Positions 1-64,000 of a stretch of 64,000 bases of DNA are shown here, in pieces (the first letter of the stretch is position 1; every line of letters starts with the position of its first letter). The notes under the pieces were generated by a model. It was not told where the DNA came from and searched no databases. It worked only from the letters and a program-made list of their open reading frames with translations. Source of the DNA: Chryseolinea soli (GTDB taxonomy: Bacteria; Bacteroidota; Bacteroidia; Cytophagales; Cyclobacteriaceae); the NCBI RefSeq assembly GCF_003589925.1, contig NZ_CP032382.1, positions 620,001-684,000 of the forward strand, read 5' to 3'. The position numbers and the translations under genes were made by a program.

Positions 1-103
1 ACTGATTCTTAATGGCACCATGGAACACAAAACAAAAGGTGCTACGCTCATGCTGACCGTTCGCGAAGGCGAGCCTTCCACGGCCGTGTCGTCCATTCAT
101 TAA
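1..103 (+). CDS. 3' end of an unidentified gene
   Basis: An open frame enters from the left edge (codons in phase from base 2) and stops at TAA 101-103, giving about 33 C-terminal residues that end in STAVSSIH. Composition is protein-like and no stop interrupts it, but the fragment is too short to assign to a family. It faces the leftward amidoligase operon, whose last stop is at 163, so the two are convergent with about 60 bases between them. I saw no convincing terminator hairpin in the gap. It could also be a chance frame. Confidence 0.45.
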   Translation, partial: LILNGTMEHKTKGATLMLTVREGEPSTAVSSIH

Positions 104-162
104 CCTGGACTGTTGTGTAAGGCGTCTTTGCGGGACTTCCCGTAAAGGCGCAAATACACAGC

Positions 163-1407
163 TTACAGGCTGAACATTTTATTGTCGGCAAGGCAGGTGG
201 CGAGCGTCTTGAAGGTTGCCACGATCGTTTCATGGGAAGGGTCTTTCCCCATGGCGCCGATGATCCGTTGCGACAATGTGCCTTCTTTCAAAATCAGATC
301 CACCGGTTTTTTCCATCGCTCGGGCTGCGGGTCATATGTGGCCATTTTCGCGGCGAGATGTTGCAAGACTTCACGCGCCGTGGCCGTGGTTTGTTGCATT
401 CCGAAAAAGGCCAGGTACTCGGTTTGTGTGATCACGGCCTCTTGTGCCTTCTCGGTGGTTTGATCGAGGATCTGCGCCAGCGTTTCCGTCTTCCATTTCA
501 TCTGAGCTTCATGGTCGGCGATCTTGCCGTTCACCAACGCTTTGATGAGCCCGATCACAAACGACACAATGGCCAGGTCGGCCGCAGGACATTCCTGGAT
601 GTCCATGATCCGGATCTCGATAGAGCCGCGATCGAAACGGGGAATGGCGCCGCGCGAATTCACCCAGATGGCATTCAGTTCGCCTTCGGGGTCATAGGGC
701 GCGATCTCGGTCTTGATCTTTTCGTAAATAGTATTCAAATAATTGCGTCGCGAGAACACGGCTTCCGGGATCACCTTCCCCGTGATGCAAGGGATCTTGG
801 ATTGATTGGTCTTATAGTACTTCAACCGCGTATCCATCAGGCCCGTCAACTTTCCATCCAACATCGGCGAGCTGGCGCAAAGGGCCGGCAACAAGGGCAG
901 CACCAGCCGGATCGCGGCATGCAGCCGGGCAAACTCTTCGTCGTCGTAGAAGGGCAGGTTTAGGTGGGTGCTTTGCAGGTTGGACCAGCCATGACCTTTG
1001 CAATCGAAGATCTTGTTGTAGATGGTGTAGACTTCGTTGTTCTCGTGCGGCCACAGCTTGGTTTCCGTCATGGGATTCATGAACGGGTGGGCTGCCGTAG
1101 GCAATAGCATGGCGTTCCATTGCGAAAGAATGGTGTTGATATTTTTCACATTGGCAGCGAACTCTTTTTCCAATGTAGCAAAATCGGATTCCGGCTTGGT
1201 GGACTTCAATTCGACCACGTGCATCACCAGCTCGTTCGACCAGGTGACCATCCCTTTCTCCACATCGCTGCCGTAGTGCCCCAACTCGTGCTTCAACAGA
1301 TCGTCGGTGATGGGTTTGATCTGTAGCGTGCTGCGGTCGACGAGCATGTATTCCAGTTCTACGCCGTAGCCCTGGAAGAGGTGAATACGTGACGGTTGGT
1401 GCATCAT
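163..1407 (-). CDS. GCS2-type carboxylate-amine ligase (amidoligase)
   Basis: This 414-residue protein belongs to the glutamate-cysteine ligase 2 family, ATP-dependent enzymes of glutamine-synthetase fold that join a carboxylate to an amine. The family signature GxExE lies near the N-terminus (GVELEY, residues 15-20), and basic and acidic active-site patches follow (RFDRGSIEIRIMD in the middle). It is the last gene of a four-gene leftward operon, and its ATG overlaps the stop of the ATP-grasp gene (ATGA, 1404-1407), a sign of translational coupling. Family members include true glutamate-cysteine ligases and many uncharacterised amidoligases. The partner genes favour a dedicated peptide-bond-forming role over glutathione synthesis, but that is inference; the substrate is unknown. 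Confidence 0.85.
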   Translation of the reverse strand: MMHQPSRIHLFQGYGVELEYMLVDRSTLQIKPITDDLLKHELGHYGSDVEKGMVTWSNELVMHVVELKSTKPESDFATLEKEFAANVKNINTILSQWNAMLLPTAAHPFMNPMTETKLWPHENNEVYTIYNKIFDCKGHGWSNLQSTHLNLPFYDDEEFARLHAAIRLVLPLLPALCASSPMLDGKLTGLMDTRLKYYKTNQSKIPCITGKVIPEAVFSRRNYLNTIYEKIKTEIAPYDPEGELNAIWVNSRGAIPRFDRGSIEIRIMDIQECPAADLAIVSFVIGLIKALVNGKIADHEAQMKWKTETLAQILDQTTEKAQEAVITQTEYLAFFGMQQTTATAREVLQHLAAKMATYDPQPERWKKPVDLILKEGTLSQRIIGAMGKDPSHETIVATFKTLATCLADNKMFSL

Positions 1408-2846
1408 TTTTCGGCTTTGATCTTGTTTAAGAAAACATCCATGATGGTGGCGTATAACTTATCTTTTAAAATTTTATCTTCCATACCGGAGTCGATGTTG
1501 GGGTTGTCGTTGATCTCGATCACATAGAACTTTCCATCTACTTCCTTCATGTCCACCCCATAGAGGCTGCGGCCGATCAGAGCCGTGGCTTTTAGTGCCG
1601 TCCGGATCAGTCCGGCCGGTGCGTTGTCTACGGCCACCGACTCTACATCCCCTTCGCGATTTTGCTTTTCCGAATTCCAGTTCACGATCTGCCAATGTTC
1701 CGTCGCCATAAAATACTTGCAAACATACAACGGCTTGCCGTCAATAATGCCGACACGCCAGTCAAAGGTCGTCGGCAAAAACTCCTGGGCAATGAGTAGC
1801 TCCGATTTCACAAACATCTCGGCGCACACTTTTTTATACTCCTCGGCATCCTTGATCTTGAAAACGCCCTTGCTGAACGCGCCATCGGGTTGCTTCAGGA
1901 TGAAGGGATAGGGAAGCTTCTCCGAGAGGGTCTTATAGTTTTCTTTGCTCACCACATACGACTTGGGCGTGAGGATCTTGTTGGCCGTCAGCAATTCGTT
2001 GAGGTAAACTTTGTTGGTGCATTTGAGAATGGACTCCGGATCGTCGATCACGGTGAGCCCCAACGACTGGGCCTTCTTGGCGAAGCGGAAGGTGTAGTGG
2101 TTCACGTAAGTCGTTTCGCGGATGAAGAGGGCGTCGTATTGGATGAGCTCGTCGAAGTCGTCGCGGGTGATCAACTCCACGTTGAAGCCCGCCTGGTCGC
2201 CGGCTTTGATGAATTTCTGGATGGCTTTTTCGTCGGAAGGTGGATTGGCATCCTTCGGGTCGACGAGGATGGCCATGTCATATTTCTTTTTATCGGGCCG
2301 CACTTCGCGTTTGCGCAGCAGGTAACGCTCTGCCGACGAACGCAGCAACGACTGATCCTCTTCCGGTACCTCACCCAAACTCAACGGCTTGATACTTTGC
2401 AGCACCCACTTGCTTCGCTTCGTGAACGTGGCCCGCAAACTCGGTGCCTGGATGTATTGAAAGAGTTGCTTCGCCAGCGGGTTCAGATCTTCTTCATTGC
2501 TGCTGCCAAAGTAAATGTTGAACTCCACTTTGTCGGTGGTCACCCCCTTGAACGACGCCTGGATCAGGTCGTCAAAGTCCTGTGAATCTTCCCGCAGGAT
2601 TGACGGGAAGCGCAGGTCCTGGATGGTCGACACGCCGGGCAGCACCTTGTGTTTCCGGGCTTCGGCCAGGAGCGACACGTAATAGCCGAGGCTTTGGTAT
2701 TGGTAACTTTTGCAGAGGTTGATCACCTTCAGTCCACGGGCCGGGTAATCTTCCCCCTCGATATACCGCGAAGGCGAAATGACTTCGACGTCTTCGAGAT
2801 TGAACCGCCAGTGGCTGGGATTTTCAACGATGATGAGTTTTGGCAT
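1404..2846 (-). CDS. RimK-like ATP-grasp ligase with RLAN N-terminal domain
   Basis: The protein has about 480 residues. The N-terminal part (about 1-150, starting MPKLIIVEN) matches the RLAN domain seen in front of some RimK-type ligases. The C-terminal half is an ATP-grasp fold with the KQPDGAFSKGVF glycine-rich loop and the metal-binding EINDNPNID motif. RimK relatives add amino acids to a protein or peptide C-terminus or make small peptides through acyl-phosphates. I chose the ATG at 2846 because the family begins close to this MPKLII segment; an in-frame ATG at 2870 would add MNRKKKRP. The gene overlaps the C39-like gene upstream by 23 bases and the GCS2 gene downstream by 4. The two ligases probably act on one product. 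Confidence 0.87.
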   Translation of the reverse strand: MPKLIIVENPSHWRFNLEDVEVISPSRYIEGEDYPARGLKVINLCKSYQYQSLGYYVSLLAEARKHKVLPGVSTIQDLRFPSILREDSQDFDDLIQASFKGVTTDKVEFNIYFGSSNEEDLNPLAKQLFQYIQAPSLRATFTKRSKWVLQSIKPLSLGEVPEEDQSLLRSSAERYLLRKREVRPDKKKYDMAILVDPKDANPPSDEKAIQKFIKAGDQAGFNVELITRDDFDELIQYDALFIRETTYVNHYTFRFAKKAQSLGLTVIDDPESILKCTNKVYLNELLTANKILTPKSYVVSKENYKTLSEKLPYPFILKQPDGAFSKGVFKIKDAEEYKKVCAEMFVKSELLIAQEFLPTTFDWRVGIIDGKPLYVCKYFMATEHWQIVNWNSEKQNREGDVESVAVDNAPAGLIRTALKATALIGRSLYGVDMKEVDGKFYVIEINDNPNIDSGMEDKILKDKLYATIMDVFLNKIKAEK

Positions 2847-3567
2847 GGGTCTTTTTTTCTTTCGGTTCAATGACCATCAAATTGGCATCATAGGTAACGA
2901 TGCCGAGCATGATACTGTTTATGAGACGCGGAAAACTTACGCTGTATACTTGTCCCTTTCCCAGCGGGTTGGGCTCCATGGGATCGGCGATGTAGGCGCA
3001 GTTCTTGGCTTCGTCGTAGCCCGTGATCACCACAAAGTGCCCGGAGGGTTCGCCCTTGATGCTGTCGTAGATGTCGAACTGGGGAATTTCGCGGGCCGTG
3101 CCATACAGGTGGGTCGCACTGAGACCGGCCAGCAACGGAATGGAACGGTTCAGATAGTCTTTGATGAGATTCTCATCCAACTCTGTGTTGCGCAGCTCAC
3201 CGCCGGCTTGGAGAAAATTGATGTAGGCCCTGGAGGCCACCTGCAATTTCCGGCGCTTTATCTTGAACTCCATCTGGGCTTTCAACTGCTGGACCATCTT
3301 TTTAGATGATGCTTTGAACCACGTGGGGTCGAATACATTGAGATTGTAGGTATAGATATGCGTGTTGTAGCCGCGCTTCAACGCATGATGTCCCAGGAGC
3401 ACGGCCAGTGTGCCACCGAACTTGAGCTGCTTCACCTCCTTGATCACTTCCTTGAGGGGAAGCTCGTCGCCGTAATAGTTGTAGAGCGCGTGCAGACACG
3501 TGGGCCCACAGGTTACATCATCGGGTTGAGCAAGAATATCGAAACCGAGTACAAGTTCTTTTTTCAT
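2824..3567 (-). CDS. C39-like cysteine peptidase domain protein
   Basis: This 247-residue protein carries the papain-fold C39 signature: Gln14 (oxyanion), Cys20 in DVTCGPTCL, His177 in GHFVVITGY and Asp195 in IADPMEP, so a full catalytic set appears present. There is no signal peptide or membrane segment, unlike C39 domains of bacteriocin exporters, so it should act in the cytoplasm. In its operon it sits between an RMD1-like membrane protein and two amide-forming ligases. It could process or remove the product of those ligases, or act as a transferase. The C-terminus (EPKEKKTHAKTHHR) is basic. The catalytic assignment is from motif spacing; its function is unknown. Confidence 0.8.
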   Translation of the reverse strand: MKKELVLGFDILAQPDDVTCGPTCLHALYNYYGDELPLKEVIKEVKQLKFGGTLAVLLGHHALKRGYNTHIYTYNLNVFDPTWFKASSKKMVQQLKAQMEFKIKRRKLQVASRAYINFLQAGGELRNTELDENLIKDYLNRSIPLLAGLSATHLYGTAREIPQFDIYDSIKGEPSGHFVVITGYDEAKNCAYIADPMEPNPLGKGQVYSVSFPRLINSIMLGIVTYDANLMVIEPKEKKTHAKTHHR

Positions 3568-3587
3568 ATCAGGTCTGTGGGCTCAGG

Positions 3588-4385
3588 CTAGGTAAGTTTG
3601 AGGAGTTTTGTGATCAAGAGATCGAAAACCTCTACAAGAATAAGAATGATAATGATCCATTCCAATAAACTGCTCTCCCGTTGGTTGATGACCTCCCTGA
3701 AAACGCCAAGATTATCTTCAATGATACGCAACGTATACTCTATTTCACTAAAACGCACACGCAAGTCGAAATGTTTGATCAGTCCCTGGTGCAACTTGTC
3801 CAGGTAGGCATCATCCCAAACCAGGTCCGGGGCATCGAAGATGTAGATATTTTCGGCGATGTCGTTTTGCGTGTTGAGGGCGCGGCCCATGAAGCGCATC
3901 ATGTTGTTGCGGCTCACTTTCAGCTTGCCCGTGGTCTCCAACTGGTTGGTGAAGACTTTTACCTCGGTCAATAAATTCTCGGTCACGGCGTGATAGTGGT
4001 CCAGGGCCACCGATTGGGCCAGGTTGAACATGGTGATGCGGATCACTTTGTCGTCGATCTTGTCGAGGATGAGTTCGTCAAAACCAAACCGCAGTTCGTT
4101 GCCGGGGTTGGCGCTAATCGTGTGGTCGTCGCGCAACGGGGGCACCACCTGGTTACGTTGGAAGGGCTGCACGGTCTTGATGGCCCACTTCATCTCGTCT
4201 TCGGAATAGCCCGAAAAAACCACCACGCCAAAATTGAAATAGTACTGAAATTTCTGCCCGTCAAAAAAATAGAAAAGTTCTGACGAGCTATCGGCCAGGG
4301 GCTTGATATCGAGGAAGGTCTTTATTCCTTTGATATCAAATTGATTGGCTACCAGAAAAGCGCAGAGTTTAACCGTTTGGGGCAT
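3588..4385 (-). CDS. RMD1/YagE-family (DUF155) membrane protein
   Basis: The 265-residue protein matches the RMD1/DUF155 family, known from yeast (Rmd1, Rmd8) and many bacteria but with no settled biochemical role. Typical features are the FGVVVFSGYSEDE segment, the long helical middle with VALDHY, and one C-terminal membrane helix (LLEWIIIILILVEVFDLLI) followed by a short KLLKLT tail. This predicts a tail-anchored protein facing the cytoplasm. It is the first gene of the leftward operon, 20 bases ahead of the C39-like gene, and 74 bases separate its start from the divergent nuclease gene, where the operon promoter should lie. It may place the system at the inner membrane (inference). Confidence 0.82.
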   Translation of the reverse strand: MPQTVKLCAFLVANQFDIKGIKTFLDIKPLADSSSELFYFFDGQKFQYYFNFGVVVFSGYSEDEMKWAIKTVQPFQRNQVVPPLRDDHTISANPGNELRFGFDELILDKIDDKVIRITMFNLAQSVALDHYHAVTENLLTEVKVFTNQLETTGKLKVSRNNMMRFMGRALNTQNDIAENIYIFDAPDLVWDDAYLDKLHQGLIKHFDLRVRFSEIEYTLRIIEDNLGVFREVINQRESSLLEWIIIILILVEVFDLLITKLLKLT

Positions 4386-4480
4386 AGATCAGCCTTTCAC
4401 TAAAGATATAAATTTAAATTCATGAGCAGTTCATATCCGTTTGTTGGAAATGTGAGAAATTGTCGCCCTTTAACCTGTTT

Positions 4481-5239
4481 ATGAAAAAGATCATACTCAC
4501 GCCGTTCTTCCTGTTCCTCTGCCTCAGCGCCTGGGCCTGGGGTGTCACGGGCCACCGTGCCACGGGGCTCATTGCCGAAAAACACCTGACTAAAAAAGCA
4601 CTCAAAGAATTGGAGCGTGTCCTCCACGGCCAATCCCTGGCCATGGCCAGCACCTGGATGGACGAGATCCGTTCCGACTCCACCTACGACTACGCCTCCG
4701 ACTGGCATTGGGTGACCATACTCGACGGCCAGACCTACGAGCAAAGTACAAAAAACCCGCATGGTGACGTCATCCAAACCCTGGAGCGTCTCATCGCCGA
4801 ACTGAAATCAAAGAAGCTGAGCGCCAAAGATGAACAAGAGCACGTGAAAATGCTCATCCACCTCGTCGGCGACATCCACCAGCCCCTGCACGTGGGCCTC
4901 AACGACCAGGGAGGCAACCTGGTAAAAGTAAACTGGTTCAGAGAAGACAGCAACCTGCACCGCGTGTGGGACAGCGACATGATCGACTTCACCCGCCTGA
5001 GCTACACCGAGCTGGCCGAGTCGCTCGACAAACCGGACGCCACCCGAGTCGCCACGCTGCAAAAAGCAACGGTGCGCGACTGGGCAAACGAAAGCATCTC
5101 CTATCGCAAGCAGGTGTATGCCTACGGAAACGGTAAGCTGGGCTATAAATATTCCTACGTGAACATGCCCCTCGTACGGGAAAGATTGATGATGGCCGGC
5201 GTGCGCCTGGCCGGCATTTTGAACGAGATCTATAAGTGA
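4481..5239 (+). CDS. Secreted S1/P1 nuclease
   Basis: A zinc-dependent single-strand nuclease or phosphodiesterase of the S1/P1 family. The chosen start at 4481 gives a clean signal peptide (MKKIILTPFFLFLCLSAWA) and leaves a mature N-terminus WGVTGH, as needed: in P1 nuclease the first Trp and His6 are zinc ligands (here Trp20 and His25 of the precursor). Further ligand motifs follow: DWHWV, HLVGDIHQPLH and NLHRVWDSD. The total of about 252 residues is near the family norm. It should act in the periplasm or outside the cell to scavenge phosphate and nucleosides from RNA and single-stranded DNA. It stands alone between divergent and convergent neighbours. Confidence 0.93.
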   Translation: MKKIILTPFFLFLCLSAWAWGVTGHRATGLIAEKHLTKKALKELERVLHGQSLAMASTWMDEIRSDSTYDYASDWHWVTILDGQTYEQSTKNPHGDVIQTLERLIAELKSKKLSAKDEQEHVKMLIHLVGDIHQPLHVGLNDQGGNLVKVNWFREDSNLHRVWDSDMIDFTRLSYTELAESLDKPDATRVATLQKATVRDWANESISYRKQVYAYGNGKLGYKYSYVNMPLVRERLMMAGVRLAGILNEIYK

Positions 5240-5246
5240 TTTGTTT

Positions 5247-7640
5247 TTATTCTGTTTTCAAACTGTCTACCGGGTTGGCAACCGCCGCTTTGATAGATTG
5301 AAAGCTGACCGTAAGCAACCCGATCAACATCACCAAAAATCCTGCTGAAGCAAATAGCCACCCGCTAAGCGTGATGCGGTAAGGATAATGCTGCAGCCAG
5401 TTATGGGTGGCCAGCCACGCCAGCGGTATGGAGATGGCCAGTGAAATAACGATCAGCTTTAAAAAATCGGTTGAAAGAATAGAAACAATACTGCTCACCG
5501 ACGCGCCCAACACTTTGCGTATGCCAATTTCCTTTGTTCTTTTCTCAGCCGATAAAACCGATAGCCCAAACAAACCGATGCAGGAAATGAAAATGGTGAG
5601 CGTGGCGCTGAATAAAATAATTTGTTTCCACCGGGCTTCAGCTTCATAAGCGGCTGCGTTTTGCCGGTCGAGAAAATGGTAAGCGTAAGCATCGAGCGGG
5701 AACAGTTGCCTGAACGTTTGTTGTATAAAAGCAAGGCTTTGCGCCTCACTGCCCGGGCGTATTTTTATATACATCATCCCAAAATTATTTTGCGGACTCA
5801 TTGTAAACAATTCGGGCTCAACCGCATGGGTAAGCGGCTTGAAATGATAATCTTTTACAACACCGATAACCGTCACTTTTTCATTGTTGTCATAATTTGA
5901 AATCTGCTCGCCAATGGGACTCTTCCAGCCGGCTTGCTTTACAAAACTTTCATTTACCAACACGCTCTTTGTTGAATCGGACGGAAACTGTGAAGAAAAA
6001 TTTCTTCCCTGCACGATGGAGATCTTTAAGATCGGCAGGTACGATGTATCCACCGTCTGCAAAATTGTATTTATCGGGTCATCGCCGTTCACTTTAAGTG
6101 TATTGCCCGAATAACCGCTATTCTTTGGCGCAGCGTCAATAATATCAGCATGGCGCAGCAAGCTTTGTCTGAACAGCGCTGCTTCATTGCGCGTTATGCC
6201 CGGCTTTTCGACCGTTACAACATTTTCATCATCATAACCCAACGGCTGGGTAGTGAGATAATCAAACTGCAGGAAGATAGCGAACGTTGCAATGATTAAA
6301 AATGAAGCCAGCGCAAACTGAAAAACAACCAGGCATTTTTGCAGGTAACCTTTTCCAGCTAAACTGAAACGCGCATACAATGTTTGCGCGGGCTGATAGC
6401 CCGACAACACCACGGCCGAGTACACGCCCGCCAACAAACTTGTACTCACGAGCAGCAGCACATAGCCGAACACAAGTTTTATATCCAGCAGGTAAGCAAG
6501 TGAAAGTGATTTATGGCATAACTGGTTAAACACCGGCAGCACAAGCTGTACAACCACGATAGATAAAGTAAAAGCAACCAGGCAGAACACGAAAGATTCT
6601 CCGAGAAACTGTATCACCAGTTGCCGTCTGCTGCTCCCGACCACCTTGCGTATGCCGATCTCCTTTGCCCGCTTTACGGAACGTGCCACGGTAAGGTTAA
6701 TGAAGTTGATGCAGGCGATCAACAAAATAAAAACGGCTATGCCCGAGAGTATGTAGGAATAAACAGGATTGCTTGCATTGAACAATGGCGTTTCTGCCAT
6801 GGCATCCTTGCTTAAATGAATAGCCCCGAAAGGCTGCAGATAGAAGGACATGCCAATGTCTTTAATATTATACTGTTGCTGAATGGCCTTTATGGTTTCT
6901 GCGGCATCGCTTAAAAAAAAGTGCTGCATCTTCTCGCTCGTCATCTTTGCATCGGCCTGTGGTGTTAACACGACAAACGTGTTCAGGAACGAGTTGAACC
7001 AGTTTTCATTCTTCCCCGCATCTTCTTTTGAAACTTTCAGCGGCATGATGACGTCGAATTGTATGGATGAATTTTGCGGGCAATTTTTGGCAACCGCCGT
7101 AACCTCGTAAGGACTGAAATTATCGCCGTCTTTAAACATGATCAATTTGCCGACGGCATCGGTTGTGCCAAATTCTTTCTTTGCCATATCTTCCGTGATC
7201 ACAACGGAATTGGGTTGCTGCAGAGCCGTATGCACATTACCGGCGATAAGCGGGAAACTGAAAACAGAAAAGAAATTGGTATCTGCTAAAAAAACTTCTT
7301 GTGCGTGAATGTCGATGCCTTTTTGAATATTCATTTCGCCCTGCTGGTAACGCACAAATGCCTGCACCTCGGGAATATTGGCGGCAAACCTTGGACCTTG
7401 CAGGTAGCCTGTATAACCGCTCTTGTCAATGTCGCCATTGGGTCTCGTGATTTGCCTGTTGATGCGATACAATACCGAGGTGTTTTTTTGAAACGCATCA
7501 TAGCTTACCTCATCGTTTACATACAATAAAATAAGCATCGCGCAAGCCATGCCTAGCGTTAAGCCCGCGATGTTGATGAAGGAATAGACTTTATTATTCC
7601 GCAGGTTTCTGAAAGTGGTTTTAAAGAAATTTGTAAACAT
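5247..7640 (-). CDS. MacB/FtsX-family permease
   Basis: The 797-residue inner-membrane protein has the layout of the large Bacteroidota MacB-like permeases: an N-terminal helix (SFINIAGLTLGMACAMLILLYV), a MacB-type periplasmic domain, an FtsX core of three helices with the ARSVKRAKEIGIRKVVGSSR segment, then a second periplasmic domain and a second FtsX core (AEKRTKEIGIRKVLGAS). No ATPase lies next to it, which is common for this family; an ATPase encoded elsewhere may serve it. Likely roles are mechanotransmission or export of peptides, lipids or antibiotics; no substrate can be read from sequence. Its DNA looks more AT-rich than the nuclease gene next to it. The two genes are convergent, 7 bases apart. 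Confidence 0.9.
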   Translation of the reverse strand: MFTNFFKTTFRNLRNNKVYSFINIAGLTLGMACAMLILLYVNDEVSYDAFQKNTSVLYRINRQITRPNGDIDKSGYTGYLQGPRFAANIPEVQAFVRYQQGEMNIQKGIDIHAQEVFLADTNFFSVFSFPLIAGNVHTALQQPNSVVITEDMAKKEFGTTDAVGKLIMFKDGDNFSPYEVTAVAKNCPQNSSIQFDVIMPLKVSKEDAGKNENWFNSFLNTFVVLTPQADAKMTSEKMQHFFLSDAAETIKAIQQQYNIKDIGMSFYLQPFGAIHLSKDAMAETPLFNASNPVYSYILSGIAVFILLIACINFINLTVARSVKRAKEIGIRKVVGSSRRQLVIQFLGESFVFCLVAFTLSIVVVQLVLPVFNQLCHKSLSLAYLLDIKLVFGYVLLLVSTSLLAGVYSAVVLSGYQPAQTLYARFSLAGKGYLQKCLVVFQFALASFLIIATFAIFLQFDYLTTQPLGYDDENVVTVEKPGITRNEAALFRQSLLRHADIIDAAPKNSGYSGNTLKVNGDDPINTILQTVDTSYLPILKISIVQGRNFSSQFPSDSTKSVLVNESFVKQAGWKSPIGEQISNYDNNEKVTVIGVVKDYHFKPLTHAVEPELFTMSPQNNFGMMYIKIRPGSEAQSLAFIQQTFRQLFPLDAYAYHFLDRQNAAAYEAEARWKQIILFSATLTIFISCIGLFGLSVLSAEKRTKEIGIRKVLGASVSSIVSILSTDFLKLIVISLAISIPLAWLATHNWLQHYPYRITLSGWLFASAGFLVMLIGLLTVSFQSIKAAVANPVDSLKTE

Positions 7641-7903
7641 GATGCGTGTTTTAATCGGAAGTCATATCAACTGATATGCCATACCCGTAAATTACTGCAT
7701 AACAACTAGTTAATCAACCTTCAGCACACCGAAGCCGTCCGGATTCGAACGGCGCGGCCTTTTTAATATGATCTTTCGAATGCCGAAGAGGCGCAGCGTG
7801 AATGAAATACATTTTACGCCGTACGTCGCGGACGAGGGTGAAGAAATATTTTTTAGACCAATTTGTGGTGGTATATTTCAACTGACACAAATCAAGACAA
7901 AAG

Positions 7904-8311
7904 ATGCGCATCGGGATAGGTGACAAGCGGTTTGATCGAAATGCCTTTTTTGTAGCCGGCGTATTCATCCTTGCGCTTTCGATATGGGCATTTATCGACA
8001 TCACTATACTTGGCGTTTTGGGGTTAGTCCTTGCAACGACCGTGATCCAACTCGTTCGAAAAATGAGTTACAGCTACATAACTTTTGAGCAAGGGGAGTT
8101 TGTCATTGAAAATATGCTAAACAAAAGAACCGTGCTGAAATCGGATTTGTTTGACCGTGTTTACGTATCCAGATTTAATCTTGTTTTTGTAAACGCCGTG
8201 AGGGTTTACTTTAAAAACGGCGAGAACTATAAAATCATTGGAGGGCCTGAAATGTGGTATGAAGTGGAGGCTAAAATTAAAAATCTGATACAGGAAGAAG
8301 GGAAGGCATAG
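7904..8311 (+). CDS. Small membrane protein with PH-like cytoplasmic domain
   Basis: A 135-residue protein with two N-terminal membrane helices (AFFVAGVFILALSIWAFIDI and a second at about 34-50), then a charged beta-rich domain of about 80 residues. The pattern (helical hairpin, then strands such as FEQGEFVIENMLNKRTVL) is like bacterial PH-domain membrane proteins, but I see no diagnostic motif, so this is only a structural guess. It lies between two divergent MacB-like permeases and may be a partner of one of them. The ATG at 7904 is the only good start, and 262 bases of non-coding sequence precede it. Confidence 0.7.
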   Translation: MRIGIGDKRFDRNAFFVAGVFILALSIWAFIDITILGVLGLVLATTVIQLVRKMSYSYITFEQGEFVIENMLNKRTVLKSDLFDRVYVSRFNLVFVNAVRVYFKNGENYKIIGGPEMWYEVEAKIKNLIQEEGKA

Positions 8312-8480
8312 CCGGCAAATCATCAAGCCAAAAAATCAAGGATGATCCCTCCGTCCGAAACCGCGACGAATACGGTCGGTCCCGGACATCACACACCGGA
8401 AATACATTCATTTGGAGTCCAATCGCCTCCTGGAAGTTTGGAACGATTTTTAAGCAACACGATAAACCTCAAACCGCGCT

Positions 8481-10877
8481 ATGTACAATTTCTGGCACAC
8501 CAACTTCAGGGCTCTCTGGAAAAATAAACTCCACTCTTCCGTCAACCTGCTGGGGCTCACCCTCGGCATCGTGAGCACGCTCGTCATCGTGTTGACCATT
8601 CACTTTGAACTGAGCTTCGACCGCTACCATGCCGATGCAGACCGCATCTACCGCATCGTCACGGAAAAGCAAGAGCATGGGCAGATCGGGTTCACGGCCG
8701 GCATCACGTATCCACTTCCTGAAGCCGTCAGAAATGATTTCCCCGAGCTGGCGGGCGTGACCATAGTCGACGCCAACGAGACGTCGCCCGTATTCGGCAT
8801 TGTTGACAAGGATGGATCGAAGAAGCTTTTCAAGGAAACGAAGGCCGCCTTCGTTGATCCGGATTACTTTTCAGTTTTTACCTATCACTGGATCGAAGGC
8901 CATCCCGCCGATGCGCTCACCCGCGAAAAAACTGTAGTGCTCACACAAAGCGAAGCGCGAAAGCTGTTCGGCGATGCGCCGGCGATGAACCAGGTGATCA
9001 GCTGCAATAACCAGTTCGACCTCACGGTGAGCGGTGTCGTGCAGGATCCACCCCTGAATACCGATCTGCCCTTTACCGTTTTCATTTCAAACCGCCTCGG
9101 CGCCAACAAGCACGGATGGGACAACTGGGGGTCTACTTCGGCTTCACTGAATTGCTATATCAAACTGCCGGAGCATGTGAGCCAGGCCGACCTGGAGCGA
9201 AGAATGAAAACATGGCACCTGAAATACTTTTCGGGCGATGCTAAGGAAACCGGGGAAAGCCGGTTCTATTTTCTTCAGCGCCTCAGCGATGTGCACTTCG
9301 ACACGCGGTTTCAGAACTTCAACAACCGCACCGTATCGTCTGCGAAGTTGCTGACCTTGTCGCTGATCGGATTCCTGCTTTTCGCCACCGCCTGTATCAA
9401 TTTCATCAACCTCAACACCGTGCTCATCATCAGCCGCGCCAAGGAGGCGGGCGTGCGCAAAGTGCTGGGGGGTGTGCGCAAGGATATCGTGCTTCAGTTT
9501 CTCGGTGAGACTTTTCTGATCACCGTGCTGGCCACGGTCGTTTGCGCCGGGGTCATTGATCTTGTACTGGCAAGCCTTTCGCCGGTGCTGGGATTCAAGC
9601 TCCAGTTTGAACCTTTCACCGATCCTGTCACGGGATTGTTCCTGTTGGCTATTCCCTTCGTGATCACGCTGGCGGCGGGGTTGTATCCGGCGATGGCGCT
9701 CGCGTCCTACAAGCCGGTCGACGCGCTGAAGAGCAAGCTCACGGGCAATGCCGGCCAACGCCTCGGCCTTCGCCGCACGCTGATCGGTGTGCAACTGGTG
9801 ATCTCGCAGACGCTGGTGATTGCAACGATCATCATCGCCCGACAACTGGATTTTTTTGCGAATCAACCCATGGGACTGGACACAACGGCCGTCATTGAAT
9901 TCGGGATCCCCGAAAGGGAAAAGATCAATCTCCACGACGTTTTGGGCCGCCTCAACGCCGTACCCGGGGTAGAAAGTTCGGCCATGAGCAATACGGGTGC
10001 AACGGGCAACAACCAATGGAGCGGCGATTTTGACGCGGTCGTAAACGGAAAAAAGGTTACGGCTGGAACAGCAGTAAAGTTCATCTCGCCGGATTTTTTA
10101 AAAACCTATCGCTTGAAGTTAATCGCCGGCAAGGATCTGGCTTCTTCAGATTCCGTCACCGGTTTTATCGTCAACGAGGCCTTTACACGGGCCATGGGCG
10201 TCAGCGCACAGGATGCTGTGGGCGTGCCGGTGGAGATGTGGGGGCGGAATGCGATGATCTCCGGTGTGATCGCAGATTATCACAGCGAATCGCTGCATCA
10301 GGCCATCGCGCCGCTGATCATGATGACGGGCATTGATGTCTCCTATGTCGGCGCTGTGAAGCTCCAGACGGCGGATGTAAAAACGGCTATGCAGGGCGTT
10401 GAAAAAGTCTGGAAGCAAACCTTTCCAAACTACGTATTCGAATACGCCTTCCTGGACGACACGATCAGCCAGTTCTATGATGCCGAACGGAAGACGTCCG
10501 GCCTGATCTCGATCTTTTCCGTAGTGGCTATTCTGATCGGATCGATCGGGTTGCTCGGCCTGGTATCGTTTATGGCTGCGCGCCGGACGAAGGAAGTCGG
10601 CATCCGCAAGACGTTAGGCGCCAGCGTGGCCAGCATCATGGCGCTTTTCTCGAAGGAATTCATGTACCTCATTGGGATTGCTTTTCTTATCGCTGCGCCG
10701 GTTTCGTATTATTTTATGAAGGAGTGGCTTGCGAACTTTGCGTATCGTATTGAGCCGGGGGTGTTTCCTTATTTGGCGGGAGTGTTTGTGATTATGACGG
10801 TTGTTTTGGTGACGGTGGGGATCGTGTCCTATCGCGCCGCGTCTGCCAATCCTATTAAGGCGCTGCGCGATGAATGA
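8481..10877 (+). CDS. MacB/FtsX-family permease
   Basis: A second permease of the same class as the one at 5247-7640 (798 residues). It starts MYNFWHTNFRALWKNKLHSSVNLLGLTLG, typical of this group. A MacB-like periplasmic domain occupies about 45-240, the first FtsX core carries ISRAKEAGVRKVLGGVR, and the second carries AARRTKEVGIRKTLGAS before the last two helices. The ending SANPIKALRDE is the standard C-terminus of the family. There is no ATPase nearby. It is divergent from the first permease and has a higher GC content, so the two are paralogues and not a recent duplication. An ATG overlaps its stop (10874), but the frame it opens does not look like a gene. Confidence 0.9.
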   Translation: MYNFWHTNFRALWKNKLHSSVNLLGLTLGIVSTLVIVLTIHFELSFDRYHADADRIYRIVTEKQEHGQIGFTAGITYPLPEAVRNDFPELAGVTIVDANETSPVFGIVDKDGSKKLFKETKAAFVDPDYFSVFTYHWIEGHPADALTREKTVVLTQSEARKLFGDAPAMNQVISCNNQFDLTVSGVVQDPPLNTDLPFTVFISNRLGANKHGWDNWGSTSASLNCYIKLPEHVSQADLERRMKTWHLKYFSGDAKETGESRFYFLQRLSDVHFDTRFQNFNNRTVSSAKLLTLSLIGFLLFATACINFINLNTVLIISRAKEAGVRKVLGGVRKDIVLQFLGETFLITVLATVVCAGVIDLVLASLSPVLGFKLQFEPFTDPVTGLFLLAIPFVITLAAGLYPAMALASYKPVDALKSKLTGNAGQRLGLRRTLIGVQLVISQTLVIATIIIARQLDFFANQPMGLDTTAVIEFGIPEREKINLHDVLGRLNAVPGVESSAMSNTGATGNNQWSGDFDAVVNGKKVTAGTAVKFISPDFLKTYRLKLIAGKDLASSDSVTGFIVNEAFTRAMGVSAQDAVGVPVEMWGRNAMISGVIADYHSESLHQAIAPLIMMTGIDVSYVGAVKLQTADVKTAMQGVEKVWKQTFPNYVFEYAFLDDTISQFYDAERKTSGLISIFSVVAILIGSIGLLGLVSFMAARRTKEVGIRKTLGASVASIMALFSKEFMYLIGIAFLIAAPVSYYFMKEWLANFAYRIEPGVFPYLAGVFVIMTVVLVTVGIVSYRAASANPIKALRDE

Positions 10878-10921
10878 AAAAGGGTATCGCCCTTGTTGGT
10901 CTATTCAATATCCTCTTCTCA

Positions 10922-10945
10922 GTTGTCGGTGTTCACACCGACAAC
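10922..10945. repeat. Hairpin: 10-bp arms, 4-base loop
   Basis: The arms GTTGTCGGTG and CACCGACAAC are perfect complements around a TTCA loop, 45 bases past the stop of the second permease. No run of T follows on either strand, so it does not look like a classical intrinsic terminator. Its shape and sequence echo the TTGTTGGTG / CACCAACAA hairpin at 12745-12767 (7 of 9 arm bases match), which suggests one small repeat family around the accessory stretch. Confidence 0.6.
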
Positions 10946-11052
10946 GCTCTTAAATTTCCTGTTCATCTAAATCAAAAACAATCTCCAGGCGCGACACACC
11001 GTGCCGGCCTGTTGCTGCCAATCCGATCAATGCTGCGCGAGGAAATGCCCCT

Positions 11053-11083
11053 CGCCCTTGTTGTTCTTCGCCAAGCAAGTTGA
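11053..11083 (+). repeat. Degenerate copy of the TTGTTGGTG hairpin repeat
   Basis: The text CGCCCTTGTTGTTCTTCGCC followed by AAGCAAGTTGA lines up with CGCCCTTGTTGGTGTTCTTC followed by ACCAACAAAGTTGA at 12740-12773. It lacks three bases of the left arm and so no longer folds as well. The two copies lie on either side of the genes at 11180-12712. Confidence 0.5.
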
Positions 11084-11179
11084 TTTTGAAGGAGAAAGAT
11101 GATAAGATTGCGTTGCTGACCAAACGCAGCACTTCACCTTGTTATAGAGCCCTCCACGAATCCGAAACAAGAGACATCA

Positions 11180-11665
11180 ATGAAAAATGAAATAATTCTC
11201 TCCTTTACATTAAGCATCTCCACGTTCTCGCTTTTTGGACAAATGGCAACAGCAGACAAAAGAATAGCAGAGATTGAGTCTTTCAAAAACTATGAGGTAA
11301 CTAAATTCAACAACGAGGACGACTTAAAATTACTTAGCGACAGCGCTACCAAAATAACTGAGCTGACCCATTACGCTAGAAAAGGCAAGAGTAACTTTTC
11401 AGGCAAATTGACCCAGAACTCAAGGACTAAGATTGGAGAAATCAAAAGAACATATTATTTCAACGAACGATCAGAACTTTTCGCGATCGTCGACAGCATA
11501 ACAACGGCCGATAACAGGACCCGGAAACTAACGTATTACTTTGGGGGCGGACAACTTACGAATGTAGTCGATGAAAATAAGAATGATGTAACAAACACCG
11601 TTAACAAACAACAACTTTATCTCTGGATTAGGCGAATGTTTGACGACAAAACAATTGCGAAGTAA
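11180..11665 (+). CDS. Secreted hypothetical protein
   Basis: 161 residues with a signal peptide (MKNEIILSFTLSISTFSLFG, cleavage before QMATADKR), so it is exported. The mature part is charged, with strand-like stretches (EIKRTYYFNERSELFAIVDS) that recall small periplasmic lipid- or peptidoglycan-associated folds. I do not recognise the family. The gene is visibly AT-rich compared with the permease upstream. It ends 105 bases before the transglutaminase-like gene, same strand, but there is room for a separate promoter. Its start is set by the signal peptide. Confidence 0.7.
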   Translation: MKNEIILSFTLSISTFSLFGQMATADKRIAEIESFKNYEVTKFNNEDDLKLLSDSATKITELTHYARKGKSNFSGKLTQNSRTKIGEIKRTYYFNERSELFAIVDSITTADNRTRKLTYYFGGGQLTNVVDENKNDVTNTVNKQQLYLWIRRMFDDKTIAK

Positions 11666-11770
11666 AAACTTCTTTAATAATAGCAAAATGTACAGACGCT
11701 GTTGCAAATTAGGTGTCTTTTTTGAAATAAAATTAAACTGCGCCTATATCGCGTTGGCGGCAATTTTGCA

Positions 11771-12712
11771 ATGAGAATAATCATTCTAACAGCACTAATA
11801 CTTATTTCCCAACAGACACTTTCGCAAGACGGTGGATTTGATGAGGTCGATTCCTATGTAGACGGACTTCAGTTACGCAAGAATGTTTCGATAGAGAAGC
11901 TCGTTATAACGCTCACAAAGCCTTTTGCTAGTCCGACTTTGAAGACCAGGGCGATCTATTATTGGATCGCCAAGAATATTAAGTATGACTATGCCGGATC
12001 TGAAACTGGTTTTTGGAAAAAGTACCCCTCAGACCAAGCTATAATAGCAGACACGTATAAATTCAGGCGGGGAGTTTGCAGTGGATATTCGCATCTATTT
12101 AAGTACATGCTGACAAAAACTAAAATTGAGAGCGAGGTTGTCGGTGGCTATGGAAGGGGCGATTTACAGACCGTTATTGTTGAAGAGGCTAATCACGCAT
12201 GGAACGCTGTTAAGCTAAATGACAAGTGGTATCTGTTTGATGTTACATGGGCTTCTGACCTATCAAAGAAGGTAGTTGACTTCTGGTTCCAGACCTCCCC
12301 GGACATTTTTATACTAAGTCACTATCCCGAAAATTCCAAGTGGACACTGCTCGGCAAGAATATAAGCCTAACTGAATTTAAAAATTTACCAATTTATACA
12401 AGGTCCTTTATTGAAATGCAGCTCGTCAAAAGCTACCCTCAAAAGGGTTATTACAGAACAACGGATAATACGGTTACCATCGACTTGAGTACAACAAAAG
12501 AATATCTTTGGCTAGCGAAGTTGTACGATCTTGACAGAGATGAATGGTTTTCACCCACCAATGTCGAGGACAGAGCATTTCAGAAAGGGTTCATTAATTT
12601 GACGATCGATCGAAAGGGCAAATTTATACTTCGATTGAATGCTTTAGAGAATGGTGATGGTTCATTTACATTATATGAGGGCTTATTATACTACATTGTT
12701 GAGTGTAAGTAA
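11771..12712 (+). CDS. Secreted transglutaminase-like protein
   Basis: The 313-residue protein has a signal peptide (MRIIILTALILISQQTLSQ) and a transglutaminase core of the kyphoscoliosis-peptidase kind. The catalytic triad is present: Cys103 in RGVCSGYSHLF, His142 in ANHAWNAVKL and Asp157 in LFDVTWASD. Family members hydrolyse or cross-link peptides, and in bacteria most appear to be periplasmic peptidases. The C-terminal 130 residues form a separate beta-rich region that I cannot assign. The gene is AT-rich and flanked by copies of a hairpin repeat, so it may have been acquired. Substrate unknown. Confidence 0.82.
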   Translation: MRIIILTALILISQQTLSQDGGFDEVDSYVDGLQLRKNVSIEKLVITLTKPFASPTLKTRAIYYWIAKNIKYDYAGSETGFWKKYPSDQAIIADTYKFRRGVCSGYSHLFKYMLTKTKIESEVVGGYGRGDLQTVIVEEANHAWNAVKLNDKWYLFDVTWASDLSKKVVDFWFQTSPDIFILSHYPENSKWTLLGKNISLTEFKNLPIYTRSFIEMQLVKSYPQKGYYRTTDNTVTIDLSTTKEYLWLAKLYDLDRDEWFSPTNVEDRAFQKGFINLTIDRKGKFILRLNALENGDGSFTLYEGLLYYIVECK

Positions 12713-13065
12713 AATCACCTCGTCCTTCCTCTTATCCACCGCCCTTGTTGGTGTTCTTCACCAACAAAGTTGACGGGCCACCACCTCTTATTATATCCTG
12801 TCCCCCCATCCGCTCTCCACGCTCTTTCTGGAAGGACTTAAGGCATTGAAGGAATTTTAAACGAAGCAGGGGATTATTTATGGCACTGTGAAGATCTGGA
12901 TTGGAAAACGTTTGATAATTAATTACTAATTTGGTCTGCCGGCACATTCTAAATAGAAATCACAAACAAATTCAGAATTTAGTTAAAGCCTCCGGTTTTT
13001 CGTTCGATTTATTTTCAGCATTTCGTAAAAAAATTGAACTAGTCCTATTGAAATAAGATCAACAA
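12713..13065. other. Non-coding spacer, AT-rich
   Basis: About 350 bases between the transglutaminase-like and DUF695 genes. It holds one clear hairpin repeat (12745-12767) close to the upstream gene. From about 12940 on it is strongly AT-rich, ending in TGAACTAGTCCTATTGAAATAAG before the next start, where a promoter is plausible but not readable. The leftward frame across the region has no protein-like character. Confidence 0.45.
12745..12767 (+). repeat. Perfect hairpin TTGTTGGTG/CACCAACAA
   Basis: Nine-base arms TTGTTGGTG (12745-12753) and CACCAACAA (12759-12767) are perfect complements around a TTCTT loop, 33 bases past the stop of the transglutaminase-like gene. No T-run follows directly, so it may serve as an mRNA 3'-end stabiliser, a weak terminator, or just a member of a dispersed repeat family; related copies are at 10922 and 11053. 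Confidence 0.65.
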
Positions 13066-14154
13066 ATGAGTATACTAAAACGACTATTCGGAACAAAGCA
13101 AGAGCCCATAAGAACATACAATGACTTTTGGAAGTGGTTTCAAGAAAATGAACGAGGATTTTTCAAAGCTGTAAAGAATCATAAGAATATCGAGAAGGAA
13201 TTCTTTGATAAGTTATCGCCAAAACTCAACGAACTGCAAGACGGTTTCTTTTATCTGACAGGGATGTTAGACGACAATACAGTTGAATTAATTCTGACAC
13301 CGGATGGAAATATCAAGAATATTGTTTTTGTTGAGGAGTTAGTACACGCCGCACCCGCTATTCCTGGTTGGACCTTTACATCCTTAAAACCTCCCGTGGA
13401 CATAAAGAATGTTCAACTTGACATGGCCGGTTACACGCATGACAGTGATTCTTTATCCTTTTATCCCAATGACGTGAAAGACTATCCGGATGAAATAGAC
13501 ATTACAATCGTTCACAAAGACTACAATGAAGACGACAAATCCTCCATTACCAATGGAATATATATCTTTCTAGACAATTTCATTGGCGAATTGAATTTAG
13601 TCACCACAATTGATAATGTAAAAGTAATTGGAAGGGGACAGGCAGAAAAGGCACTGATACCAATCGAAAAACTAAGGGATTTTTTGCTCTGGCGGCAAAA
13701 GGAGTTCATTGAAAAATATGAAGGGACATTACAAAACACCGACACGGCTGAATTCGCAATTCTAGAAGCTGAATTGGAGAACGGCAACAAACTCATTGCC
13801 ACCATTAACAGAGACATACTCAACTGGGACAAGAAAGCATCGCATCCTTGGATCGCAACATTGGAAATACAATATGATGGACAATTCAAGGGTATGCCAG
13901 ACGAGACAACCTATCAGCTACTCAATGAAATTGAGGAAAAGGCACTTGAACAGCTGAAAGACGCTGACGGTTACTTGAACATCGGGCGGCAGACAGCCGA
14001 CAACTCGAGAGAAGTCTATTTTGCCTGTAAGGATTTCCGAAAACCTTCTAAAGTTTTACACCAATTGACCAAGGACTATCCCTCTATTAATATCCAGTAC
14101 GACATCTACAAGGACAAGTATTGGAGGTCGTTCAATAGATTTAATAGCAATTAG
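13066..14154 (+). CDS. DUF695-domain protein
   Basis: 362 residues, cytoplasmic (no signal or membrane segment). The C-terminal third (about 225-355, from EFAILEAELENGNKLIATINR to VLHQLTKDYPSINIQYDIYKD) matches DUF695, a family whose fold resembles RraB-type regulators of RNase E but whose role is not established. The N-terminal half is a distinct domain starting MSILKRLFG that is often found ahead of DUF695. The gene is AT-rich, stands alone and lies in the accessory stretch. DUF695 proteins sometimes occur near toxin or immunity genes; nothing here shows that directly. Confidence 0.75.
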   Translation: MSILKRLFGTKQEPIRTYNDFWKWFQENERGFFKAVKNHKNIEKEFFDKLSPKLNELQDGFFYLTGMLDDNTVELILTPDGNIKNIVFVEELVHAAPAIPGWTFTSLKPPVDIKNVQLDMAGYTHDSDSLSFYPNDVKDYPDEIDITIVHKDYNEDDKSSITNGIYIFLDNFIGELNLVTTIDNVKVIGRGQAEKALIPIEKLRDFLLWRQKEFIEKYEGTLQNTDTAEFAILEAELENGNKLIATINRDILNWDKKASHPWIATLEIQYDGQFKGMPDETTYQLLNEIEEKALEQLKDADGYLNIGRQTADNSREVYFACKDFRKPSKVLHQLTKDYPSINIQYDIYKDKYWRSFNRFNSN

Positions 14155-14254
14155 ATGAACACGGCCTTCGCCAATTGTTCTTAGATTTAATCTCGTTGAT
14201 CACACTCATCCATCATGCCCCATTCATTATCCCTGTTCAACTGCTAAGCCTGCC

Positions 14255-14944
14255 ATGAGCCTCCTCCTCAATGATCGTCTCGAACTTTCGCCTATTGTAG
14301 CCAATAACCGAATGAACAGAGAACGCAATGCCGTAGGGGTAAATAGCTACGAACGCGATATCTGGCTATCCCCTATCGAATTTCTGACTGAACGCTCTAA
14401 AAAACTGAGTTCCGTGGGATGGATGGATATCTGTTGCGGTAGAGCCAGGGCACTCATTCAAACCGCGCAGCATCTAAAAACTCGATTTCCTGATCATCAC
14501 TTTCACTTGGCAGGTATCGACCTGGTAGATACCTATGACCCGATACCCGCCGACTGTAACTCAATTACACTTTTTACAGGGTCTTTTTTAAGTCTTGATA
14601 CGAATTTAAAATTTGATCTGGTAACCTGTGTACATGGCCTACACTATATAGGTGATAAGCTAAGCGGCATTCAAAAAGCATGTAGTTTACTAACGCCCGA
14701 TGGAACATTTATTGCCAATCTGGATCTCCACAATTTCAAAAGTCCGTCGCAGAAAAATTTTTACAAGGACATATCGGCTTGGCTTCGCGACAATGAATTA
14801 GATTATAACAACAAGCGACACCTGCTCACTGTAAGAGGACATCGTTCCTTAAATATTCCATTCAGATACGTCGGCGCGGATGATCAGGCTGGCCCCAACT
14901 ATACAGGTCAGGAGGTAGTTGATTCCCATTATGAACATCAATAA
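14255..14944 (+). CDS. Class I SAM-dependent methyltransferase
   Basis: The 229-residue protein has a Rossmann-type methyltransferase core: motif I WMDICCGRARALIQ (glycine-rich loop in variant form, DxCCGRA), an acidic loop at GIDLVD, and DLVTCVHGLHYIG where motif IV and the post-motif helix lie. The N-terminal LNDRLELSPIVANNRMNRERNAVGVNSYERD is typical of a group of stand-alone methyltransferases of unknown substrate. No partner gene is adjacent: the next gene is convergent. It is the last member of the AT-richer stretch. The substrate cannot be read from sequence. Confidence 0.8.
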   Translation: MSLLLNDRLELSPIVANNRMNRERNAVGVNSYERDIWLSPIEFLTERSKKLSSVGWMDICCGRARALIQTAQHLKTRFPDHHFHLAGIDLVDTYDPIPADCNSITLFTGSFLSLDTNLKFDLVTCVHGLHYIGDKLSGIQKACSLLTPDGTFIANLDLHNFKSPSQKNFYKDISAWLRDNELDYNNKRHLLTVRGHRSLNIPFRYVGADDQAGPNYTGQEVVDSHYEHQ

Positions 14945-14994
14945 GTTATGGCGCTATTGCGGTTAAATTTGTGGGATGCCACAACCACGTCTTC

Positions 14995-16200
14995 TCATTG
15001 CAACGCCATCAGTCTTGGCACAAGATCCTCGACATACGGTTTTATAGCTGATCCATGATCTCCCTGAAGCGAGATCAAATGAAGTTGTTCTGTGGAAGCC
15101 CCGTTGGCGATCAGCTTTTGATAAGTGGATTCAGAATTATTGTACGGCACCGTTGTGTCATCAAGCCCGTGATACACATACATCAGACTCTTAGGATACC
15201 ATTGATTGACCAGCGAATTTTTATTAAGCAAAGTAACGATATAATTAAAACGCGGTTCGGTGCCAATCCCCGTGAGCAGATCACCCGAAACAAGATCCTT
15301 CATTGACGTTGTAAGCTGCGCATCGATTGTACTTGGCGCATGTTCTCCATCGAAAAGACCCGGGATAGCAGAGGCATACGGTTCTTTAAAAAAATCTTTC
15401 AGCAGATTGTTCTCTTTATAGTACAATTGATAACTGTTCACCAAGTAGGCCAGGTAATACGGGTCGGCGTATTCGTTCTGCGAAAACAGATATTCCTGAA
15501 TCCCCTTCAAATCGAATCCTCCCGCTGCAGGAAATGAAGCGACAAGGGTCATGCCCGCGATGGGTTCGGATTCAATGGCCTTGTGTGCGGCCATGGTGGC
15601 GTAGCCTCCCTGGGAATAGCCGGCCAGAAACAGTTTTCCGTCAAAGGCAAGTTTCTTTTGGTCGGCCAATTCTTGGGCGGCAACGATCAGGTCTGAAACG
15701 GCGCGGGCTGTGGGTTCCTCCACGTAGTAAGGATGAAAAGTATTGCTACTGCTGCCAAAGCCGATCATGTCGGGGATCACCGCCACAAAACCAGCCGAGG
15801 ATATGGCGCTGTACAACAGCACATCGAAACTCCCCGTCGATTGCACCGAGGGCGCGTCGCTGGCCAACGTAGTGGTTCCATGTTGAAAACTCAGCATGCT
15901 GATCGACGCATCGGTTTGCGGCAAAATGATCAGGCCGGAAGCGGTAATGTCTTCCCCTTGAAACGTGGTGTGGTACTTGACTTGGAATACTTCAACGTCG
16001 TGTTTGAAAATGGAAGCGTCGATCTTATAACCGGAGACGGTCACCAGGAGTTTAAGTGACGCCGCCGTTGTCGTGCCGGCACTAATGGATTCGATCAGCT
16101 TGCCGCTGGAAACATCGACCTTCGGCTGATCGTCATCCGAACAACGCGTTGAGACCAACAGGATGACCAGGAGACAGCCTACTCCCCGGAGTAATTTCAT
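14995..16200 (-). CDS. Exported alpha/beta hydrolase, secretory-lipase type
   Basis: A 401-residue protein of the alpha/beta-hydrolase fold. The nucleophile elbow GYSQGG lies near residue 195, and the late DDTTVPY and DHGSA segments fit the acid and histidine of the triad. The layout (long N-terminal extension, cap region at about 215-300) resembles the secretory lipase family. The N-terminus is a lipoprotein-like signal with Cys20 (LLVSTRC followed by SDDD), although Arg before the cysteine is unusual for a lipobox. It probably acts as an esterase or lipase at the cell envelope. It is the only gene between the methyltransferase and the rhamnosidase. Confidence 0.82.
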   Translation of the reverse strand: MKLLRGVGCLLVILLVSTRCSDDDQPKVDVSSGKLIESISAGTTTAASLKLLVTVSGYKIDASIFKHDVEVFQVKYHTTFQGEDITASGLIILPQTDASISMLSFQHGTTTLASDAPSVQSTGSFDVLLYSAISSAGFVAVIPDMIGFGSSSNTFHPYYVEEPTARAVSDLIVAAQELADQKKLAFDGKLFLAGYSQGGYATMAAHKAIESEPIAGMTLVASFPAAGGFDLKGIQEYLFSQNEYADPYYLAYLVNSYQLYYKENNLLKDFFKEPYASAIPGLFDGEHAPSTIDAQLTTSMKDLVSGDLLTGIGTEPRFNYIVTLLNKNSLVNQWYPKSLMYVYHGLDDTTVPYNNSESTYQKLIANGASTEQLHLISLQGDHGSAIKPYVEDLVPRLMALQ

Positions 16201-16303
16201 TTGAAGTGACTTTTATTCAAAAGAAACGAAAAAAGCCGGTAACCCAATATATAGCCGACAACGAATAACCGTGGCCTTTGGGTCACGGCCAAGGCAATAC
16301 ATC

Positions 16304-16333
16304 AACCCCGTCCGCCAGCTGGCGGACGGGGTT
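16304..16333. repeat. Perfect 30-base palindrome
   Basis: A fully self-complementary GC-rich sequence of 30 bases; the left arm starts AACCCCGTCCGCCAG and the right arm is its exact complement. It lies 34 bases past the stop of the leftward rhamnosidase gene and 103 bases ahead of the lipase gene start. Transcripts of either strand would form a very stable stem with no loop. The flanks have no T-run, so it may be a REP-like element or a factor-independent pause more than a classical terminator. Confidence 0.75.
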
Positions 16334-16366
16334 ATTTCATTCAGTTGTAGCGTGGGAAGATCAGGG

Positions 16367-19090
16367 CTACTGTTTCATGCCATAGGTGAACGTATACGTT
16401 CCCGACCCCAGCGTTAACCGCACACTCGTACCCTCCTTCGTCATGGCCGTAACGGATTTTACTTTGCCGACGTCAACTCCGCCTTCGGTCACCGAAGCAT
16501 CCGCTGCATCGGGCAGGACGATTTGTGCGGTGGTGTTGGCGGGGATCACGGCCGTGAGCGTAAACACTCCATTCTCGAGCTTCCATGCCGACTTGGCGGG
16601 GCCATAGGATGTCTCCAGTTCGGCCGTGGCGTTTTTCAAATTGCCGCCGGGTTGGGGTGCGATGATCAGCTCTTTGTAGCCCGGCGCCGTTTCGCGCAAG
16701 CCGGCCACGCGGCGGTACATCCAATCGCCGATGGCGCCATAGGCATAGTGGTTGAACGAGTTCATGCCCGGCGTTTGAAACGTGCTGTCGGTCTTGATGC
16801 CATCCCAGCGCTCCCAGATGGTGGTGGCACCCATCTTTACCGGGTACAACCACGAAGGATAGGTCTCCTGGAGCAACAGGCTATACGCCACATCGGTATA
16901 ACCAAAGCGCGTCAGCACTTCGCAGAGATAGGGCGTTCCCAGGAAACCGGTGGTTAAGTGATTGTCATAGTCTTTCACGTTTTGCGCGAGGCGCTCGGCG
17001 GCTTGGGCGCGCAGGTTTTCTGGTAGCATGTCGAAGTTCAGCGCTAACACATAGGCCGTTTGTGTGCCAGCCACAAGGCGTCCGCTGGGGGCCATGTATT
17101 CTTTGAGGAAGGCATCTTTGACGCGTTTTAGCCATTCGGTATAGTGCTTCACATCATCTTCCTTGCCCAACACTTTCGCGGTGTTGAGCATGATCTGTGT
17201 GGAGTTTGCCCAGAAACATTGTGCGATCAAATATTTGTCGGTCACGGCGGAGCGGCCATCCGTGTCGTCGTTGGGGCGGTAGAAGAGCCAGTCGCCAAAG
17301 TGGAAGCCCCGGTTCCAAAGATCATTCCGGCTGCGGGCTTCCATGTAGCCAACCCAGGCCTTCATGCTTTCGTATTGTTGTTCGAGAATGCGCTTGTCGC
17401 CATACGCATAATAGACATTCCAAGGAATGATGGTCGCCGCATCGGCCCAACCCGTGGACGCCGAGGCGCTATCGCCCAGCACATTGGGGATCACAAACGG
17501 AACGCGTCCGTTCTTCACCTGGTCGGCCGCAACGTCTTTCAGCCACTTATTGAAAAAGGTCGCCACGTTCATGTTGAAGGTTGCCGTGCGCGAGAAAGCT
17601 TGCGCGTCGCCCGTCCATCCCAGGCGCTCGTCGCGTTGGGGGCAATCGGTGGGCACGTCTACGAAGTTTCCTTTTTGTCCCCACTGGATGTTGTGTTGAA
17701 GTTGGTTGATCAGTGGATTGGAGGAGGTGAAGTTACCCGTGGGCGCCATGTCTGAATACACAGCCACGGCTGTAACCTGGTCGGCCGTGAGTTTGCTGGG
17801 AGACGTGATCTTCACATAGCGAAAGCCAAAGAAACTAAAATGAGGTTCGAAGATCTCTTCGCCTCCACCTTTCAGGGTATACACGATCTCAGCCTGGGCT
17901 GCGCGATAATTGTCGGTGTAGAAATTTCCTTTCTTATCCAATACCTCGGCATGATGGACAACGATCTTGTCGCCAGCCTTGCCATTCACTTTGAAACGCA
18001 CCCAACCCACCAGGTTTTGTCCGAAGTCCACAATCTGTTCCCCTTGCACCGTCGCTTGCAATGACTTTGGTTTGAAGGTCTCGTGTTTTTTTACCGGGGG
18101 CGCATACGATGCAACCAGGTTGTCGTTCGATACATTGACCGCGCGCACACCATGCCAATCGCTTGCCGCATAACCCGACATCGCCCAATCTTTTTTCTCC
18201 AGCCGTGCATCATAAGCTTCGCCGTAGTAGATCCCCGCACGGGTCACCGGACCGGTGGAGCTTTTCCATTGTTCGTTGGAGGTGATGATCTCTTTGCTGC
18301 CATCGGAATACGTCGCCTCCAATTGAAACAGGAGGCCTAACGTTTTGCCATAAATATTGCGATTGTTTTCCCAGGCCAGATTGCCTCTGTACCATCCGTC
18401 GCTGAGGATAACGCCGGCGGCATTCGCACCATTTGTTACCAGGCTGGTAACATCATAGACCTGGTATTGAAGGCGTTTGTTATAGCTGGTCCAACCTGGG
18501 GTGAGGTATTGATCGCCTACGCGTTGACCATTGATGTAGCATTCGTAAAGACCATGCGAGGTGATATACAGCCTAGCCGATTTCACCATTTTCTTGAGCG
18601 TAAAATTGTTTCTCAACATCGGCGCCGGGCTGTTCACGGTGTCGCCGGGAAGATCGGATTCGATCCAGCGCGCGGTCCAATCGGAAGATTTCAGCAAACC
18701 CATTTCCCAATACTTCACTTCGCTCCACGCGGAGGAGTTCCCTTTATTGTCGGCAACTTTCACCTGCCAGTAGTAACGTTGGCGTGAGGTGAGTGCCGGA
18801 CCGGCATAGGCCACAAGCACCGATTGATCGGAAGCTACGGGCCCGCTTTGCCAGAGGATTTTTTGTCCTCTCACAAGCGCTTTGTCGTCCGTGCCGACGC
18901 GCAGCTCGTAGGATTTTTGCATCGTGCCGCGTTGCCCCGAGACGAGCTTCCATCCAAATCTTGGGACGGCTACGTCGAGGCCGAGCGGATTATTCTGATG
19001 TTCGCAAGTGAGGTCGCGAATCGTGAGGGTCTGGGCCTGCAGGCTTAGCGTTGCGGCCAGCAGCAGAAAGAGTAAGGAGATGCTTCGCAT
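16367..19090 (-). CDS. Alpha-L-rhamnosidase, GH78
   Basis: The 907-residue enzyme matches glycoside hydrolase family 78, inverting enzymes that release L-rhamnose from plant pectin, glycosides or bacterial glycans. It has a signal peptide (MRSISLLFLLLAATLSLQAQ), N-terminal beta-sandwich domains, and an (alpha/alpha)6 barrel. The barrel holds the diagnostic CPQRDERLGWTGDAQ near residue 485, with the general-acid Glu, and ATTIWERWDG near 758 with the second carboxylate. A C-terminal beta domain ends the protein. Length fits the bacterial norm. No SusC/SusD pair lies near it, so it is not part of a classical polysaccharide-use locus. It is periplasmic or surface-exposed. Confidence 0.93.
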   Translation of the reverse strand: MRSISLLFLLLAATLSLQAQTLTIRDLTCEHQNNPLGLDVAVPRFGWKLVSGQRGTMQKSYELRVGTDDKALVRGQKILWQSGPVASDQSVLVAYAGPALTSRQRYYWQVKVADNKGNSSAWSEVKYWEMGLLKSSDWTARWIESDLPGDTVNSPAPMLRNNFTLKKMVKSARLYITSHGLYECYINGQRVGDQYLTPGWTSYNKRLQYQVYDVTSLVTNGANAAGVILSDGWYRGNLAWENNRNIYGKTLGLLFQLEATYSDGSKEIITSNEQWKSSTGPVTRAGIYYGEAYDARLEKKDWAMSGYAASDWHGVRAVNVSNDNLVASYAPPVKKHETFKPKSLQATVQGEQIVDFGQNLVGWVRFKVNGKAGDKIVVHHAEVLDKKGNFYTDNYRAAQAEIVYTLKGGGEEIFEPHFSFFGFRYVKITSPSKLTADQVTAVAVYSDMAPTGNFTSSNPLINQLQHNIQWGQKGNFVDVPTDCPQRDERLGWTGDAQAFSRTATFNMNVATFFNKWLKDVAADQVKNGRVPFVIPNVLGDSASASTGWADAATIIPWNVYYAYGDKRILEQQYESMKAWVGYMEARSRNDLWNRGFHFGDWLFYRPNDDTDGRSAVTDKYLIAQCFWANSTQIMLNTAKVLGKEDDVKHYTEWLKRVKDAFLKEYMAPSGRLVAGTQTAYVLALNFDMLPENLRAQAAERLAQNVKDYDNHLTTGFLGTPYLCEVLTRFGYTDVAYSLLLQETYPSWLYPVKMGATTIWERWDGIKTDSTFQTPGMNSFNHYAYGAIGDWMYRRVAGLRETAPGYKELIIAPQPGGNLKNATAELETSYGPAKSAWKLENGVFTLTAVIPANTTAQIVLPDAADASVTEGGVDVGKVKSVTAMTKEGTSVRLTLGSGTYTFTYGMKQ

Positions 19091-19163
19091 GGTGGGTTGT
19101 CGGTTATATGCGAACCAAGATAATAATATTCGCGAATCGACCTAACCTGTACTCTCCTGTTGA

Positions 19164-19193
19164 CAGTCAGTAGCCAGTAGTCAGTAGTCAGTA
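19164..19193. repeat. Short CAGTAG-type tandem repeat
   Basis: Four to five copies of a 7-base unit (CAGTAGC or CAGTAGT) in a row. The 20-base word CAGTAGCCAGTAGTCAGTAG at 19168-19187 is identical to 38315-38334 in the larger repeat array at 38258-38460. It lies between the divergently transcribed rhamnosidase start (19090) and the Nudix gene stop (19244). Confidence 0.7.
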
Positions 19194-19243
19194 CAAAGAC
19201 CACGAACTCAAGATTATTTCCGTTGCGGTGATGTTGAGTTGAG

Positions 19244-19813
19244 CTAAACGAGGTTGTTCAGTTTGGCGTATTGGAGGAGCATGATGGTTTTGGCGTCTTT
19301 GATTTCGCCGGTGGCGATCATGTTGTAGGCTTTGTCGAAATCCAGTTCGAGTACTTCGATGTTTTCGTCTTCATCTACGCCGCCGCCTTCGGCTACTTTT
19401 TGATCGGCCGTGTATTCTCCCACAAAAAAGTAGAGGATCTCTGTCACGGAGCCGGGCGACATGTAGACGTCGAAGATCTTGCGGACGTGGGCTACGCGAT
19501 AGCCGGTTTCTTCTTCGGTTTCGCGGCGGATGCAGTCTTCGGGATTGTCGAGGTCCAACAAACCGGCGCAGGCTTCGATGAGCATGCCGTCGTCGTTGCC
19601 GTTGACAAAGGTGGGCAGACGGAATTGGCGTGTCAGCACCACGGTGTGTTGTGCTTTGTTATAGAGTAGGATGGTGGCGCCGTTTCCACGATCGTAGGCC
19701 TCGCGGCTTTGGATGAGCTCGTTGCCGTGTTTATCGGTAAAAGAATAGGTGTATTTGTAGAGCTTGTACCAGTTGGCGGAGAGCGTTTGTTTTTCGAGGA
19801 TTTTGGCGATCAT
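19244..19813 (-). CDS. nudK: Nudix hydrolase, NudK-like
   Basis: A 189-residue Nudix hydrolase close in layout to NudK, which cleaves GDP-mannose to GMP and mannose 1-phosphate and may act on other sugar nucleotides. The Nudix box is [23 protein letters not shown] (Gly84, Arg97-Glu98, Glu101-Glu102, Gly104), and the following [25 protein letters not shown] is typical of the NudK group. The start [12 protein letters not shown] fits relatives. It lies 22 bases downstream of the exonuclease gene on the same strand and may share its transcript. ADP-ribose is an alternative substrate. Confidence 0.78.
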
Positions 19814-19835
19814 GCAAAAGCGGTTAAGCTCTTGT

Positions 19836-20474
19836 TTACGCTTTCACGTGAAAGTAGTTGCGCAGGAGGTGATGATATATTTCCAGGCACACCCAGGCGT
19901 CGGTGGCGGCATAGTCGATCTGCTTTTCGGTGAGCGTGGGAGCTTCCCAGTTGGAGGTTTGCGCGCTCTTGGAGATACGGAATCCCAGCAGCAAGCCGGC
20001 CAGTTTTTTTACACTTTCCACCTGCAGGCCCGAAGCCTTGGCCATGGTCGACAGTTCTATAAACGATATGGGTTGAAAGCGATTCAGTTTTTGCAGGGCC
20101 TTGATGTCGTCGTGGATGGCTACGCCGGCTTTGATGATGTTGGTGTTCTCAAAAATGGACACGATCTCTTCGGGCAAGCCGGTCTGGTGGAGGCGGATGA
20201 GGAAGACCTTGCCTGGGATGGCCAGTTGAAGCAGGGCTACCTTGTAGGTCTGGCCGCGCTTGAAGCTGGGGCGTGTTTCGGTGTCGAAGCCCAGCACATC
20301 ATGCTTCTCGATTTCCTTTTGCATGGCTGAAAGCTTGGAGGGCTCGGTGATGACGCTTACTTTCCCCTCAAAAGCGCGCAAGGGAAGCTGGTTAACCTCC
20401 TCCGATGTGATGGTGACCTTGGGTCCCTGGTGACCCGATACATCCGGGTGCTCTTCTTTCGGTAAATGCATCAA
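19836..20474 (-). CDS. DEDDy 3'-5' exonuclease, RNase D-like
   Basis: The 212-residue protein is a DnaQ-like exonuclease with all DEDDy residues: Asp64 and Glu66 in GFDTETRP, an Asp at 122/123 in IHDDIKAL, and Tyr188 with Asp192 in DYAATDAW. It has no HRDC domain, so it is shorter than RNase D and resembles the stand-alone bacterial exonuclease-domain proteins. Two-metal hydrolysis of RNA or DNA 3' ends is expected, in the cytoplasm. The next base on the operon is the Nudix gene. Nucleic-acid preference is not readable. Confidence 0.88.
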
Positions 20475-20573
20475 AAAATCGTGATAAAACCGGTGCCAAA
20501 AAAATACCCGCCATGGGTGCCCTAAGTTAAGTCAAAAAAATCAACTATTTTGAGGCCGCCTAACTCAAATTGA

Positions 20574-22241
20574 ATGTCGAATTCCCTTTTTAGAAAAAAA
20601 TCTCTAACCTCCATCCTAAACGATACTTCCGGACCCGTTGACGGCCATAGCGCACCGGAATTGAAGAAGATCCTGGGGGTGAGAGACCTCACTTCGATGG
20701 GCATTGCGGCGGTCATTGGCGCGGGCATCTTTTCCACCATCGGCCAGGCGGCCTTCGACGGCGGGCCTGGGGTGATCTTCCTCTTCCTCATCACGGCCGT
20801 CACCTGCGGGTTCACGGCCCTTTGCTATGCCGAGTTCGCCTCGCGCGTGCCCGTGGCCGGCAGCGCCTACACCTATTCATATGTAACGTTTGGTGAGATC
20901 ACGGCCTGGGTCATTGGCTGGGCATTGATCTTGGAATATGGCATTGGCAACGTGGTGGTATCCATTTCCTGGAGCAGCTATTTTGTGAACCTGCTGGAAG
21001 GCGTGGGAATGCACCTACCCACCTGGCTGGCCACCGATCCGTTCACCGCCGAAACTATGTATGATGCAGCGGTGAAAGCCGGTAGCCCCACCGATGGATT
21101 GGCGTGGACTACGGCGCCGTTGTTTGCCGGCTACCGGATCATCTGCAACATCCCCGCGTTTGTGATCATCATCCTCATCACCATCCTCGCGTTTATCGGC
21201 ATCCGCGAAAGCCGCAGCAGCGCCAATTTTATGGTGGGTCTTAAATTGGTGGTGTTGGCCTTCATCGTCGGCATCGGGATTTTTTATATCGACACAGATA
21301 ACTGGACACCTTTCCTTCCCAATGGATTTACCGGCGTATTGAAAGGCGTGTCCGCGGTATTCTTTGCTTACATCGGTTTTGATGCCGTGTCGACTACGGC
21401 CGAAGAATGTGCCAATCCCCAACGCGATCTGCCGCGGGGCATGATCTACTCGCTCATCATTTGCACGATCATCTACGTGGTGGTGACCCTGGTCATTACC
21501 GGCATGGTGAACTACTCGGAATTCGATGCGGTAGCCGATCCGTTGGCTTATGTATTTGAACACATCAACCAAGGCAAGATCGGCTTCTTCATTTCGGTGA
21601 GCGCCGTGGTGGCCGCCACCAGCGTGCTCCTGGTTTTCCAAATCGGACAGCCCCGCATCTGGATGAGCATGAGCCGCGACGGGCTGATGCCAAAACGCTT
21701 TGGCAATATCCATCCTAAATTTCAAACCCCGGGGTTCTCCACCATCATCACGGGTGTTATTGTAGCGATTCCTTCCCTGTTCGTAGGCAGTGCATTGATG
21801 ACCGACCTCACCAGCATTGGCACCTTGTTCGCCTTTGCCATTGTGTGTGGCGGCGTTTTGATGTTGCCCCGGCGTGAAAAAACAAATGGATTCAACCTCC
21901 CCTACATCAACGGTCAATGGGTGGTGCCTGTACTGTTCATTATTTTTATCTACGGCTTTCGCGAGCGCGTGATGGGCTCGGTGACCAACCTAACCCATGA
22001 GGCGCACCAGGAAATCTTGTTCCTTATTTTCATTCTGATCGCTGCCGCGATCACCCTCTTTTCGTTTCTGCGCAAGCTTTCCCTCATCCCCGTGTTGGGG
22101 TTGCTGTGCTGCTGCTATCTCATGATCGAGATCCCCGTCTTCAGCTGGAAAGTTTTCTTCGGGTGGATGGCCTTTGGACTGGCGATCTATTTCAGCTACG
22201 GCTATTGGAAGAGCAAACTCGCGAACAAAGCGAAGGCCTGA
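20574..22241 (+). CDS. Amino-acid permease, APC superfamily (CAT-like)
   Basis: A 555-residue transporter with about 12-14 membrane helices. The first carries the APC substrate-binding glycine motif GIAAVIGAGIFSTIG, and the EFASRVPVAGSAYTYSYVTFGE segment of helix 3 is typical of cationic amino-acid and related permeases. FFAYIGFDAVSTTAEECANPQRDLPRG marks helices 6-7. It should drive proton-linked uptake of an amino acid across the inner membrane. It is divergent from the exonuclease (99 bases between starts) and convergent with the saccharopine-family dehydrogenase, which hints at, but does not prove, a link to lysine use. Confidence 0.9.
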   Translation: MSNSLFRKKSLTSILNDTSGPVDGHSAPELKKILGVRDLTSMGIAAVIGAGIFSTIGQAAFDGGPGVIFLFLITAVTCGFTALCYAEFASRVPVAGSAYTYSYVTFGEITAWVIGWALILEYGIGNVVVSISWSSYFVNLLEGVGMHLPTWLATDPFTAETMYDAAVKAGSPTDGLAWTTAPLFAGYRIICNIPAFVIIILITILAFIGIRESRSSANFMVGLKLVVLAFIVGIGIFYIDTDNWTPFLPNGFTGVLKGVSAVFFAYIGFDAVSTTAEECANPQRDLPRGMIYSLIICTIIYVVVTLVITGMVNYSEFDAVADPLAYVFEHINQGKIGFFISVSAVVAATSVLLVFQIGQPRIWMSMSRDGLMPKRFGNIHPKFQTPGFSTIITGVIVAIPSLFVGSALMTDLTSIGTLFAFAIVCGGVLMLPRREKTNGFNLPYINGQWVVPVLFIIFIYGFRERVMGSVTNLTHEAHQEILFLIFILIAAAITLFSFLRKLSLIPVLGLLCCCYLMIEIPVFSWKVFFGWMAFGLAIYFSYGYWKSKLANKAKA

Positions 22242-22256
22242 TCTTCTCCCCTATGC

Positions 22257-23381
22257 TTATTGCTGCTGAATGCCGTAGTGCACGCCACGGTCCTTCAGGT
22301 AGTTCACCACAAACTGGAAGTTCTCTTCCTTCTCGCCCACATATTCCGGGGGGCAAATGCCCTTGCGATCGAACGTGCCGTTGGCAATGAGGTTCAATGC
22401 TGCCGTGCAGGTGTATCCGGTGGTGCGTGCCATCGACAAGGTGTTGGTGGCCTTATCGGTGCGGTCGAGCAAATTATATTGATAGGTCTTCGGTTTTCCG
22501 TTCTCCTCGCCCACAATGCGGATGCGCATCACGGTGAACTCCTCCTCGCCGGGTTTTAATTTCCATTTGGGGAAAAGTAATTTCGCCGTCACGTCGATCG
22601 GGCGGACTTTCACGCCTTTGATGTCTACGGCTTCATAGGAGAAAAATCCGGATTCGCGCAACACGCGCAGGTATTCGATGCAACCGGGATAGCGCAGCGT
22701 TTTCTCGATCATGTTGGGAATACCCGGCATGGTCTTGATCAGCGACCGCAGTCCATCCGAGTTCCATGACTCCAGCGTACCCACGCCGTCAAAATGGATG
22801 AGTTCAGGATCCGACAAAGCTTCCTTCACGATCACGGCGCCTTGCTGCACATAGCGGGCCGGCCGGATATATTCTTCAATGACATCGATGGGCGAAAAAA
22901 CAGCCTTGTATTCATACGGCCATTCCCGCACGACCGGTAGACCTCCCACCAGGCATTCGTAGTCGGTGATCTTCATCCGGTGATAGTGATAACCCAGGAT
23001 GATGTTTCCCATGCCGGGCGCCACGCCACAGTCTGTGATGACGGTCACGTTTTTCTTTTTTGCCAGTTCATCCAGTTGAAAGGGATCTTCCGGAAAGAAA
23101 GAAATGTCGGCGATGTTTTTGCCGGCTTCAATCACCGTGCGCACCGTTTGCAGCCCCATGAATCCGGGAACGGCACCCACCACCAGATCGAACGGCTGCA
23201 ACGCGGCGGCCAGTTGGCTTAGGTTGGTGAAATCCACTTTTTGGGTTTTAATGCCGTGTTGCGCGACAAAGCCGAGGGCCTCTTCGTTGATGTCGGCCGA
23301 GGTAACGTCAAAGGTTTTAGAAAGGTCAATGGCCATGGCCTTTCCAACGAGGCCGGCACCGAGTACAATTACTTTTTTCAT
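22257..23381 (-). CDS. Saccharopine dehydrogenase-family oxidoreductase
   Basis: The 374-residue enzyme begins with a Rossmann motif (VIVLGAGLVGKAMAIDLSKTFDVTSADIN) and continues with VGAVPGFMGLQTVRTVIEAGKN and TDCGVAPGMGN, the marks of the saccharopine dehydrogenase / lysine 9-dehydrogenase family. Relatives act in lysine breakdown or in carboxynorspermidine synthesis; length and motifs fit the lysine 9-dehydrogenase or saccharopine reductase-like group best. It is preceded on the same strand by a 28-codon ORF only 3 bases away and by a strong hairpin with a T-run. It faces an amino-acid permease. The exact substrate is uncertain. Confidence 0.85.
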   Translation of the reverse strand: MKKVIVLGAGLVGKAMAIDLSKTFDVTSADINEEALGFVAQHGIKTQKVDFTNLSQLAAALQPFDLVVGAVPGFMGLQTVRTVIEAGKNIADISFFPEDPFQLDELAKKKNVTVITDCGVAPGMGNIILGYHYHRMKITDYECLVGGLPVVREWPYEYKAVFSPIDVIEEYIRPARYVQQGAVIVKEALSDPELIHFDGVGTLESWNSDGLRSLIKTMPGIPNMIEKTLRYPGCIEYLRVLRESGFFSYEAVDIKGVKVRPIDVTAKLLFPKWKLKPGEEEFTVMRIRIVGEENGKPKTYQYNLLDRTDKATNTLSMARTTGYTCTAALNLIANGTFDRKGICPPEYVGEKEENFQFVVNYLKDRGVHYGIQQQ

Positions 23382-23384
23382 GCC

Positions 23385-23471
23385 TTAGTGAATTGAAATG
23401 ATGCCGTAAATTAATGCGATTAAGGCAGGAAGCATCAATACGAGGTCGAGGAAGTTAAATTTCTTTTTCAT
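23385..23471 (-). CDS. 28-residue membrane microprotein or leader peptide
   Basis: A short frame from ATG 23469-23471 to TAA 23385-23387, reading MKKKFNFLDLVLMLPALIA and ending IISIH: a positive start and then one hydrophobic helix. It ends 3 bases before the ATG of the dehydrogenase, so the two would be co-translated. Directly upstream (4 bases) lies a hairpin followed by eight U in the RNA. It could be a real single-helix membrane protein or a leader peptide. Support is the good hydrophobic pattern and tight spacing; there is no family recognised. Confidence 0.55.
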   Translation of the reverse strand: MKKKFNFLDLVLMLPALIALIYGIISIH

Positions 23472-23475
23472 GGGT

Positions 23476-23512
23476 AAAAAAAAGCCTGTACAGGAAAATT
23501 CCCGTGCAGGCT
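23476..23512 (-). terminator. Intrinsic terminator or attenuator ahead of the dehydrogenase
   Basis: On the minus strand AAGCCTGCACGGG pairs with CCTGTACAGGCTT (about 12 of 13 pairs, counting one wobble) around a short AATTTT loop, then a run of eight T. This is a textbook intrinsic terminator for the globin gene, which ends at 23585. The run stops only 4 bases before the start of the 28-codon ORF, so a transcript for that ORF and the dehydrogenase must either pass through the hairpin or start inside it; an attenuator role is therefore possible. Confidence 0.8.
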
Positions 23513-23584
23513 TAGGAGGGTTATTTAGAGAGGTTTTTTTCGAGAGATTCTTTTTTTCAGACAGGCTGACCGTGACGAACCCGG

Positions 23585-23998
23585 TCAGGCCGCGGCCAAC
23601 TGTCCTTTGATCATGGCCGCCGACAAGGTGATGTAGACGGTTGTCCAGGCTTCTTGCAATTCATCGTTCCATTTATCGCCGAGGCCCTGCTCGAGCGTCC
23701 ACAACAGGCATTCGCCCACTACCTTGTAGTGCTGGGGTTGGGCGCCATATTTTCCGTGACGCTGGGCCAGCTGCTTTATTTCATTCATGATGTCGTCCAG
23801 CTTTTGAAGCTTGGTCACAATGAGGGTCACCATGTTCATGAGCTTGCGGGCTTGCTCTTTTTGATCGTGTTTAAACATGGACCTCACGGCAGGTGCCACT
23901 TCAAAGAGGCGGTTGTAGAAGAGCTCGCCGGCTTCCTGGGAGTTGATCACCACATAGCTCCACGAGTTCTTCACGAGAAGGATTTGTCTTTCGGTCAT
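23585..23998 (-). CDS. Single-domain globin
   Basis: A haem protein of about 137 residues from the flavohaemoglobin-globin lineage, without a reductase domain. The start MTERQILLVKNSW at 23998 matches family N-termini; the frame extends up to 24037 with a less likely start. The proximal histidine lies in HGKYGAQPQHYKVVGECLLWTL (the HY pair), and the B/C/E helix residues YNRLFEVAPAVRSMF are conserved. Such proteins bind oxygen or nitric oxide in the cytoplasm and often help in NO detoxification together with a separate reductase. The gene is monocistronic, with a terminator at 23476-23512. Confidence 0.88.
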   Translation of the reverse strand: MTERQILLVKNSWSYVVINSQEAGELFYNRLFEVAPAVRSMFKHDQKEQARKLMNMVTLIVTKLQKLDDIMNEIKQLAQRHGKYGAQPQHYKVVGECLLWTLEQGLGDKWNDELQEAWTTVYITLSAAMIKGQLAAA

Positions 23999-24127
23999 AA
24001 TAAATAAGGATGGTTGAAAGGGATTTAGTTTCTGCATCCTTCTACTGGATGACGCTAAAGAAAGTTGGGCTTACCAAAAGAAAAGGTCGTATACAATTGG
24101 TTTACAGATCTCACAAGTAATTGATAT

Positions 24128-25804
24128 TCAACTACTTTTAAACGAAGCCACAAAATCTGCCAGGTTCTCTTCGGTGGGAATATTCAGCTTTTTGCGCAAC
24201 CGGTGTCGCGCCATTTTCACGCTCTCGGGCGAAATGCCCATCAACTCGGCCATCTCCTTCATGCTCAGGTTGAGGCTGATGAGCGAACAAAGTTTCAGGT
24301 CGCTCTGGCTTAGGTCGGGGTATTGCTGTTTGAGCCGTTCGAAAAAAGAAGAATGCACTTTTTCGAAATACATCTTGAATTCATCCCAATCCTTCTCCGT
24401 TTCCAGGCTGTAGTCGATCACCTTGATGAGTTTGGAGATCTTGGCTTTGGAATTCTTGTCGCTGGTGCTCAGCAGCTCGTGGATGCCCTCTCGAAGATTT
24501 TCCATGATGGTGTTCTTCTGCACGAGATTGAGCGTGTAGGTGAGCAGTTCTTTATGGCGAAACTCCAGGTCACGTTGCAGCTGGCCTTCCTGCAGCTTTT
24601 TATTTTCCAGTTCCAGCGTGAGTAAGGCTTGTCGCGCGGCATGCACCTGGTCGTTTTTCTTGAGCAGCTCTTTTTTGGTGCGGATCGTGTTGCGTTGATA
24701 ATAGATGATGATGCCCCCTATAAATAACGCCAACGCCAGGCCCGCATAGGCGATCTTTTGCCGGAACAGGGTCCAGGCGCGTTCTTGTTTCAGGAAGTCG
24801 ATCTCCTGCTCTTTGCGCTCGGTCTCGATGAGCGCTTTCAATTGCGCATAGCGGATATGGCTTCGCGCGCCGGCGAGGGAGTCCTTCAAGATTTCGCTGC
24901 GTTGCAGGTAGTCGAATGCTTTTTCGTAGTCATGGCGGGCCGAATAAATGTCGGTGTGCAATTGATAAGACTCCAGCAACGCCATGCGGTTGTCGGTTTG
25001 CTCGGCGATGGGCAGGCCCAGGCTGGCCAGTTGCAAAGCCCGTGCTACGTTGCCTTGCGCCAGATACACGCGGGCTTGATTGTGATAGGCTGCCGGCAAC
25101 CGGTTCAGGTTGTTTGTCTCGCGAAACAGCGCCAGCGACGATTCGTAGTGTTGCAACGCCTTGCCGTATTCGCCCATTTCATAATAGACAACACCAATAT
25201 TGTTGAGCAAATTGGCGATGCCCTCGGCGTTGTGACCTTCGCGTTCCAGTTTCAGGGCAAGCTCGAACGCTTCCAGACCCTGGGCATAATTTTTCATGTC
25301 CGTTTCCAGGACACCGATCTTGCGAAGCGTGAGCGCGATGCCTTCCGTGTTGCGAAAAGCTCGTTGCATGTCGAGGGCTTTCATGTATTGATCGCGGGCG
25401 GCTTTGAAGTCCCCTTCCTGGTGATGGGCCGCGCCCATGTCGGTATAGGTTTGCGCGATGCTGAGCGAATCGTTGAGTGATTGGAACAATTGCAAGGCAT
25501 GCAGCAAGGTTTCCAGCTCGCGCGTATTCTCTCCCTTTAAACGAAACAGCAGGCTTTGGTTTTTATAGGCCTCCGCCAAACCCCGTGTATAGTGAAGCGA
25601 ATCGGCCAGCTTCAGGGCGCGTTCTGCATAATAGCGGGTGCGTTCCGGGGCGGTGTTGTAGTGCAACCGGGCCAGGCGGTTTAACAAATTCACCCGCTGC
25701 GTGTCGCGGGGCATGTCCTTCAACTTTTGTTCCCATACCTCCACCTGCGCACAGAGCGACATGGCCAGGGCCAGCAGCAGGAACAAAAGAAAGGGCTTCT
25801 TCAT
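24128..25804 (-). CDS. Membrane-anchored TPR regulator with LuxR-type HTH
   Basis: A 558-residue sensor-like regulator typical of Bacteroidota. It has a signal peptide (MKKPFLLFLLLALAMSLCA), six to seven tetratricopeptide repeats in about 30-330 that would lie in the periplasm, one membrane helix (IAYAGLALALFIGGIIIYY, near 345-365), a coiled coil and a C-terminal LuxR/GerE-type helix-turn-helix (LSQSDLKLCSLISLNLSMKEMAELMGIS...VKMARHRLRKKL). The design suggests it reads a periplasmic protein or ligand and binds DNA at the membrane. The neighbour (25870) is divergent with 65 bases between, so it may control itself and that gene; this is inference. Confidence 0.85.
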   Translation of the reverse strand: MKKPFLLFLLLALAMSLCAQVEVWEQKLKDMPRDTQRVNLLNRLARLHYNTAPERTRYYAERALKLADSLHYTRGLAEAYKNQSLLFRLKGENTRELETLLHALQLFQSLNDSLSIAQTYTDMGAAHHQEGDFKAARDQYMKALDMQRAFRNTEGIALTLRKIGVLETDMKNYAQGLEAFELALKLEREGHNAEGIANLLNNIGVVYYEMGEYGKALQHYESSLALFRETNNLNRLPAAYHNQARVYLAQGNVARALQLASLGLPIAEQTDNRMALLESYQLHTDIYSARHDYEKAFDYLQRSEILKDSLAGARSHIRYAQLKALIETERKEQEIDFLKQERAWTLFRQKIAYAGLALALFIGGIIIYYQRNTIRTKKELLKKNDQVHAARQALLTLELENKKLQEGQLQRDLEFRHKELLTYTLNLVQKNTIMENLREGIHELLSTSDKNSKAKISKLIKVIDYSLETEKDWDEFKMYFEKVHSSFFERLKQQYPDLSQSDLKLCSLISLNLSMKEMAELMGISPESVKMARHRLRKKLNIPTEENLADFVASFKSS

Positions 25805-25869
25805 GATAGAAAGGGTTATTAAAGGAATATATTTTTCAGCTAACTTCCGAGGTCAATTTTTTTTCACCT

Positions 25870-26382
25870 ATGAACATCAGCAAATATCTGGAGCGTGCAA
25901 AACGATCTTCGTTTCACCTGTGGGTGCTCAACCAAGGCCTGCTCCGCATGATCCCCTTCAACAAACCCCACGCTTTCACGGTCACGCACCTCGAAGATTA
26001 TCGCGTGCGGATCAGCATACCGTACAAGCGGAAAAATTTTAATCACATTCGCGGGCTTCATGCCTGCGCGCTGGCCACACTGTCGGAATACGCCACCGGC
26101 TTTCTGCTCATTTCACGCCTGGGCTTCGACACCTATCGCGTCATCATGCAGCGCCTGGAGATGGAGTATCACTACCAGGGCAAGATGGATGCGGTGGCCG
26201 ACTTCGCTTTGACGCCCGAGTGGATCGCCCAGAACATCACCGCCCCTCTCAACGGACAGGAGGCCGTTGTCGTTACCTGCGAAGTAAAAATTCACGATCT
26301 GGAGGGAAAACACCTCACCACGGGCAGGATCCACTGGCAAATCAAGAAGTGGGCGAGCGTGAAAACGAAGGTCGTCGCCTAG
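25870..26382 (+). CDS. DUF4442 hotdog-fold protein, thioesterase-like
   Basis: The 170-residue protein matches DUF4442, a hotdog-fold family related to acyl-CoA thioesterases (as in the C-terminal domain of YiiD). The conserved IPYKRKNFNHIRGLHACALATLSEYATG segment contains the likely active-site Asn/His region and the long hotdog helix. It is the first of a run of four rightward genes with tight or short spacing, ahead of an Mpo1-like protein, a GNAT-like protein and a glycosyltransferase. Acyl-CoA or acyl-ACP hydrolysis is the best guess, but no substrate is shown. Confidence 0.8.
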   Translation: MNISKYLERAKRSSFHLWVLNQGLLRMIPFNKPHAFTVTHLEDYRVRISIPYKRKNFNHIRGLHACALATLSEYATGFLLISRLGFDTYRVIMQRLEMEYHYQGKMDAVADFALTPEWIAQNITAPLNGQEAVVVTCEVKIHDLEGKHLTTGRIHWQIKKWASVKTKVVA

Positions 26383-26444
26383 CCTGCAATCGTTTGAAAA
26401 AACCTGGTAATCGCGTAAATTGCCTATAACCAAACCTGAAAGTT

Positions 26445-26924
26445 ATGCGCAAGATCGACCTGCTTTTCAACGAATACGGCGAAAGCCACCAGGATGCCAC
26501 CAACAAGGCCATTCACTGGATCTGCGTACCCCTGATCTTTTTTAGCGTGGTGGGGCTCATTGCCTCCATCCCTTCCCAGGCCGTGCAGTCGGTGCTGGGA
26601 CAGGGCAACCCGTATGCGAATTGGGCTGGGGTGAGCCTGGTGCTGGTGCTTCTGTATTATGTGACGCTTTCCATACCTTTGACCATTGGCATGGCCCTGT
26701 TTGGGTTGCTGTGCCTGTTCATGATCCGGTTAATTGTGAGCGTCGACATTGCGCCGCTGTGGATGGTGAGCCTGGTCACCTTCTTTGTGGCCTGGGTAGG
26801 TCAGTTCTACGGGCACAAGGTGGAAGGCAAAAAGCCCTCCTTTTTGAAAGACATACAATTCCTGCTCATCGGACCGGCGTGGCTCATGCATTTTATTTAT
26901 AAACGCCTAGGAATACCGTACTAA
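26445..26924 (+). CDS. Mpo1-like (DUF962) membrane protein
   Basis: A 159-residue protein of the YGL010w/Mpo1 family. Yeast Mpo1 is an iron-dependent dioxygenase that removes one carbon from 2-hydroxy fatty acids (alpha-oxidation). Family marks are present: FNEYGESHQDATNKAIHWICVPLIFFS at the start (two conserved His) and FFVAWVGQFYGHKVEGKKPSFLKDIQFLLIGPAWLM at the end (a further His). Four hydrophobic segments place it in the inner membrane. Its stop TAA (26922-26924) touches the TTG start of the next gene, so they are one operon. The role in this bacterium is inferred from the yeast protein only. Confidence 0.88.
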   Translation: MRKIDLLFNEYGESHQDATNKAIHWICVPLIFFSVVGLIASIPSQAVQSVLGQGNPYANWAGVSLVLVLLYYVTLSIPLTIGMALFGLLCLFMIRLIVSVDIAPLWMVSLVTFFVAWVGQFYGHKVEGKKPSFLKDIQFLLIGPAWLMHFIYKRLGIPY

Positions 26925-27863
26925 TTGGGAGACTACATTTTTCACAACGGACCGCTACCCGCAAACATCCGCCTCGATTTCGACGAATCGTTATTCAACA
27001 CCGCACCCTACCGGCTGCTGCAATCGCCGTCGGGCTGGCATTCCTTTTTTGTCATCCACGCAAAAGAAAAAACGGCGGTAGCGGGTATTCATTTTTACGT
27101 GGATGAAAATGTTGCACAAAGCCCGTTGCGCGCACCCTTTGGTTCGGTGGACTGTGCAGACGATCTGCCCTCCCAAGTTTTATTTGAATTTCTTCTGTTT
27201 GTCGAAGGGGAGATCAAGAAAGCAGGCGTTCAAAAGGTGGTGATCAAACATTCGCCCGCCGCCTATGCGCCCCGCCGCGAAGCCCTGCTTCAAACATTCC
27301 TCCTAAACCTTGGCTATCGCGCGGCCAACGCAGAGACGGGTGCGGTCATTCCCGTGGATGGAAAATTTGAAGAACACCTCGACCCTTGGGAAAAGCGGAA
27401 ACTCAAACAAGCCCTGGCCTCCGCCCTGCAATGCCGCCAGTTGACACCCGACAACCTGGACACGCTCTACCACTTCATACTGGCCAGCCGAAAACAAAAA
27501 GGCTATTCACTTTCCATGCCCCTGGAAGAGATCCGACGCGTGGCCGAAAGATTCCCCGAACGCTACCTTTTGTTTGGCGTGTACCAGGACGATCAACTCG
27601 TAGCAGCAGGAATTTCCATCGTGGTCAACGATCGCGTGTTGTATAATTTCTATTCGGCTCACGACAGCGCCTATGACCATCTCAGCCCGGTGGTATTCCT
27701 GATCGAAGGCCTGTATTCGTATTGTACGCTGTACAACCTCACGCTATTGGACCTGGGAACATCAGCTGTGGAAGGCAAGCCCAATTTCGGTTTGCTGGAT
27801 TTTAAAATGCGGTTGGGTGGCATCCCCACGCCAAAGCTTACCTTCGAGAAAACTTTCTCCTGA
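26925..27863 (+). CDS. GNAT-like (FemAB-type fold) acyltransferase
   Basis: 312 residues. The start is TTG at 26925, fixed because the stop of the previous gene lies in the same frame just before it and no other start exists in the first 200 residues. The C-terminal half (ERYLLFGVYQDDQLVAAGISIVVNDRVLYNFYSAHD) matches the acetyltransferase core with two tandem GNAT-like folds as in FemAB or BioF2-like proteins. The frame ends 1 base into the next ATG (ATGA at 27860-27863), so it is coupled to the glycosyltransferase. Acyl transfer to a sugar or lipid is likely; the substrate is unknown. Confidence 0.75.
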   Translation: MGDYIFHNGPLPANIRLDFDESLFNTAPYRLLQSPSGWHSFFVIHAKEKTAVAGIHFYVDENVAQSPLRAPFGSVDCADDLPSQVLFEFLLFVEGEIKKAGVQKVVIKHSPAAYAPRREALLQTFLLNLGYRAANAETGAVIPVDGKFEEHLDPWEKRKLKQALASALQCRQLTPDNLDTLYHFILASRKQKGYSLSMPLEEIRRVAERFPERYLLFGVYQDDQLVAAGISIVVNDRVLYNFYSAHDSAYDHLSPVVFLIEGLYSYCTLYNLTLLDLGTSAVEGKPNFGLLDFKMRLGGIPTPKLTFEKTFS

Positions 27864-28816
27864 TGGAACGGCCATTGGTTTCCATTGTCTGTCTTTGCTA
27901 CAACCACGCTGCCTATGTGGAAGAAGCCCTGAAGTCGGTCTTCGACCAAACCTACCCGAATGTTCAAATCATTGTTGTAGACGACGCCAGCACCGACAAC
28001 AGCGTTGACGTGATCCGCCGCACCATCGCCCCACATCCCAACGTCCAACTGCTGGCCCTCCCTCAAAACCTGGGCAACTGCAAAGCCTTCAACCAAGGCC
28101 TGCGCCTGGCCACCGGCGAATACATCGTCGATTTTGCCACCGACGATGTGATGCTCCCCGGGCGCGTCGAAAAACAAGTACAACTTTTCTCCCAACTCGA
28201 TCCGTCCTACGGCGTGATCTTCACCGACGCGAATTATATCGACCCCCGGGGCCAGGTGTTTCGCCAGCACTACGACTATCTTTTCGCCAAAAAATTGCTG
28301 ACGAATATTCCGCAAGGCGATGTCTATCGCGATGTGCTGAGCACCTATTTCATCGCATCTCCCACGATGCTGGTCCGCAAAAAAGTGTTTGACGAACTGC
28401 AGGGCTATGACGAAACACTGGCCTATGAAGATTTTGATTTTTGGGTGCGTTCGGCGCGTCACTATAAATACGCATTCCTCCCCGACCGGCTCACCCACAT
28501 CCGGCGCAAACACCAGTCGCTTTCTTCGGGATGGTACCGGCGGGGCGATCCGCAATTGCACTCGACCTACCTCGTCTGCCGGAAAGCGCAACACCTGAAC
28601 CGCGATGCCGGTGACCAACAGGCATTGTTAAAACGGGTACGATACGAGCTGCGGCAATCGGTATTTTCGGAGAACCATAAAGAGGCTAAACTTTTCTACG
28701 ACCTGCTCGCGGCCCTCGAACCGCCCTCGAAAGGCGACCGGCTCCTGCTGGGGCTGATGAAATCCAAATTACCGCTCGCGCAATTGCGCCTCTTCTATCA
28801 ACGGTGGCGCTACTAG
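27863..28816 (+). CDS. Glycosyltransferase family 2
   Basis: The 317-residue enzyme is a GT-A fold glycosyltransferase. It starts PLVSIVCLCYNHAAYVEEALKSV, has the UDP-sugar Asp pair in IIVVDDASTDNS, and carries the metal-binding acidic motif ATDDVM and a later YEDFDFWVRSARH acceptor/catalytic segment. A C-terminal helical region of about 90 residues ends the protein. It works in the cytoplasm or at the inner membrane on an envelope glycan, using an unknown nucleotide sugar. It overlaps the stop of the acyltransferase gene, so a sugar-plus-acyl modification pathway is plausible. It ends tail-to-tail with the PhyH gene (4-base overlap). Confidence 0.88.
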   Translation: MERPLVSIVCLCYNHAAYVEEALKSVFDQTYPNVQIIVVDDASTDNSVDVIRRTIAPHPNVQLLALPQNLGNCKAFNQGLRLATGEYIVDFATDDVMLPGRVEKQVQLFSQLDPSYGVIFTDANYIDPRGQVFRQHYDYLFAKKLLTNIPQGDVYRDVLSTYFIASPTMLVRKKVFDELQGYDETLAYEDFDFWVRSARHYKYAFLPDRLTHIRRKHQSLSSGWYRRGDPQLHSTYLVCRKAQHLNRDAGDQQALLKRVRYELRQSVFSENHKEAKLFYDLLAALEPPSKGDRLLLGLMKSKLPLAQLRLFYQRWRY

Positions 28817-29619
28817 CGTTTCCACAAACGCATTTCGATGGAGATCCGGGTTTGATCCAGGTTTAGGTTGATGGCCCCGCCATGGATGAGATAGGGCGAA
28901 AAGACAAGCACTTCATTCACCCCGGGATCGGGGCGCTTCACCTGGTAGGGACCGCGGATGTCGGTCACCCCCGGCACGTTAAACCGCACGCCATTGATCA
29001 CCGCTCCTTCGACTGTCTTTTCAATGCGAGACTCCGGCCAACGGTGGCTTCCCGGGACGAGAATGAGCGACGACTGCGCGTTGCTGCCGGCGATCGGGAT
29101 ATAGAGGTTGATGCAATCATCATAATCTTCCAGCCAAACATCGCGGTGCAGGGGATTGTTGTCGGCTTGCTGGGGACGGATCACACGAAAGTGAAAAATG
29201 GATTGGCCGTCAAACGGATTTTTTGCTTCTAACGACACCTGGCAAAGTTCCGAGATGCGATCCTCCACCATGCGCACCGGCACCGGGAAATCTTTTGTGG
29301 AGAGCAGCTTGGTCCTTTCTATGGCTTTTAAATGCGCGTCAAAATCGCTGACCTGGGTGTGATATTTTTCCAAATCAAAATCATCGTCCAAAGCCAGCCC
29401 GCCTTCACGCCAGCTTTTCAGCAACAACATGCGCGTGTTGTAGGTGAACGTAGAATAGGTTGCCGCGTCAAAAAGTGGTTCAATCGAAAAACCTGTGGCG
29501 CTCCACGGTGTTGCTGCTGTCAGGTTGACCGCTTCATTCAATAAGACGCGTTCTTCGCCCCAGGCGCGTGGACCGGTGATTTCATAGGAAAGGTCTGTGT
29601 TGTTTACGGTGTATTTCAT
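28813..29619 (-). CDS. PhyH-like Fe(II)/2-oxoglutarate dioxygenase
   Basis: The 268-residue protein resembles phytanoyl-CoA dioxygenase-type enzymes. The iron site would be His and Asp in LHRDVWLED, with the distal His in LIHGGAINLN, and the 2-oxoglutarate-binding Arg lies in TRISIEMRL near the end. It should hydroxylate a small molecule or lipid in the cytoplasm. The gene overlaps by 4 bases with the convergent glycosyltransferase, and 32 bases separate it from the stop of rsgA upstream on its own strand, so it may be the last gene of the waaA-rsgA transcript. Substrate unknown. Confidence 0.78.
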   Translation of the reverse strand: MKYTVNNTDLSYEITGPRAWGEERVLLNEAVNLTAATPWSATGFSIEPLFDAATYSTFTYNTRMLLLKSWREGGLALDDDFDLEKYHTQVSDFDAHLKAIERTKLLSTKDFPVPVRMVEDRISELCQVSLEAKNPFDGQSIFHFRVIRPQQADNNPLHRDVWLEDYDDCINLYIPIAGSNAQSSLILVPGSHRWPESRIEKTVEGAVINGVRFNVPGVTDIRGPYQVKRPDPGVNEVLVFSPYLIHGGAINLNLDQTRISIEMRLWKR

Positions 29620-29651
29620 TTTGCCTGCTGTTCTTGAGAAACAATCACGGC

Positions 29652-30569
29652 TTACCTCCGGTTATCTTGTCCCATCACCATGCTCAGATAATTTTCATAG
29701 CGGCTCAACGCGATCTTCCCCGCCCGTATCGCGTCGACCACAGCACATTGCGGTTCGTTCACGTGGATGCAGCGCGCACCGAATTTACACTCCAGCCGAA
29801 CCTCGCGCATCTCCGGGAAATAATCAGAGATCTCCTGGGCATTCATATCCACCAAACCCCATTCTTTTATGCCGGGGGTATCGATCACATACGTCTTCTC
29901 ATCGAGCGGGAACATTTCGGCAAACGTGGTGGTGTGGGTTCCTTTGGATGAAAAGTCGGACACGTCGCCGACGGTTTGTTTGATATGCGGGGCGATCTTG
30001 TTGAGCAAGGTTGACTTCCCCACGCCGGAGTGGCCGGCGATCAACGTCACTTTATCGCGAAGAATATCCCGGAGCACGTCCTGGTCTTCATGTAATGCCG
30101 AGATCGAAAAACAGGCGACACCAATGCCCATATACAATTCCATAAGTTCCTGCACGTTTTGCTTCCCCTCTTCATCCAGCATGTCTTTCTTGTTGAACAA
30201 GATCACTTGTGGAATACGAAACGATTCGGCGCTCACCAGGAAGCGGTCGATAAAGCCGAGCGATGTTCTGGGAAACGTCAACGTCACGACCAGCAGTGCC
30301 TGGTCCACGTTGGCCGCCAGCACGTGCGAGTGTCCCGTCTTCTTTACGGATTGCCGAAGGATGTGATTTTTGCGTTCGAGAATGGCGGTGATGGAGCCGA
30401 TGTTGTGTTCCAGGTCCACCGACACGCGGTCGCCCACAGCCACGGGGTTGGTTTCTTTGATGCCCTCCAACCGGATCTTGCCCCGCACCCTGCAGGTGTG
30501 TATTTTTCCATCGGGGGCAAGCACCTCGTAGAATGAACCGGTGGAGCGTAGGACCAGGCCTTCCATCAT
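29652..30569 (-). CDS. rsgA: Ribosome small-subunit GTPase RsgA
   Basis: RsgA (YjeQ) is a circularly permuted GTPase that helps late 30S subunit maturation. The order shows the permutation: an OB-fold N-terminus (STGSFYEVLAPDGKIHTCRVRGK), then G4 (FNKKD), then the Walker A GHSGVGKSTLLN and DTPGIKEWG, and a C-terminal zinc site ECKFGARCIHVNEPQC. I set the start at 30569 (MMEGLVLRSTG), the family start; it overlaps the waaA stop as ATGA. An in-frame ATG at 30587 would add MPNFTG. It works in the cytoplasm. Co-transcription with Kdo transferase is likely. Confidence 0.95.
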   Translation of the reverse strand: MMEGLVLRSTGSFYEVLAPDGKIHTCRVRGKIRLEGIKETNPVAVGDRVSVDLEHNIGSITAILERKNHILRQSVKKTGHSHVLAANVDQALLVVTLTFPRTSLGFIDRFLVSAESFRIPQVILFNKKDMLDEEGKQNVQELMELYMGIGVACFSISALHEDQDVLRDILRDKVTLIAGHSGVGKSTLLNKIAPHIKQTVGDVSDFSSKGTHTTTFAEMFPLDEKTYVIDTPGIKEWGLVDMNAQEISDYFPEMREVRLECKFGARCIHVNEPQCAVVDAIRAGKIALSRYENYLSMVMGQDNRR

Positions 30570-31801
30570 GCCAGTAAAGTTCGGCAATAGTGCATGATCT
30601 TTTCCGTAGCGCCCAGGTTTTCTTCCACGTAGAGCCGCGTCACCTCACACGCCAGCAAAAAAGTCTCAGGCGAGTTCAGCATCTCGTATTTGGCTTTCAG
30701 GTCCGTATAGTCGCGTACTTCGAACGCACCACCGCGGTTGATCAGGTCCACGGCCTCCTGGTATTTCTCATAGTCTTTGTTCCCAAAGAAGATGGGCACA
30801 CCGTAGCAGGCGGCCTCCAGGATGTTGTGCAGTCCCTTGCCGTAGGCACCACCAATAAAGGCGAATTCTCCATAGCGATACAATCGCGAAAGCATGCCGA
30901 TGTTGTCGATGATGAGCACCTGATAGTCTTCCAACGGCTTACCGGCCGCTTGCGAAAAACGAACGGACTTCACCTGTAAGGAGCTTTCCATCGCCGCCAT
31001 AAAGGTTTCGGTGATCTCGTGCGGGGCGATGATGAACTTGATCCGGTTTTCATTGATGAGGGGTGTGAGCACTTCGAAATCTTCCGGCCAGCAACTTCCC
31101 ACCACGAAGGTTTTCTGATCGCTTTTGAACTGCCGGGCGACCGGAATTTCACCGCCTTGCTTCACGATGGCATAGACCCGGTCGAACCGCGTGTCGCCCG
31201 CCACCGCGCAGGCATCAATACCAATGGATTTCAGCAAGTGCAACGACGTTTCGTTTTGTACAAAGAAGTAAGAGAAGTTCTTTAAGATGCCGCGATAAAA
31301 TCCGCCGTAAGGCTTAAAGAACATTTGTTCTTCGCGAAAGATCGACGATACGGATAGCAGCGGAATCTGGTGTTGTTTCAACGCCTTGGCATAATGATGC
31401 CAGAATTCATACTTTACAAATACGGCCAGCGTTGGCTTTACGATGGAAATGAATCGCTCCGCGTTTGCGGCCGAATCCCAGGGCAGATAACCGATAAAGT
31501 CGGCCTGGTCATAATTCTTGCGCACCTCATAGCCCGATGGTGAAAAGAAGGTGAGCAATATTTTTGTTTGCGGATATTCTTTTTTTATCGACTCGATGAG
31601 AGGCCGGCCCTGCTCGAATTCGCCCAGCGATGCACAGTGCACCCAAACCACCTTGGCGTGGTTTTGACGAAAGTAGTCGCCGAGTTTGGTAAAGACGTCT
31701 TTTCTTCCGGTTACAAATGCCCGGGCTTTGTTATGAAAAAGGGCGGCTATGTTATAGCCGGCGCGCATCACTAAAAGGACGAGATTATACAGTATGATCA
31801 T
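30566..31801 (-). CDS. waaA: 3-deoxy-D-manno-octulosonic acid transferase
   Basis: The 411-residue inner-membrane enzyme (WaaA/KdtA, GT30) adds Kdo from CMP-Kdo to lipid A precursor at the cytoplasmic face. It has an N-terminal membrane anchor (MIILYNLVLLVMRAGYNIAA), the catalytic Glu in HCASLGEFEQGRPLIE, and the CMP-binding segment FIGGAYGKGLHNILEAACYGVPIFFG near the C-terminus. Length fits the family. It lies far from the Kdo synthesis cluster at 52078-57098, which makes its substrate, so the pathway is split over at least two loci here. Confidence 0.95.
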   Translation of the reverse strand: MIILYNLVLLVMRAGYNIAALFHNKARAFVTGRKDVFTKLGDYFRQNHAKVVWVHCASLGEFEQGRPLIESIKKEYPQTKILLTFFSPSGYEVRKNYDQADFIGYLPWDSAANAERFISIVKPTLAVFVKYEFWHHYAKALKQHQIPLLSVSSIFREEQMFFKPYGGFYRGILKNFSYFFVQNETSLHLLKSIGIDACAVAGDTRFDRVYAIVKQGGEIPVARQFKSDQKTFVVGSCWPEDFEVLTPLINENRIKFIIAPHEITETFMAAMESSLQVKSVRFSQAAGKPLEDYQVLIIDNIGMLSRLYRYGEFAFIGGAYGKGLHNILEAACYGVPIFFGNKDYEKYQEAVDLINRGGAFEVRDYTDLKAKYEMLNSPETFLLACEVTRLYVEENLGATEKIMHYCRTLLA

Positions 31802-31926
31802 GCAGCATCAAAAATAGACAACTTGGGGAGAACCCAGACCATGGCGCGGCCAGAAGACACTTAAATTTCAACCCCAGGGCCCTCACTATCTATAAAATCT
31901 TTATTTTTAAATTTAAAAACCATCCT

Positions 31927-32955
31927 ATGAAGTTAATTGCACGCAAGAGCTTTCTTCTCGTACTGTCCATAAGCGTTTCTGTTTCCCTCTATGCCCAAAG
32001 CGAAACCGATATCGGCGACTATCTGAAGGCCGGCCCCGAAGATGCGGGCAAGCTCATGGGTGCCTATCTCTCGCCCATGATCACGGCTGCCTCCTATGGC
32101 TTCAACGGCGGCTGGTTCACCACTGCCAAAGCACACAAAACCTTGGGCTTCGACTTGGGGGTTTCGGTGAATGGCGTGTTCATTCCCTCTTCCAACAACT
32201 ACTTCCGGCCCTCCGAGCTGGGACTAAAAACCACGACCCTCGTCTCTCCCACCAGCGGCAACGCCCCGACCCTGGTAGGTCCCAAAGATGCCACGACCTA
32301 TGCCTCGACCTACGGAGGACAATCCGTCACCTTCAGTGGTCCCAAAGGCTTGGACTTCAAAGATAATTTCAAGATCAGCGGCGCCCTGGCCCCCACCGTT
32401 CAATTGGGTATCGGCATCGTGAAGAGCACCGACCTGAAGATCCGGTGGATGCCGGAAGTGAGTGCCGGCGACACCAAAGTGAAATACCTCGGCTTCGGCG
32501 TGTTGCACGACATCAAACAACACATCCCCGGGATCAAACATCTCCCCTTTGACCTTTCGGTGATGGTGGGCTACACCAACCTCAAAGGCAAAACCAACAT
32601 TGCCGGCTATGTGGCTTCGGGCGATGCCACCAAACCACAGGAGCTGCACTACAACATGAACGCCTGGCTGATGCAAGCCTTGATCTCGAAGAAGATCGCG
32701 ATGGTTACTTTTTATGGTGGATTGGGCTACAACGCCGTGAAGACCACGGCCGATGTGAAAGGCTCCTATGCATTCGTCCCCGTCACCCCGGTTACCCCGG
32801 CCAGTGTAGACCCGGTGGCCATGAGTTTCAAGAACAACAGCTTCCGCGCCACGGCCGGCATGCGTCTGAATCTTGGTCCCATCTATCTCTCGGGCGACTA
32901 TACCTTGCAAAAGTTTAGCACCGTTTCGGTAGGGCTAGGCGTCACGGTTCGCTAA
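31927..32955 (+). CDS. Outer-membrane beta-barrel-like protein (DUF6588-like)
   Basis: 342 residues with a signal peptide (MKLIARKSFLLVLSISVSVSLYAQ) and alternating polar-hydrophobic strands ending in FSTVSVGLGVTVR, a typical C-terminal strand of Bacteroidota outer-membrane proteins. The GAYLSPMITAASYGFNGGWFTTAKAHKTLGFDLGVS segment is common to a widespread family of unknown role that I recall as DUF6588. It stands alone, ahead of a convergent crotonase. No transport or enzyme motif is visible. Confidence 0.78.
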   Translation: MKLIARKSFLLVLSISVSVSLYAQSETDIGDYLKAGPEDAGKLMGAYLSPMITAASYGFNGGWFTTAKAHKTLGFDLGVSVNGVFIPSSNNYFRPSELGLKTTTLVSPTSGNAPTLVGPKDATTYASTYGGQSVTFSGPKGLDFKDNFKISGALAPTVQLGIGIVKSTDLKIRWMPEVSAGDTKVKYLGFGVLHDIKQHIPGIKHLPFDLSVMVGYTNLKGKTNIAGYVASGDATKPQELHYNMNAWLMQALISKKIAMVTFYGGLGYNAVKTTADVKGSYAFVPVTPVTPASVDPVAMSFKNNSFRATAGMRLNLGPIYLSGDYTLQKFSTVSVGLGVTVR

Positions 32956-32961
32956 GCGTTT

Positions 32962-33735
32962 TTATTTTCCTGTGTAGTTCGGTTTCCGTTTTTCGATGAA
33001 CGCCTTCATGCCCTCTTTTTGGTCGGCAGAGGCAAACGACAAGTAGAAGTTCTTGCGTTCGAACGCCAGGCCTTCATCCAGCAACGTTTCGAACGAACGG
33101 TTCACGGCTTCTTTCGCCAACTGCACGGCCACCGGCGACATGCGGGCAATTTCCTGGGCCAATGCCACCGCTTCTTTTAAATACATTTCAACCGGGACGA
33201 TCTTGTTGATCAGCCCGTGGGCCAGTGCTTCTTCTGCCGGCATAAAGCGCCCGGTCAAAATCAACTCCATGGCTTTGGCTTTGCCTACTGCCCGCGTGAG
33301 GCGTTGCGTGCCACCTGCTCCGGGCAGCGTGCCGATCTTGATCTCGGGCTGGCCAAAGGTGGCCGTTTCGGAAGCGACGATCATGTCGCAAGTCATGGCA
33401 AATTCACATCCTCCCCCCAGGGCAAAGCCAGACACTGCGGCGATGACCGGCTTCTTCGTTTTCCGGATCTGGTCCCACGTACTAAACTGGTCGATCAGCA
33501 ACATATCGATGGCCGACATATCGGCCATTTGTTTGATGTCGGCGCCGGCCGCGAAGGCCTGTTCGTTGCCCGTGATGATGATGGTTCTCACGTTCGCGTT
33601 GGCATCCAACAACTTCAACGCATCGCGCACTTCTTCCATGAGCTGGCGGTTGAGGGCGTTGAGTTCTTTGGGACGATTGAGTTGAATGAGGGCGACGGCG
33701 GGAGCGTATTGCTCGGTGACGATAATGAATTCCAT
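32962..33735 (-). CDS. Enoyl-CoA hydratase/isomerase family protein
   Basis: A crotonase of about 257 residues from the start MEFIIVTEQ at 33735, chosen because family N-termini begin this way; a start at 33756 would add MSETQPA. The oxyanion loops are AFAAGADIKQM and GFALGGGCEFAM, and the two catalytic glutamates fit CEFAMTCD and PEIKIGTLPGAGG, so it should be a true enoyl-CoA hydratase (beta-oxidation, short-chain). The gene stands alone in its operon. Six bases separate its stop from the stop of the convergent outer-membrane protein gene. Confidence 0.9.
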   Translation of the reverse strand: MEFIIVTEQYAPAVALIQLNRPKELNALNRQLMEEVRDALKLLDANANVRTIIITGNEQAFAAGADIKQMADMSAIDMLLIDQFSTWDQIRKTKKPVIAAVSGFALGGGCEFAMTCDMIVASETATFGQPEIKIGTLPGAGGTQRLTRAVGKAKAMELILTGRFMPAEEALAHGLINKIVPVEMYLKEAVALAQEIARMSPVAVQLAKEAVNRSFETLLDEGLAFERKNFYLSFASADQKEGMKAFIEKRKPNYTGK

Positions 33736-33785
33736 AGCGGGTTGTGTTTCAGACAAAGCTAAAAAGAATCCAGGCCCTAAAAATA

Positions 33786-33818
33786 GAAAAGCCTCCTCCT
33801 GAGCGAGAGGGGCTTTTC
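33786..33818 (-). terminator. Hairpin with T-rich tail upstream of the crotonase gene
   Basis: GAAAAGCC (33786-33793) pairs with GGCTTTTC (33811-33818). Read on the minus strand the stem is followed by TATTTTT, like an intrinsic terminator. It lies about 50 bases upstream of the leftward crotonase start and 130 bases from the divergent phosphatase gene, so it is not at the end of any gene; it may cut off antisense transcription or act as a leader attenuator. Confidence 0.55.
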
Positions 33819-33947
33819 AAATCAAAAGGTTACTTAAAAAGTATACTAATGCACCGATTAATAGCGCAGCCGTTTCTTTCGTAACCACCCGGGTGTTTAT
33901 TTTGGGATGATTTACTGAAATAACCGGTTTTTGTGCTGATTTTGACT

Positions 33948-34430
33948 ATGAATAAAGTAAAAGTACTTTTTGTTTGCCTGGGCAATATTTGCCGCTCGCC
34001 CCTGGCGGAAGCCATTTTCAAGGATAAGGTCCGCCGCCGGAACCTGGATCAGCATTTCCTGGTGGAATCGTGTGGCACGGCCAACTATCACATTGGCGAT
34101 ACGCCCGATCCCCGCACCATCGCCAACGCCAAAAAGAACGGCATTGCCATCGACCACCTGGGCCGGCAGTTCACCTCCAAAGACTTCCTGGATTTTGATC
34201 ACATCTTCGTGATGGACAGCAGCAACCATCAAAATGTGCTGCGCCTCTTGCAGGACCCGGCCCATCGCGACAAGGTGGCGATGATGCGCAACTTTGACCC
34301 TACTGCTCCGGGCGAGGATGTGCCGGACCCGTACTACGGGACCGAACGGCAGTTCCAGGAAGTATTCGAGATCCTGGACCGCTCCACCGAAAACCTGCTG
34401 ACGCACCTGGAGAAAAACCTGCCGGCCTAG
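33948..34430 (+). CDS. Low-molecular-weight protein-tyrosine phosphatase
   Basis: A 160-residue enzyme from the start MNKVKVLFVCLGNICRS. The P-loop C(X)5RS is Cys10 to Arg16, the general acid Asp lies in VPDPYYG near 125, and the full length matches the family (about 155 residues). The upstream codons MLILT from 33933 are less likely. These cytoplasmic enzymes remove phosphate from tyrosine in proteins such as envelope-polysaccharide kinases, or act on low-molecular-weight substrates. It overlaps by 4 bases with the convergent DUF4202 gene. Confidence 0.93.
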   Translation: MNKVKVLFVCLGNICRSPLAEAIFKDKVRRRNLDQHFLVESCGTANYHIGDTPDPRTIANAKKNGIAIDHLGRQFTSKDFLDFDHIFVMDSSNHQNVLRLLQDPAHRDKVAMMRNFDPTAPGEDVPDPYYGTERQFQEVFEILDRSTENLLTHLEKNLPA

Positions 34431-35026
34431 AGGCTGTTGGCTACGGCCTGCCCGATGAGGGCGGCCACCCGTTCGGAAACCGGGATCTTCCCCGCGGCTT
34501 CGATGGCTTTTGCCGACATTTTGCGCAGCGTCTTTCGCAAGATCTCCACCAGTTTCACGTCGTCGTGTTTGGTGGCAAATTCTTCGAGGTAAAATTCAAT
34601 AAAGACGAGACAGATCACGTCCTCCAAAGCCTGGATGTCGGGGCGGTGGTGGAAAAGTTGTTCTTTCGCGAGCAATGACTTCACCTTTTGGATGGTCTCG
34701 TCGTCATAGCCATAGCTGCGCATGATGCGGTCGGCGATGTTGCTGTGGTGCACTTTGAGTTGGTTGCGCCATTGGAGGTAGCCCTTCCGATCCATCGCAT
34801 AGGTGTTCCGTGGGATCTCCCACCGCCCGATGTGTTGGCAGCGGGCGGCCAGCACCAGGTATTCGGGCGCATCGGGCAGATAGCTTTTCAACCGTTCGCT
34901 CATGCGTTGGGCATACAACAGTTCCTTCGGAATCTGCTGCCCCTGCCACGATTCCAGATGAGGGTCCTTCTGATTGTAGTCATCGAACATGGCGATAACT
35001 TTCGTAAAGCGTTCCTCGTTGGTCAT
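34427..35026 (-). CDS. DUF4202 protein
   Basis: About 199 residues from the start MTNEERFTKVIAMFDDYNQKDP at 35026, as in family members; the frame extends to 35059 with the less likely MRYLNRNFKRR. The motifs ARCQHIGRWEIPRNTYAMDRKGYLQWRNQLKVHHS recall an HD-like metal site: His in QHI, then HHS with the later LFHHRPD and LEDVICLVFIE. DUF4202 has no established function; an HD-type phosphohydrolase is the best guess from the spaced His/Asp residues. It is cytoplasmic and lacks partner genes. Confidence 0.82.
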   Translation of the reverse strand: MTNEERFTKVIAMFDDYNQKDPHLESWQGQQIPKELLYAQRMSERLKSYLPDAPEYLVLAARCQHIGRWEIPRNTYAMDRKGYLQWRNQLKVHHSNIADRIMRSYGYDDETIQKVKSLLAKEQLFHHRPDIQALEDVICLVFIEFYLEEFATKHDDVKLVEILRKTLRKMSAKAIEAAGKIPVSERVAALIGQAVANSL

Positions 35027-35239
35027 ACGACGTTTGAAATTTCGATTAAGGTAACGCATTTCGGGTCAATCTGGCAAGTTCACCGCCGGGTTCGCCGACC
35101 CCACCCTCCCCGGGCAAAATTGACCTGGAATTTTCACCGACGCCCATCCGTCATTCACCTACCCCCGCCCGGAACCGGCCTTTTTACGATGGCCGCAGGG
35201 CCAAATCGTGCCGTTATTTGAATCAGAAATCAAATACAA

Positions 35240-36037
35240 ATGGAAAACAAAATGGAAACTGAAGAAGATAAAAAAGTTACAGACAACCGCCCCGAGTGGG
35301 GAGGTCACCGTTCGGGCCGGATTTTCGGTGGCATCGTGGTGATGGTTGTCGGTGGTTTGTTACTGGCCCGCCAGGTCGGTGCCGATATTCCTGAATGGAT
35401 CTTTACCTGGCCCTCGCTCCTGATCGTCCTGGGCTTGTATGTAGGCGCCCGTCATTCGTTCAAAAGCTTTGGCTGGCTCATTCCGATCGCTATCGGTGCA
35501 TTCCTGCTCAGCCGCGAGCATATCGACCTTGATGTGTGGCGATTTTTCTGGCCCACCGTGATCATCCTGATCGGTATCGGCATCATGTTCAAGCCCCGCC
35601 GTCGCTTCCGCCACCAACGGTGGAACGAGGAGCGTTGGAAAAGAAAGTGGGAACGTCAATATAACTACTACCACGAAGGCAAGCCCGTAGAAGGCGACAC
35701 CATCGATTCAGTATCCATCTTCGGTGGAACAAAAAAAAACGTGATCAGCAAGGACTTTAAAGGCGGCGAAAGCGTGTGCATGTTCGGCGGCCTGGAACTC
35801 AACATGAGTCAAGCCGACATCAACGGCCGCGTGAACCTGGAAGTGGTGCAAGTCTTTGGCGGCACCAAACTGGTGGTACCCCCGCACTGGAAGATCCAAG
35901 CCGACGAACTGGTGACCGTGTTCGGCTCTATAGAAGATAAGCGTCATATCCAGCCCGGCATGGTCTATGACGAAACCAAGGTCCTGGTCCTGGAAGGCAC
36001 GTGTGTGTTCGGTGGTATTGAGATCAGGAGTTTTTAA
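35240..36037 (+). CDS. LiaF-like membrane protein
   Basis: 265 residues: an acidic N-terminus, four short membrane helices in about 28-115 (as in LiaF TM domains), a basic linker (KPRRRFRHQRWNEERWKRKWERQY) and a C-terminal beta-rich domain with repeated VSIFGGTKKN, VCMFGGLELN, VQVFGGTKL, VFGSIEDK and CVFGGIEI strands, characteristic of the LiaF C-terminal domain. In Firmicutes LiaF restrains a cell-envelope stress two-component system. Here a LytS/LytTR pair lies two genes downstream, so a similar sensor role at the inner membrane is plausible but not shown. Confidence 0.85.
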   Translation: MENKMETEEDKKVTDNRPEWGGHRSGRIFGGIVVMVVGGLLLARQVGADIPEWIFTWPSLLIVLGLYVGARHSFKSFGWLIPIAIGAFLLSREHIDLDVWRFFWPTVIILIGIGIMFKPRRRFRHQRWNEERWKRKWERQYNYYHEGKPVEGDTIDSVSIFGGTKKNVISKDFKGGESVCMFGGLELNMSQADINGRVNLEVVQVFGGTKLVVPPHWKIQADELVTVFGSIEDKRHIQPGMVYDETKVLVLEGTCVFGGIEIRSF

Positions 36038-36115
36038 CCGGATTCCTGTCCAATTCCAAACCCCTCGATCGTTATTCCTATGCAAACCATTTTAATCATC
36101 CTACAAGTAATCCTT

Positions 36116-36460
36116 ATGAACTGGTACATCACAAAAATCGTCTTCAACATTTCAGCCGAACAAAGCTCGAAAGCACAGTTCGACGAACAACTCCGGCTGG
36201 TAGCCGCCGAAACCAAAGAAGAAGCCTTCCTCAAAGCCCGCATGATCGGCCTGCACGAGGAAGACACCTTCTACAACGACAACATGAAAAAGGTGAAGTG
36301 GGAATTCATCAATGTGTCGGAAGTTATCTGCCTGAAGAACCTCGAAGATGGCACGGAAGTATATTCCCGCATCCACGAGATGGAAGAAGGCGCTCCGTAC
36401 ATTAACTTTATCCACCAAAAGGCCATCGCGCTCCGTTTGAACGCGATGCCTTTATTCTAA
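36116..36460 (+). CDS. DUF4288 protein
   Basis: About 114 residues from the start MNWYITKIVFNI at 36116, which is the family start; an upstream in-frame ATG at 36080 would give a hydrophobic lead that looks unlikely. The DEQLRLVAAETKEEAFLKARMIGLHEED segment and the short beta strands fit DUF4288, a small cytoplasmic family of unknown function. It lies between the LiaF-like gene and the LytS-type kinase (14 bases ahead of the kinase start), so it is likely on their transcript. Confidence 0.75.
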   Translation: MNWYITKIVFNISAEQSSKAQFDEQLRLVAAETKEEAFLKARMIGLHEEDTFYNDNMKKVKWEFINVSEVICLKNLEDGTEVYSRIHEMEEGAPYINFIHQKAIALRLNAMPLF

Positions 36461-36473
36461 AAGTTCTATACGT

Positions 36474-37517
36474 ATGCACGTTACTGTATCTGTAAAAAAA
36501 GTATTCATGGTCGTGTCCACCTGGTGGAGCATGCTGGCCTTGTTCGAGACCTACGCTTTGGTCAGTACCTTCGGCTTTGCATGGAACGTGGCCTTGGCAG
36601 ATGCAGTGAATTTCAACTTATTGGTAGCCACAGCGGGCTTCATCATGTTCAACTCGCTGAAATTTTACCAGGCCGGTCCCAAAACGGCGATCTATCTCGT
36701 CATCTGGAGCATTGCCCTGGCCAGCCTCTGTGCTGTTTTGCATCGCTACCTGATGTCCTCCTACTTTTTTCACGACAACATCCCTTACCAGGAATACCTC
36801 GCCGGATCGCACGTGATCCGCGGATTGTTTGCCTGGCTCATGATCGCCCTCATCGGCATGCAGAGCTGGATCTGGTTTTATATGCAGGAACAAAGCGCCA
36901 ACGAAAAGCGCGAACAGGAAACCCTGAAATTTTCGCGTGAAGCAGAGCTCGCCTCCTTACGGCAACAGCTTCAACCCCACTTCTTATTCAACAGCCTCAA
37001 TTCCATCAGCGCCCTGGCCGGCTCCAAACCCGAACAAGCCCGCCTGATGATCCAACAACTGAGTGACTTTCTGCGCGGCACGATCAAAAAAGACGACCTG
37101 CAGTTTGTCACCCTCGACGAAGAACTCAACCATTTACAACTATATCTGGAGATCGAAAAAGTGCGCTTCGGTCACCGCCTCAAAACCGAGATCGTCCGCG
37201 ACGAAGAAACCGCCGGCCTCACCCTGCCCTCGTTGCTGTTGCAGCCCGTGGTGGAAAACGCCATTAAATTCGGTTTGTACGACACCGTGGGCGAGATCAC
37301 CATCCGCATCGAGGCCCAAGCGGCCGATAAACAACTGGTGATCACGGTAGAAAACCCCTTCGACCCCGAAACCTCGCGCCCGCGACAGGGCACCGGCTTC
37401 GGGCTCAACTCCGTGCAACGGAGGCTCTACCTGCTCTATGCGCGCCAGGACCTCTTGTCTACAAAAATGACAGGCCCTTTATTCAAAACCGAAATCAAAA
37501 TTCCTCAACCCGCATGA
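36474..37517 (+). CDS. LytS/YehU-type sensor histidine kinase
   Basis: 347 residues with four membrane helices in the first 140 residues, a short linker and a His_kinase domain: the phosphoacceptor His169 lies in QLQPHFLFNSLNSISALAG, and the ATP-binding part has LQPVVENAIKFGLYD and RQGTGFGLNSVQRRLYLLY. It phosphorylates the response regulator, whose ATG overlaps this stop (ATGATG at 37514-37519). No sensing domain beyond the membrane helices is seen, so the signal may come through the membrane or through the LiaF-like protein upstream (inference). Confidence 0.92.
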   Translation: MHVTVSVKKVFMVVSTWWSMLALFETYALVSTFGFAWNVALADAVNFNLLVATAGFIMFNSLKFYQAGPKTAIYLVIWSIALASLCAVLHRYLMSSYFFHDNIPYQEYLAGSHVIRGLFAWLMIALIGMQSWIWFYMQEQSANEKREQETLKFSREAELASLRQQLQPHFLFNSLNSISALAGSKPEQARLMIQQLSDFLRGTIKKDDLQFVTLDEELNHLQLYLEIEKVRFGHRLKTEIVRDEETAGLTLPSLLLQPVVENAIKFGLYDTVGEITIRIEAQAADKQLVITVENPFDPETSRPRQGTGFGLNSVQRRLYLLYARQDLLSTKMTGPLFKTEIKIPQPA

Positions 37518-38257
37518 TGAACGTTATACTGATCGACGACGAACCGCTCGCCCGCAGCATCGTGGCCGAATACCTTCGCGATTTCACCGACCTCGCCGTA
37601 GTGCAGGAATGCAACGACGGCTTCGAGGGCGTGAAGGCCATCGCCCAGCACAAGCCCGACCTCATCTTTCTCGACATCCAGATGCCCAAGATCAACGGCT
37701 TCGAAATGCTGGAACTGATCGAACAACCCCCGGCCGTGATCTTCACCACGGCCTTCGACGAATATGCCATCAAAGCCTTCGAGGCCCACGCCATCGATTA
37801 TTTGCTGAAACCCTTTAGCAAAGACCGATTTGCAAAAGCCGTTCAAAAGTGGCTGGCTCACCATCAAACATCCGGCACCAAATCAGCCACCAACGCCCTT
37901 ATTCACGAGGAAGTGCGTCAGCCCGAGGAACGCAATCGCATCGTGGTGAAAGAAGGAAGCAACATCCGCATCATTCCCGTGCACGAGATCGTGTACCTGG
38001 AGGCGTATGATGATTATGTGAAAATTTTTACGGCCAAGGAGATGCTGTTGAAGAAGAAGACGATGAGTTTTTATGAGCAGAGTTTGGATACCGATCAGTT
38101 CGTGCGGGTGCATCGGTCGTATATTGTTGCCGTCTCACAGATCACGCGGATCGAGCCGTTGGAAAAGGATACGCATTTGGCGTTGTTGAAGAATGGGGCG
38201 AAGATTCCGCTGAGTAAGACGGGGTATGTGAAGTTGAAGACGGTGTTGGGACTTTAG
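37514..38257 (+). CDS. LytTR-type response regulator
   Basis: 247 residues: a receiver domain with acidic residues in LIDDEPLA, phospho-acceptor Asp54 in LIFLDIQMP, the conserved Thr and Lys in FTTAFDEYAIKAFE and YLLKPF, then a LytTR DNA-binding domain of about 100 residues (VYLEAYDDYVKIFTAKEMLLKKKTMSFYEQSL...VRVHRSYIVAVSQITR). It is coupled to the kinase gene by a 4-base overlap. It should bind direct repeats near its target promoters; no target site can be named here. A low-complexity repeat array begins at its stop codon. Confidence 0.93.
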   Translation: MMNVILIDDEPLARSIVAEYLRDFTDLAVVQECNDGFEGVKAIAQHKPDLIFLDIQMPKINGFEMLELIEQPPAVIFTTAFDEYAIKAFEAHAIDYLLKPFSKDRFAKAVQKWLAHHQTSGTKSATNALIHEEVRQPEERNRIVVKEGSNIRIIPVHEIVYLEAYDDYVKIFTAKEMLLKKKTMSFYEQSLDTDQFVRVHRSYIVAVSQITRIEPLEKDTHLALLKNGAKIPLSKTGYVKLKTVLGL

Positions 38258-38460
38258 TCAGGAGCCAGGAGCCAGAATCCAGGAGCCAGGAGCCGGAAGC
38301 TTGTGCTCGGCGTTCAGTAGCCAGTAGTCAGTAGCCAGGAGCCAGAAGCTTGGGCTCGGCATTCAGTAGCCAGTAGTCGGTAGCCAGGAGCAGAATCACA
38401 GATGCTCGGCATTCAGTAGTCAGTAGCCGGAATCACAGGTGTTCGGCATTCAGTAGCCAG
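38258..38460. repeat. Low-complexity AGTAGCC/GGAGCC repeat array
   Basis: About 200 bases of short units (CAGTAGCCAGTAGTCAGTAG, GGAGCCAGGAGCC, GCTCGGC) arranged in a higher-order pattern: GCTCGGC (with a GTTCGGC variant) occurs at 38305, 38354, 38404 and 38441, spaced 49, 50 and 37 bases, each time followed by a TTCAGTAG stretch. The array starts at the stop of the response regulator and ends about 100 bases before the MFS gene. A shorter copy lies at 19164-19193. It has no long open frame. Replication slippage or a repeat family is likely. Confidence 0.8.
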
Positions 38461-38564
38461 CCGTTGGCAGCGCGTCTTGTTGGGAACACCACTGTGACAC
38501 ATCTTTTTTTTTGAGTGCAAGCAGAATCAACTGTGCCGAATCTGATTTTTGGTCTGGCAGTATG

Positions 38565-39854
38565 TTAGGAGCCGGGGGTTAGGATGGAGGAGTCGTCGGG
38601 TAGGGAGTGTGAGGTGGGGTCGGGTTTGGGGGTTGGGGGTTGGTGGGGCATGTTTTTTTTGAGGGAGGCGCGTGCCATCAGGGTTGCGGTGATAGTTAAT
38701 ACTGCTCCGAGTAGCATGGGTGCTCCGGGTAAGTAGATGGGGGCGTGGCTGTTGGTGAAATAGGCGAATGTGTTTGACATCAATACCGGACCGATGCAGG
38801 CGGTGGCACTCATGAGACTTGTTAAGGCGCCTTGCAGTTCGCCTTGTTCATTGGCGGGAACTTGCGTGGATATAATGCCCTGCAGCGCGGGACCTGCAAT
38901 GCCTCCCATACAATACACGACGGTGAAGGCGAACATCATCCAGCTTTGCGTGGCAAGGGCAAAGAGCACAAAGCCCAGCGCGTTGAATCCCAGACCGACG
39001 TAAACGCTGCGGGCTTGCCCCAGCTTGGGGATGATGATGCGAATAAGTCCTCCCTGCACAACAGCGAATACAAGCCCCACAACGGCTAACGAAATGCCGA
39101 TCATTCCAGGGCCCCATTTAAATTTTTCGATGGCATAAAAAGACCAATTACTTTGCACGGCGTGAGAGGAAATATAGACGAGGACCAGCGAAGCCACCAA
39201 TCCGAGGATGACGGGGTAACGTCTCAAATTCAATAGCGAACTTACCGGGTTGGCCCGCGACCATTCGAACTTTCTCCGGTTTTCGGGCTTTAAAGACTCT
39301 GGCAAAATAAAAAAGCCATACAGCCAATTCGCCATGGAGAGGCCTGCGGCAACCATGAACGGCATACGGGAACCAAACACGGCGAGCGCCCCACCGAGCA
39401 TGGGGCCGATGATAAATCCCAATCCAAAAGCTGCCCCGATGATGCCAAAATTCTGAGCGCGTTTTTCCGGAGGGCTCACGTCGGCAATGTAGGCTCCCGC
39501 TGTCGTGAAACTTGCTCCCATCATGCCCGCCACAATTCTTCCAATAAAAAGCCAGCCGATGGTCGGTGCGAACGCTAGAAAAGTATAGTCCACCCCGAAC
39601 CCGAACAACGAGGCCAGCAACACGGGCCTGCGGCCATACCGGTCGCTCAATCCGCCGACGATCGGGGCACACAAAAATTGCATGGAGGCATAAGCGAGAT
39701 AGAGCCAACCACTGATGGCAGCCGCCTCGCTGTTGGTGCTGCCCGAAAGTTCATCGATCAATTGGGGCATCACCGGGATGATGATCCCCAGACCGATAAT
39801 ATCGATCAGCAGCGTGGCAAAAATGAATCCTAGGGCGGGGCGTTTACTGGACAT
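38565..39854 (-). CDS. MFS exporter of the TetA(TCR) family
   Basis: A 429-residue transporter with 12 membrane helices. Motif A is [14 protein letters not shown] after helix 2, and helices 4-5 carry [33 protein letters not shown], both typical of the TetA/TCR group of drug-proton antiporters. The C-terminal tail ([18 protein letters not shown]) is a proline-rich extension encoded close to the repeat array. It may export a tetracycline-like or another toxic compound, but members of this group are common in non-resistant Bacteroidota. The start at 39854 follows an inverted repeat in the upstream region. Confidence 0.88.
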
Positions 39855-40214
39855 GGCAAATAAAAAAATGGAATGTCAAAGTAAATCCATTTTTCGGAAC
39901 CGTGAGACACCGAAGCGGTGCCACAGCCTAATTTAATAGTCGTCTAAATAGACACCATTCCGGTTGATTTTATGGCTGAAGCGGGCATCGCCGGCACATT
40001 ACCCCCCGAAACGGGTAGGTCGATCCACGGAGCAGGTCTCAGCCTAAGCCTACGCGGAATAATCAGCCTCATCCTACCGTTTCGAGATTTTTCTATCCCC
40101 TTTTGGGAAGCCTGCGGAAATAAAAGTGCGTTTTCAGGCTCCTTTCAACGGTCGGGCCGGTGGCATGTGGTTTGGAATTACCCCATCAACAAACCAACTC
40201 AAACAACCCATTTT
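39855..40214. other. Non-coding spacer between MFS and small membrane protein genes
   Basis: 360 bases. An inverted repeat, AAAAATGGA (39864-39872) with TCCATTTTT (39886-39894), lies 10 to 40 bases upstream of the leftward MFS start and could be an operator. The long frame from 39972 that runs into the gene at 40215 has no protein-like character before the internal ATG. Nothing else is recognised. Confidence 0.5.
39864..39894 (-). promoter_or_regulatory. Inverted repeat upstream of the MFS gene
   Basis: Two perfect 9-base arms, AAAAATGGA and TCCATTTTT, separated by 13 bases, end 10 bases before the ATG of the MFS exporter. The place and the length suit a dimeric regulator such as a TetR or MarR protein, but the sequence is AT-rich and could be chance. 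No regulator gene is adjacent to it. Confidence 0.35.
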
Positions 40215-40418
40215 ATGAAACCCATTTCCCTCATCTTCTTCTTTATCATCATCGCGGCCACCCTGGTATTTGCAGCCATCTACATCTTCTCTCCTGAACT
40301 TGTGGAAAGCAATCCTTCGGTATTCGCTATCGGCCTGGTATCGATCATGGTGGTGGGCATGTTCGGCATGATGCACTTCATTCCTTCTACCGTGGTAGAG
40401 GAAAACAGACAATACTAA
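40215..40418 (+). CDS. Small two-helix membrane protein
   Basis: A 67-residue protein from the internal ATG at 40215: MKPISLIFFFIIIAATLVFAA, a short loop, then SVFAIGLVSIMVVGMFGMMHF and VEENRQY. Two membrane helices with both ends probably in the cytoplasm. No family is recognised. The frame continues upstream to 39972 but that part is unlikely to be translated. A CAAA repeat (AACA repeated four times) follows its stop, then a strong terminator at 40503. Confidence 0.6.
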   Translation: MKPISLIFFFIIIAATLVFAAIYIFSPELVESNPSVFAIGLVSIMVVGMFGMMHFIPSTVVEENRQY

Positions 40419-40502
40419 CAAACAAACAAACAAACCAGCCGGCCCATCGTGGCACGCGGTGGCCGGTAAAAAATCTTGTTGTGTGCGCTTTAATCTAGAG
40501 CT

Positions 40503-40533
40503 GCCCGGGGGAAACCCCGGGCTTCTTCTTTTG
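40503..40533 (+). terminator. Intrinsic terminator
   Basis: GCCCGGGG (40503-40510) pairs with CCCCGGGC (40515-40522) around GAAA, followed by TTCTTCTTTT. A strong stem with a T-rich tail, 85 bases after the stop of the small membrane protein gene, and about 10 bases ahead of the MarR-type palindrome. Confidence 0.88.
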
Positions 40534-40542
40534 TGTTGCATT

Positions 40543-40560
40543 TAATATGTTAACATATTA
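40543..40560. promoter_or_regulatory. 18-bp palindromic operator of the EVE-MarR operon
   Basis: The sequence TAATATGTTAACATATTA is a perfect palindrome, typical in length and AT-content of MarR-family sites. It lies 31 bases upstream of the EVE start, and an imperfect second copy (TATTTATACATATTAAATA) follows at once, so two dimers may bind. The MarR gene is the second gene of this operon, so auto-repression is the likely use. Confidence 0.75.
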
Positions 40561-40591
40561 TATTTATACATATTAAATACAAACACCCCTT

Positions 40592-41017
40592 ATGACAACA
40601 GAAAAATATTGGGTCGTCGTGGCCTCGAAAGACCACGCCAACCGCGGTGTGCAAGGTGGTTTCATCCAGGCGAACCATGGGAAGGAAGGCCCGCTAAAAC
40701 GCATCCGTCCAAACGATTGGATCATGGTCTACTCTCCCAAAGAGACCTTCGAGGGCAGCACCAAGCTCCAGGCTTTCACGGCTATCGGCCAGGCCGTAGA
40801 CGACAAGGTCTACGCCGTGAGCATGACCAGCGATTTTCATCCCTTCCGGCGGAACGTGCACTTCTATCCCTGCCAGGAAGCCCCCATCGTACCGTTGGTG
40901 GACGACCTGAAATTTATTACCAACAAAAAGTCCTGGGGATTTCCTTTCCGATTTGGTTTCTTTGAGATCAAAGAAGAAGACTTTATCCGGATCCGATCAA
41001 CCCTCCTTCCCAAATGA
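40592..41017 (+). CDS. EVE-domain protein
   Basis: A 141-residue protein that is one EVE domain, a PUA-like fold that reads modified bases in DNA or RNA. It starts KYWVVVASKDHANRGVQGGFIQANHGKEGPLKRI, the typical EVE pattern, with RPNDWIMVYSPKETFEG and HPFRRNVHFYPCQEAPI further on. Stand-alone EVE proteins often lie near defence or stress genes; here the partner is a MarR regulator whose ATG overlaps its stop by 4 bases. Cytoplasmic. What base it reads is unknown. Confidence 0.88.
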   Translation: MTTEKYWVVVASKDHANRGVQGGFIQANHGKEGPLKRIRPNDWIMVYSPKETFEGSTKLQAFTAIGQAVDDKVYAVSMTSDFHPFRRNVHFYPCQEAPIVPLVDDLKFITNKKSWGFPFRFGFFEIKEEDFIRIRSTLLPK

Positions 41018-41487
41018 AAACAGCCGACAACACATTCAGTTTCGACAAGGCGGAAGACAGCCCCGGCTTTTTGCTGTGGCAAGTCACCCTCCTCTGGCAG
41101 CGCGAGCTAAAAAAAGCGCTCGAAAAACACGACCTCACCCACGCCCAATATGTGTTGATGGCCAGCATTCACTGGCTCGCCCTGCACCATGAACAGGTGA
41201 CGCAGATCGTGTTGTCGGCACATACCAAGATCGATCCCATGACCACGTCCACCGTGTTGCGCACGCTCCAGGCCAAGGGCTTTCTCTTCCGCCAGGAACA
41301 TGCCACCGACACCCGCGCCAAAACCGTGGGCCTCACCGAAAGCGGAAAGAAAGTCATCAAGCAAGCCGTGCGCACGGTTGAAAAATTCGACGCGACCTTC
41401 TTTGGTCCGTTGGGTGAAAAGACGCACGACTTCAACAAGAAATTACTTTTGTTATTAAAACAAAAAGAAAACGGCCCGGAGCTATAA
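41014..41487 (+). CDS. MarR-family transcriptional regulator
   Basis: 157 residues with the winged-helix layout of MarR: an N-terminal helix (LLWQVTLLWQRELKKALEKHDLTHAQYVLMASIHW), the recognition region KIDPMTTSTVLRTLQAKGFLFRQEH and the wing ATDTRAKTVGLTESGKK. It would bind as a dimer, most likely at the 18-bp palindrome upstream of the EVE gene with which it forms a two-gene operon (ATGA overlap). The ligand is unknown; no catalytic gene is attached. Confidence 0.92.
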   Translation: MKTADNTFSFDKAEDSPGFLLWQVTLLWQRELKKALEKHDLTHAQYVLMASIHWLALHHEQVTQIVLSAHTKIDPMTTSTVLRTLQAKGFLFRQEHATDTRAKTVGLTESGKKVIKQAVRTVEKFDATFFGPLGEKTHDFNKKLLLLLKQKENGPEL

Positions 41488-41577
41488 TGCCATGGCGCCG
41501 GTTGACGCAAGGCTAGCTATGCTTGCGGACTAATCCTGCCTTTTTTAATTTGAACAGCAAACCATTCACCCCACGCT

Positions 41578-42165
41578 TTGAGCGATCCGCACGAATTCAT
41601 CCTTCAACACATTTCGCGGCACATCATGTTGTCGGAGCCGGACATTCAGCGCTTCAAGAGCGTGCTTCGCTACCGGAAATTGCGAAAGCGTCAATACCTT
41701 TTGCAGGCGGGTGACGTGAGCCTTTATGAGAATTTTGTTTTGAAGGGATGTCTCCGGGCCTACACCGTAGACCCTGATGGCACCGAGCATATTGTGATGT
41801 TTGCCGTGGAAGGATGGTGGGTTTCCGACCTGTACAGCTTTCTGGCCGGCACACCCGCTACACAAAACATCGACGCGTTGGAAGACACGGAAGTATTCTC
41901 CATCGAAAAAAACGACCTGGAGAAACTTTATCAACAGGTCCCCGAATTCAACCGGATGTTCCGGATCCTGTTGCAGAATGCCTTTGTAGCGCAACAACAA
42001 AGGATCATCGGCTCGATCAGTCAAACGGCAGAAGAACAATACACGTCTTTCATCACTAAATACCCGACACTGGAGCAACGCATTCCGCAGAACCAGGTCG
42101 CCTCCTATCTGGGTCTCACACCCGAAACCTTGAGCCGTATCCGAAAGCAACAGGCTAAAAAATAG
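41578..42165 (+). CDS. Crp/Fnr-family transcriptional regulator
   Basis: 195 residues with a cyclic-nucleotide-like beta barrel (about 25-115, with KRQYLLQAGDVSLYENFVLKGCLRAY) and a C-terminal helix-turn-helix (PQNQVASYLGLTPETLSRIRKQQAKK). The start is TTG at 41578: an in-frame stop lies 27 bases before it, and the first ATG would remove 16 residues of the barrel. No cysteine cluster for an iron-sulfur centre is seen. These proteins in Bacteroidota usually control a neighbouring small gene; here the SnoaL-like gene lies 136 bases downstream. Confidence 0.88.
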   Translation: MSDPHEFILQHISRHIMLSEPDIQRFKSVLRYRKLRKRQYLLQAGDVSLYENFVLKGCLRAYTVDPDGTEHIVMFAVEGWWVSDLYSFLAGTPATQNIDALEDTEVFSIEKNDLEKLYQQVPEFNRMFRILLQNAFVAQQQRIIGSISQTAEEQYTSFITKYPTLEQRIPQNQVASYLGLTPETLSRIRKQQAKK

Positions 42166-42301
42166 TCCACCTTATTCGTTTTCATTTCTTACTCCAGAAA
42201 TACTTGATCTAAATCAATCTTCTTTCTTGCGTCAGATCAATGCACAGCTCCCCGGCCTCGAGCAATTTTGTGTCAACAATTAAACACAAAACAAAAATTT
42301 T

Positions 42302-42655
42302 ATGAACACGATCAAAGAAAAACTGGAAGACCTGAACCAACTCGTGATCTCCGGCAAGCTCATGGAAGCTTTCGAAAAGTATTATCACAACGATGTGCAG
42401 ATGCAGGAAAATGCAAACGCACCCACATTCGGCAAGGAAGCCAACCGTCGTCGCGAACAGGAGTTCCTGGGAAACATCACCGAGTTCAGGGACGCCTCTG
42501 TTCACGGGGTTGCCGCTGACAACGACATTTCCTTTGTGGTCTGGCGATATGACTACACGCACAAAGAGTGGGGCGTGCGCAATTATATACAAGTGTCGGT
42601 GCAACACTGGAAAGATGGCCTTATCGCCAAGGAGCATTTCTTTTATGGAAATTGA
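42302..42655 (+). CDS. SnoaL/NTF2-like small protein
   Basis: 117 residues of the cone-like NTF2 fold, as in SnoaL-like polyketide cyclases and many stress proteins of unknown function. The long first helices (IKEKLEDLNQLVISGKLMEAFEKYYHNDVQMQEN) and the later strands fit the fold; no catalytic Asp/His pair is clear. It follows the Crp/Fnr gene and is probably its target, as this pairing is frequent. It is cytoplasmic. Confidence 0.75.
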   Translation: MNTIKEKLEDLNQLVISGKLMEAFEKYYHNDVQMQENANAPTFGKEANRRREQEFLGNITEFRDASVHGVAADNDISFVVWRYDYTHKEWGVRNYIQVSVQHWKDGLIAKEHFFYGN

Positions 42656-42703
42656 TCGCCTCCACAAAGGCGTCATGAACACGGCGATTCTCCCGGTGCG
42701 TTT

Positions 42704-45700
42704 TTAAACCGGGAAATGGATGGTGAACGTCGTGCCGACGCCAGGCGTACTTTTTATATCGATGGAGCCGTTGAGGGAATTGACCTGGGTCTTTACCATG
42801 TGAAGGCCCATGCCCTTGCCTTCCACTTCCAGGTGGAAGCGTTGGTAGAGCATAAAGATCTTGTCGCCAAACTGGTCCAGGTCAATACCCATACCGTTGT
42901 CTCTCACCCGGACGCCAGTGGTGGTGGGTGTTTTAAACGTGCTGATCTCGATGACGGGGTTGCGCCGGGGCGACCGGTATTTTATGGCGTTGGAGATCAG
43001 GTTATAGAGGATGCTGTAGAAATAGCTTCGGATCGTGTAGAAGACTTGAGTCTCTTTCGCGTCGATCGCAATGCGGGCGTGGCTTTCGTCGATCTGGGTT
43101 TGAAGTGCCTGGCAGATGCTGTCGGTGATCTCGTGGATGGGTACGTCTTCTTTGGCATGCACTTCGTGGCTTCGCATTTCCAGGATGGCGGAGAGGTCTT
43201 TGATCACTTCGTCGAGGCGGTTGGCAGAGTGACGCACCATGCTCAACATGCTGCGCGTATCGTCCGGCATTTCTTCCATGCCCATGAGGTTGATCAAACC
43301 CAGCATGGATGCCACGGGGCCGCGCAGGTTGTGGGAGGCAATGAAGGAAAATTGGAGCAGATCGTTGTTGCGCTCGATGAGTTGCGACAACAAAAGGCTG
43401 CGTTCCTCTTCCGACTTGCGCCGGCCGGTGACGTCGCGAAAATTAGTGACAATGCTTTGGATGCCTTCCACGTCGAGGAGGTTGATGGCCGTGCCCTCCA
43501 TCCACTGCCAGTGCCCGTTCTTATGCCGCGACCGGAAGCTGGTGCTGATGAGCTTGTGCGGGTTGTGGCGAACATCGTCGAAGAAGCGCTGGTATTCGTT
43601 CTTGCTTTCCGGATTGATGATGGTTTCCAGGTTCATGACCAGGAAGTCTTCCGGCGAATAGCCCGTCACGCGCTCCACGCCGGGGTTCACATAGATCATG
43701 CGACCGGCAGGTTCCATCATGCCCACCACGTCCTCGCTGTTTTCGATCAGCGCGCGAAAACGTTCTTCGCTCTCGCGCAAGGTGATGGCCGCGCGTTTGA
43801 TATCGGTGTAGTCGTGGGCGGTGATGCAATAGCCCGTCAGGCGGTTATCGGTGTAGATGGTTTCCATCGTCACACGATACCAGGTGATGGCCGGCGCCAT
43901 GCCGTATTCCATTTCATATTCGATAAACTCGCCCCCGGCGGTGCGTTGCAGCGAAAGCAGGAAGACACCGCGATGTTCTTCGGGCAGGAGGTCGATGATG
44001 TTCGCGCCCACCTGGAAATATTCGGTGAAGGCGGTTTTATTCGCCTGGTTGAACATGACGATGTTGTATTGCTCGTCGAGCAACGTAAAAATATCGTTCG
44101 TGTGGTTGAAGATCGCCTGGAGGTTGGCTTCGGACCGGAGCACGGTTTGCTCCTGTCTTTTCTTTTCGGTGATGTCGATGGAAATGATGGTGACGTACTT
44201 CACCTGGCCGTCGATCACGACCGGGCTATAGCGCAACTCATGCACCAGGTCTTCGGTGGCCAGGTGGATGGGCGCCTCGACGGTGACATCCTCCCCTCCG
44301 CGCACGCGGAAGAAAAGTTCTTTGGCAATGTCGTGGCGTTCGGCCACGGTCATGTCCCACACATACATCCCCACCTCGGGTTTCTTGCCCGTGCTGTAGG
44401 CAATGAACTTTTCGAGCGCCTCATTGAACATCACGATGCGCCCCTCATAGTCGAGCAACAAGATCTCTTCCAGGGTGTTGCTGAAAATGATCTGCAGGTT
44501 TTCCTTGTATTGCCGGATGGCTTCCTCCTGTTGTCTTTTGAGCGTTGCATCCATGGCCACCCCTTCGCGGCGCTGGGGTTTTCCATACTCATCGCGCAAC
44601 AGGCGGTTTCGCACCTCGAGCCAGCGGAGGTTGCCATCCTTGTCGCGGATGCGGTAGGAAACTTCGGAGGTGGGTTGGGTCTCTAATTCCTTTATCGACG
44701 CTTCACGAAGGTGGCGATCTTCCGGGACCACCCAATTCGTAAAACTCCGGCCATTGTTTTGCAGCAGTTCATCTCCCTTCACGCCCAGGATTTGCTCGAT
44801 GGTGCGGCTCATAAAATGTTTTTGCTTATCGGTGAGGTCGATGGACCACACCATCACGTCCATGGCGTCGAGTGTGCGATTGAGTTGCTCATCTTTTTGT
44901 TGAAGGATGACCTCTGCTTGTTCGCGAATGGTTTCGGATGCCAGGCTCAGCTGTTCGTTCAGCAGGGTGAGCTCTTCATTTGCGGCGGTCACCTCCTCGA
45001 GGGTAGCGGAGATCTCTTCATTGGAGGCATTCAACTCCTCGTTCAAGGCAGCGATCTCGTCGTTCCTTTCTTTCAGATCCATGTTCAATTCCCAGAGTTC
45101 CATTTCTATCTCCTCGCGCTGCTCGTCGCGGACGTTGATCATCTTCACGCATAACCAGGTGATGAACGTTAAAAAGAACGTGATGCTCGACACCAGAATG
45201 GCCACGCCGAATTCGGTAGAAAAATGGTAATGCGCCTGTGCCTGAAGGCGGAGATATCCTATCGCCAGGGGCAGCAGGAAGATCGTGGGTAGCAGCGCCC
45301 GGGCCAGCGTGCCGCCAGGTCCTTTGCGGTGTACCTCTTTCATAAAGCCTTCGTCCGGGCGAAGCATGAGCCACGCCAGCGAGGTCAGCAAGAAGCATGC
45401 GGCCGTGTGAATGGCCATGGGGTTGAAGGGAAGGTCACCATAAAATTCGGGCACGCTAAAAACGTAGCCCAACACCGAGAACCAGGCCGCCAGGCCGATC
45501 CAACTCACGGCCGCCTGGGTCACGTAAGCATTCCGGATGGCGCGGAACGGCATCAGCAGGATGCCAAATCCCATAAAATTGAGACCCGATGCCACGGCCA
45601 TGCGCACGGAACCTTTGTCTGGAAAATCGTTTTGAAGCTGGCCGGAAAACAAAAGTGTATCCACCGGGATGATGCTGTGCGACAGCTCGGACAACACGCG

Positions 45701-45964
45701 CCAGACGCCGACGAGAAAACAAAATGCAGCCAAGCCATAGGCCACATATCGCCGCGTTCTATGGGACGACTGCACAAGCCACAAGGCTGTATTGGCGCAT
45801 AAAAAGCAGAGGGCCGTCATGGGGTTCATGGCAGCCAGTCCAGCCATCGGTCGCTTAAAAATTTCAACGTCAAATTGCCATCCCACCAACACCAACGTGG
45901 CTAATAGAAGGCACGTTCCTGAAAAATAGTGCGACCATCTCTTTACGTTTTGAGACAGTACCAT
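42704..45964 (-). CDS. Multi-PAS membrane histidine kinase
   Basis: A 1086-residue hybrid-length sensor: eight membrane helices in about 12-275, a long coiled coil (RDEQREEIEMELWELNMDLKERND onward, to about 350), four PAS domains in about 355-850 (with conserved VWSIDLTDKQ and FRVRGG segments between) and a kinase core: HisKA with the phospho-acceptor His near 876 in IASHNLRGPVASM, and a HATPase with LISNAIKYRS, DNGMGID and EGKGMGLHMVK. There is no receiver domain in the protein and no response regulator next to it. The gene stands alone, with the riboswitch region upstream, so partner and signal are unknown. Confidence 0.93.
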   Translation of the reverse strand: MVLSQNVKRWSHYFSGTCLLLATLVLVGWQFDVEIFKRPMAGLAAMNPMTALCFLCANTALWLVQSSHRTRRYVAYGLAAFCFLVGVWRVLSELSHSIIPVDTLLFSGQLQNDFPDKGSVRMAVASGLNFMGFGILLMPFRAIRNAYVTQAAVSWIGLAAWFSVLGYVFSVPEFYGDLPFNPMAIHTAACFLLTSLAWLMLRPDEGFMKEVHRKGPGGTLARALLPTIFLLPLAIGYLRLQAQAHYHFSTEFGVAILVSSITFFLTFITWLCVKMINVRDEQREEIEMELWELNMDLKERNDEIAALNEELNASNEEISATLEEVTAANEELTLLNEQLSLASETIREQAEVILQQKDEQLNRTLDAMDVMVWSIDLTDKQKHFMSRTIEQILGVKGDELLQNNGRSFTNWVVPEDRHLREASIKELETQPTSEVSYRIRDKDGNLRWLEVRNRLLRDEYGKPQRREGVAMDATLKRQQEEAIRQYKENLQIIFSNTLEEILLLDYEGRIVMFNEALEKFIAYSTGKKPEVGMYVWDMTVAERHDIAKELFFRVRGGEDVTVEAPIHLATEDLVHELRYSPVVIDGQVKYVTIISIDITEKKRQEQTVLRSEANLQAIFNHTNDIFTLLDEQYNIVMFNQANKTAFTEYFQVGANIIDLLPEEHRGVFLLSLQRTAGGEFIEYEMEYGMAPAITWYRVTMETIYTDNRLTGYCITAHDYTDIKRAAITLRESEERFRALIENSEDVVGMMEPAGRMIYVNPGVERVTGYSPEDFLVMNLETIINPESKNEYQRFFDDVRHNPHKLISTSFRSRHKNGHWQWMEGTAINLLDVEGIQSIVTNFRDVTGRRKSEEERSLLLSQLIERNNDLLQFSFIASHNLRGPVASMLGLINLMGMEEMPDDTRSMLSMVRHSANRLDEVIKDLSAILEMRSHEVHAKEDVPIHEITDSICQALQTQIDESHARIAIDAKETQVFYTIRSYFYSILYNLISNAIKYRSPRRNPVIEISTFKTPTTTGVRVRDNGMGIDLDQFGDKIFMLYQRFHLEVEGKGMGLHMVKTQVNSLNGSIDIKSTPGVGTTFTIHFPV

Positions 45965-46249
45965 AACTTAATCGGGTATATCAGCTATCTAGGTTCTACT
46001 ATTATATCTCTAAACCGCAATCGACTAGGATAAGTTAAGGGTTTTCGGGGATTTAAAAAAACAACGCGTTCCAACCTGTACTGACCATCCTAGCCCTGCA
46101 TGGCCGGCGTATATCGCCGTCGTTCTTCGTGATCAGGCGCCGTTCAAGAGATCCACCCGCGGGCACCGTTGTCTTCCTTTTTTCAATCACCGATCTTTTA
46201 CACTACCTTTACCGCATCAGTCTGTTCTTTGCATTTTAAACAATCATCG
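45965..46249. other. Non-coding region between the kinase and the riboswitch
   Basis: About 285 bases holding the divergent promoters of the leftward kinase and the rightward metE leader. It has AT-rich text around 45970-46060 and a GC-richer part after that; I see no gene. A promoter for the riboswitch transcript should lie shortly before 46250 but I cannot point to clear boxes. Confidence 0.4.
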
Positions 46250-46440
46250 CCGTTGCTGGTTTCCCGTACGCGGGAATTAATAAGGAATCGTGTGTAAATC
46301 ACGAGCTGTCGCGCAACTGTAATCCCGCCTTCATGAACGTGAAGGTCAGCGCTTGTTCAAGCATGCCATTGTCCCGATCCGTCGGAACGAGAAGGCGAAC
46401 AAGGGTCGGGAAAGCCAGGAGACTTGCCTGTAACGCATTG
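46250..46440 (+). ncRNA. Cobalamin riboswitch
   Basis: The conserved core elements of the B12 aptamer are in order: GGTTTCCCG, GGAATCGTGTGTAAATCACG, then AGCTGTCGCGCAACTGTAA and, after the variable arm, the B12 box GAAAGCCAGGAGACTTGCC (46410-46428). The order and spacing fit a class-I cobalamin riboswitch. It lies about 180 bases ahead of metE, so adenosyl- or methylcobalamin would turn off the B12-independent methionine synthase. Confidence 0.95.
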
Positions 46441-46488
46441 ACTTTGCTTTCGCGCACTGAAGCATTTTGTCAGGCATTGAATCCTCCC

Positions 46489-46527
46489 CAGCCCCTCCGT
46501 GAAGGCGGCTGTGTCTGTATTTTATTC
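46489..46527 (+). terminator. Possible riboswitch expression-platform terminator
   Basis: CAGCC (46489-46493) pairs with GGCTG (46507-46511) as the base of a 23-base hairpin, with a T-rich tail GTATTTTATTCC after it. It lies between the aptamer and the metE start, where a cobalamin-dependent terminator would be expected. The stem has mismatches, so this is a tentative call. Confidence 0.45.
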
Positions 46528-46617
46528 CTGTAGATCTTTCATTTCGCACAAGCATCCGTTTAGCTGCCGAAGGGCTTGCTGGTTTAACTATTTGTTCAAC
46601 CTTAAAAAAGCAAACTC

Positions 46618-48933
46618 ATGCTTACCAACAATCTTGGCTACCCGCGCATTGGTAGCCAGCGCGAATTGAAAAAGGCTTGCGAGCTCTACTGGGCCGGCAA
46701 GACTACGTTGAAAAACCTCTACCAGGTAGGCCGCAACCTGCGGCAGGAAAACTGGCAACTGCAGAAAGAAGCCGGCATCGACCTCATTCCCTCGAACGAC
46801 TTTTCGTTCTACGACCAGGTGCTCGACATGTCGCTCACGGTGAGTGCCATTCCCGAACGCTATCATGAAGTGATCCTGAACAAAAACAACGCCGAGCTGG
46901 ACCTCTACTTCGCCATGGCCCGCGGATTTCAAAAGGATGGCCTCGACATCACCGCGATGGAAATGACCAAGTGGTTCGACACCAACTATCACTACATCGT
47001 TCCGGAATTTCACAAGGACCAACCGTTCAAACTCTTCTCGACCAAAGTGATCGACGAATTTTACGAAGCGCGTCAACTGGGCATTCTCACGAAGCCCGTG
47101 CTGATCGGCCCCGTTTCGTACTTGCTCCTGGGCAAAGAAAAGGAAGCCGGCTTCGACCGGATCGACCTCATCCGAAACCTGCTGCCCGTATACATCGAGT
47201 TGTTAAAGCGACTCGACAAGCTGGACGTACAGTGGGTCCAATTCGACGAGCCCTTCTTGTCGCTGGACCTGACCGAAAAGGAGAAGAAAGCTTTCCTCTA
47301 CGCTTATGGTGAGATCCGGAAAGAGTTCCCCGCCTTGAAGACCATCGTGACCACCTACTTCGAAGGGCTGCGCGACAATGTAGTGTTGGCCACCTCCCTT
47401 CCCGTCTGTGCCCTGCACCTGGACCTGGTGCGCGCCCCGGAACAACTGGAAGCCGTGTTGAATCATGTTCCCGACAAGATGACGCTTTCGCTCGGGGTTG
47501 TGGATGGCCGCAACATCTGGATCAACGACTTTGCCAAATCGCTCGCGCTGATCGAGAAAGCACTGGCGAGTCTGCCGCACAACCGCATCATGATCGCGCC
47601 CTCGAGTTCATTGCTGCATTCTCCCTGCGACCTGGTGTTGGAAACCAACGACAAGGTGCTGCTGCCGGAGATCAAAAGCTGGATGGCCTTTGCCCGGCAA
47701 AAACTGCATGAAGTGTCCATCCTAAAGCAACTGGCTACGCTCGGAAAAGGCTCCTCACAGGCATTCGTCGAAAACCAACGCAAGGTGGAGACCCGGAGAA
47801 CGTCATCGCTCATTCACAATCCCGCGGTAAAAGCCCAGGTGGCTGCCATTGCGGACGCCGATGCGCAGCGTGCCCATCCTTTTGCCGTTCGCAAAAAGAA
47901 ACAACAAGCCGCCTTGAAGTTGCCGCTCTACCCCACAACCACCATTGGCTCGTTTCCGCAAACCGCCGAAGTGCGAAACTGGCGCGCACAATGGAAGAAA
48001 GGCGAATTGACGCAGGCCGAATACGACGCTTTGCTGCGCACGGCCACGCAAAACGCCATCCATTGGCAAAATGAGATCGGCCTCGATGTGCTGGTGCACG
48101 GCGAGTTCGAGCGCAACGACATGGTGGAATATTTCGGTGAGCAACTGGCTGGCTATGTGTTTTCGAAGAACGGCTGGGTGCAAAGCTACGGCTCGCGTTG
48201 TGTGAAGCCTCCCATCATCTTTGGCGACGTGTCGCGGCCCCAACCCATGACGGTGGCGTGGGCTCAATATGCGCAATCGCTGAGCGATAAACCCGTGAAA
48301 GGCATGCTCACCGGTCCGGTCACCATTTTGCAATGGTCGTTTGTGCGCGATGACCAGCCCCGGTCCGAGACCGCGTTTCAAATTGCGCTGGCCATCCGCC
48401 AAGAAGTGGTGGACCTCGAGAAAGCCGGCATCCAGGTGATCCAGATCGACGAGCCCGCCATCCGCGAAGGCTTGCCACTGCGCAAAGTCGATTGGCAATC
48501 CTACCTGCAGTGGGCGGTGAAGGCGTTTCGCATCTCCGCGAGTGGTGTCCGTGATGAAACACAGATCCATACGCACATGTGCTACTCCGAATTCAACGAC
48601 ATCATCCAGAACATTGCCGATATGGATGCCGATGTGATCACCATCGAGTGCTCGCGATCGCAGATGGAGTTGCTGGACGCCTTTGCAGACTTCAACTATC
48701 CCAACGAGATCGGGCCCGGTGTCTACGACATTCACTCCCCGCGTGTGCCTTCGCGTGAGGAAATGGTGTCGCTCATGCGCAAGGCCAGCGCGGTGGTGCC
48801 CGCCGCTCAGCTTTGGGTGAATCCTGATTGTGGGTTGAAGACCCGCCATTGGGATGAAACCCGCAAAGCCCTGGTGGAAATGGTGGAAGCCGCTCGTGAG
48901 TTGAGAGCCGGCGTGAAAGAATTGAGTGTATAA
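46618..48933 (+). CDS. metE: Cobalamin-independent methionine synthase MetE
   Basis: The 771-residue enzyme transfers a methyl group from 5-methyltetrahydropteroyl-triglutamate to homocysteine. It starts MLTNNLGYPRIGSQRELKKACE as expected, has the two tandem (beta/alpha)8 barrels, and the C-terminal zinc site is complete: His and Cys in HTHMCYSEF, Glu in ITIECSRS, and Cys in NPDCGLKTR. The N-terminal half resembles the C-terminal half as in all MetE proteins. It is cytoplasmic, and its expression should be switched off by B12 through the riboswitch upstream; a cobalamin-dependent MetH would then take over. Confidence 0.97.
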   Translation: MLTNNLGYPRIGSQRELKKACELYWAGKTTLKNLYQVGRNLRQENWQLQKEAGIDLIPSNDFSFYDQVLDMSLTVSAIPERYHEVILNKNNAELDLYFAMARGFQKDGLDITAMEMTKWFDTNYHYIVPEFHKDQPFKLFSTKVIDEFYEARQLGILTKPVLIGPVSYLLLGKEKEAGFDRIDLIRNLLPVYIELLKRLDKLDVQWVQFDEPFLSLDLTEKEKKAFLYAYGEIRKEFPALKTIVTTYFEGLRDNVVLATSLPVCALHLDLVRAPEQLEAVLNHVPDKMTLSLGVVDGRNIWINDFAKSLALIEKALASLPHNRIMIAPSSSLLHSPCDLVLETNDKVLLPEIKSWMAFARQKLHEVSILKQLATLGKGSSQAFVENQRKVETRRTSSLIHNPAVKAQVAAIADADAQRAHPFAVRKKKQQAALKLPLYPTTTIGSFPQTAEVRNWRAQWKKGELTQAEYDALLRTATQNAIHWQNEIGLDVLVHGEFERNDMVEYFGEQLAGYVFSKNGWVQSYGSRCVKPPIIFGDVSRPQPMTVAWAQYAQSLSDKPVKGMLTGPVTILQWSFVRDDQPRSETAFQIALAIRQEVVDLEKAGIQVIQIDEPAIREGLPLRKVDWQSYLQWAVKAFRISASGVRDETQIHTHMCYSEFNDIIQNIADMDADVITIECSRSQMELLDAFADFNYPNEIGPGVYDIHSPRVPSREEMVSLMRKASAVVPAAQLWVNPDCGLKTRHWDETRKALVEMVEAARELRAGVKELSV

Positions 48934-48944
48934 CTTAAAATAAA

Positions 48945-48978
48945 AAGCAGGCCGGACTGTACCGGCCTGCTTATTTTT
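48945..48978 (+). terminator. Intrinsic terminator of metE
   Basis: AAGCAGGCCGG (48945-48955) and CCGGCCTGCTT (48962-48972) form a perfect 11-pair stem with an ACTGTA loop, followed by ATTTTT. It lies 11 bases after the metE stop and 5 bases before the start of the next gene, so that gene has to be transcribed by read-through or by a promoter within the stem. Confidence 0.92.
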
Positions 48979-48982
48979 AACG

Positions 48983-49216
48983 ATGACGAAGCACGAAGAA
49001 AAACATTGCCCTCGCTGCCGCACGCCTTTCGAATGCAAGGTCGGCTCCATCACCCTATGTCAGTGCAGCGCCGTGAAACTGAACGACGACGAACGGCGCT
49101 TTCTGCAGGAGCGCTTTGCCGATTGCCTGTGCGCCGCCTGCATGAAAGAATTGAAATCGGAGTATCACCTTCAGCGTTTTAAACACCGGCTGAAGCGGTT
49201 GCTCCGGATGACCTGA
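48983..49216 (+). CDS. Cysteine-rich CWC-family protein
   Basis: 77 residues with the cysteine pattern of the CWC family: HCPRC, then FECKVGSITLCQC and DCLCAACMKEL, six to eight Cys that may bind zinc or iron-sulfur. A C-terminal helix (KSEYHLQRFKHRLKRLLRM) ends the protein. The function is not known; the family is widespread in proteobacteria and Bacteroidota. The start lies just 5 bases after the metE terminator. Confidence 0.82.
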   Translation: MTKHEEKHCPRCRTPFECKVGSITLCQCSAVKLNDDERRFLQERFADCLCAACMKELKSEYHLQRFKHRLKRLLRMT

Positions 49217-49230
49217 TGCCGCGACCGCGC

Positions 49231-49848
49231 TTACTTCACATTGATCGTGAACGTAACGTCCAGGTCGGTTTCCCCGGTGTTGGAATCGGAGGTGTCCGAC
49301 TTCAGATCGGGTTGATGTTTTAGCAACACGCGAAAATCTCCGCTGGCCGTGGCGGCTCCCGCGGTCCACTGCGTGGTCAGACCGAGTGGACGATTGTTGG
49401 CGTCACGCGAATCGGTGCCGCCAGCATAGTTGAGCGGGTCGGTGCGATTGTCGATGTTGCCGTTTCCTTCCGGGTTGGAAAATACGTTGTTCGTCCACGA
49501 AAAAAAGAACTGGTGTTCGATGCCTTCGCGGCGCACTTCATCGGTGATGTTGTATTCCGCGTCCGTCGGCTGGGCCAGCTCATTGATGAGTTGAATGGTG
49601 AGCACGTAGCTTTTGTTCAGGCTTAGGTTGATAGGACCGTCCATGGTAATGTCTTTGGAACCTTCGCCGTCGGGATCGGTGGCCGTGGCCACTACCGCTG
49701 CCGTGCCATCCGTGGGCGTAAAGGTGAGCGTGGCTTTCGTGATCAGCTCTGGCGTATCTTCTTTTTGAGGATCGTCGCTGTGGCATCCGCTAACGATCAC
49801 CAAGAGGGCAAGGGCATAAAAGGGAATAGAAAAGAAATGAAATTTCAT
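49231..49848 (-). CDS. Putative lipoprotein, metal-uptake-associated
   Basis: 205 residues with a lipoprotein signal (MKFHFFSIPFYALALLVIVSGC, Cys22) and a beta-rich mature domain (ATLTFTPTDGTAAVVATATDPDGEGSKDITMDGPINLS). I recall close relatives that databases label type 1 periplasmic binding fold superfamily and that usually lie next to a TonB-dependent receptor. Such a receptor is not present here; the gene at 50008 on the same strand is the other typical neighbour. Location: envelope, membrane-anchored. Function not established. Confidence 0.7.
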   Translation of the reverse strand: MKFHFFSIPFYALALLVIVSGCHSDDPQKEDTPELITKATLTFTPTDGTAAVVATATDPDGEGSKDITMDGPINLSLNKSYVLTIQLINELAQPTDAEYNITDEVRREGIEHQFFFSWTNNVFSNPEGNGNIDNRTDPLNYAGGTDSRDANNRPLGLTTQWTAGAATASGDFRVLLKHQPDLKSDTSDSNTGETDLDVTFTINVK

Positions 49849-50007
49849 GATGGTTTTTCAGGTTAATAAGAAGAAGAATAGAATGAGACGGCGCGCGATC
49901 GCAGACGGCCAAAAGGCTACACGCATTTCGTTGACGGATGAAAAAAAATAAGGAAATACCTTCTGTAAACCTTGGTATTTCATTTCTTCAGAAACGCGCC
50001 GCGATGC
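49849..50007. other. Short spacer between two small envelope genes
   Basis: 160 bases between the two leftward genes. It is AT-rich around 49860-49890 and could carry a promoter for the lipoprotein gene. A rightward frame starts inside it at 49938 but runs antisense to the gene at 50008 and looks like a shadow. Confidence 0.35.
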
Positions 50008-50412
50008 TTATCCGCGCACGGGCGGTGCGCGCGAAGATCCGGGAAGTGCGCACGGATGAAGATAACGTTGAACAACGCGGGTTTGGGGTGACGTCGCGTC
50101 AGGATGATGCTCCGAGGGCGAAGCAACACTCATCCATTGATCGGCATGAAAAGAAAATTGGCATAACGGGCATTTCTTCAAACTTGTCACGTGCGTCTTA
50201 TGATCACACGCCTTATCGCGGTGGTAGAGGCTGCGGTGACAGGGATCTTTTTCAGCCTTAACGGTATGCACGACGGCCGGTGCATGGGCATGAAACATGC
50301 GATGCACAGCCTCCATGGGCAGCGAACCCAACGCATACAATACCAACAAGCAAAGCACAGCCCAGGTCTTTATTCCCGTGTGGTTAAGCTTATGGTTGGG
50401 GCGATGTTGCAT
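50008..50412 (-). CDS. Small His/Cys-rich exported protein (DUF2946-like)
   Basis: 134 residues with a long N-terminal hydrophobic stretch (TWAVLCLLVLYALGSLP) that acts as a signal anchor, then VHRMFHAHAPAVVH, DPCHRSLYHRDKACDHKTH and KKCPLCQFSFHADQW: a His-rich region and CPLC pair like DUF2946-type proteins seen beside TonB receptors for metals. The C-terminal part after SFHADQW is short and basic and may not be conserved. Probably binds copper or zinc at the envelope (inference). The frame is better supported than the antisense one because of the signal and the metal motifs. Confidence 0.65.
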   Translation of the reverse strand: MQHRPNHKLNHTGIKTWAVLCLLVLYALGSLPMEAVHRMFHAHAPAVVHTVKAEKDPCHRSLYHRDKACDHKTHVTSLKKCPLCQFSFHADQWMSVASPSEHHPDATSPQTRVVQRYLHPCALPGSSRAPPVRG

Positions 50413-50517
50413 TTTAAAAATCGGAACAATGAAATCAATGTTCCGGACAAAAATAGGGAGGCAGTCTCACAATTGCAACACTATTGCATTTAGTCTACAT
50501 CAAAAACAGACCGTTCC

Positions 50518-50934
50518 TCATTCGATCTTGCGGCGCCATTGTTTCTTTTCGGATGCCTTTTTCTTTTTATTGATGCGGTTTTGGACGGCCCCCTTGCTGG
50601 GTTTGGTGGCTTTGCGCGCTTTCTTTTTTGCAAAGGCCTTGGTCATCCACTGTTCAAGTTTTGCCAACGCAGCTTCTTTGTTCTGAAGTTGTGAACGTTT
50701 GTCTTGCGCGGTAATGACCAATATACCCTCCGTGGTGATTTTGGAGGCGAGTTTGCGCAGGATGATCTCCTTTTCTTCGGGGGTGAGCACAAACGATTGG
50801 GCTACATCCAGCTTCAAGGTCACCTTGGTGTTCACCTTGTTCACGTTTTGTCCGCCGGGGCCGCTGCTGCGGGACATGGTAAACATAAGTTCGCTGCCCA
50901 GTAAGGCAGCGGTGATGGGGCGTTGCGTGGACAT
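50518..50934 (-). CDS. arfB: Alternative ribosome-rescue factor ArfB
   Basis: The 138-residue protein has the catalytic GGQ motif in SRSSGPGGQNVNKVNTKVTLKLD, followed by the release-factor-like fold and a long basic C-terminal tail (KKKARKATKPSKGAVQNRINKKKKASEKKQWRRKIE) that enters the empty mRNA channel. ArfB (YaeJ) hydrolyses peptidyl-tRNA on stalled ribosomes. The length and tail fit the family. It is transcribed away from the convergent neighbour, and the exbD gene starts about 140 bases away on the other strand. Confidence 0.95.
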   Translation of the reverse strand: MSTQRPITAALLGSELMFTMSRSSGPGGQNVNKVNTKVTLKLDVAQSFVLTPEEKEIILRKLASKITTEGILVITAQDKRSQLQNKEAALAKLEQWMTKAFAKKKARKATKPSKGAVQNRINKKKKASEKKQWRRKIE

Positions 50935-51071
50935 TTGAACGTTACTTTTTTTGCCGGAAGATAATCATTCCGCTGCGATTAAAATTTTACCAAAACTTTG
51001 TGACGCTTTTTCCTGTGACTATTCGGTGTGCCTGGAATTATACTTCTAAATCTCACCAAACACTTACGATT

Positions 51072-51572
51072 ATGGCAATGATCAACACGTCCGAAGGGGC
51101 GCAAGGAAAAGTGCGCCGTGTCCGGGCCTCCACCCACATCGACATGACTCCCATGGTGGACCTTGCGTTTCTGCTCCTTACGTTTTTTATGCTCACCACT
51201 TCGTTCTTCAAACCCTATTCGCTGGATGTGACCCTGCCCGAAAAGGCAACCGACACCAACGCCGCACCTCCCATACAAGACGACAAAGCGCTGACGCTGG
51301 TTTTGGGTGAGTACAACAAAATTTACACGTATATGGGGCAGCCCAGTGCGGCCATGAAGGTGACGGATTACTCTGCACATGGCGTGCGCAAACTCTTGCT
51401 GGAAAAAAATGCATCGGTGAAAGGGCTCTTTGTGTTTATCAAGCCTTCCTCCAAGTCGCGCTATCAAAACGTCATCGACATCCTGGATGAAATCGACCTC
51501 GCCAATGTCCAGCACTTTGCGATCGTAAAGATCACGGCCGAGGACGCGAAGCTGATGAGTACAATACACTGA
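51072..51572 (+). CDS. exbD: Biopolymer transport protein ExbD
   Basis: 166 residues from the ATG at 51072 (MAMINTSEGAQGKVRRVRASTHIDMTPMVD). ExbD is part of the proton channel that powers TonB or similar systems. The single membrane helix has the key Asp30 (TPMVDLAFLLLTFFMLTT), and the C-terminal periplasmic domain is present. The frame extends back to 51000 with a less likely start. It is not next to exbB or tonB; its partners must be elsewhere. A terminator-like hairpin follows 55 bases later. Confidence 0.88.
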   Translation: MAMINTSEGAQGKVRRVRASTHIDMTPMVDLAFLLLTFFMLTTSFFKPYSLDVTLPEKATDTNAAPPIQDDKALTLVLGEYNKIYTYMGQPSAAMKVTDYSAHGVRKLLLEKNASVKGLFVFIKPSSKSRYQNVIDILDEIDLANVQHFAIVKITAEDAKLMSTIH

Positions 51573-51599
51573 TTAGTATTCCTCTGATCGAGATCTGCG

Positions 51600-51892
51600 C
51601 TAAAGCCCAATGCATTGGCGTCCACTTAACCTAGCCTAAGGGCTAGGTTATTCGTTTTCTCAAACCAATCCCTGCATTTTACTATTTAACCCGGCCTTTA
51701 GGCCGGGGCAGCCCTAAACCGTCGAAAGGGCTTTAGCTCTGACCTGGCAACAAGGGAACACTCGGCCTTCATAAAACCCGCATTCACAACTAAACCCAGC
51801 CTTTTAGAGCAGGTTAAAAGATCACCATCTCACAAGGCTTTAGCGCCGACTTTGTCGCGGCGTCGTCTATGGTCGCCGTCACCAGGCTTTAG
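51600..51892. repeat. GGCTTTAG repeats and paired hairpins
   Basis: The octamer GGCTTTAG occurs at 51729, 51836 and 51885, and its complement CTAAAGCC at 51600, each in a context such as GGGCTTTAGCTC or GGCTTTAGCGCC. A stem CCCGGCC (51690-51696) with GGCCGGG (51701-51707) lies among them. The arrangement suggests decayed copies of one small repetitive element more than a coding remnant. Confidence 0.55.
51628..51660 (+). terminator. Probable terminator of exbD
   Basis: AACCTAGCC (51628-51636) pairs with GGCTAGGTT (51641-51649) around a 4-base loop, followed by ATTCGTTTTCT. Stem and T-rich tail suit an intrinsic terminator of the rightward exbD transcript, about 55 bases past its stop. Confidence 0.65.
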
Positions 51893-52077
51893 TGCCCCCA
51901 AACCTCAAAATTTGGCCTTTTATGACAAGGGTGACCTGAAAGTTTAATATTATTGTGGAAAATTTGGAGGCCTTGATAAGGGGCCTCCTTCTCGTCTATA
52001 GTGAAGCCCTTGAGGGGTATGGCCATTCGTTCTAAATACTTGTCTGATTTCATAGTAAAACCTTATTAATCAACCAT

Positions 52078-53286
52078 ATGCCAGGAACTGAATTATTCGG
52101 TTACGAAGAGAAAAAAGAGATCAATGACGTGCTGGAAACCGGCATTTTGTTTCGCTACAATCACGAAAACCTCCGGAATAACATCTGGAAGGCGCGCGAT
52201 TTCGAGGCCGAAGTGAAAAAGATCACCGGCGCCAAGTTTGCCCACGCAGTGTCCAGCGGTTCCACGGCTGTGGCCTGCGCGCTGGCAGCAGCCGGCGTGG
52301 GTGCAGGCGACGAAGTGATCGTGCCGCCTTTTACCTTTATCGCTTCCGTGGAAGCCGTGCTTTTTTGCGGCGCTCTTCCCGTGTTTGCCGAAATCGATGA
52401 AACCCTCTGCCTGAGCGCGGAGGGCATTAGCAAGGCCATCACCCCAAAAACGAAAGCCGTCCTGCTCGTGCACATGTGCGGTGGCATGGCGCGGATGGAT
52501 GAGATCCTGAAAGTTTGCAAAGACCATAACCTCACCCTGGTGGAAGACGCCGGTCAGGCTTTTGCCGCATCCTACAAGGGAACCAGCGTGGGACTCTTTG
52601 GAAAGACCGGATGCTATTCGTTCGACTTCTTCAAGATCGCCACGGCCGGCGAAGGCGGTGTGCTGGTAACGAACGACGAGCAAGCGTATCATCACGCCGA
52701 GACGTATTCCGATCACGGCCACGACCACATCGGTTCGAATCGCGGCATGGAAAATCACCCCATCATCGGCTTCAATTTCCGCATCAGCGAATTGCACGCC
52801 GCCGTGGGAGCAGCCCAAACCCGCCGCGTGCCGTCGATCCGCGAGACCAATCGCAAGCACAAAAAATTCCTCACCGAAGCACTGCGCAAAACGCCCGGCA
52901 TCGGGTTCGCTACACTGGCCGATCCCGACGGCGATTCAGCAACCTTCCTCAACTTGTTGTTGCCCGACACGGAAACCGCCAAGCGTACCGTTGACGCCCT
53001 GAACGCCAACGGCATCGGTGGTTTCAACTACTGGTTCACCAACATGTACCACTTCATCAATCAGTGGGATCACTTGAAAGACCTCCGCGTCGCCGCCAAC
53101 CTTCCCATCAACGTGTTGGGTGCACCTCAAGATTACAAGAACCTGAAGTTGCCCGTATCTCAAAATGTAGTGGGCCGCCTCATCTCCTTCGGCATCCGCG
53201 TCACCTGGACGCCCGAACAATTGAGCGCCCTGGCCGATGGCATTTCAAAAAGTGTAACACAAGCTTTATCTACTGTGCATGCATAA
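52078..53286 (+). CDS. kdnA: 8-amino-Kdo transaminase-like protein KdnA
   Basis: The 402-residue protein is a DegT/DnrJ/EryC1/StrS aminotransferase. The PLP lysine is Lys186 in SFDFFKIATAGEGG, with the co-factor segments SSGSTAVACAL and VEDAGQAFAA. It lies directly before a KdnB-type oxidase and KdsA, which matches the Kdo8N genes of Shewanella oneidensis, where KdnA converts the 8-keto form of Kdo to 8-amino-Kdo. Its stop overlaps the kdnB start by 8 bases. It works in the cytoplasm with glutamate as likely amino donor. The identification rests on motifs and gene order. Confidence 0.85.
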   Translation: MPGTELFGYEEKKEINDVLETGILFRYNHENLRNNIWKARDFEAEVKKITGAKFAHAVSSGSTAVACALAAAGVGAGDEVIVPPFTFIASVEAVLFCGALPVFAEIDETLCLSAEGISKAITPKTKAVLLVHMCGGMARMDEILKVCKDHNLTLVEDAGQAFAASYKGTSVGLFGKTGCYSFDFFKIATAGEGGVLVTNDEQAYHHAETYSDHGHDHIGSNRGMENHPIIGFNFRISELHAAVGAAQTRRVPSIRETNRKHKKFLTEALRKTPGIGFATLADPDGDSATFLNLLLPDTETAKRTVDALNANGIGGFNYWFTNMYHFINQWDHLKDLRVAANLPINVLGAPQDYKNLKLPVSQNVVGRLISFGIRVTWTPEQLSALADGISKSVTQALSTVHA

Positions 53287-54358
53287 GAATTTCAAAGGAA
53301 TAGAAAAAACGGTTTTCGGCCGGGGTGCCTTTGCACAACTCGGCGACATTCTCAACGAACGACGCGGTGACAACGACAAATTCATGGTCTTCGTCGTGGA
53401 TCAATATTTTAAAGGCAAACCCCTGGCCTCCCAGATCCCGCAAAAACCTGGCGACGTCGTCATGTTCATCGATGTGGACAAACACGAACCCACCACGGAA
53501 CAGATAGACGCCATGCGCGATGAGGTGCTGGCGAAACATGGCTTGCCCGCGGGCATTGTAGGCATTGGCGGCGGAAGCATCATGGACATTGCCAAGGCAG
53601 CGTCGTTGATGTTTACCAACGAAGGTTCCTCCACCCTGTATCAAGGATTGAACCTGATCAAGAAACCCGGCATCTATCACGTGGGTGTTCCCACCATCTC
53701 CGGAACCGGCGCCGAAGTTTCGATGACGGCCGTATTGACCGGTCCCGTAAAAAAACTCGGTTTGAAATGCGAGTGGACCGTATTCAACCAGGTGGTGTTG
53801 GATCCCGATCTCATTGCCAGCGTGCCCCGCGATTGGTGGTTCTACACCGGCATGGATACCTACATCCATTGTGTTGAATCCGAGAATGGCATCTACAACA
53901 ATGTGTACAGCCACGCCTTCGCGGAACAGTCGATGAAACTTTGTGAAGACGTTTACCTGAACGAAGGCAGCGGGCAAACTCCCGAGAACGACGAGAAGCT
54001 GATGATCGCTTCGCTGATGGGTGGCCTGAGCCTTACTTACTCCGAAGTCGGCGTATGTCACGCACTTTCCTATGGACTTTCAAAGATCCTGGGAACGCGC
54101 CATTGCTACGCCAATTGTCTTGCCTTCAATCACCTCCACGATTATTATCCGCAAGGGGTTGCCGACTTCAAGAAAATGCTGAAGAAGCATAACATCACGT
54201 TGCCACAAGGGCTGGCGAAGGAGTGGTCGGACGAGACGATCACGAAAATGGCAGAAGTGTCATACAACCTTCCGCACATGTGGAATCACGCCATCGGGTT
54301 GGATTGGAAAGACAAGATCACCCTGGATACGATCAAAGAATTGTTCAAACGTTTATAA
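53279..54358 (+). CDS. kdnB: Kdo 8-oxidase-like protein KdnB
   Basis: A 359-residue iron-containing alcohol dehydrogenase. The nucleotide segment is VGIGGGSIMDIAKAASLMF, and the metal site fits VGMDTYIHCVES-like sequence (here GMDTYIHCVES) with a later EVGVCHALSYGLSKILGTRHCYANC. In S. oneidensis KdnB oxidises the C8 hydroxyl of Kdo to an aldehyde, which KdnA then aminates. Overlapping the kdnA stop by 8 bases and followed by kdsA, it fits this role well. Cytoplasmic, metal- and NAD(P)-dependent. Confidence 0.85.
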   Translation: MHKNFKGIEKTVFGRGAFAQLGDILNERRGDNDKFMVFVVDQYFKGKPLASQIPQKPGDVVMFIDVDKHEPTTEQIDAMRDEVLAKHGLPAGIVGIGGGSIMDIAKAASLMFTNEGSSTLYQGLNLIKKPGIYHVGVPTISGTGAEVSMTAVLTGPVKKLGLKCEWTVFNQVVLDPDLIASVPRDWWFYTGMDTYIHCVESENGIYNNVYSHAFAEQSMKLCEDVYLNEGSGQTPENDEKLMIASLMGGLSLTYSEVGVCHALSYGLSKILGTRHCYANCLAFNHLHDYYPQGVADFKKMLKKHNITLPQGLAKEWSDETITKMAEVSYNLPHMWNHAIGLDWKDKITLDTIKELFKRL

Positions 54359-54384
54359 TCTTATAACCATAAAGCTCGCAGACC

Positions 54385-55236
54385 ATGAGTAAGAAAATAG
54401 TTAAAGTAGGAAACATCGAGTGTGGCGCGGATGAGTTATTTCTCATCTCCGGCCCCTGCGTAATTGAAGACGAATCGATCATGATGAAAACTGCCGAGAA
54501 GCTGAAAGAAGTTTCCGAGCGGTTGAATATTAAGATTATCTACAAGTCGTCTTTTCAAAAAGACAACCGTAGCAGCGTGAAATATTATGATGGTCCCGGA
54601 CTGGACAAGGGCGTGAAGCTCCTGGCCAAGGTGCGGGAGCAATTCGGATTTCCCATCCTCACCGACATTCACTATCCAGACCAAGCCAAAGCTGCTGGTG
54701 ATGTAGTCGATGTATTGCAGATCCCTGCCTACCTGTGTATGCAAACTACCCTGATGGTAGCCGCAGCAAAGACGGGCAAAACCATCAACATCAAGCACGG
54801 CCAGTTCTTGTCGCCCGACAACATGAAGCACCCTGTGGGCAAGTGTTTGGAAGCCGGCAACGACAACATCATTTTGACCGAGCGCGGATACACTTTCGGT
54901 TACAACGATCTTATCGTTGATCCGCGCAGCTTCTATCATATGAACAAGATCGGTTACCCGGTGGTGTTCGACGTGACGCACTCCATCCGCAAGTATGGCA
55001 TTCCCAGTGCCGATGCAAAAGGTGGTGCGCGCGAGTTCCTGCCGGTGCTCTCCCGTGCCGGCGTGGCTTCGGGTGTTGACGGTGTCTTTATCGAAACGCA
55101 CCCCGAGCCGGAAAAGGCTTTGTGCGATGCCGCCAGCCAGCTGTGTGTTTACGACCTGGAAGAGTTCATGAAACCCATCCTGGAGATGCACGCCGTGGAA
55201 GTTAAATATCGCAGTCGCGAGGTTGTACTCGCTTAA
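54385..55236 (+). CDS. kdsA: 3-deoxy-8-phosphooctulonate synthase KdsA
   Basis: The 283-residue enzyme condenses arabinose 5-phosphate and phosphoenolpyruvate to Kdo 8-phosphate. The start region LFLISGPCVIEDESIMM holds Cys25 at the position that is Cys in the metal-dependent class and Asn in the E. coli-type class, so this is a class II, metal-requiring KdsA. The other expected metal ligands are at VTHSIRKYG, FIETHPEP and CDAASQL. Family segments KSSFQKDNRSS and LTDIHYPDQA are present. It works in the cytoplasm, 26 bases after kdnB and 34 before the fusion gene. Confidence 0.96.
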   Translation: MSKKIVKVGNIECGADELFLISGPCVIEDESIMMKTAEKLKEVSERLNIKIIYKSSFQKDNRSSVKYYDGPGLDKGVKLLAKVREQFGFPILTDIHYPDQAKAAGDVVDVLQIPAYLCMQTTLMVAAAKTGKTINIKHGQFLSPDNMKHPVGKCLEAGNDNIILTERGYTFGYNDLIVDPRSFYHMNKIGYPVVFDVTHSIRKYGIPSADAKGGAREFLPVLSRAGVASGVDGVFIETHPEPEKALCDAASQLCVYDLEEFMKPILEMHAVEVKYRSREVVLA

Positions 55237-55270
55237 CCATTAAACCATCTATCTTTAACAACATACAAGT

Positions 55271-56293
55271 ATGGAATTATACCTCGATTCAGCGGACATC
55301 GTAGAGATTGAAGAAGCGTTCAAGCTCGGCTTTCTCACCGGACTTACCACCACACCCACGTTCATGCACCGCGGTGGTGTGAAAGACGTCGATTCATTGA
55401 TCGTAAAGCTCTCCAAGATCGTTCCCGTGCTTCAGATCGAAGCCCTCGGCGACACCGCTGAAGAAGTTCTGGCCGAAGCAAAGCGCCAGCTCGACCTCGG
55501 CCTCGACCCCAAGAAAACGGTGTTCAAAATTCCCGTTTCATTGGAAGGGGTGCGCGCCTGCAACATGCTGCGCCGCGAAGGATTGCTGGTGAACGTTCAC
55601 CTGGTCTACACGCTGCAACAAGCCTACATGGCCATGCAAGCCGGAGCATCCTATGTTTGCCCGCTCGTGGGCCGTCTGCAAGATCAAGGTCACGATGCCT
55701 TGTCGCTGGTGGAACAATGCGTGTTTGCCGTAGACCACTATGGATATGACACGAAAGTGATGTTCTCGTCGGTGCGCACCGCCGAGCACGTGCGCAACGC
55801 CCTCAACCTGGGTGTGCACACCATCACAGCGCCCTGGAAGATCATGAAGGCACTCACCGAGAACAACTTCACCACGGTCGGAACAGAACAATTTGTGGAA
55901 CACACCCGTCTCATGACCGTGAAGGTGAAGAACGTGGTGGATACCGTGAACCCTACCGTGACCGACGACACCCCGCTGGTAGACGCCATCGTGAAGATGA
56001 CCGAATTCGGCTTTGGTGCAGTCACCGTCGTGAAGAAGGACGGCACGCTGGTGGGTGTATTCACCGACGGCGACCTCCGCAGAAAGATCCAGCAAGAAGG
56101 CCGTGACGTGTTGAAGAAGAACTTGAAGGACTTCGAATACGGCAAGCCCGTGTCCATCGAAGGCGATGCGTTGCTGAACGATGCCAACGCACTGTTCAAG
56201 AAATTCAACGTAGACACTTTATTGGTGACCGACAACGGTAAGCCCGTGGGCATGCTTGATATTCAAGATATGCGCGCAAACGCCGCCAAATAA
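55271..56293 (+). CDS. Transaldolase-like protein fused to KdsD-type CBS pair
   Basis: A 340-residue fusion. Residues 1-215 are of the transaldolase/fructose-6-phosphate aldolase (FSA) family: MELYLDSAD with Asp6, Schiff-base Lys86 in VFKIPVSLEGVRACNMLR, NVHLVYTLQQAYMAMQAGASYVCPLVGRLQDQG. The usual TTNPS motif is TTTPTF, so the normally conserved Asn28 is Thr. Residues 225-340 are two CBS domains; GVFTDGDLRRKI and GMLDIQDMRAN closely match the CBS pair of the arabinose-5-phosphate isomerase KdsD. The gene lies between kdsA and a kdsC-like gene, where KdsD would be expected. It may make or channel the sugar phosphate for KdsA (inference). A strong terminator follows. Confidence 0.85.
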   Translation: MELYLDSADIVEIEEAFKLGFLTGLTTTPTFMHRGGVKDVDSLIVKLSKIVPVLQIEALGDTAEEVLAEAKRQLDLGLDPKKTVFKIPVSLEGVRACNMLRREGLLVNVHLVYTLQQAYMAMQAGASYVCPLVGRLQDQGHDALSLVEQCVFAVDHYGYDTKVMFSSVRTAEHVRNALNLGVHTITAPWKIMKALTENNFTTVGTEQFVEHTRLMTVKVKNVVDTVNPTVTDDTPLVDAIVKMTEFGFGAVTVVKKDGTLVGVFTDGDLRRKIQQEGRDVLKKNLKDFEYGKPVSIEGDALLNDANALFKKFNVDTLLVTDNGKPVGMLDIQDMRANAAK

Positions 56294-56312
56294 TTTTTTG
56301 CGGTTTTATCCC

Positions 56313-56370
56313 GGGCCTGTATCAAATGAGCATCCCATGCTTTTCGATACAGGCCCTTTTTATTTTATTT
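56313..56370 (+). terminator. Intrinsic terminator after the fusion gene
   Basis: GGGCCTGTATC (56313-56323) pairs with GATACAGGCCC (56346-56356) around a 22-base loop, then a T-rich run TTTTTATTTTATTT. It lies 20 bases after the fusion-gene stop and 18 bases before the kdsC-like start, so the phosphatase is separated from the upstream genes by a terminator even though the pathway is shared. Confidence 0.9.
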
Positions 56371-56387
56371 GTTTGATCCAACCCATC

Positions 56388-57098
56388 ATGAAGAACATCG
56401 AAAAAATTTTCACCGCCCCCGGAGGCCAGTTTGTTACGCCGATCGAGACCCTGGCGGAGAAATTAAAACACATCAGGGCCTTTGTGTTCGATTGGGACGG
56501 CGTGTTCAACGACGGATCAAAAAATGAACACGGCAGCAGCACCTTCAGCGAAACCGACGCCATGGGCACCAACCTGTTGCGGCTGAGCAGTTGGATGGCC
56601 ACCGGCAAAATGCCTTACTGCGCCGTGCTGTCGGGGGAAGAGAACCGGATCTCGTTTCGGTATGGGGCACGCGAGCATTTTCACCGGGTCTACTACCAGG
56701 TGAAAGACAAGACCATCGCACTGAAACATTTTGAGGAAACCTTCGGGTTGAAGAACGAGAACATCCTGTTTGTGTTCGACGACGTGCTGGACCTGTCCTT
56801 GGCCCGCATCTGCGGGGTGCGGATGCTCATCAGCCGCAAGGCCAACCCCATGTTCCGGAACTATGTGGTGGAAAATAATCTGGCCGACTACGCTACAGCG
56901 CACGACGGCTCCCAATTTGGGGTACGCGAAGTATGCGAGCTGTTCATGGCCCTGACGGGGAACTACAATGAGGCACTGGAGAACCGCATTACCTTTTCGC
57001 CGGAGTACACCGACTACTTCAAAGCGCGCCAGGAAATCCCCACGTCGTTCTATTCGGTGGTGAACAACGAGATCGTTCTCCGGGAAATCACGGTGTAG
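56388..57098 (+). CDS. kdsC: KdsC-like HAD phosphatase
   Basis: About 236 residues from the start MKNIEKIFTAPGG at 56388 (a frame going back to 56256 overlaps the fusion gene and terminator and is unlikely). It is a haloacid-dehalogenase-type phosphatase: FDWDGVFNDG with the nucleophile and acid Asp, the Thr/Ser and Lys at the later motifs LSGEEN and KDKTIAL, and the acidic FVFDDVLDLSLARICGV. KdsC removes the phosphate of Kdo 8-phosphate, and the place fits this. But the motif I reads DWDGVFNDG instead of DVDGVLTDG and the protein is about 50 residues longer than usual KdsC. Activity is therefore a good guess, not shown. Confidence 0.75.
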   Translation: MKNIEKIFTAPGGQFVTPIETLAEKLKHIRAFVFDWDGVFNDGSKNEHGSSTFSETDAMGTNLLRLSSWMATGKMPYCAVLSGEENRISFRYGAREHFHRVYYQVKDKTIALKHFEETFGLKNENILFVFDDVLDLSLARICGVRMLISRKANPMFRNYVVENNLADYATAHDGSQFGVREVCELFMALTGNYNEALENRITFSPEYTDYFKARQEIPTSFYSVVNNEIVLREITV

Positions 57099-57329
57099 GG
57101 GTTTCCGCGGGCGAAATATCCATCCCAGGCCAAACATTTCCGTTTGTCCTCACCCCATATTTTATCAAGGTATACGTTGTGCAACGCTCACTTATTTAGA
57201 ACGCTTATTATTTGGCGGTCGATTTCTTCCTTCAAGAATACCTTAAGTGTAAATCATACGCATTTACGGCTCGGTCAGGATGCAACAATGACAAACAATT
57301 CGTAATATGCCTCATTAAATGTCTAATCT
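57099..57329. other. Promoter region of the GMC oxidoreductase
   Basis: About 230 bases without a gene. The text CTTATTATTTGGCGG at about 57205 resembles the TAnnTTTG -7 box of Bacteroidota but with one base too many between its halves, so I do not call it. The gap includes AT-rich bases around 57160-57250 that fit a promoter. Confidence 0.4.
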
Positions 57330-59009
57330 ATGAGTGAGAATGTTTATGATGCCATTGTTGTCGGCTCGGGAATTAGCGGAGGCTGGGCAGCAAAGGAGCT
57401 TTGTGAAAAAGGGTTGAAGGTAATCATGCTGGAACGTGGCCAGAATATAGAACACGTGAAGGACTACACCCAGACCAACAAGGCACCGTGGGAATTTCCG
57501 CATCGCGGCAAAGCACCGTTGAAACTGGTTGAGGAATACCCGGTGCTAAAGCGTGATTATCCGCTGAACGAAATCAATACCGACTGGTGGGCCAGCGACA
57601 AGGATTGTCCCTATACGGAAGTGAAGCGTTTCGACTGGTTCCGCGGTTATCACGTGGGCGGCCGTTCCCTGATGTGGGGCAAGCAAAGCTACCGCCTCAG
57701 TGACCTCGATTTCGAAGCCAACGCCAAAGAAGGCATCGCCGTAGATTGGCCGGTTCGCTACAAAGAACTTGCGCCGTGGTACGACTACGTAGAAAAATTT
57801 GCCGGCATCAGCGGCAACAAAGACGGCATCGAACACCTCCCCGACGGACAGTTCCTCCCGCCGATGGACATGACCGTCGTAGAAAAGGACGTCGCCGCCC
57901 GCATCAAAGAACATTATAAAGGCAAACGCCACATGATCATCGGCCGCGCCGCTCACGTGACAGGCCCGCTCGCCGGCCGTACACAGTGCCAATACCGCAA
58001 CAAGTGTGGTTTGGGCTGCCCGTTTGGTGGATACTTCAGCACACAGTCATCCACTTTGCCCGCCGCCGTGAAGACGGGCAACCTGACCCTGCGTCCGTGG
58101 AGCATCGTGACCAAAGTGCTCTATGATAAAGACAAGAAGAAAGCTACGGGTGTAGAAGTATTGGATGCACAGACTAACCAAACCTACGAATACAAAGCCA
58201 AGATCATTTTCCTGAACGCCTCCACCCTGAACACCTCGTGGATCCTCATGAACTCGGCTACCGACATCTGGCCCGAGGGCTTGGGTAGCAGCAGCGGCGA
58301 GCTGGGCCACAACCTGATGGACCACCACCTGGGGGTTTATTCCTACGGACATGTGGACGGCTATGAAGACAAATATGTTTATGGCAATCGCCCCAATGGT
58401 ATTTACATCCCCCGCTACCGCAACATGTTCGGCGAGAAACGCGACTACATCCGTGGCTTCGGCTACCAGGGTGGTGCCAGCCGCGAAGGATGGGGCCGCA
58501 TCGTGCCTGAGTACAGTATCGGTGTAGAATACAAGGAAGCCCTGAGTGAACCCGGACCCTGGACGATGGGCATCGGCGGCTTCGGCGAGATCCTCCCCTA
58601 CCACGACAACAAAGCCACGCTCGACAAGACCAAGAAAGACAAATGGGGTCTCAACGTACTGGCTATTGACTGTGAACTTAAGGAGAATGAGAACAAAATG
58701 CGCCAGGATATGTTGAACGACGGCGTCGAAATGCTGGAAGCCGCGGGCGTAAAGAACGTGAAAGGTCACATCGGCGACGGCACACCCGGCCGCGGTATCC
58801 ACGAAATGGGAACAGCCCGCATGGGTAAAGATCCTAAAACGTCGGTGCTGAATAAGTTCAACCAGGTTTGGGATGCTCAGAACGTGTTCATCACGGATGG
58901 ATCGTTTATGACCTCGGCTGCCTGTCAGAACCCGTCGCTTACGTATATGGCCTTTACGGCACGCGCCGCAGAGCACGCCGTGAGCGAATTAAAGAAAATG
59001 AACATCTAA
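57330..59009 (+). CDS. GMC-family FAD oxidoreductase
   Basis: A 559-residue flavin enzyme. The N-terminal Rossmann motif is AIVVGSGISGGWAAKELCEKGLKVIMLERG. The Cys-rich segment CQYRNKCGLGCPFGG is found in the gluconate/sorbitol/fructose dehydrogenase group, and the C-terminal part has HEMGTARMGKDP and ITDGSFMTSAACQNPSLTYMAFTARAAEHA with the Asn near the active site. It has no signal peptide of its own; the small subunit encoded 13 bases downstream has a Tat-type signal and may take it through the membrane. Likely oxidises a sugar or sugar acid in the periplasm; no cytochrome c gene is present here. Confidence 0.9.
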   Translation: MSENVYDAIVVGSGISGGWAAKELCEKGLKVIMLERGQNIEHVKDYTQTNKAPWEFPHRGKAPLKLVEEYPVLKRDYPLNEINTDWWASDKDCPYTEVKRFDWFRGYHVGGRSLMWGKQSYRLSDLDFEANAKEGIAVDWPVRYKELAPWYDYVEKFAGISGNKDGIEHLPDGQFLPPMDMTVVEKDVAARIKEHYKGKRHMIIGRAAHVTGPLAGRTQCQYRNKCGLGCPFGGYFSTQSSTLPAAVKTGNLTLRPWSIVTKVLYDKDKKKATGVEVLDAQTNQTYEYKAKIIFLNASTLNTSWILMNSATDIWPEGLGSSSGELGHNLMDHHLGVYSYGHVDGYEDKYVYGNRPNGIYIPRYRNMFGEKRDYIRGFGYQGGASREGWGRIVPEYSIGVEYKEALSEPGPWTMGIGGFGEILPYHDNKATLDKTKKDKWGLNVLAIDCELKENENKMRQDMLNDGVEMLEAAGVKNVKGHIGDGTPGRGIHEMGTARMGKDPKTSVLNKFNQVWDAQNVFITDGSFMTSAACQNPSLTYMAFTARAAEHAVSELKKMNI

Positions 59010-59022
59010 TTTGTAAAGCATT

Positions 59023-59601
59023 ATGAATAGAAGAGATGCTATAGCACGCGTAGGCCTGATCCTGGGGGGAACCGTTGTTGGCTCCCAGGCTTTCCTGAGC
59101 GGATGCGCAAAAAAATCGGAAGTGGCCGCAACGGGTAACACCTTCACGCCGGAGACCATTTCCTTCCTCGACGAAGTAGGCGAAACCATTCTCCCCACGT
59201 CCGCGGCTTCGCCCGGCGCAAAAGAATCCAAGATCGGCGAGTTCATGAAGACCATCGTTTCCGACTGCTATGAAGAAAAAGATCAAAAGATCTTCATGGA
59301 CGGCATCGGCAAACTGAACGAAGCTTCGAACAAAAAATTCTCCAAGGATTTCATGTCACTCTCCGCCACAGAAAAACACGATCTGTTGGTAGAGGTCGAC
59401 AAGGACGCTAAGGATTACCATGACGCCAAAAAAGAAGAAGATCCCCAGCATTATTTCACGCTGATGAAACAGCTCACGTTGTGGGGCTACTTCACGTCGG
59501 AAGTTGGATCGACCAAGGCTTTGCGCTTTTTACCCGTGCCCGGAAGATACGATGGCGCCTATCCTTACAAGAAAGGCGATAGGGCCTGGGCAGCGACCTG
59601 A
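59023..59601 (+). CDS. Gluconate 2-dehydrogenase subunit 3-family protein
   Basis: 192 residues. The N-terminus MNRRDAIARVGLILGGTVVGSQAFLSGC combines a Tat-like twin arginine with a lipobox (FLSGC, Cys28), so it is exported folded and probably anchored. The rest is the helical GDH subunit 3 fold (FTPETISFLDEVGETILPTSAASPGAKESKIG...). It would act as a chaperone or membrane link for the GMC subunit that precedes it in the same operon. The third, cytochrome subunit of the classical complex is not encoded next to it. Confidence 0.92.
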   Translation: MNRRDAIARVGLILGGTVVGSQAFLSGCAKKSEVAATGNTFTPETISFLDEVGETILPTSAASPGAKESKIGEFMKTIVSDCYEEKDQKIFMDGIGKLNEASNKKFSKDFMSLSATEKHDLLVEVDKDAKDYHDAKKEEDPQHYFTLMKQLTLWGYFTSEVGSTKALRFLPVPGRYDGAYPYKKGDRAWAAT

Positions 59602-59627
59602 TACGGATCTTTGTTTTTGTTTTGTGA

Positions 59628-59658
59628 AAAAGCCTGGCGGAATCCGCCAGGTTTTTTT
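59628..59658. terminator. Bidirectional intrinsic terminator
   Basis: CCTGGCGGA (59633-59641) pairs with TCCGCCAGG (59643-59651) around one base, with AAAA before and TTTTTTT after, so it can end the rightward GMC operon and the leftward ABC exporter gene (stop at 59657). Confidence 0.92.
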
Positions 59659-61630
59659 ATGACGCGTCGGTTCCCGTTTCTTCGTCTTCGGTCTCTTCGT
59701 CTTCCACTTCCTCATCTTCGGTTGCTTCCTCCGGTTCGGGGTCGTTTTGTGCCTGGGCAAAGCGGGCGAACCATCCTTTTTGGGCGATCAATTCATCGGG
59801 CGTGCCCGATTCGATCACCTGGCCGTCGGAGAGCACGAGCACTTGGTCGGCGTCGCGGATCATGGAGTAGCGGTGGGCGATGGCGATGACGGTGTTTTCT
59901 TTCCGGATCTCGTTGATCGTTCGCTTCACTTCGGCTTCCGTGGCGTAGTCGAGGTTTGCCGTGGCCTCATCCAAGACCAGGATGCGTGGCTTGGCCACCA
60001 ACACGCGGGCGATTTGTACACGTTGACGTTCTCCCACCGACAATCCAAACCCGCTTTCTCCAACCTTGGTTTTTAATCCTTCGGGCAGACGCTGCAAGGT
60101 GCTTTGCATGCCGGCGGCTACAGCAGCAGCTTTCACTTCGTCGAGCGTGGCATCGTGCCGTTTGTAGCGGATGTTGTCGGCGAGGGTGCCGCGGAAAATG
60201 GCGCCATCGGCGGCCACCATGCCGATGTGGCGACGGACGGACGAAGGATCCAGGTCTGCCAGGGGGTGACCATCGATCAGGATCGCACCTCCCTGTGGTT
60301 CGTAGAGTTTCATGAGCAAGTCCACCGTGGTGGTCTTCCCGGCACCGGATGTTCCAACCAAGGCCGTCATTTTACCAGGTTCCAGCGTGAAGGAGATGCC
60401 TTTCAGCACTTCTTTTTCCGGCGTATAACCAAAGTGAACATCGCGAAACTCTACGCGGCCGTGTTCCATCATCAGGGGTTTTCCTTTTTTCTCGCCGTGT
60501 CCGTTGTCCAATAGATTGAATGCCCGGGCGATGGAGGCCACGTTTTGTTGGAGATTCACCCAGAGGCTAGACAACGTGTCGATGGGATCGTAGAGACGGT
60601 CCAGGTAGGCCACGAACATCACGACATCACCCGGGGTCAACTGATTTTCCAGGGTGAGGTAGCCGCCGTAGCCCAGCACCAGGGCGCTGGCAAATTTGGT
60701 GAGAATGTTTTCCCAAAACACATACTTGTTGGCCAGCTTGCTGCGCGTTACATAATCGCGGTAGGCCTTGTCTGAAATGGTATGGAAGGCTTTCACTTCG
60801 CGATCCTCTGCGCCTGAAAGCTTCACGGTCTTGATCCCACCCAAAGCATCCTGCATGCGGGAAGAGACTTCTTCCCACCGCTCATAGTAATTTGACAGAC
60901 CGGTCTCCAGCCGATTGGCCGAGCGCCAGGCGATCAGCAGATAGAACGGTATGATCGATAACGCAATCAATGTAAGCTGCACATTTTGCCAAAACATAAT
61001 GATCAAGATGCCCACGAGGCTGATCACTTCCGGCAAGATCTCCTGTGAAAATCCATTTACGATTGCCGACACTTCTTCCGACTGGTTGATCTGTTTGCTG
61101 AGGGCAGCGCTGGATCGCTTGCTGAAAAAGGACAACGGAAGCTTTAGCACATGCGCAAATGTGTTTTGAATAAACCCCTGCTCGATCTTGCACGACAACC
61201 GCACATTCATATTGTCGCCAATCAACCAAAGAATGTGTCCAATGAGGTTCACGGCAAAGATGATAGCGACGGCCCACAAGAGCGTTTCCAACGCCTGTTG
61301 CGGCGTGCGCGCAGCCACATAATTTTTGCCGTGCGATTCTTTTACAGCCGGGGCCGTTGCCTTCTCGATGAGTTTGCTGATCGGATCGTCGTCGTCGGTG
61401 TCGAGACTGTCGGTGGAAAACGTTTTGCGTGTCTCGTCTTTGGCGCGCTGCACAAACAAACCGGCCACATCGTTAATCGCCTCACGGTAAACGAGTGGTT
61501 CGATGAGGTTGGCACCGGTGCTGAGCAAGCCGATGACCACCACGATGAGAAATCTTTTACGATGGGGGATGATGATGCGGAAGATATTCTTCCATACCTG
61601 CCTTTTGGTAGCGTGTGTCGTGCCTGACAT
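59657..61630 (-). CDS. ABC exporter with fused membrane and ATPase domains
   Basis: The 657-residue protein has an N-terminal membrane domain of six helices and a C-terminal nucleotide-binding domain: Walker A GTSGAGKTT, signature LSVGERQR (in place of LSGGQ), Walker B ILVLDEAT and the H-loop IAHRYS. It is a half-transporter that should form a homodimer and export a lipid or peptide. Helix 1-2 carries a long acidic cytoplasmic or periplasmic insert (STDSLDTDDDDPISKLIEK). The C-terminal tail (PEPEEATEDEEVEDEETE) is highly acidic and comes from short tandem repeats in the DNA (59684-59740). The neighbour is a TPR protein on the same strand, 27 bases upstream. Confidence 0.93.
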   Translation of the reverse strand: MSGTTHATKRQVWKNIFRIIIPHRKRFLIVVVIGLLSTGANLIEPLVYREAINDVAGLFVQRAKDETRKTFSTDSLDTDDDDPISKLIEKATAPAVKESHGKNYVAARTPQQALETLLWAVAIIFAVNLIGHILWLIGDNMNVRLSCKIEQGFIQNTFAHVLKLPLSFFSKRSSAALSKQINQSEEVSAIVNGFSQEILPEVISLVGILIIMFWQNVQLTLIALSIIPFYLLIAWRSANRLETGLSNYYERWEEVSSRMQDALGGIKTVKLSGAEDREVKAFHTISDKAYRDYVTRSKLANKYVFWENILTKFASALVLGYGGYLTLENQLTPGDVVMFVAYLDRLYDPIDTLSSLWVNLQQNVASIARAFNLLDNGHGEKKGKPLMMEHGRVEFRDVHFGYTPEKEVLKGISFTLEPGKMTALVGTSGAGKTTTVDLLMKLYEPQGGAILIDGHPLADLDPSSVRRHIGMVAADGAIFRGTLADNIRYKRHDATLDEVKAAAVAAGMQSTLQRLPEGLKTKVGESGFGLSVGERQRVQIARVLVAKPRILVLDEATANLDYATEAEVKRTINEIRKENTVIAIAHRYSMIRDADQVLVLSDGQVIESGTPDELIAQKGWFARFAQAQNDPEPEEATEDEEVEDEETEDEETGTDAS

Positions 61631-61656
61631 GTTGGACTGGCGTTAAAGTAAGTTAC

Positions 61657-62457
61657 TTATTTATTGCCGGGAGGTTGTCGGGGGGATTGTGTTTCTTCGT
61701 TATGCTGCCGCGCATTGGCAAGTTCGCGCGCGATGTCGACGTCCTCGGGATCTTGCTGTTGCGCGCTTTCAAATTCTTTTACCGCTTCCGGCCACCGGTT
61801 CTGCTCGGCAAAGAGAAGCCCTGCGTTATAATGGGCCTGGATGTTGGTGGGTTGCAAGGCCAATGCCTTCCGGTAATATTTTTCCGCCTCCGCTTTCTCT
61901 TTCATTTGATCGAACAGGTTGCCCAGGTTGACGTAGGCCAGCACATCGTTTGGATCAAGTTGCAGGGCTTCTTCCAGGGCAGCGCGCGCGTCGGCCGTGC
62001 GGCCCACACCGGAGAGGTAGATGCCATAGCTGTTCAGGATGAAGACGCGCTGTCGCGGATCGGTCTTGTCTTTTTGGAGATGGAGAAGAAATTGAAAATC
62101 GATGTCCTGGATATCCTCCGGTGGTTTGGCGCCCCACTTCGGTTCGAGGCTCACCCGGTTGACCTTGGCGTTGAGTCGCTTCACCTCAATGTCGAGGCGT
62201 TTTTCTTCCGACATCTCGAATGCTTTCTCGTAAGCCTTTTCGGCCATGTCAAAACGTTCTTCATCAAAGAACTGATCGCCGAGGTGCTCGTATTGTTGGA
62301 TGACTTCGCGCGATTGGTACCGATCCCATTGATCCTGGACCGACGGTATAAAAAATGCCAGCAGCATGACCATGGCGCTGCCCAGGCTCACCAAAAGCGG
62401 CCACAATTTCCCGATCGAATACCATTTCAATTCCGGCGACGCATCATCCTCATTCAT
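61657..62457 (-). CDS. Membrane-anchored TPR protein
   Basis: About 266 residues from the start MNEDDASPELKWYSIG at 62457; the frame extends to 62523 with a less likely start. One membrane helix (LWPLLVSLGSAMVMLLAFFIP) near the N-terminus is followed by a helical region and at least three tetratricopeptide repeats (about 150-250: YVNLGNLFDQMKEKAEAEKYYRKALALQPTN, YNAGLLFAEQNRWPEAVKEFESAQQQDPED). TPR domains bind proteins; the partner is unknown. It shares the strand with the ABC exporter, 26 bases ahead of it, so they may form one transcript. Confidence 0.82.
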   Translation of the reverse strand: MNEDDASPELKWYSIGKLWPLLVSLGSAMVMLLAFFIPSVQDQWDRYQSREVIQQYEHLGDQFFDEERFDMAEKAYEKAFEMSEEKRLDIEVKRLNAKVNRVSLEPKWGAKPPEDIQDIDFQFLLHLQKDKTDPRQRVFILNSYGIYLSGVGRTADARAALEEALQLDPNDVLAYVNLGNLFDQMKEKAEAEKYYRKALALQPTNIQAHYNAGLLFAEQNRWPEAVKEFESAQQQDPEDVDIARELANARQHNEETQSPRQPPGNK

Positions 62458-62583
62458 GGGGAACAGGTATAGCGGTTTAGTAACGTAAGGTATGGCCGTC
62501 CTATTGCAGGAGTAGCCCGTCATTTAAAGCTACTAAACTTCAGACTCTTATTCCATCGCTGATGCGCCTTTAAAAACCCGCTA

Positions 62584-63996
62584 CTATCGCGCCTTGCTTC
62601 CCGGCAAGGCTTTTATTTTTTCAAGATTTTCCTTCACCATGCCCAACGCAAGATCGATCTCCTGGCGATGGGTTCGAAAGCTCAGCACCGCACAACGGAT
62701 CCACACCTGGCCGTTGATCTGGGTGGAGGAAAAGAAACAGCGGCCGTCGGCATGCAGGGCTTTTAATAATTGTTGATTGAAGGTATTGCTGTCCTTCGAC
62801 GGATATCGAAAGAGGGTGATCGACAGGTCCGGGTCAGGGCCGGTCTCGAAACCCATCTCTTTTACCGCTTCGTGAAAATAGCGGCAGAGGAGAAGTTTTT
62901 CCTGCAGGTTGGCTTTGAATGCATCGACGCCGTGCAAGTGCAATGGAAGCCACATGCGTAAACCCCGAAAATGTCGCGACAACTCGGGACTGCAATCGGA
63001 GGGACTGATCTCGTCGAAACCATAGGCGTCTTGCATGTAGGCCGCCTGGTGGGCGTACGTACGGAGCAATGTCTGAGCATCCTTGACCAGCACCACGCCA
63101 GTGCCGTAGGGAAGAAACATACTTTTGTGTGGATCCATCACCAGGGAATCCGAGCGTTCGATGCCTTTGAATTTTACGGCCATGTCCCCGAGCAACTTGA
63201 AGAATCCACCATACGCCGCATCCACATGAAACCACGCATGGTGTTGCTCGCAGAGGTCGGCGATGGCGTTCAACGGATCGATAGCGCCTGTGTCGGTGGT
63301 GCCCGCCGTGCCGATGACAAGAAATGGCATCAGGCCGTTGTCTTTATCCTGACGCAGTGTTTCAGCGAGTGCCCCGACATCCATTTGATATCGCTCGTTC
63401 ATGGGGATGATGCGTTGCTGCGCTTCGTGCAATCCCGTTATGTGTAACGCTTTGTGTAAACAATGATGTGCCTGCGCCGTGAAATAGACAACTGCCCTTC
63501 GGACGTTTGTCGAATCGATGCGGTGCGCCTCGCGTGCCGTCTGAATGGCAATGAGGCTGGCCATGGAACCACCCGAGCTTAGGTTGCCGTGGGCCGTGGC
63601 GGGATAGCCCATGACCGTGCAAAGCCAATGGATCAACTGGTTCTCGATGCGCACGGCGCCAGGGCTGGAATAAAAAATGCCGACATACCGGTTCGCGGCC
63701 GCCGCCAGCAGATCGCCCACGGCACTCGTCCACAATCCTCCCGCAGGAATATAGCCCATGTGGGTTCCGGCTGCTGAGTTAATGCCGGATTGGTCTACTT
63801 CGTCGCGCAAAAGGTGGAGCAGTTGATCGAACGGCTTCCCGTGATCGTCGATCGTCAACGCTTTAAGTGCATCGCAGGGCTTTTCTTTATAGCCGGGAGT
63901 ATCGGGTAGAGCGATGATAAATTCATCGATGTAGCCGAAGGCCTGTTGAGCGATGGTTTGTCGCTGGGAAGAAGAAGGCTCCAGTTGGCGGGCCAT
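62584..63996 (-). CDS. PLP-dependent decarboxylase, aromatic amino-acid type
   Basis: A 470-residue group II decarboxylase, in the same family as aromatic L-amino-acid, glutamate and 2,4-diaminobutyrate decarboxylases. The PLP lysine is Lys291 in VMDPHKSMF; the co-factor is held by His178 (AQAHHC) and Asp259 (FHVDAAYGG). The N-terminal GINSAAGTHMGYIPAGGLWTSAVGDLLAAAANRY is typical. The ATG at 63996 lies four bases from the window edge, so the true start and promoter may be just beyond. Substrate not readable; the gene stands alone in what is visible. Confidence 0.88.
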   Translation of the reverse strand: MARQLEPSSSQRQTIAQQAFGYIDEFIIALPDTPGYKEKPCDALKALTIDDHGKPFDQLLHLLRDEVDQSGINSAAGTHMGYIPAGGLWTSAVGDLLAAAANRYVGIFYSSPGAVRIENQLIHWLCTVMGYPATAHGNLSSGGSMASLIAIQTAREAHRIDSTNVRRAVVYFTAQAHHCLHKALHITGLHEAQQRIIPMNERYQMDVGALAETLRQDKDNGLMPFLVIGTAGTTDTGAIDPLNAIADLCEQHHAWFHVDAAYGGFFKLLGDMAVKFKGIERSDSLVMDPHKSMFLPYGTGVVLVKDAQTLLRTYAHQAAYMQDAYGFDEISPSDCSPELSRHFRGLRMWLPLHLHGVDAFKANLQEKLLLCRYFHEAVKEMGFETGPDPDLSITLFRYPSKDSNTFNQQLLKALHADGRCFFSSTQINGQVWIRCAVLSFRTHRQEIDLALGMVKENLEKIKALPGSKAR

Positions 63997-64000
63997 CTTT

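Follow-up and report, generated by a model that had tools for sequence, protein, structure and literature searches.

A transaldolase–CBS fusion protein encoded next to a variant KdsA in Bacteroidota is a candidate source of the KdsA aldose phosphate substrate

Results

Five-gene cluster containing the transaldolase–CBS gene

The window analyzed here is a 64,000-nucleotide stretch of the Chryseolinea soli genome (contig NZ_CP032382.1, positions 620,001 to 684,000), and all further positions refer to it unless a genome coordinate is given. Five same-strand genes occupy positions 52078–57098, with neighbors that either overlap by 8 bases or are separated by gaps of at most 34 bases. The first gene (52078..53286, forward strand) encodes a KdnA-like, DegT-type PLP aminotransferase (Pfam DegT, 266.8 bits), and its closest solved relative is the 8-amino-3,8-dideoxy-octulosonate transaminase (5k8b, 463 bits; next chain, 165). 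The second (53279..54358, forward strand) encodes a KdnB-like member of the iron-alcohol-dehydrogenase family (Pfam Fe-ADH, 87.9 bits), closest among solved structures to the Kdo 8-oxidase (5k8c, 434.7 bits; 3rf7, 430.9 bits; next, 94.2). Both products thus match the characterized KdnA and KdnB proteins best, far above other families. The third gene (54385..55236, forward strand) encodes a Kdo-8-phosphate synthase family protein with variant acceptor loops, here termed KdsA′ (TIGR01362, 335.8 bits against a cut-off of 314). The fourth (55271..56293, forward strand) is an open reading frame with an ATG start that encodes a 340-residue transaldolase–CBS protein, Tal-CBS, which we propose as a supplier of an aldose phosphate, D-arabinose 5-phosphate (A5P). 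The fifth (56328..57098, forward strand) encodes a divergent KdsC-type HAD phosphatase, KdsC′, that scores below both relevant cut-offs (TIGR01670, 33.3 vs. 106.95 bits; NF007019, 46.5 vs. 208 bits). The start of kdsC′ is a choice; the ATG at 56328 was used, and a TTG upstream at 56256 is possible. With this start, Tal-CBS lies 34 bases downstream of kdsA′ and 34 bases upstream of kdsC′, flanked by these two genes as the original prediction had described. KdsC′ adjoins Tal-CBS in relatives too, and the identical five-gene set is present in Chryseolinea serpens DSM 24574, with protein identities of 98–100%.

KdnA and KdnB form the two-step route to 8-amino-Kdo (Kdo8N) in Shewanella, and the cluster looks like a Kdo8N operon. 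Whereas the Shewanella kdnA and kdnB products are by far the best matches of the two upstream genes, here these genes are joined with kdsA′, talCBS, and kdsC′ in one Bacteroidota operon. KdnB has been described as a Kdo 8-oxidase, together with Kdo8N, in Shewanella (PMC5125639), and Kdo8N has been termed a hallmark of that genus (PMC6357163). The original prediction mentioned neither the KdnA- and KdnB-like genes nor the KdsD and classical KdsA that this genome encodes elsewhere. The region behind the cluster (57330–59601) encodes a GMC oxidoreductase and a gluconate 2-dehydrogenase subunit 3-like protein, as it does in C. serpens.

Domain architecture of Tal-CBS

Residues 3–213 of Tal-CBS (55277..55909, forward strand) form a TAL/FSA Schiff-base aldolase domain, whose Pfam score (TAL_FSA, PF00923; 115.5 bits vs. 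a cut-off of 27) places it in that superfamily, and residues 220–335 (55928..56275, forward strand) form a CBS domain pair of the KdsD/KpsF type (two Pfam CBS stretches, 60.6 bits vs. a cut-off of 24) with the motifs GVFTDGDLRR and GMLDIQDMRA. The presence of these two domains in one protein agrees with the original prediction. The KdsD/KpsF profile TIGR00393 aligned to the CBS part only, from profile position 152 onward (64.7 bits), and the best solved match of this part was the CBS pair of arabinose 5-phosphate isomerase (4o9k); a Pfam scan of Tal-CBS for a SIS domain gave no match. On the aldolase side, the fructose-6-phosphate aldolase equivalog TIGR00875 scored 154.6 bits, under its cut-off of 245.95, and the short transaldolases 3s0c and 3r8r were 31–32% identical to the domain. 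The aldolase fold was confirmed by a structure model (A2, 40 rows; mean pLDDT 90.6, pTM 0.69), in a comparison that took in about residues 1–219, i.e., the protein without its CBS half.

KdsD/KpsF consists of a SIS domain and two CBS domains (PMC10448790). Tal-CBS shares with it the type of CBS pair and apparently the place in the pathway, as source of the KdsA acceptor, but it has a TIM-barrel Schiff-base aldolase in place of SIS as its catalytic domain, and its reaction would have to be C–C bond chemistry instead of isomerization. In turn, FsaA/TalC (TIGR00875) and the short transaldolases have the fold and the catalytic lysine in common with Tal-CBS, which adds the C-terminal CBS pair to them. 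The fusion is no assembly accident, because 42 of 217 Bacteroidia genomes encode a full-length relative and the same five genes occur in C. serpens. A protein search with Tal-CBS gave 4,003 matches among 8,000 candidates scored, and nearly all of the 120 matches listed contained both domains at full length. Among these listed matches, the relatives were named transaldolase, TalC/MipB aldolase, or CBS domain protein.

Distribution of Tal-CBS and KdsD among KdsA-bearing genomes

Most Gram-negative lipopolysaccharides contain Kdo as a core component, and textbooks give the isomerization of ribulose 5-phosphate as the first committed step toward it. The distribution of Tal-CBS and of the isomerase KdsD was compared in the 217 Bacteroidia genomes, many of which look like MAGs in which gaps can mimic absence. 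Thirty-seven of the 42 full-length Tal-CBS proteins are at least 56% identical to the protein of the window and are called active here, and the other five, all from one family (f4), are near 40% identity. KdsD-type proteins (TIGR00393, E up to 1e-35) were found in 125 genomes, eight of them SIS-only, and KdsA (E up to 1e-45) in 158. Among these 158 KdsA-bearing genomes, 120 have a KdsD-type protein without active Tal-CBS (seven SIS-only), 35 have active Tal-CBS without KdsD, one, the genome studied here, has both, and two have neither (G013, where KdsA is a fragment, and G174, which is 80% complete). When only genomes without KdsD were considered, KdsA was present in 35 of 36 with active Tal-CBS versus 2 of 56 without it; the exception among the 36, G153 (67% complete), gave no match in the KdsA search. 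The corresponding Fisher values were 1.6e-31 (within KdsA-bearing genomes) and 7.8e-22, and both overstate independence because the genomes are related. Active Tal-CBS is spread over 12 families, four of which (f1, f12, f6, and f39) also have KdsD-bearing members, suggesting repeated exchange. In the window's own family, G158, rated 100% complete, encodes Tal-CBS and its KdsA and has no KdsD-type match.

Gene neighborhoods gave a similar association. KdsA lies within about 1 kb of active Tal-CBS in 23 of 37 genomes, and at the 80 named loci KdsA′ and KdsC′ occur at most 5 kb from Tal-CBS in 52 and 61 cases, respectively (34 and 43 of the 53 loci uncut by contig ends). One module (L059, in G154) was absent from the ORF calls and was found by genome searches. 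KdsB is present in 36 and WaaA in 32 of the 37 active Tal-CBS genomes. A KdnA match (E 1e-70) was obtained in just 24 of the 37 and in none of the other 13, indicating that Tal-CBS is tied to KdsA and not to KdnA, and a role of Tal-CBS as a Kdo8N-only component was rejected as a general rule. Provision of the KdsA′ substrate by Tal-CBS is strongly supported, and we consider it probable that Tal-CBS supplies an aldose phosphate, most likely A5P, to the co-inherited KdsA variant and so does the job of KdsD.

The absence arguments are not airtight, since 54 of the 217 genomes encode neither KdsA nor KdsD nor active Tal-CBS (e.g., G051, G088, G211, G002, and G172; loci L165–L169), and KdsB in 11 of 12 and WaaA in 9 of 9 examined genomes of this group indicate that another supply exists. 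A KdsA substitute was sought by eye beside kdsB in 11 loci of KdsA-less genomes, and no candidate was found. One of these genomes, G211 (L050), rated 100% complete and congeneric with six Tal-CBS genomes, gave matches for KdnA and KdsB and none for KdsA or Tal-CBS. A phylum-level draw of 296 genomes contained five Tal-CBS proteins at E 1e-60, those of the present genome and G158 included, so that, against the 42 of 217 above, prevalence depends strongly on the draw. The new cases were G381, G289, and G480; KdsA′ is near Tal-CBS in two of them, and the 16 kb read around Tal-CBS in G381 held no other module gene.

Other Kdo pathway genes of the C. soli genome

The genome encodes a SIS–CBS KdsD (G000:C1:1472081-1472884, 323.9 bits), and absence of KdsD from it was thereby ruled out. 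It also encodes a second, classical KdsA (C1:5172555, 388.7 bits) that scores above KdsA′ and has the motif KANRT, a stand-alone 220-residue transaldolase, one KdsB match, and one WaaA-type match. The only WaaA-type match of the genome is inside the window, near 31178–31693 on the minus strand (C1:651178-651693), about 20 kb before the cluster.

The original prediction had held that a SIS-domain KdsD elsewhere in the genome, together with ordinary transaldolase activity of Tal-CBS, would argue against substitution; the first of these two findings has now been made. The proposal that Tal-CBS stands in place of KdsD therefore needs to be divided. KdsA-bearing genomes nearly always have one or the other, in line with it, but the present genome has both, which weakens the idea of a replacement in this genome, not across its relatives. 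Given the ordinary KdsD and KdsA, the cluster would be a second octulosonate pathway here, and the operon kdnA–kdnB–kdsA′–talCBS–kdsC′ may be dedicated to Kdo8N beside the ordinary KdsD–KdsA route.

KdsA′ variant and identity of the aldose phosphate

KdsA′ of the window lacks the KANR(S/T) acceptor motif of KdsA and has KDNRSS in place of KANRSS, Met for the Arg of CRQT, His for the second Lys of VKKGQF, and the loop RKYGIPSAD. This type (KDNRS, Met in CRQT, and a RKYGIPSAD-like loop) was found in 17 of 17 Tal-CBS-linked rows and, with small variants, at 9 of 9 unlinked loci; the residue after the first Lys of VKKGQF is His, once Arg. KDNRS occurs in all 51 long KdsA matches of the named loci, in contrast to KANR in 9 of 9 KdsA proteins of KdsD-bearing genomes. 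KdsA loops L2 and L7 are reported to control access to the active site, L7 being important in A5P binding (PMC6650799). These fixed acceptor-loop changes are the main reason to retain the reading that Tal-CBS makes a different aldose phosphate, that KdsA′ uses it, and that the module yields a non-Kdo octulosonate or another ulosonate, which we regard as unlikely, if worth keeping in view.

Downstream genes bear on the same question. A KdsB tree of 43 rows (16 from Tal-CBS genomes, 26 from KdsD genomes, and one from the genome with both) had six label changes in the best tree, two of which were forced by starred branches; none of 500 shuffles clustered the label as strongly, and the bootstrap had yet to stabilize. 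One clade of eight rows holds Tal-CBS genomes only, as a different sugar product would lead one to see, but every one of the eight rows is from a KdnA-bearing genome, so that Kdo8N may be what sets the clade apart. In addition, the genomes encode KdsB and WaaA of ordinary families, and the operon includes relatives of KdnA and of KdnB, the described Kdo 8-oxidase, all of which speak against a non-Kdo product. In two Tal-CBS genomes without KdsD (G156 and G117), KdsA′ is accompanied by a classical KdsA; barring an effect of gaps or contamination, this favors A5P as what Tal-CBS makes. A5P is the likely product of Tal-CBS.

Active site and candidate donors

The alignment of active Tal-CBS proteins comprised 35 of the 37 sequences (G079 and G113 were left out). 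Asp6, Glu57, Lys86, Asn108, Arg135, Ser167, and Arg169 are invariant in all 35, including the Schiff-base lysine (codon 55526..55528, forward strand), whose number equals that of Lys86 in Thermoplasma acidophilum transaldolase (3s1w, entitled Lys86Ala). Thr28 (codon 55352..55354, forward strand), His110, Cys130, and Leu132 are equally invariant, whereas the stand-alone transaldolase of the same genome has Asn, Thr, Ser, and Phe at these four donor-side positions. Lys86 and the replacement of the usual Asn28 by Thr were already part of the original prediction. Asn28, Thr110, and Ser130, the residues of transaldolases proper, are accordingly lacking in all 35 sequences. On the basis of lysine spacing and TalB numbering, we take positions 28, 110, and 130 to be Asn35, Thr156, and Ser176 of TalB. 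Asn35 and Ser176 of TalB hold the C1 hydroxyl of the donor; the loss of both equivalents fits a donor without this hydroxyl, e.g., glycolaldehyde. TalB mutants at the three positions have been solved (1i2n, 1i2q, and 1i2r, by their entry titles).

A Schiff-base aldolase makes and breaks C–C bonds, and in our judgment this fold therefore cannot replace the isomerase by isomerization. In the proposed reaction, a small aldehyde, most simply glycolaldehyde, would serve as donor and be bound by Lys86 as a Schiff base, and the enamine would add to glyceraldehyde 3-phosphate (GA3P), held by Arg135, Ser167, and Arg169, to give A5P. Escherichia coli FsaA is reported to form A5P from glycolaldehyde and GA3P, with an affinity for glycolaldehyde that the same source rates as insufficient in vivo (PMC9947464), and a transaldolase has been crystallized in covalent complex with A5P, according to the title of entry 3upb. 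The donor is the weak step of the glycolaldehyde proposal, as no abundant source of glycolaldehyde was identified. Tal-CBS may be a natural, feedback-regulated A5P synthase that uses glycolaldehyde or another two-carbon donor with GA3P, and hence a complete non-isomerase entry to both Kdo and Kdo8N with its own type of KdsA, taking the place of KdsD in 35 of the 158 KdsA-bearing genomes; we advance this fuller version tentatively, as something short of probable.

A route that needs no glycolaldehyde is offered by octulose 8-phosphate (PMC5854111), which transketolase would form from F6P and G6P. Tal-CBS would then act as a three-carbon transaldolase that frees A5P, since on stereochemical reasoning C3–C4 cleavage would give dihydroxyacetone and A5P. 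This is quite improbable in our estimate, because Thr28 and Cys130, invariant at what we take to be the C1-hydroxyl positions of TalB, fit a smaller donor better.

Tal-CBS proteins with a decayed aldolase site

The five full-length f4 proteins (L045–L049) have lost Lys86, Arg135, and Arg169 in every case and have kept the CBS motifs FTDGD and DxQD in every case. A search of the f4 genomes for KdsA gave no match, and the neighboring genes resemble a peptidase and a phosphatase, as judged from the sequence by eye. With these residues lost, no KdsA, and other neighbors, the f4 proteins were rejected as orthologs with the same role. Catalytic decay of Tal-CBS accompanies KdsA loss, but the f4 cases may all go back to one event. 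The replacement of KdsD put forward in the original prediction gains part of its support from this pattern, in which the aldolase site has stayed intact alongside KdsA and has decayed in f4, the one family with Tal-CBS but no KdsA. With its catalytic lysine gone, its CBS pair intact, and non-Kdo-looking genes beside it, f4 Tal-CBS is possibly an orphan sensor.

A sensor role can thus exist alone, and together with the covalent A5P complex noted above this would allow Tal-CBS in general to be purely regulatory, binding A5P or a nucleotide sugar without any part in synthesis; we consider this highly improbable, because all 35 active sequences examined keep every catalytic residue and 35 KdsA-bearing genomes would be left with no known source of A5P. 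A Kdo precursor may plausibly regulate Tal-CBS by way of its CBS domains, and this KdsD-type pair could sense an end product such as CMP-Kdo.

Discussion

The aldolase step proposed for Tal-CBS is the same reaction as that of the synthetic A5P-dependent glycolaldehyde assimilation pathway, which combines E. coli FsaA with KdsD (PMC9947464); it is engineered there, whereas a natural and regulated counterpart is proposed here. Among the listed matches of the open-licence literature, the titles and the beginnings of the abstracts contained nothing on a transaldolase–CBS protein or on an aldolase route to Kdo.

Several Bacteroidota families appear to solve a textbook step of outer-membrane synthesis in a second way. 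Should whole families indeed rely on an aldolase here, the assumption of KdsD in pathway databases, gap-filling models, and inhibitor work would be wrong for them. If the proposal is true, Tal-CBS would also provide a regulated natural enzyme for the reaction that glycolaldehyde-assimilation pathways now borrow from FsaA, and it would show the same regulatory domain at work in unrelated enzymes that share one step of metabolism.

A Tal-CBS protein with 76% identity was found at L131:5001-6008, in a record that is labeled Candidatus Saccharibacteria, a lineage outside Bacteroidota, and that is possibly a mis-binned contig.
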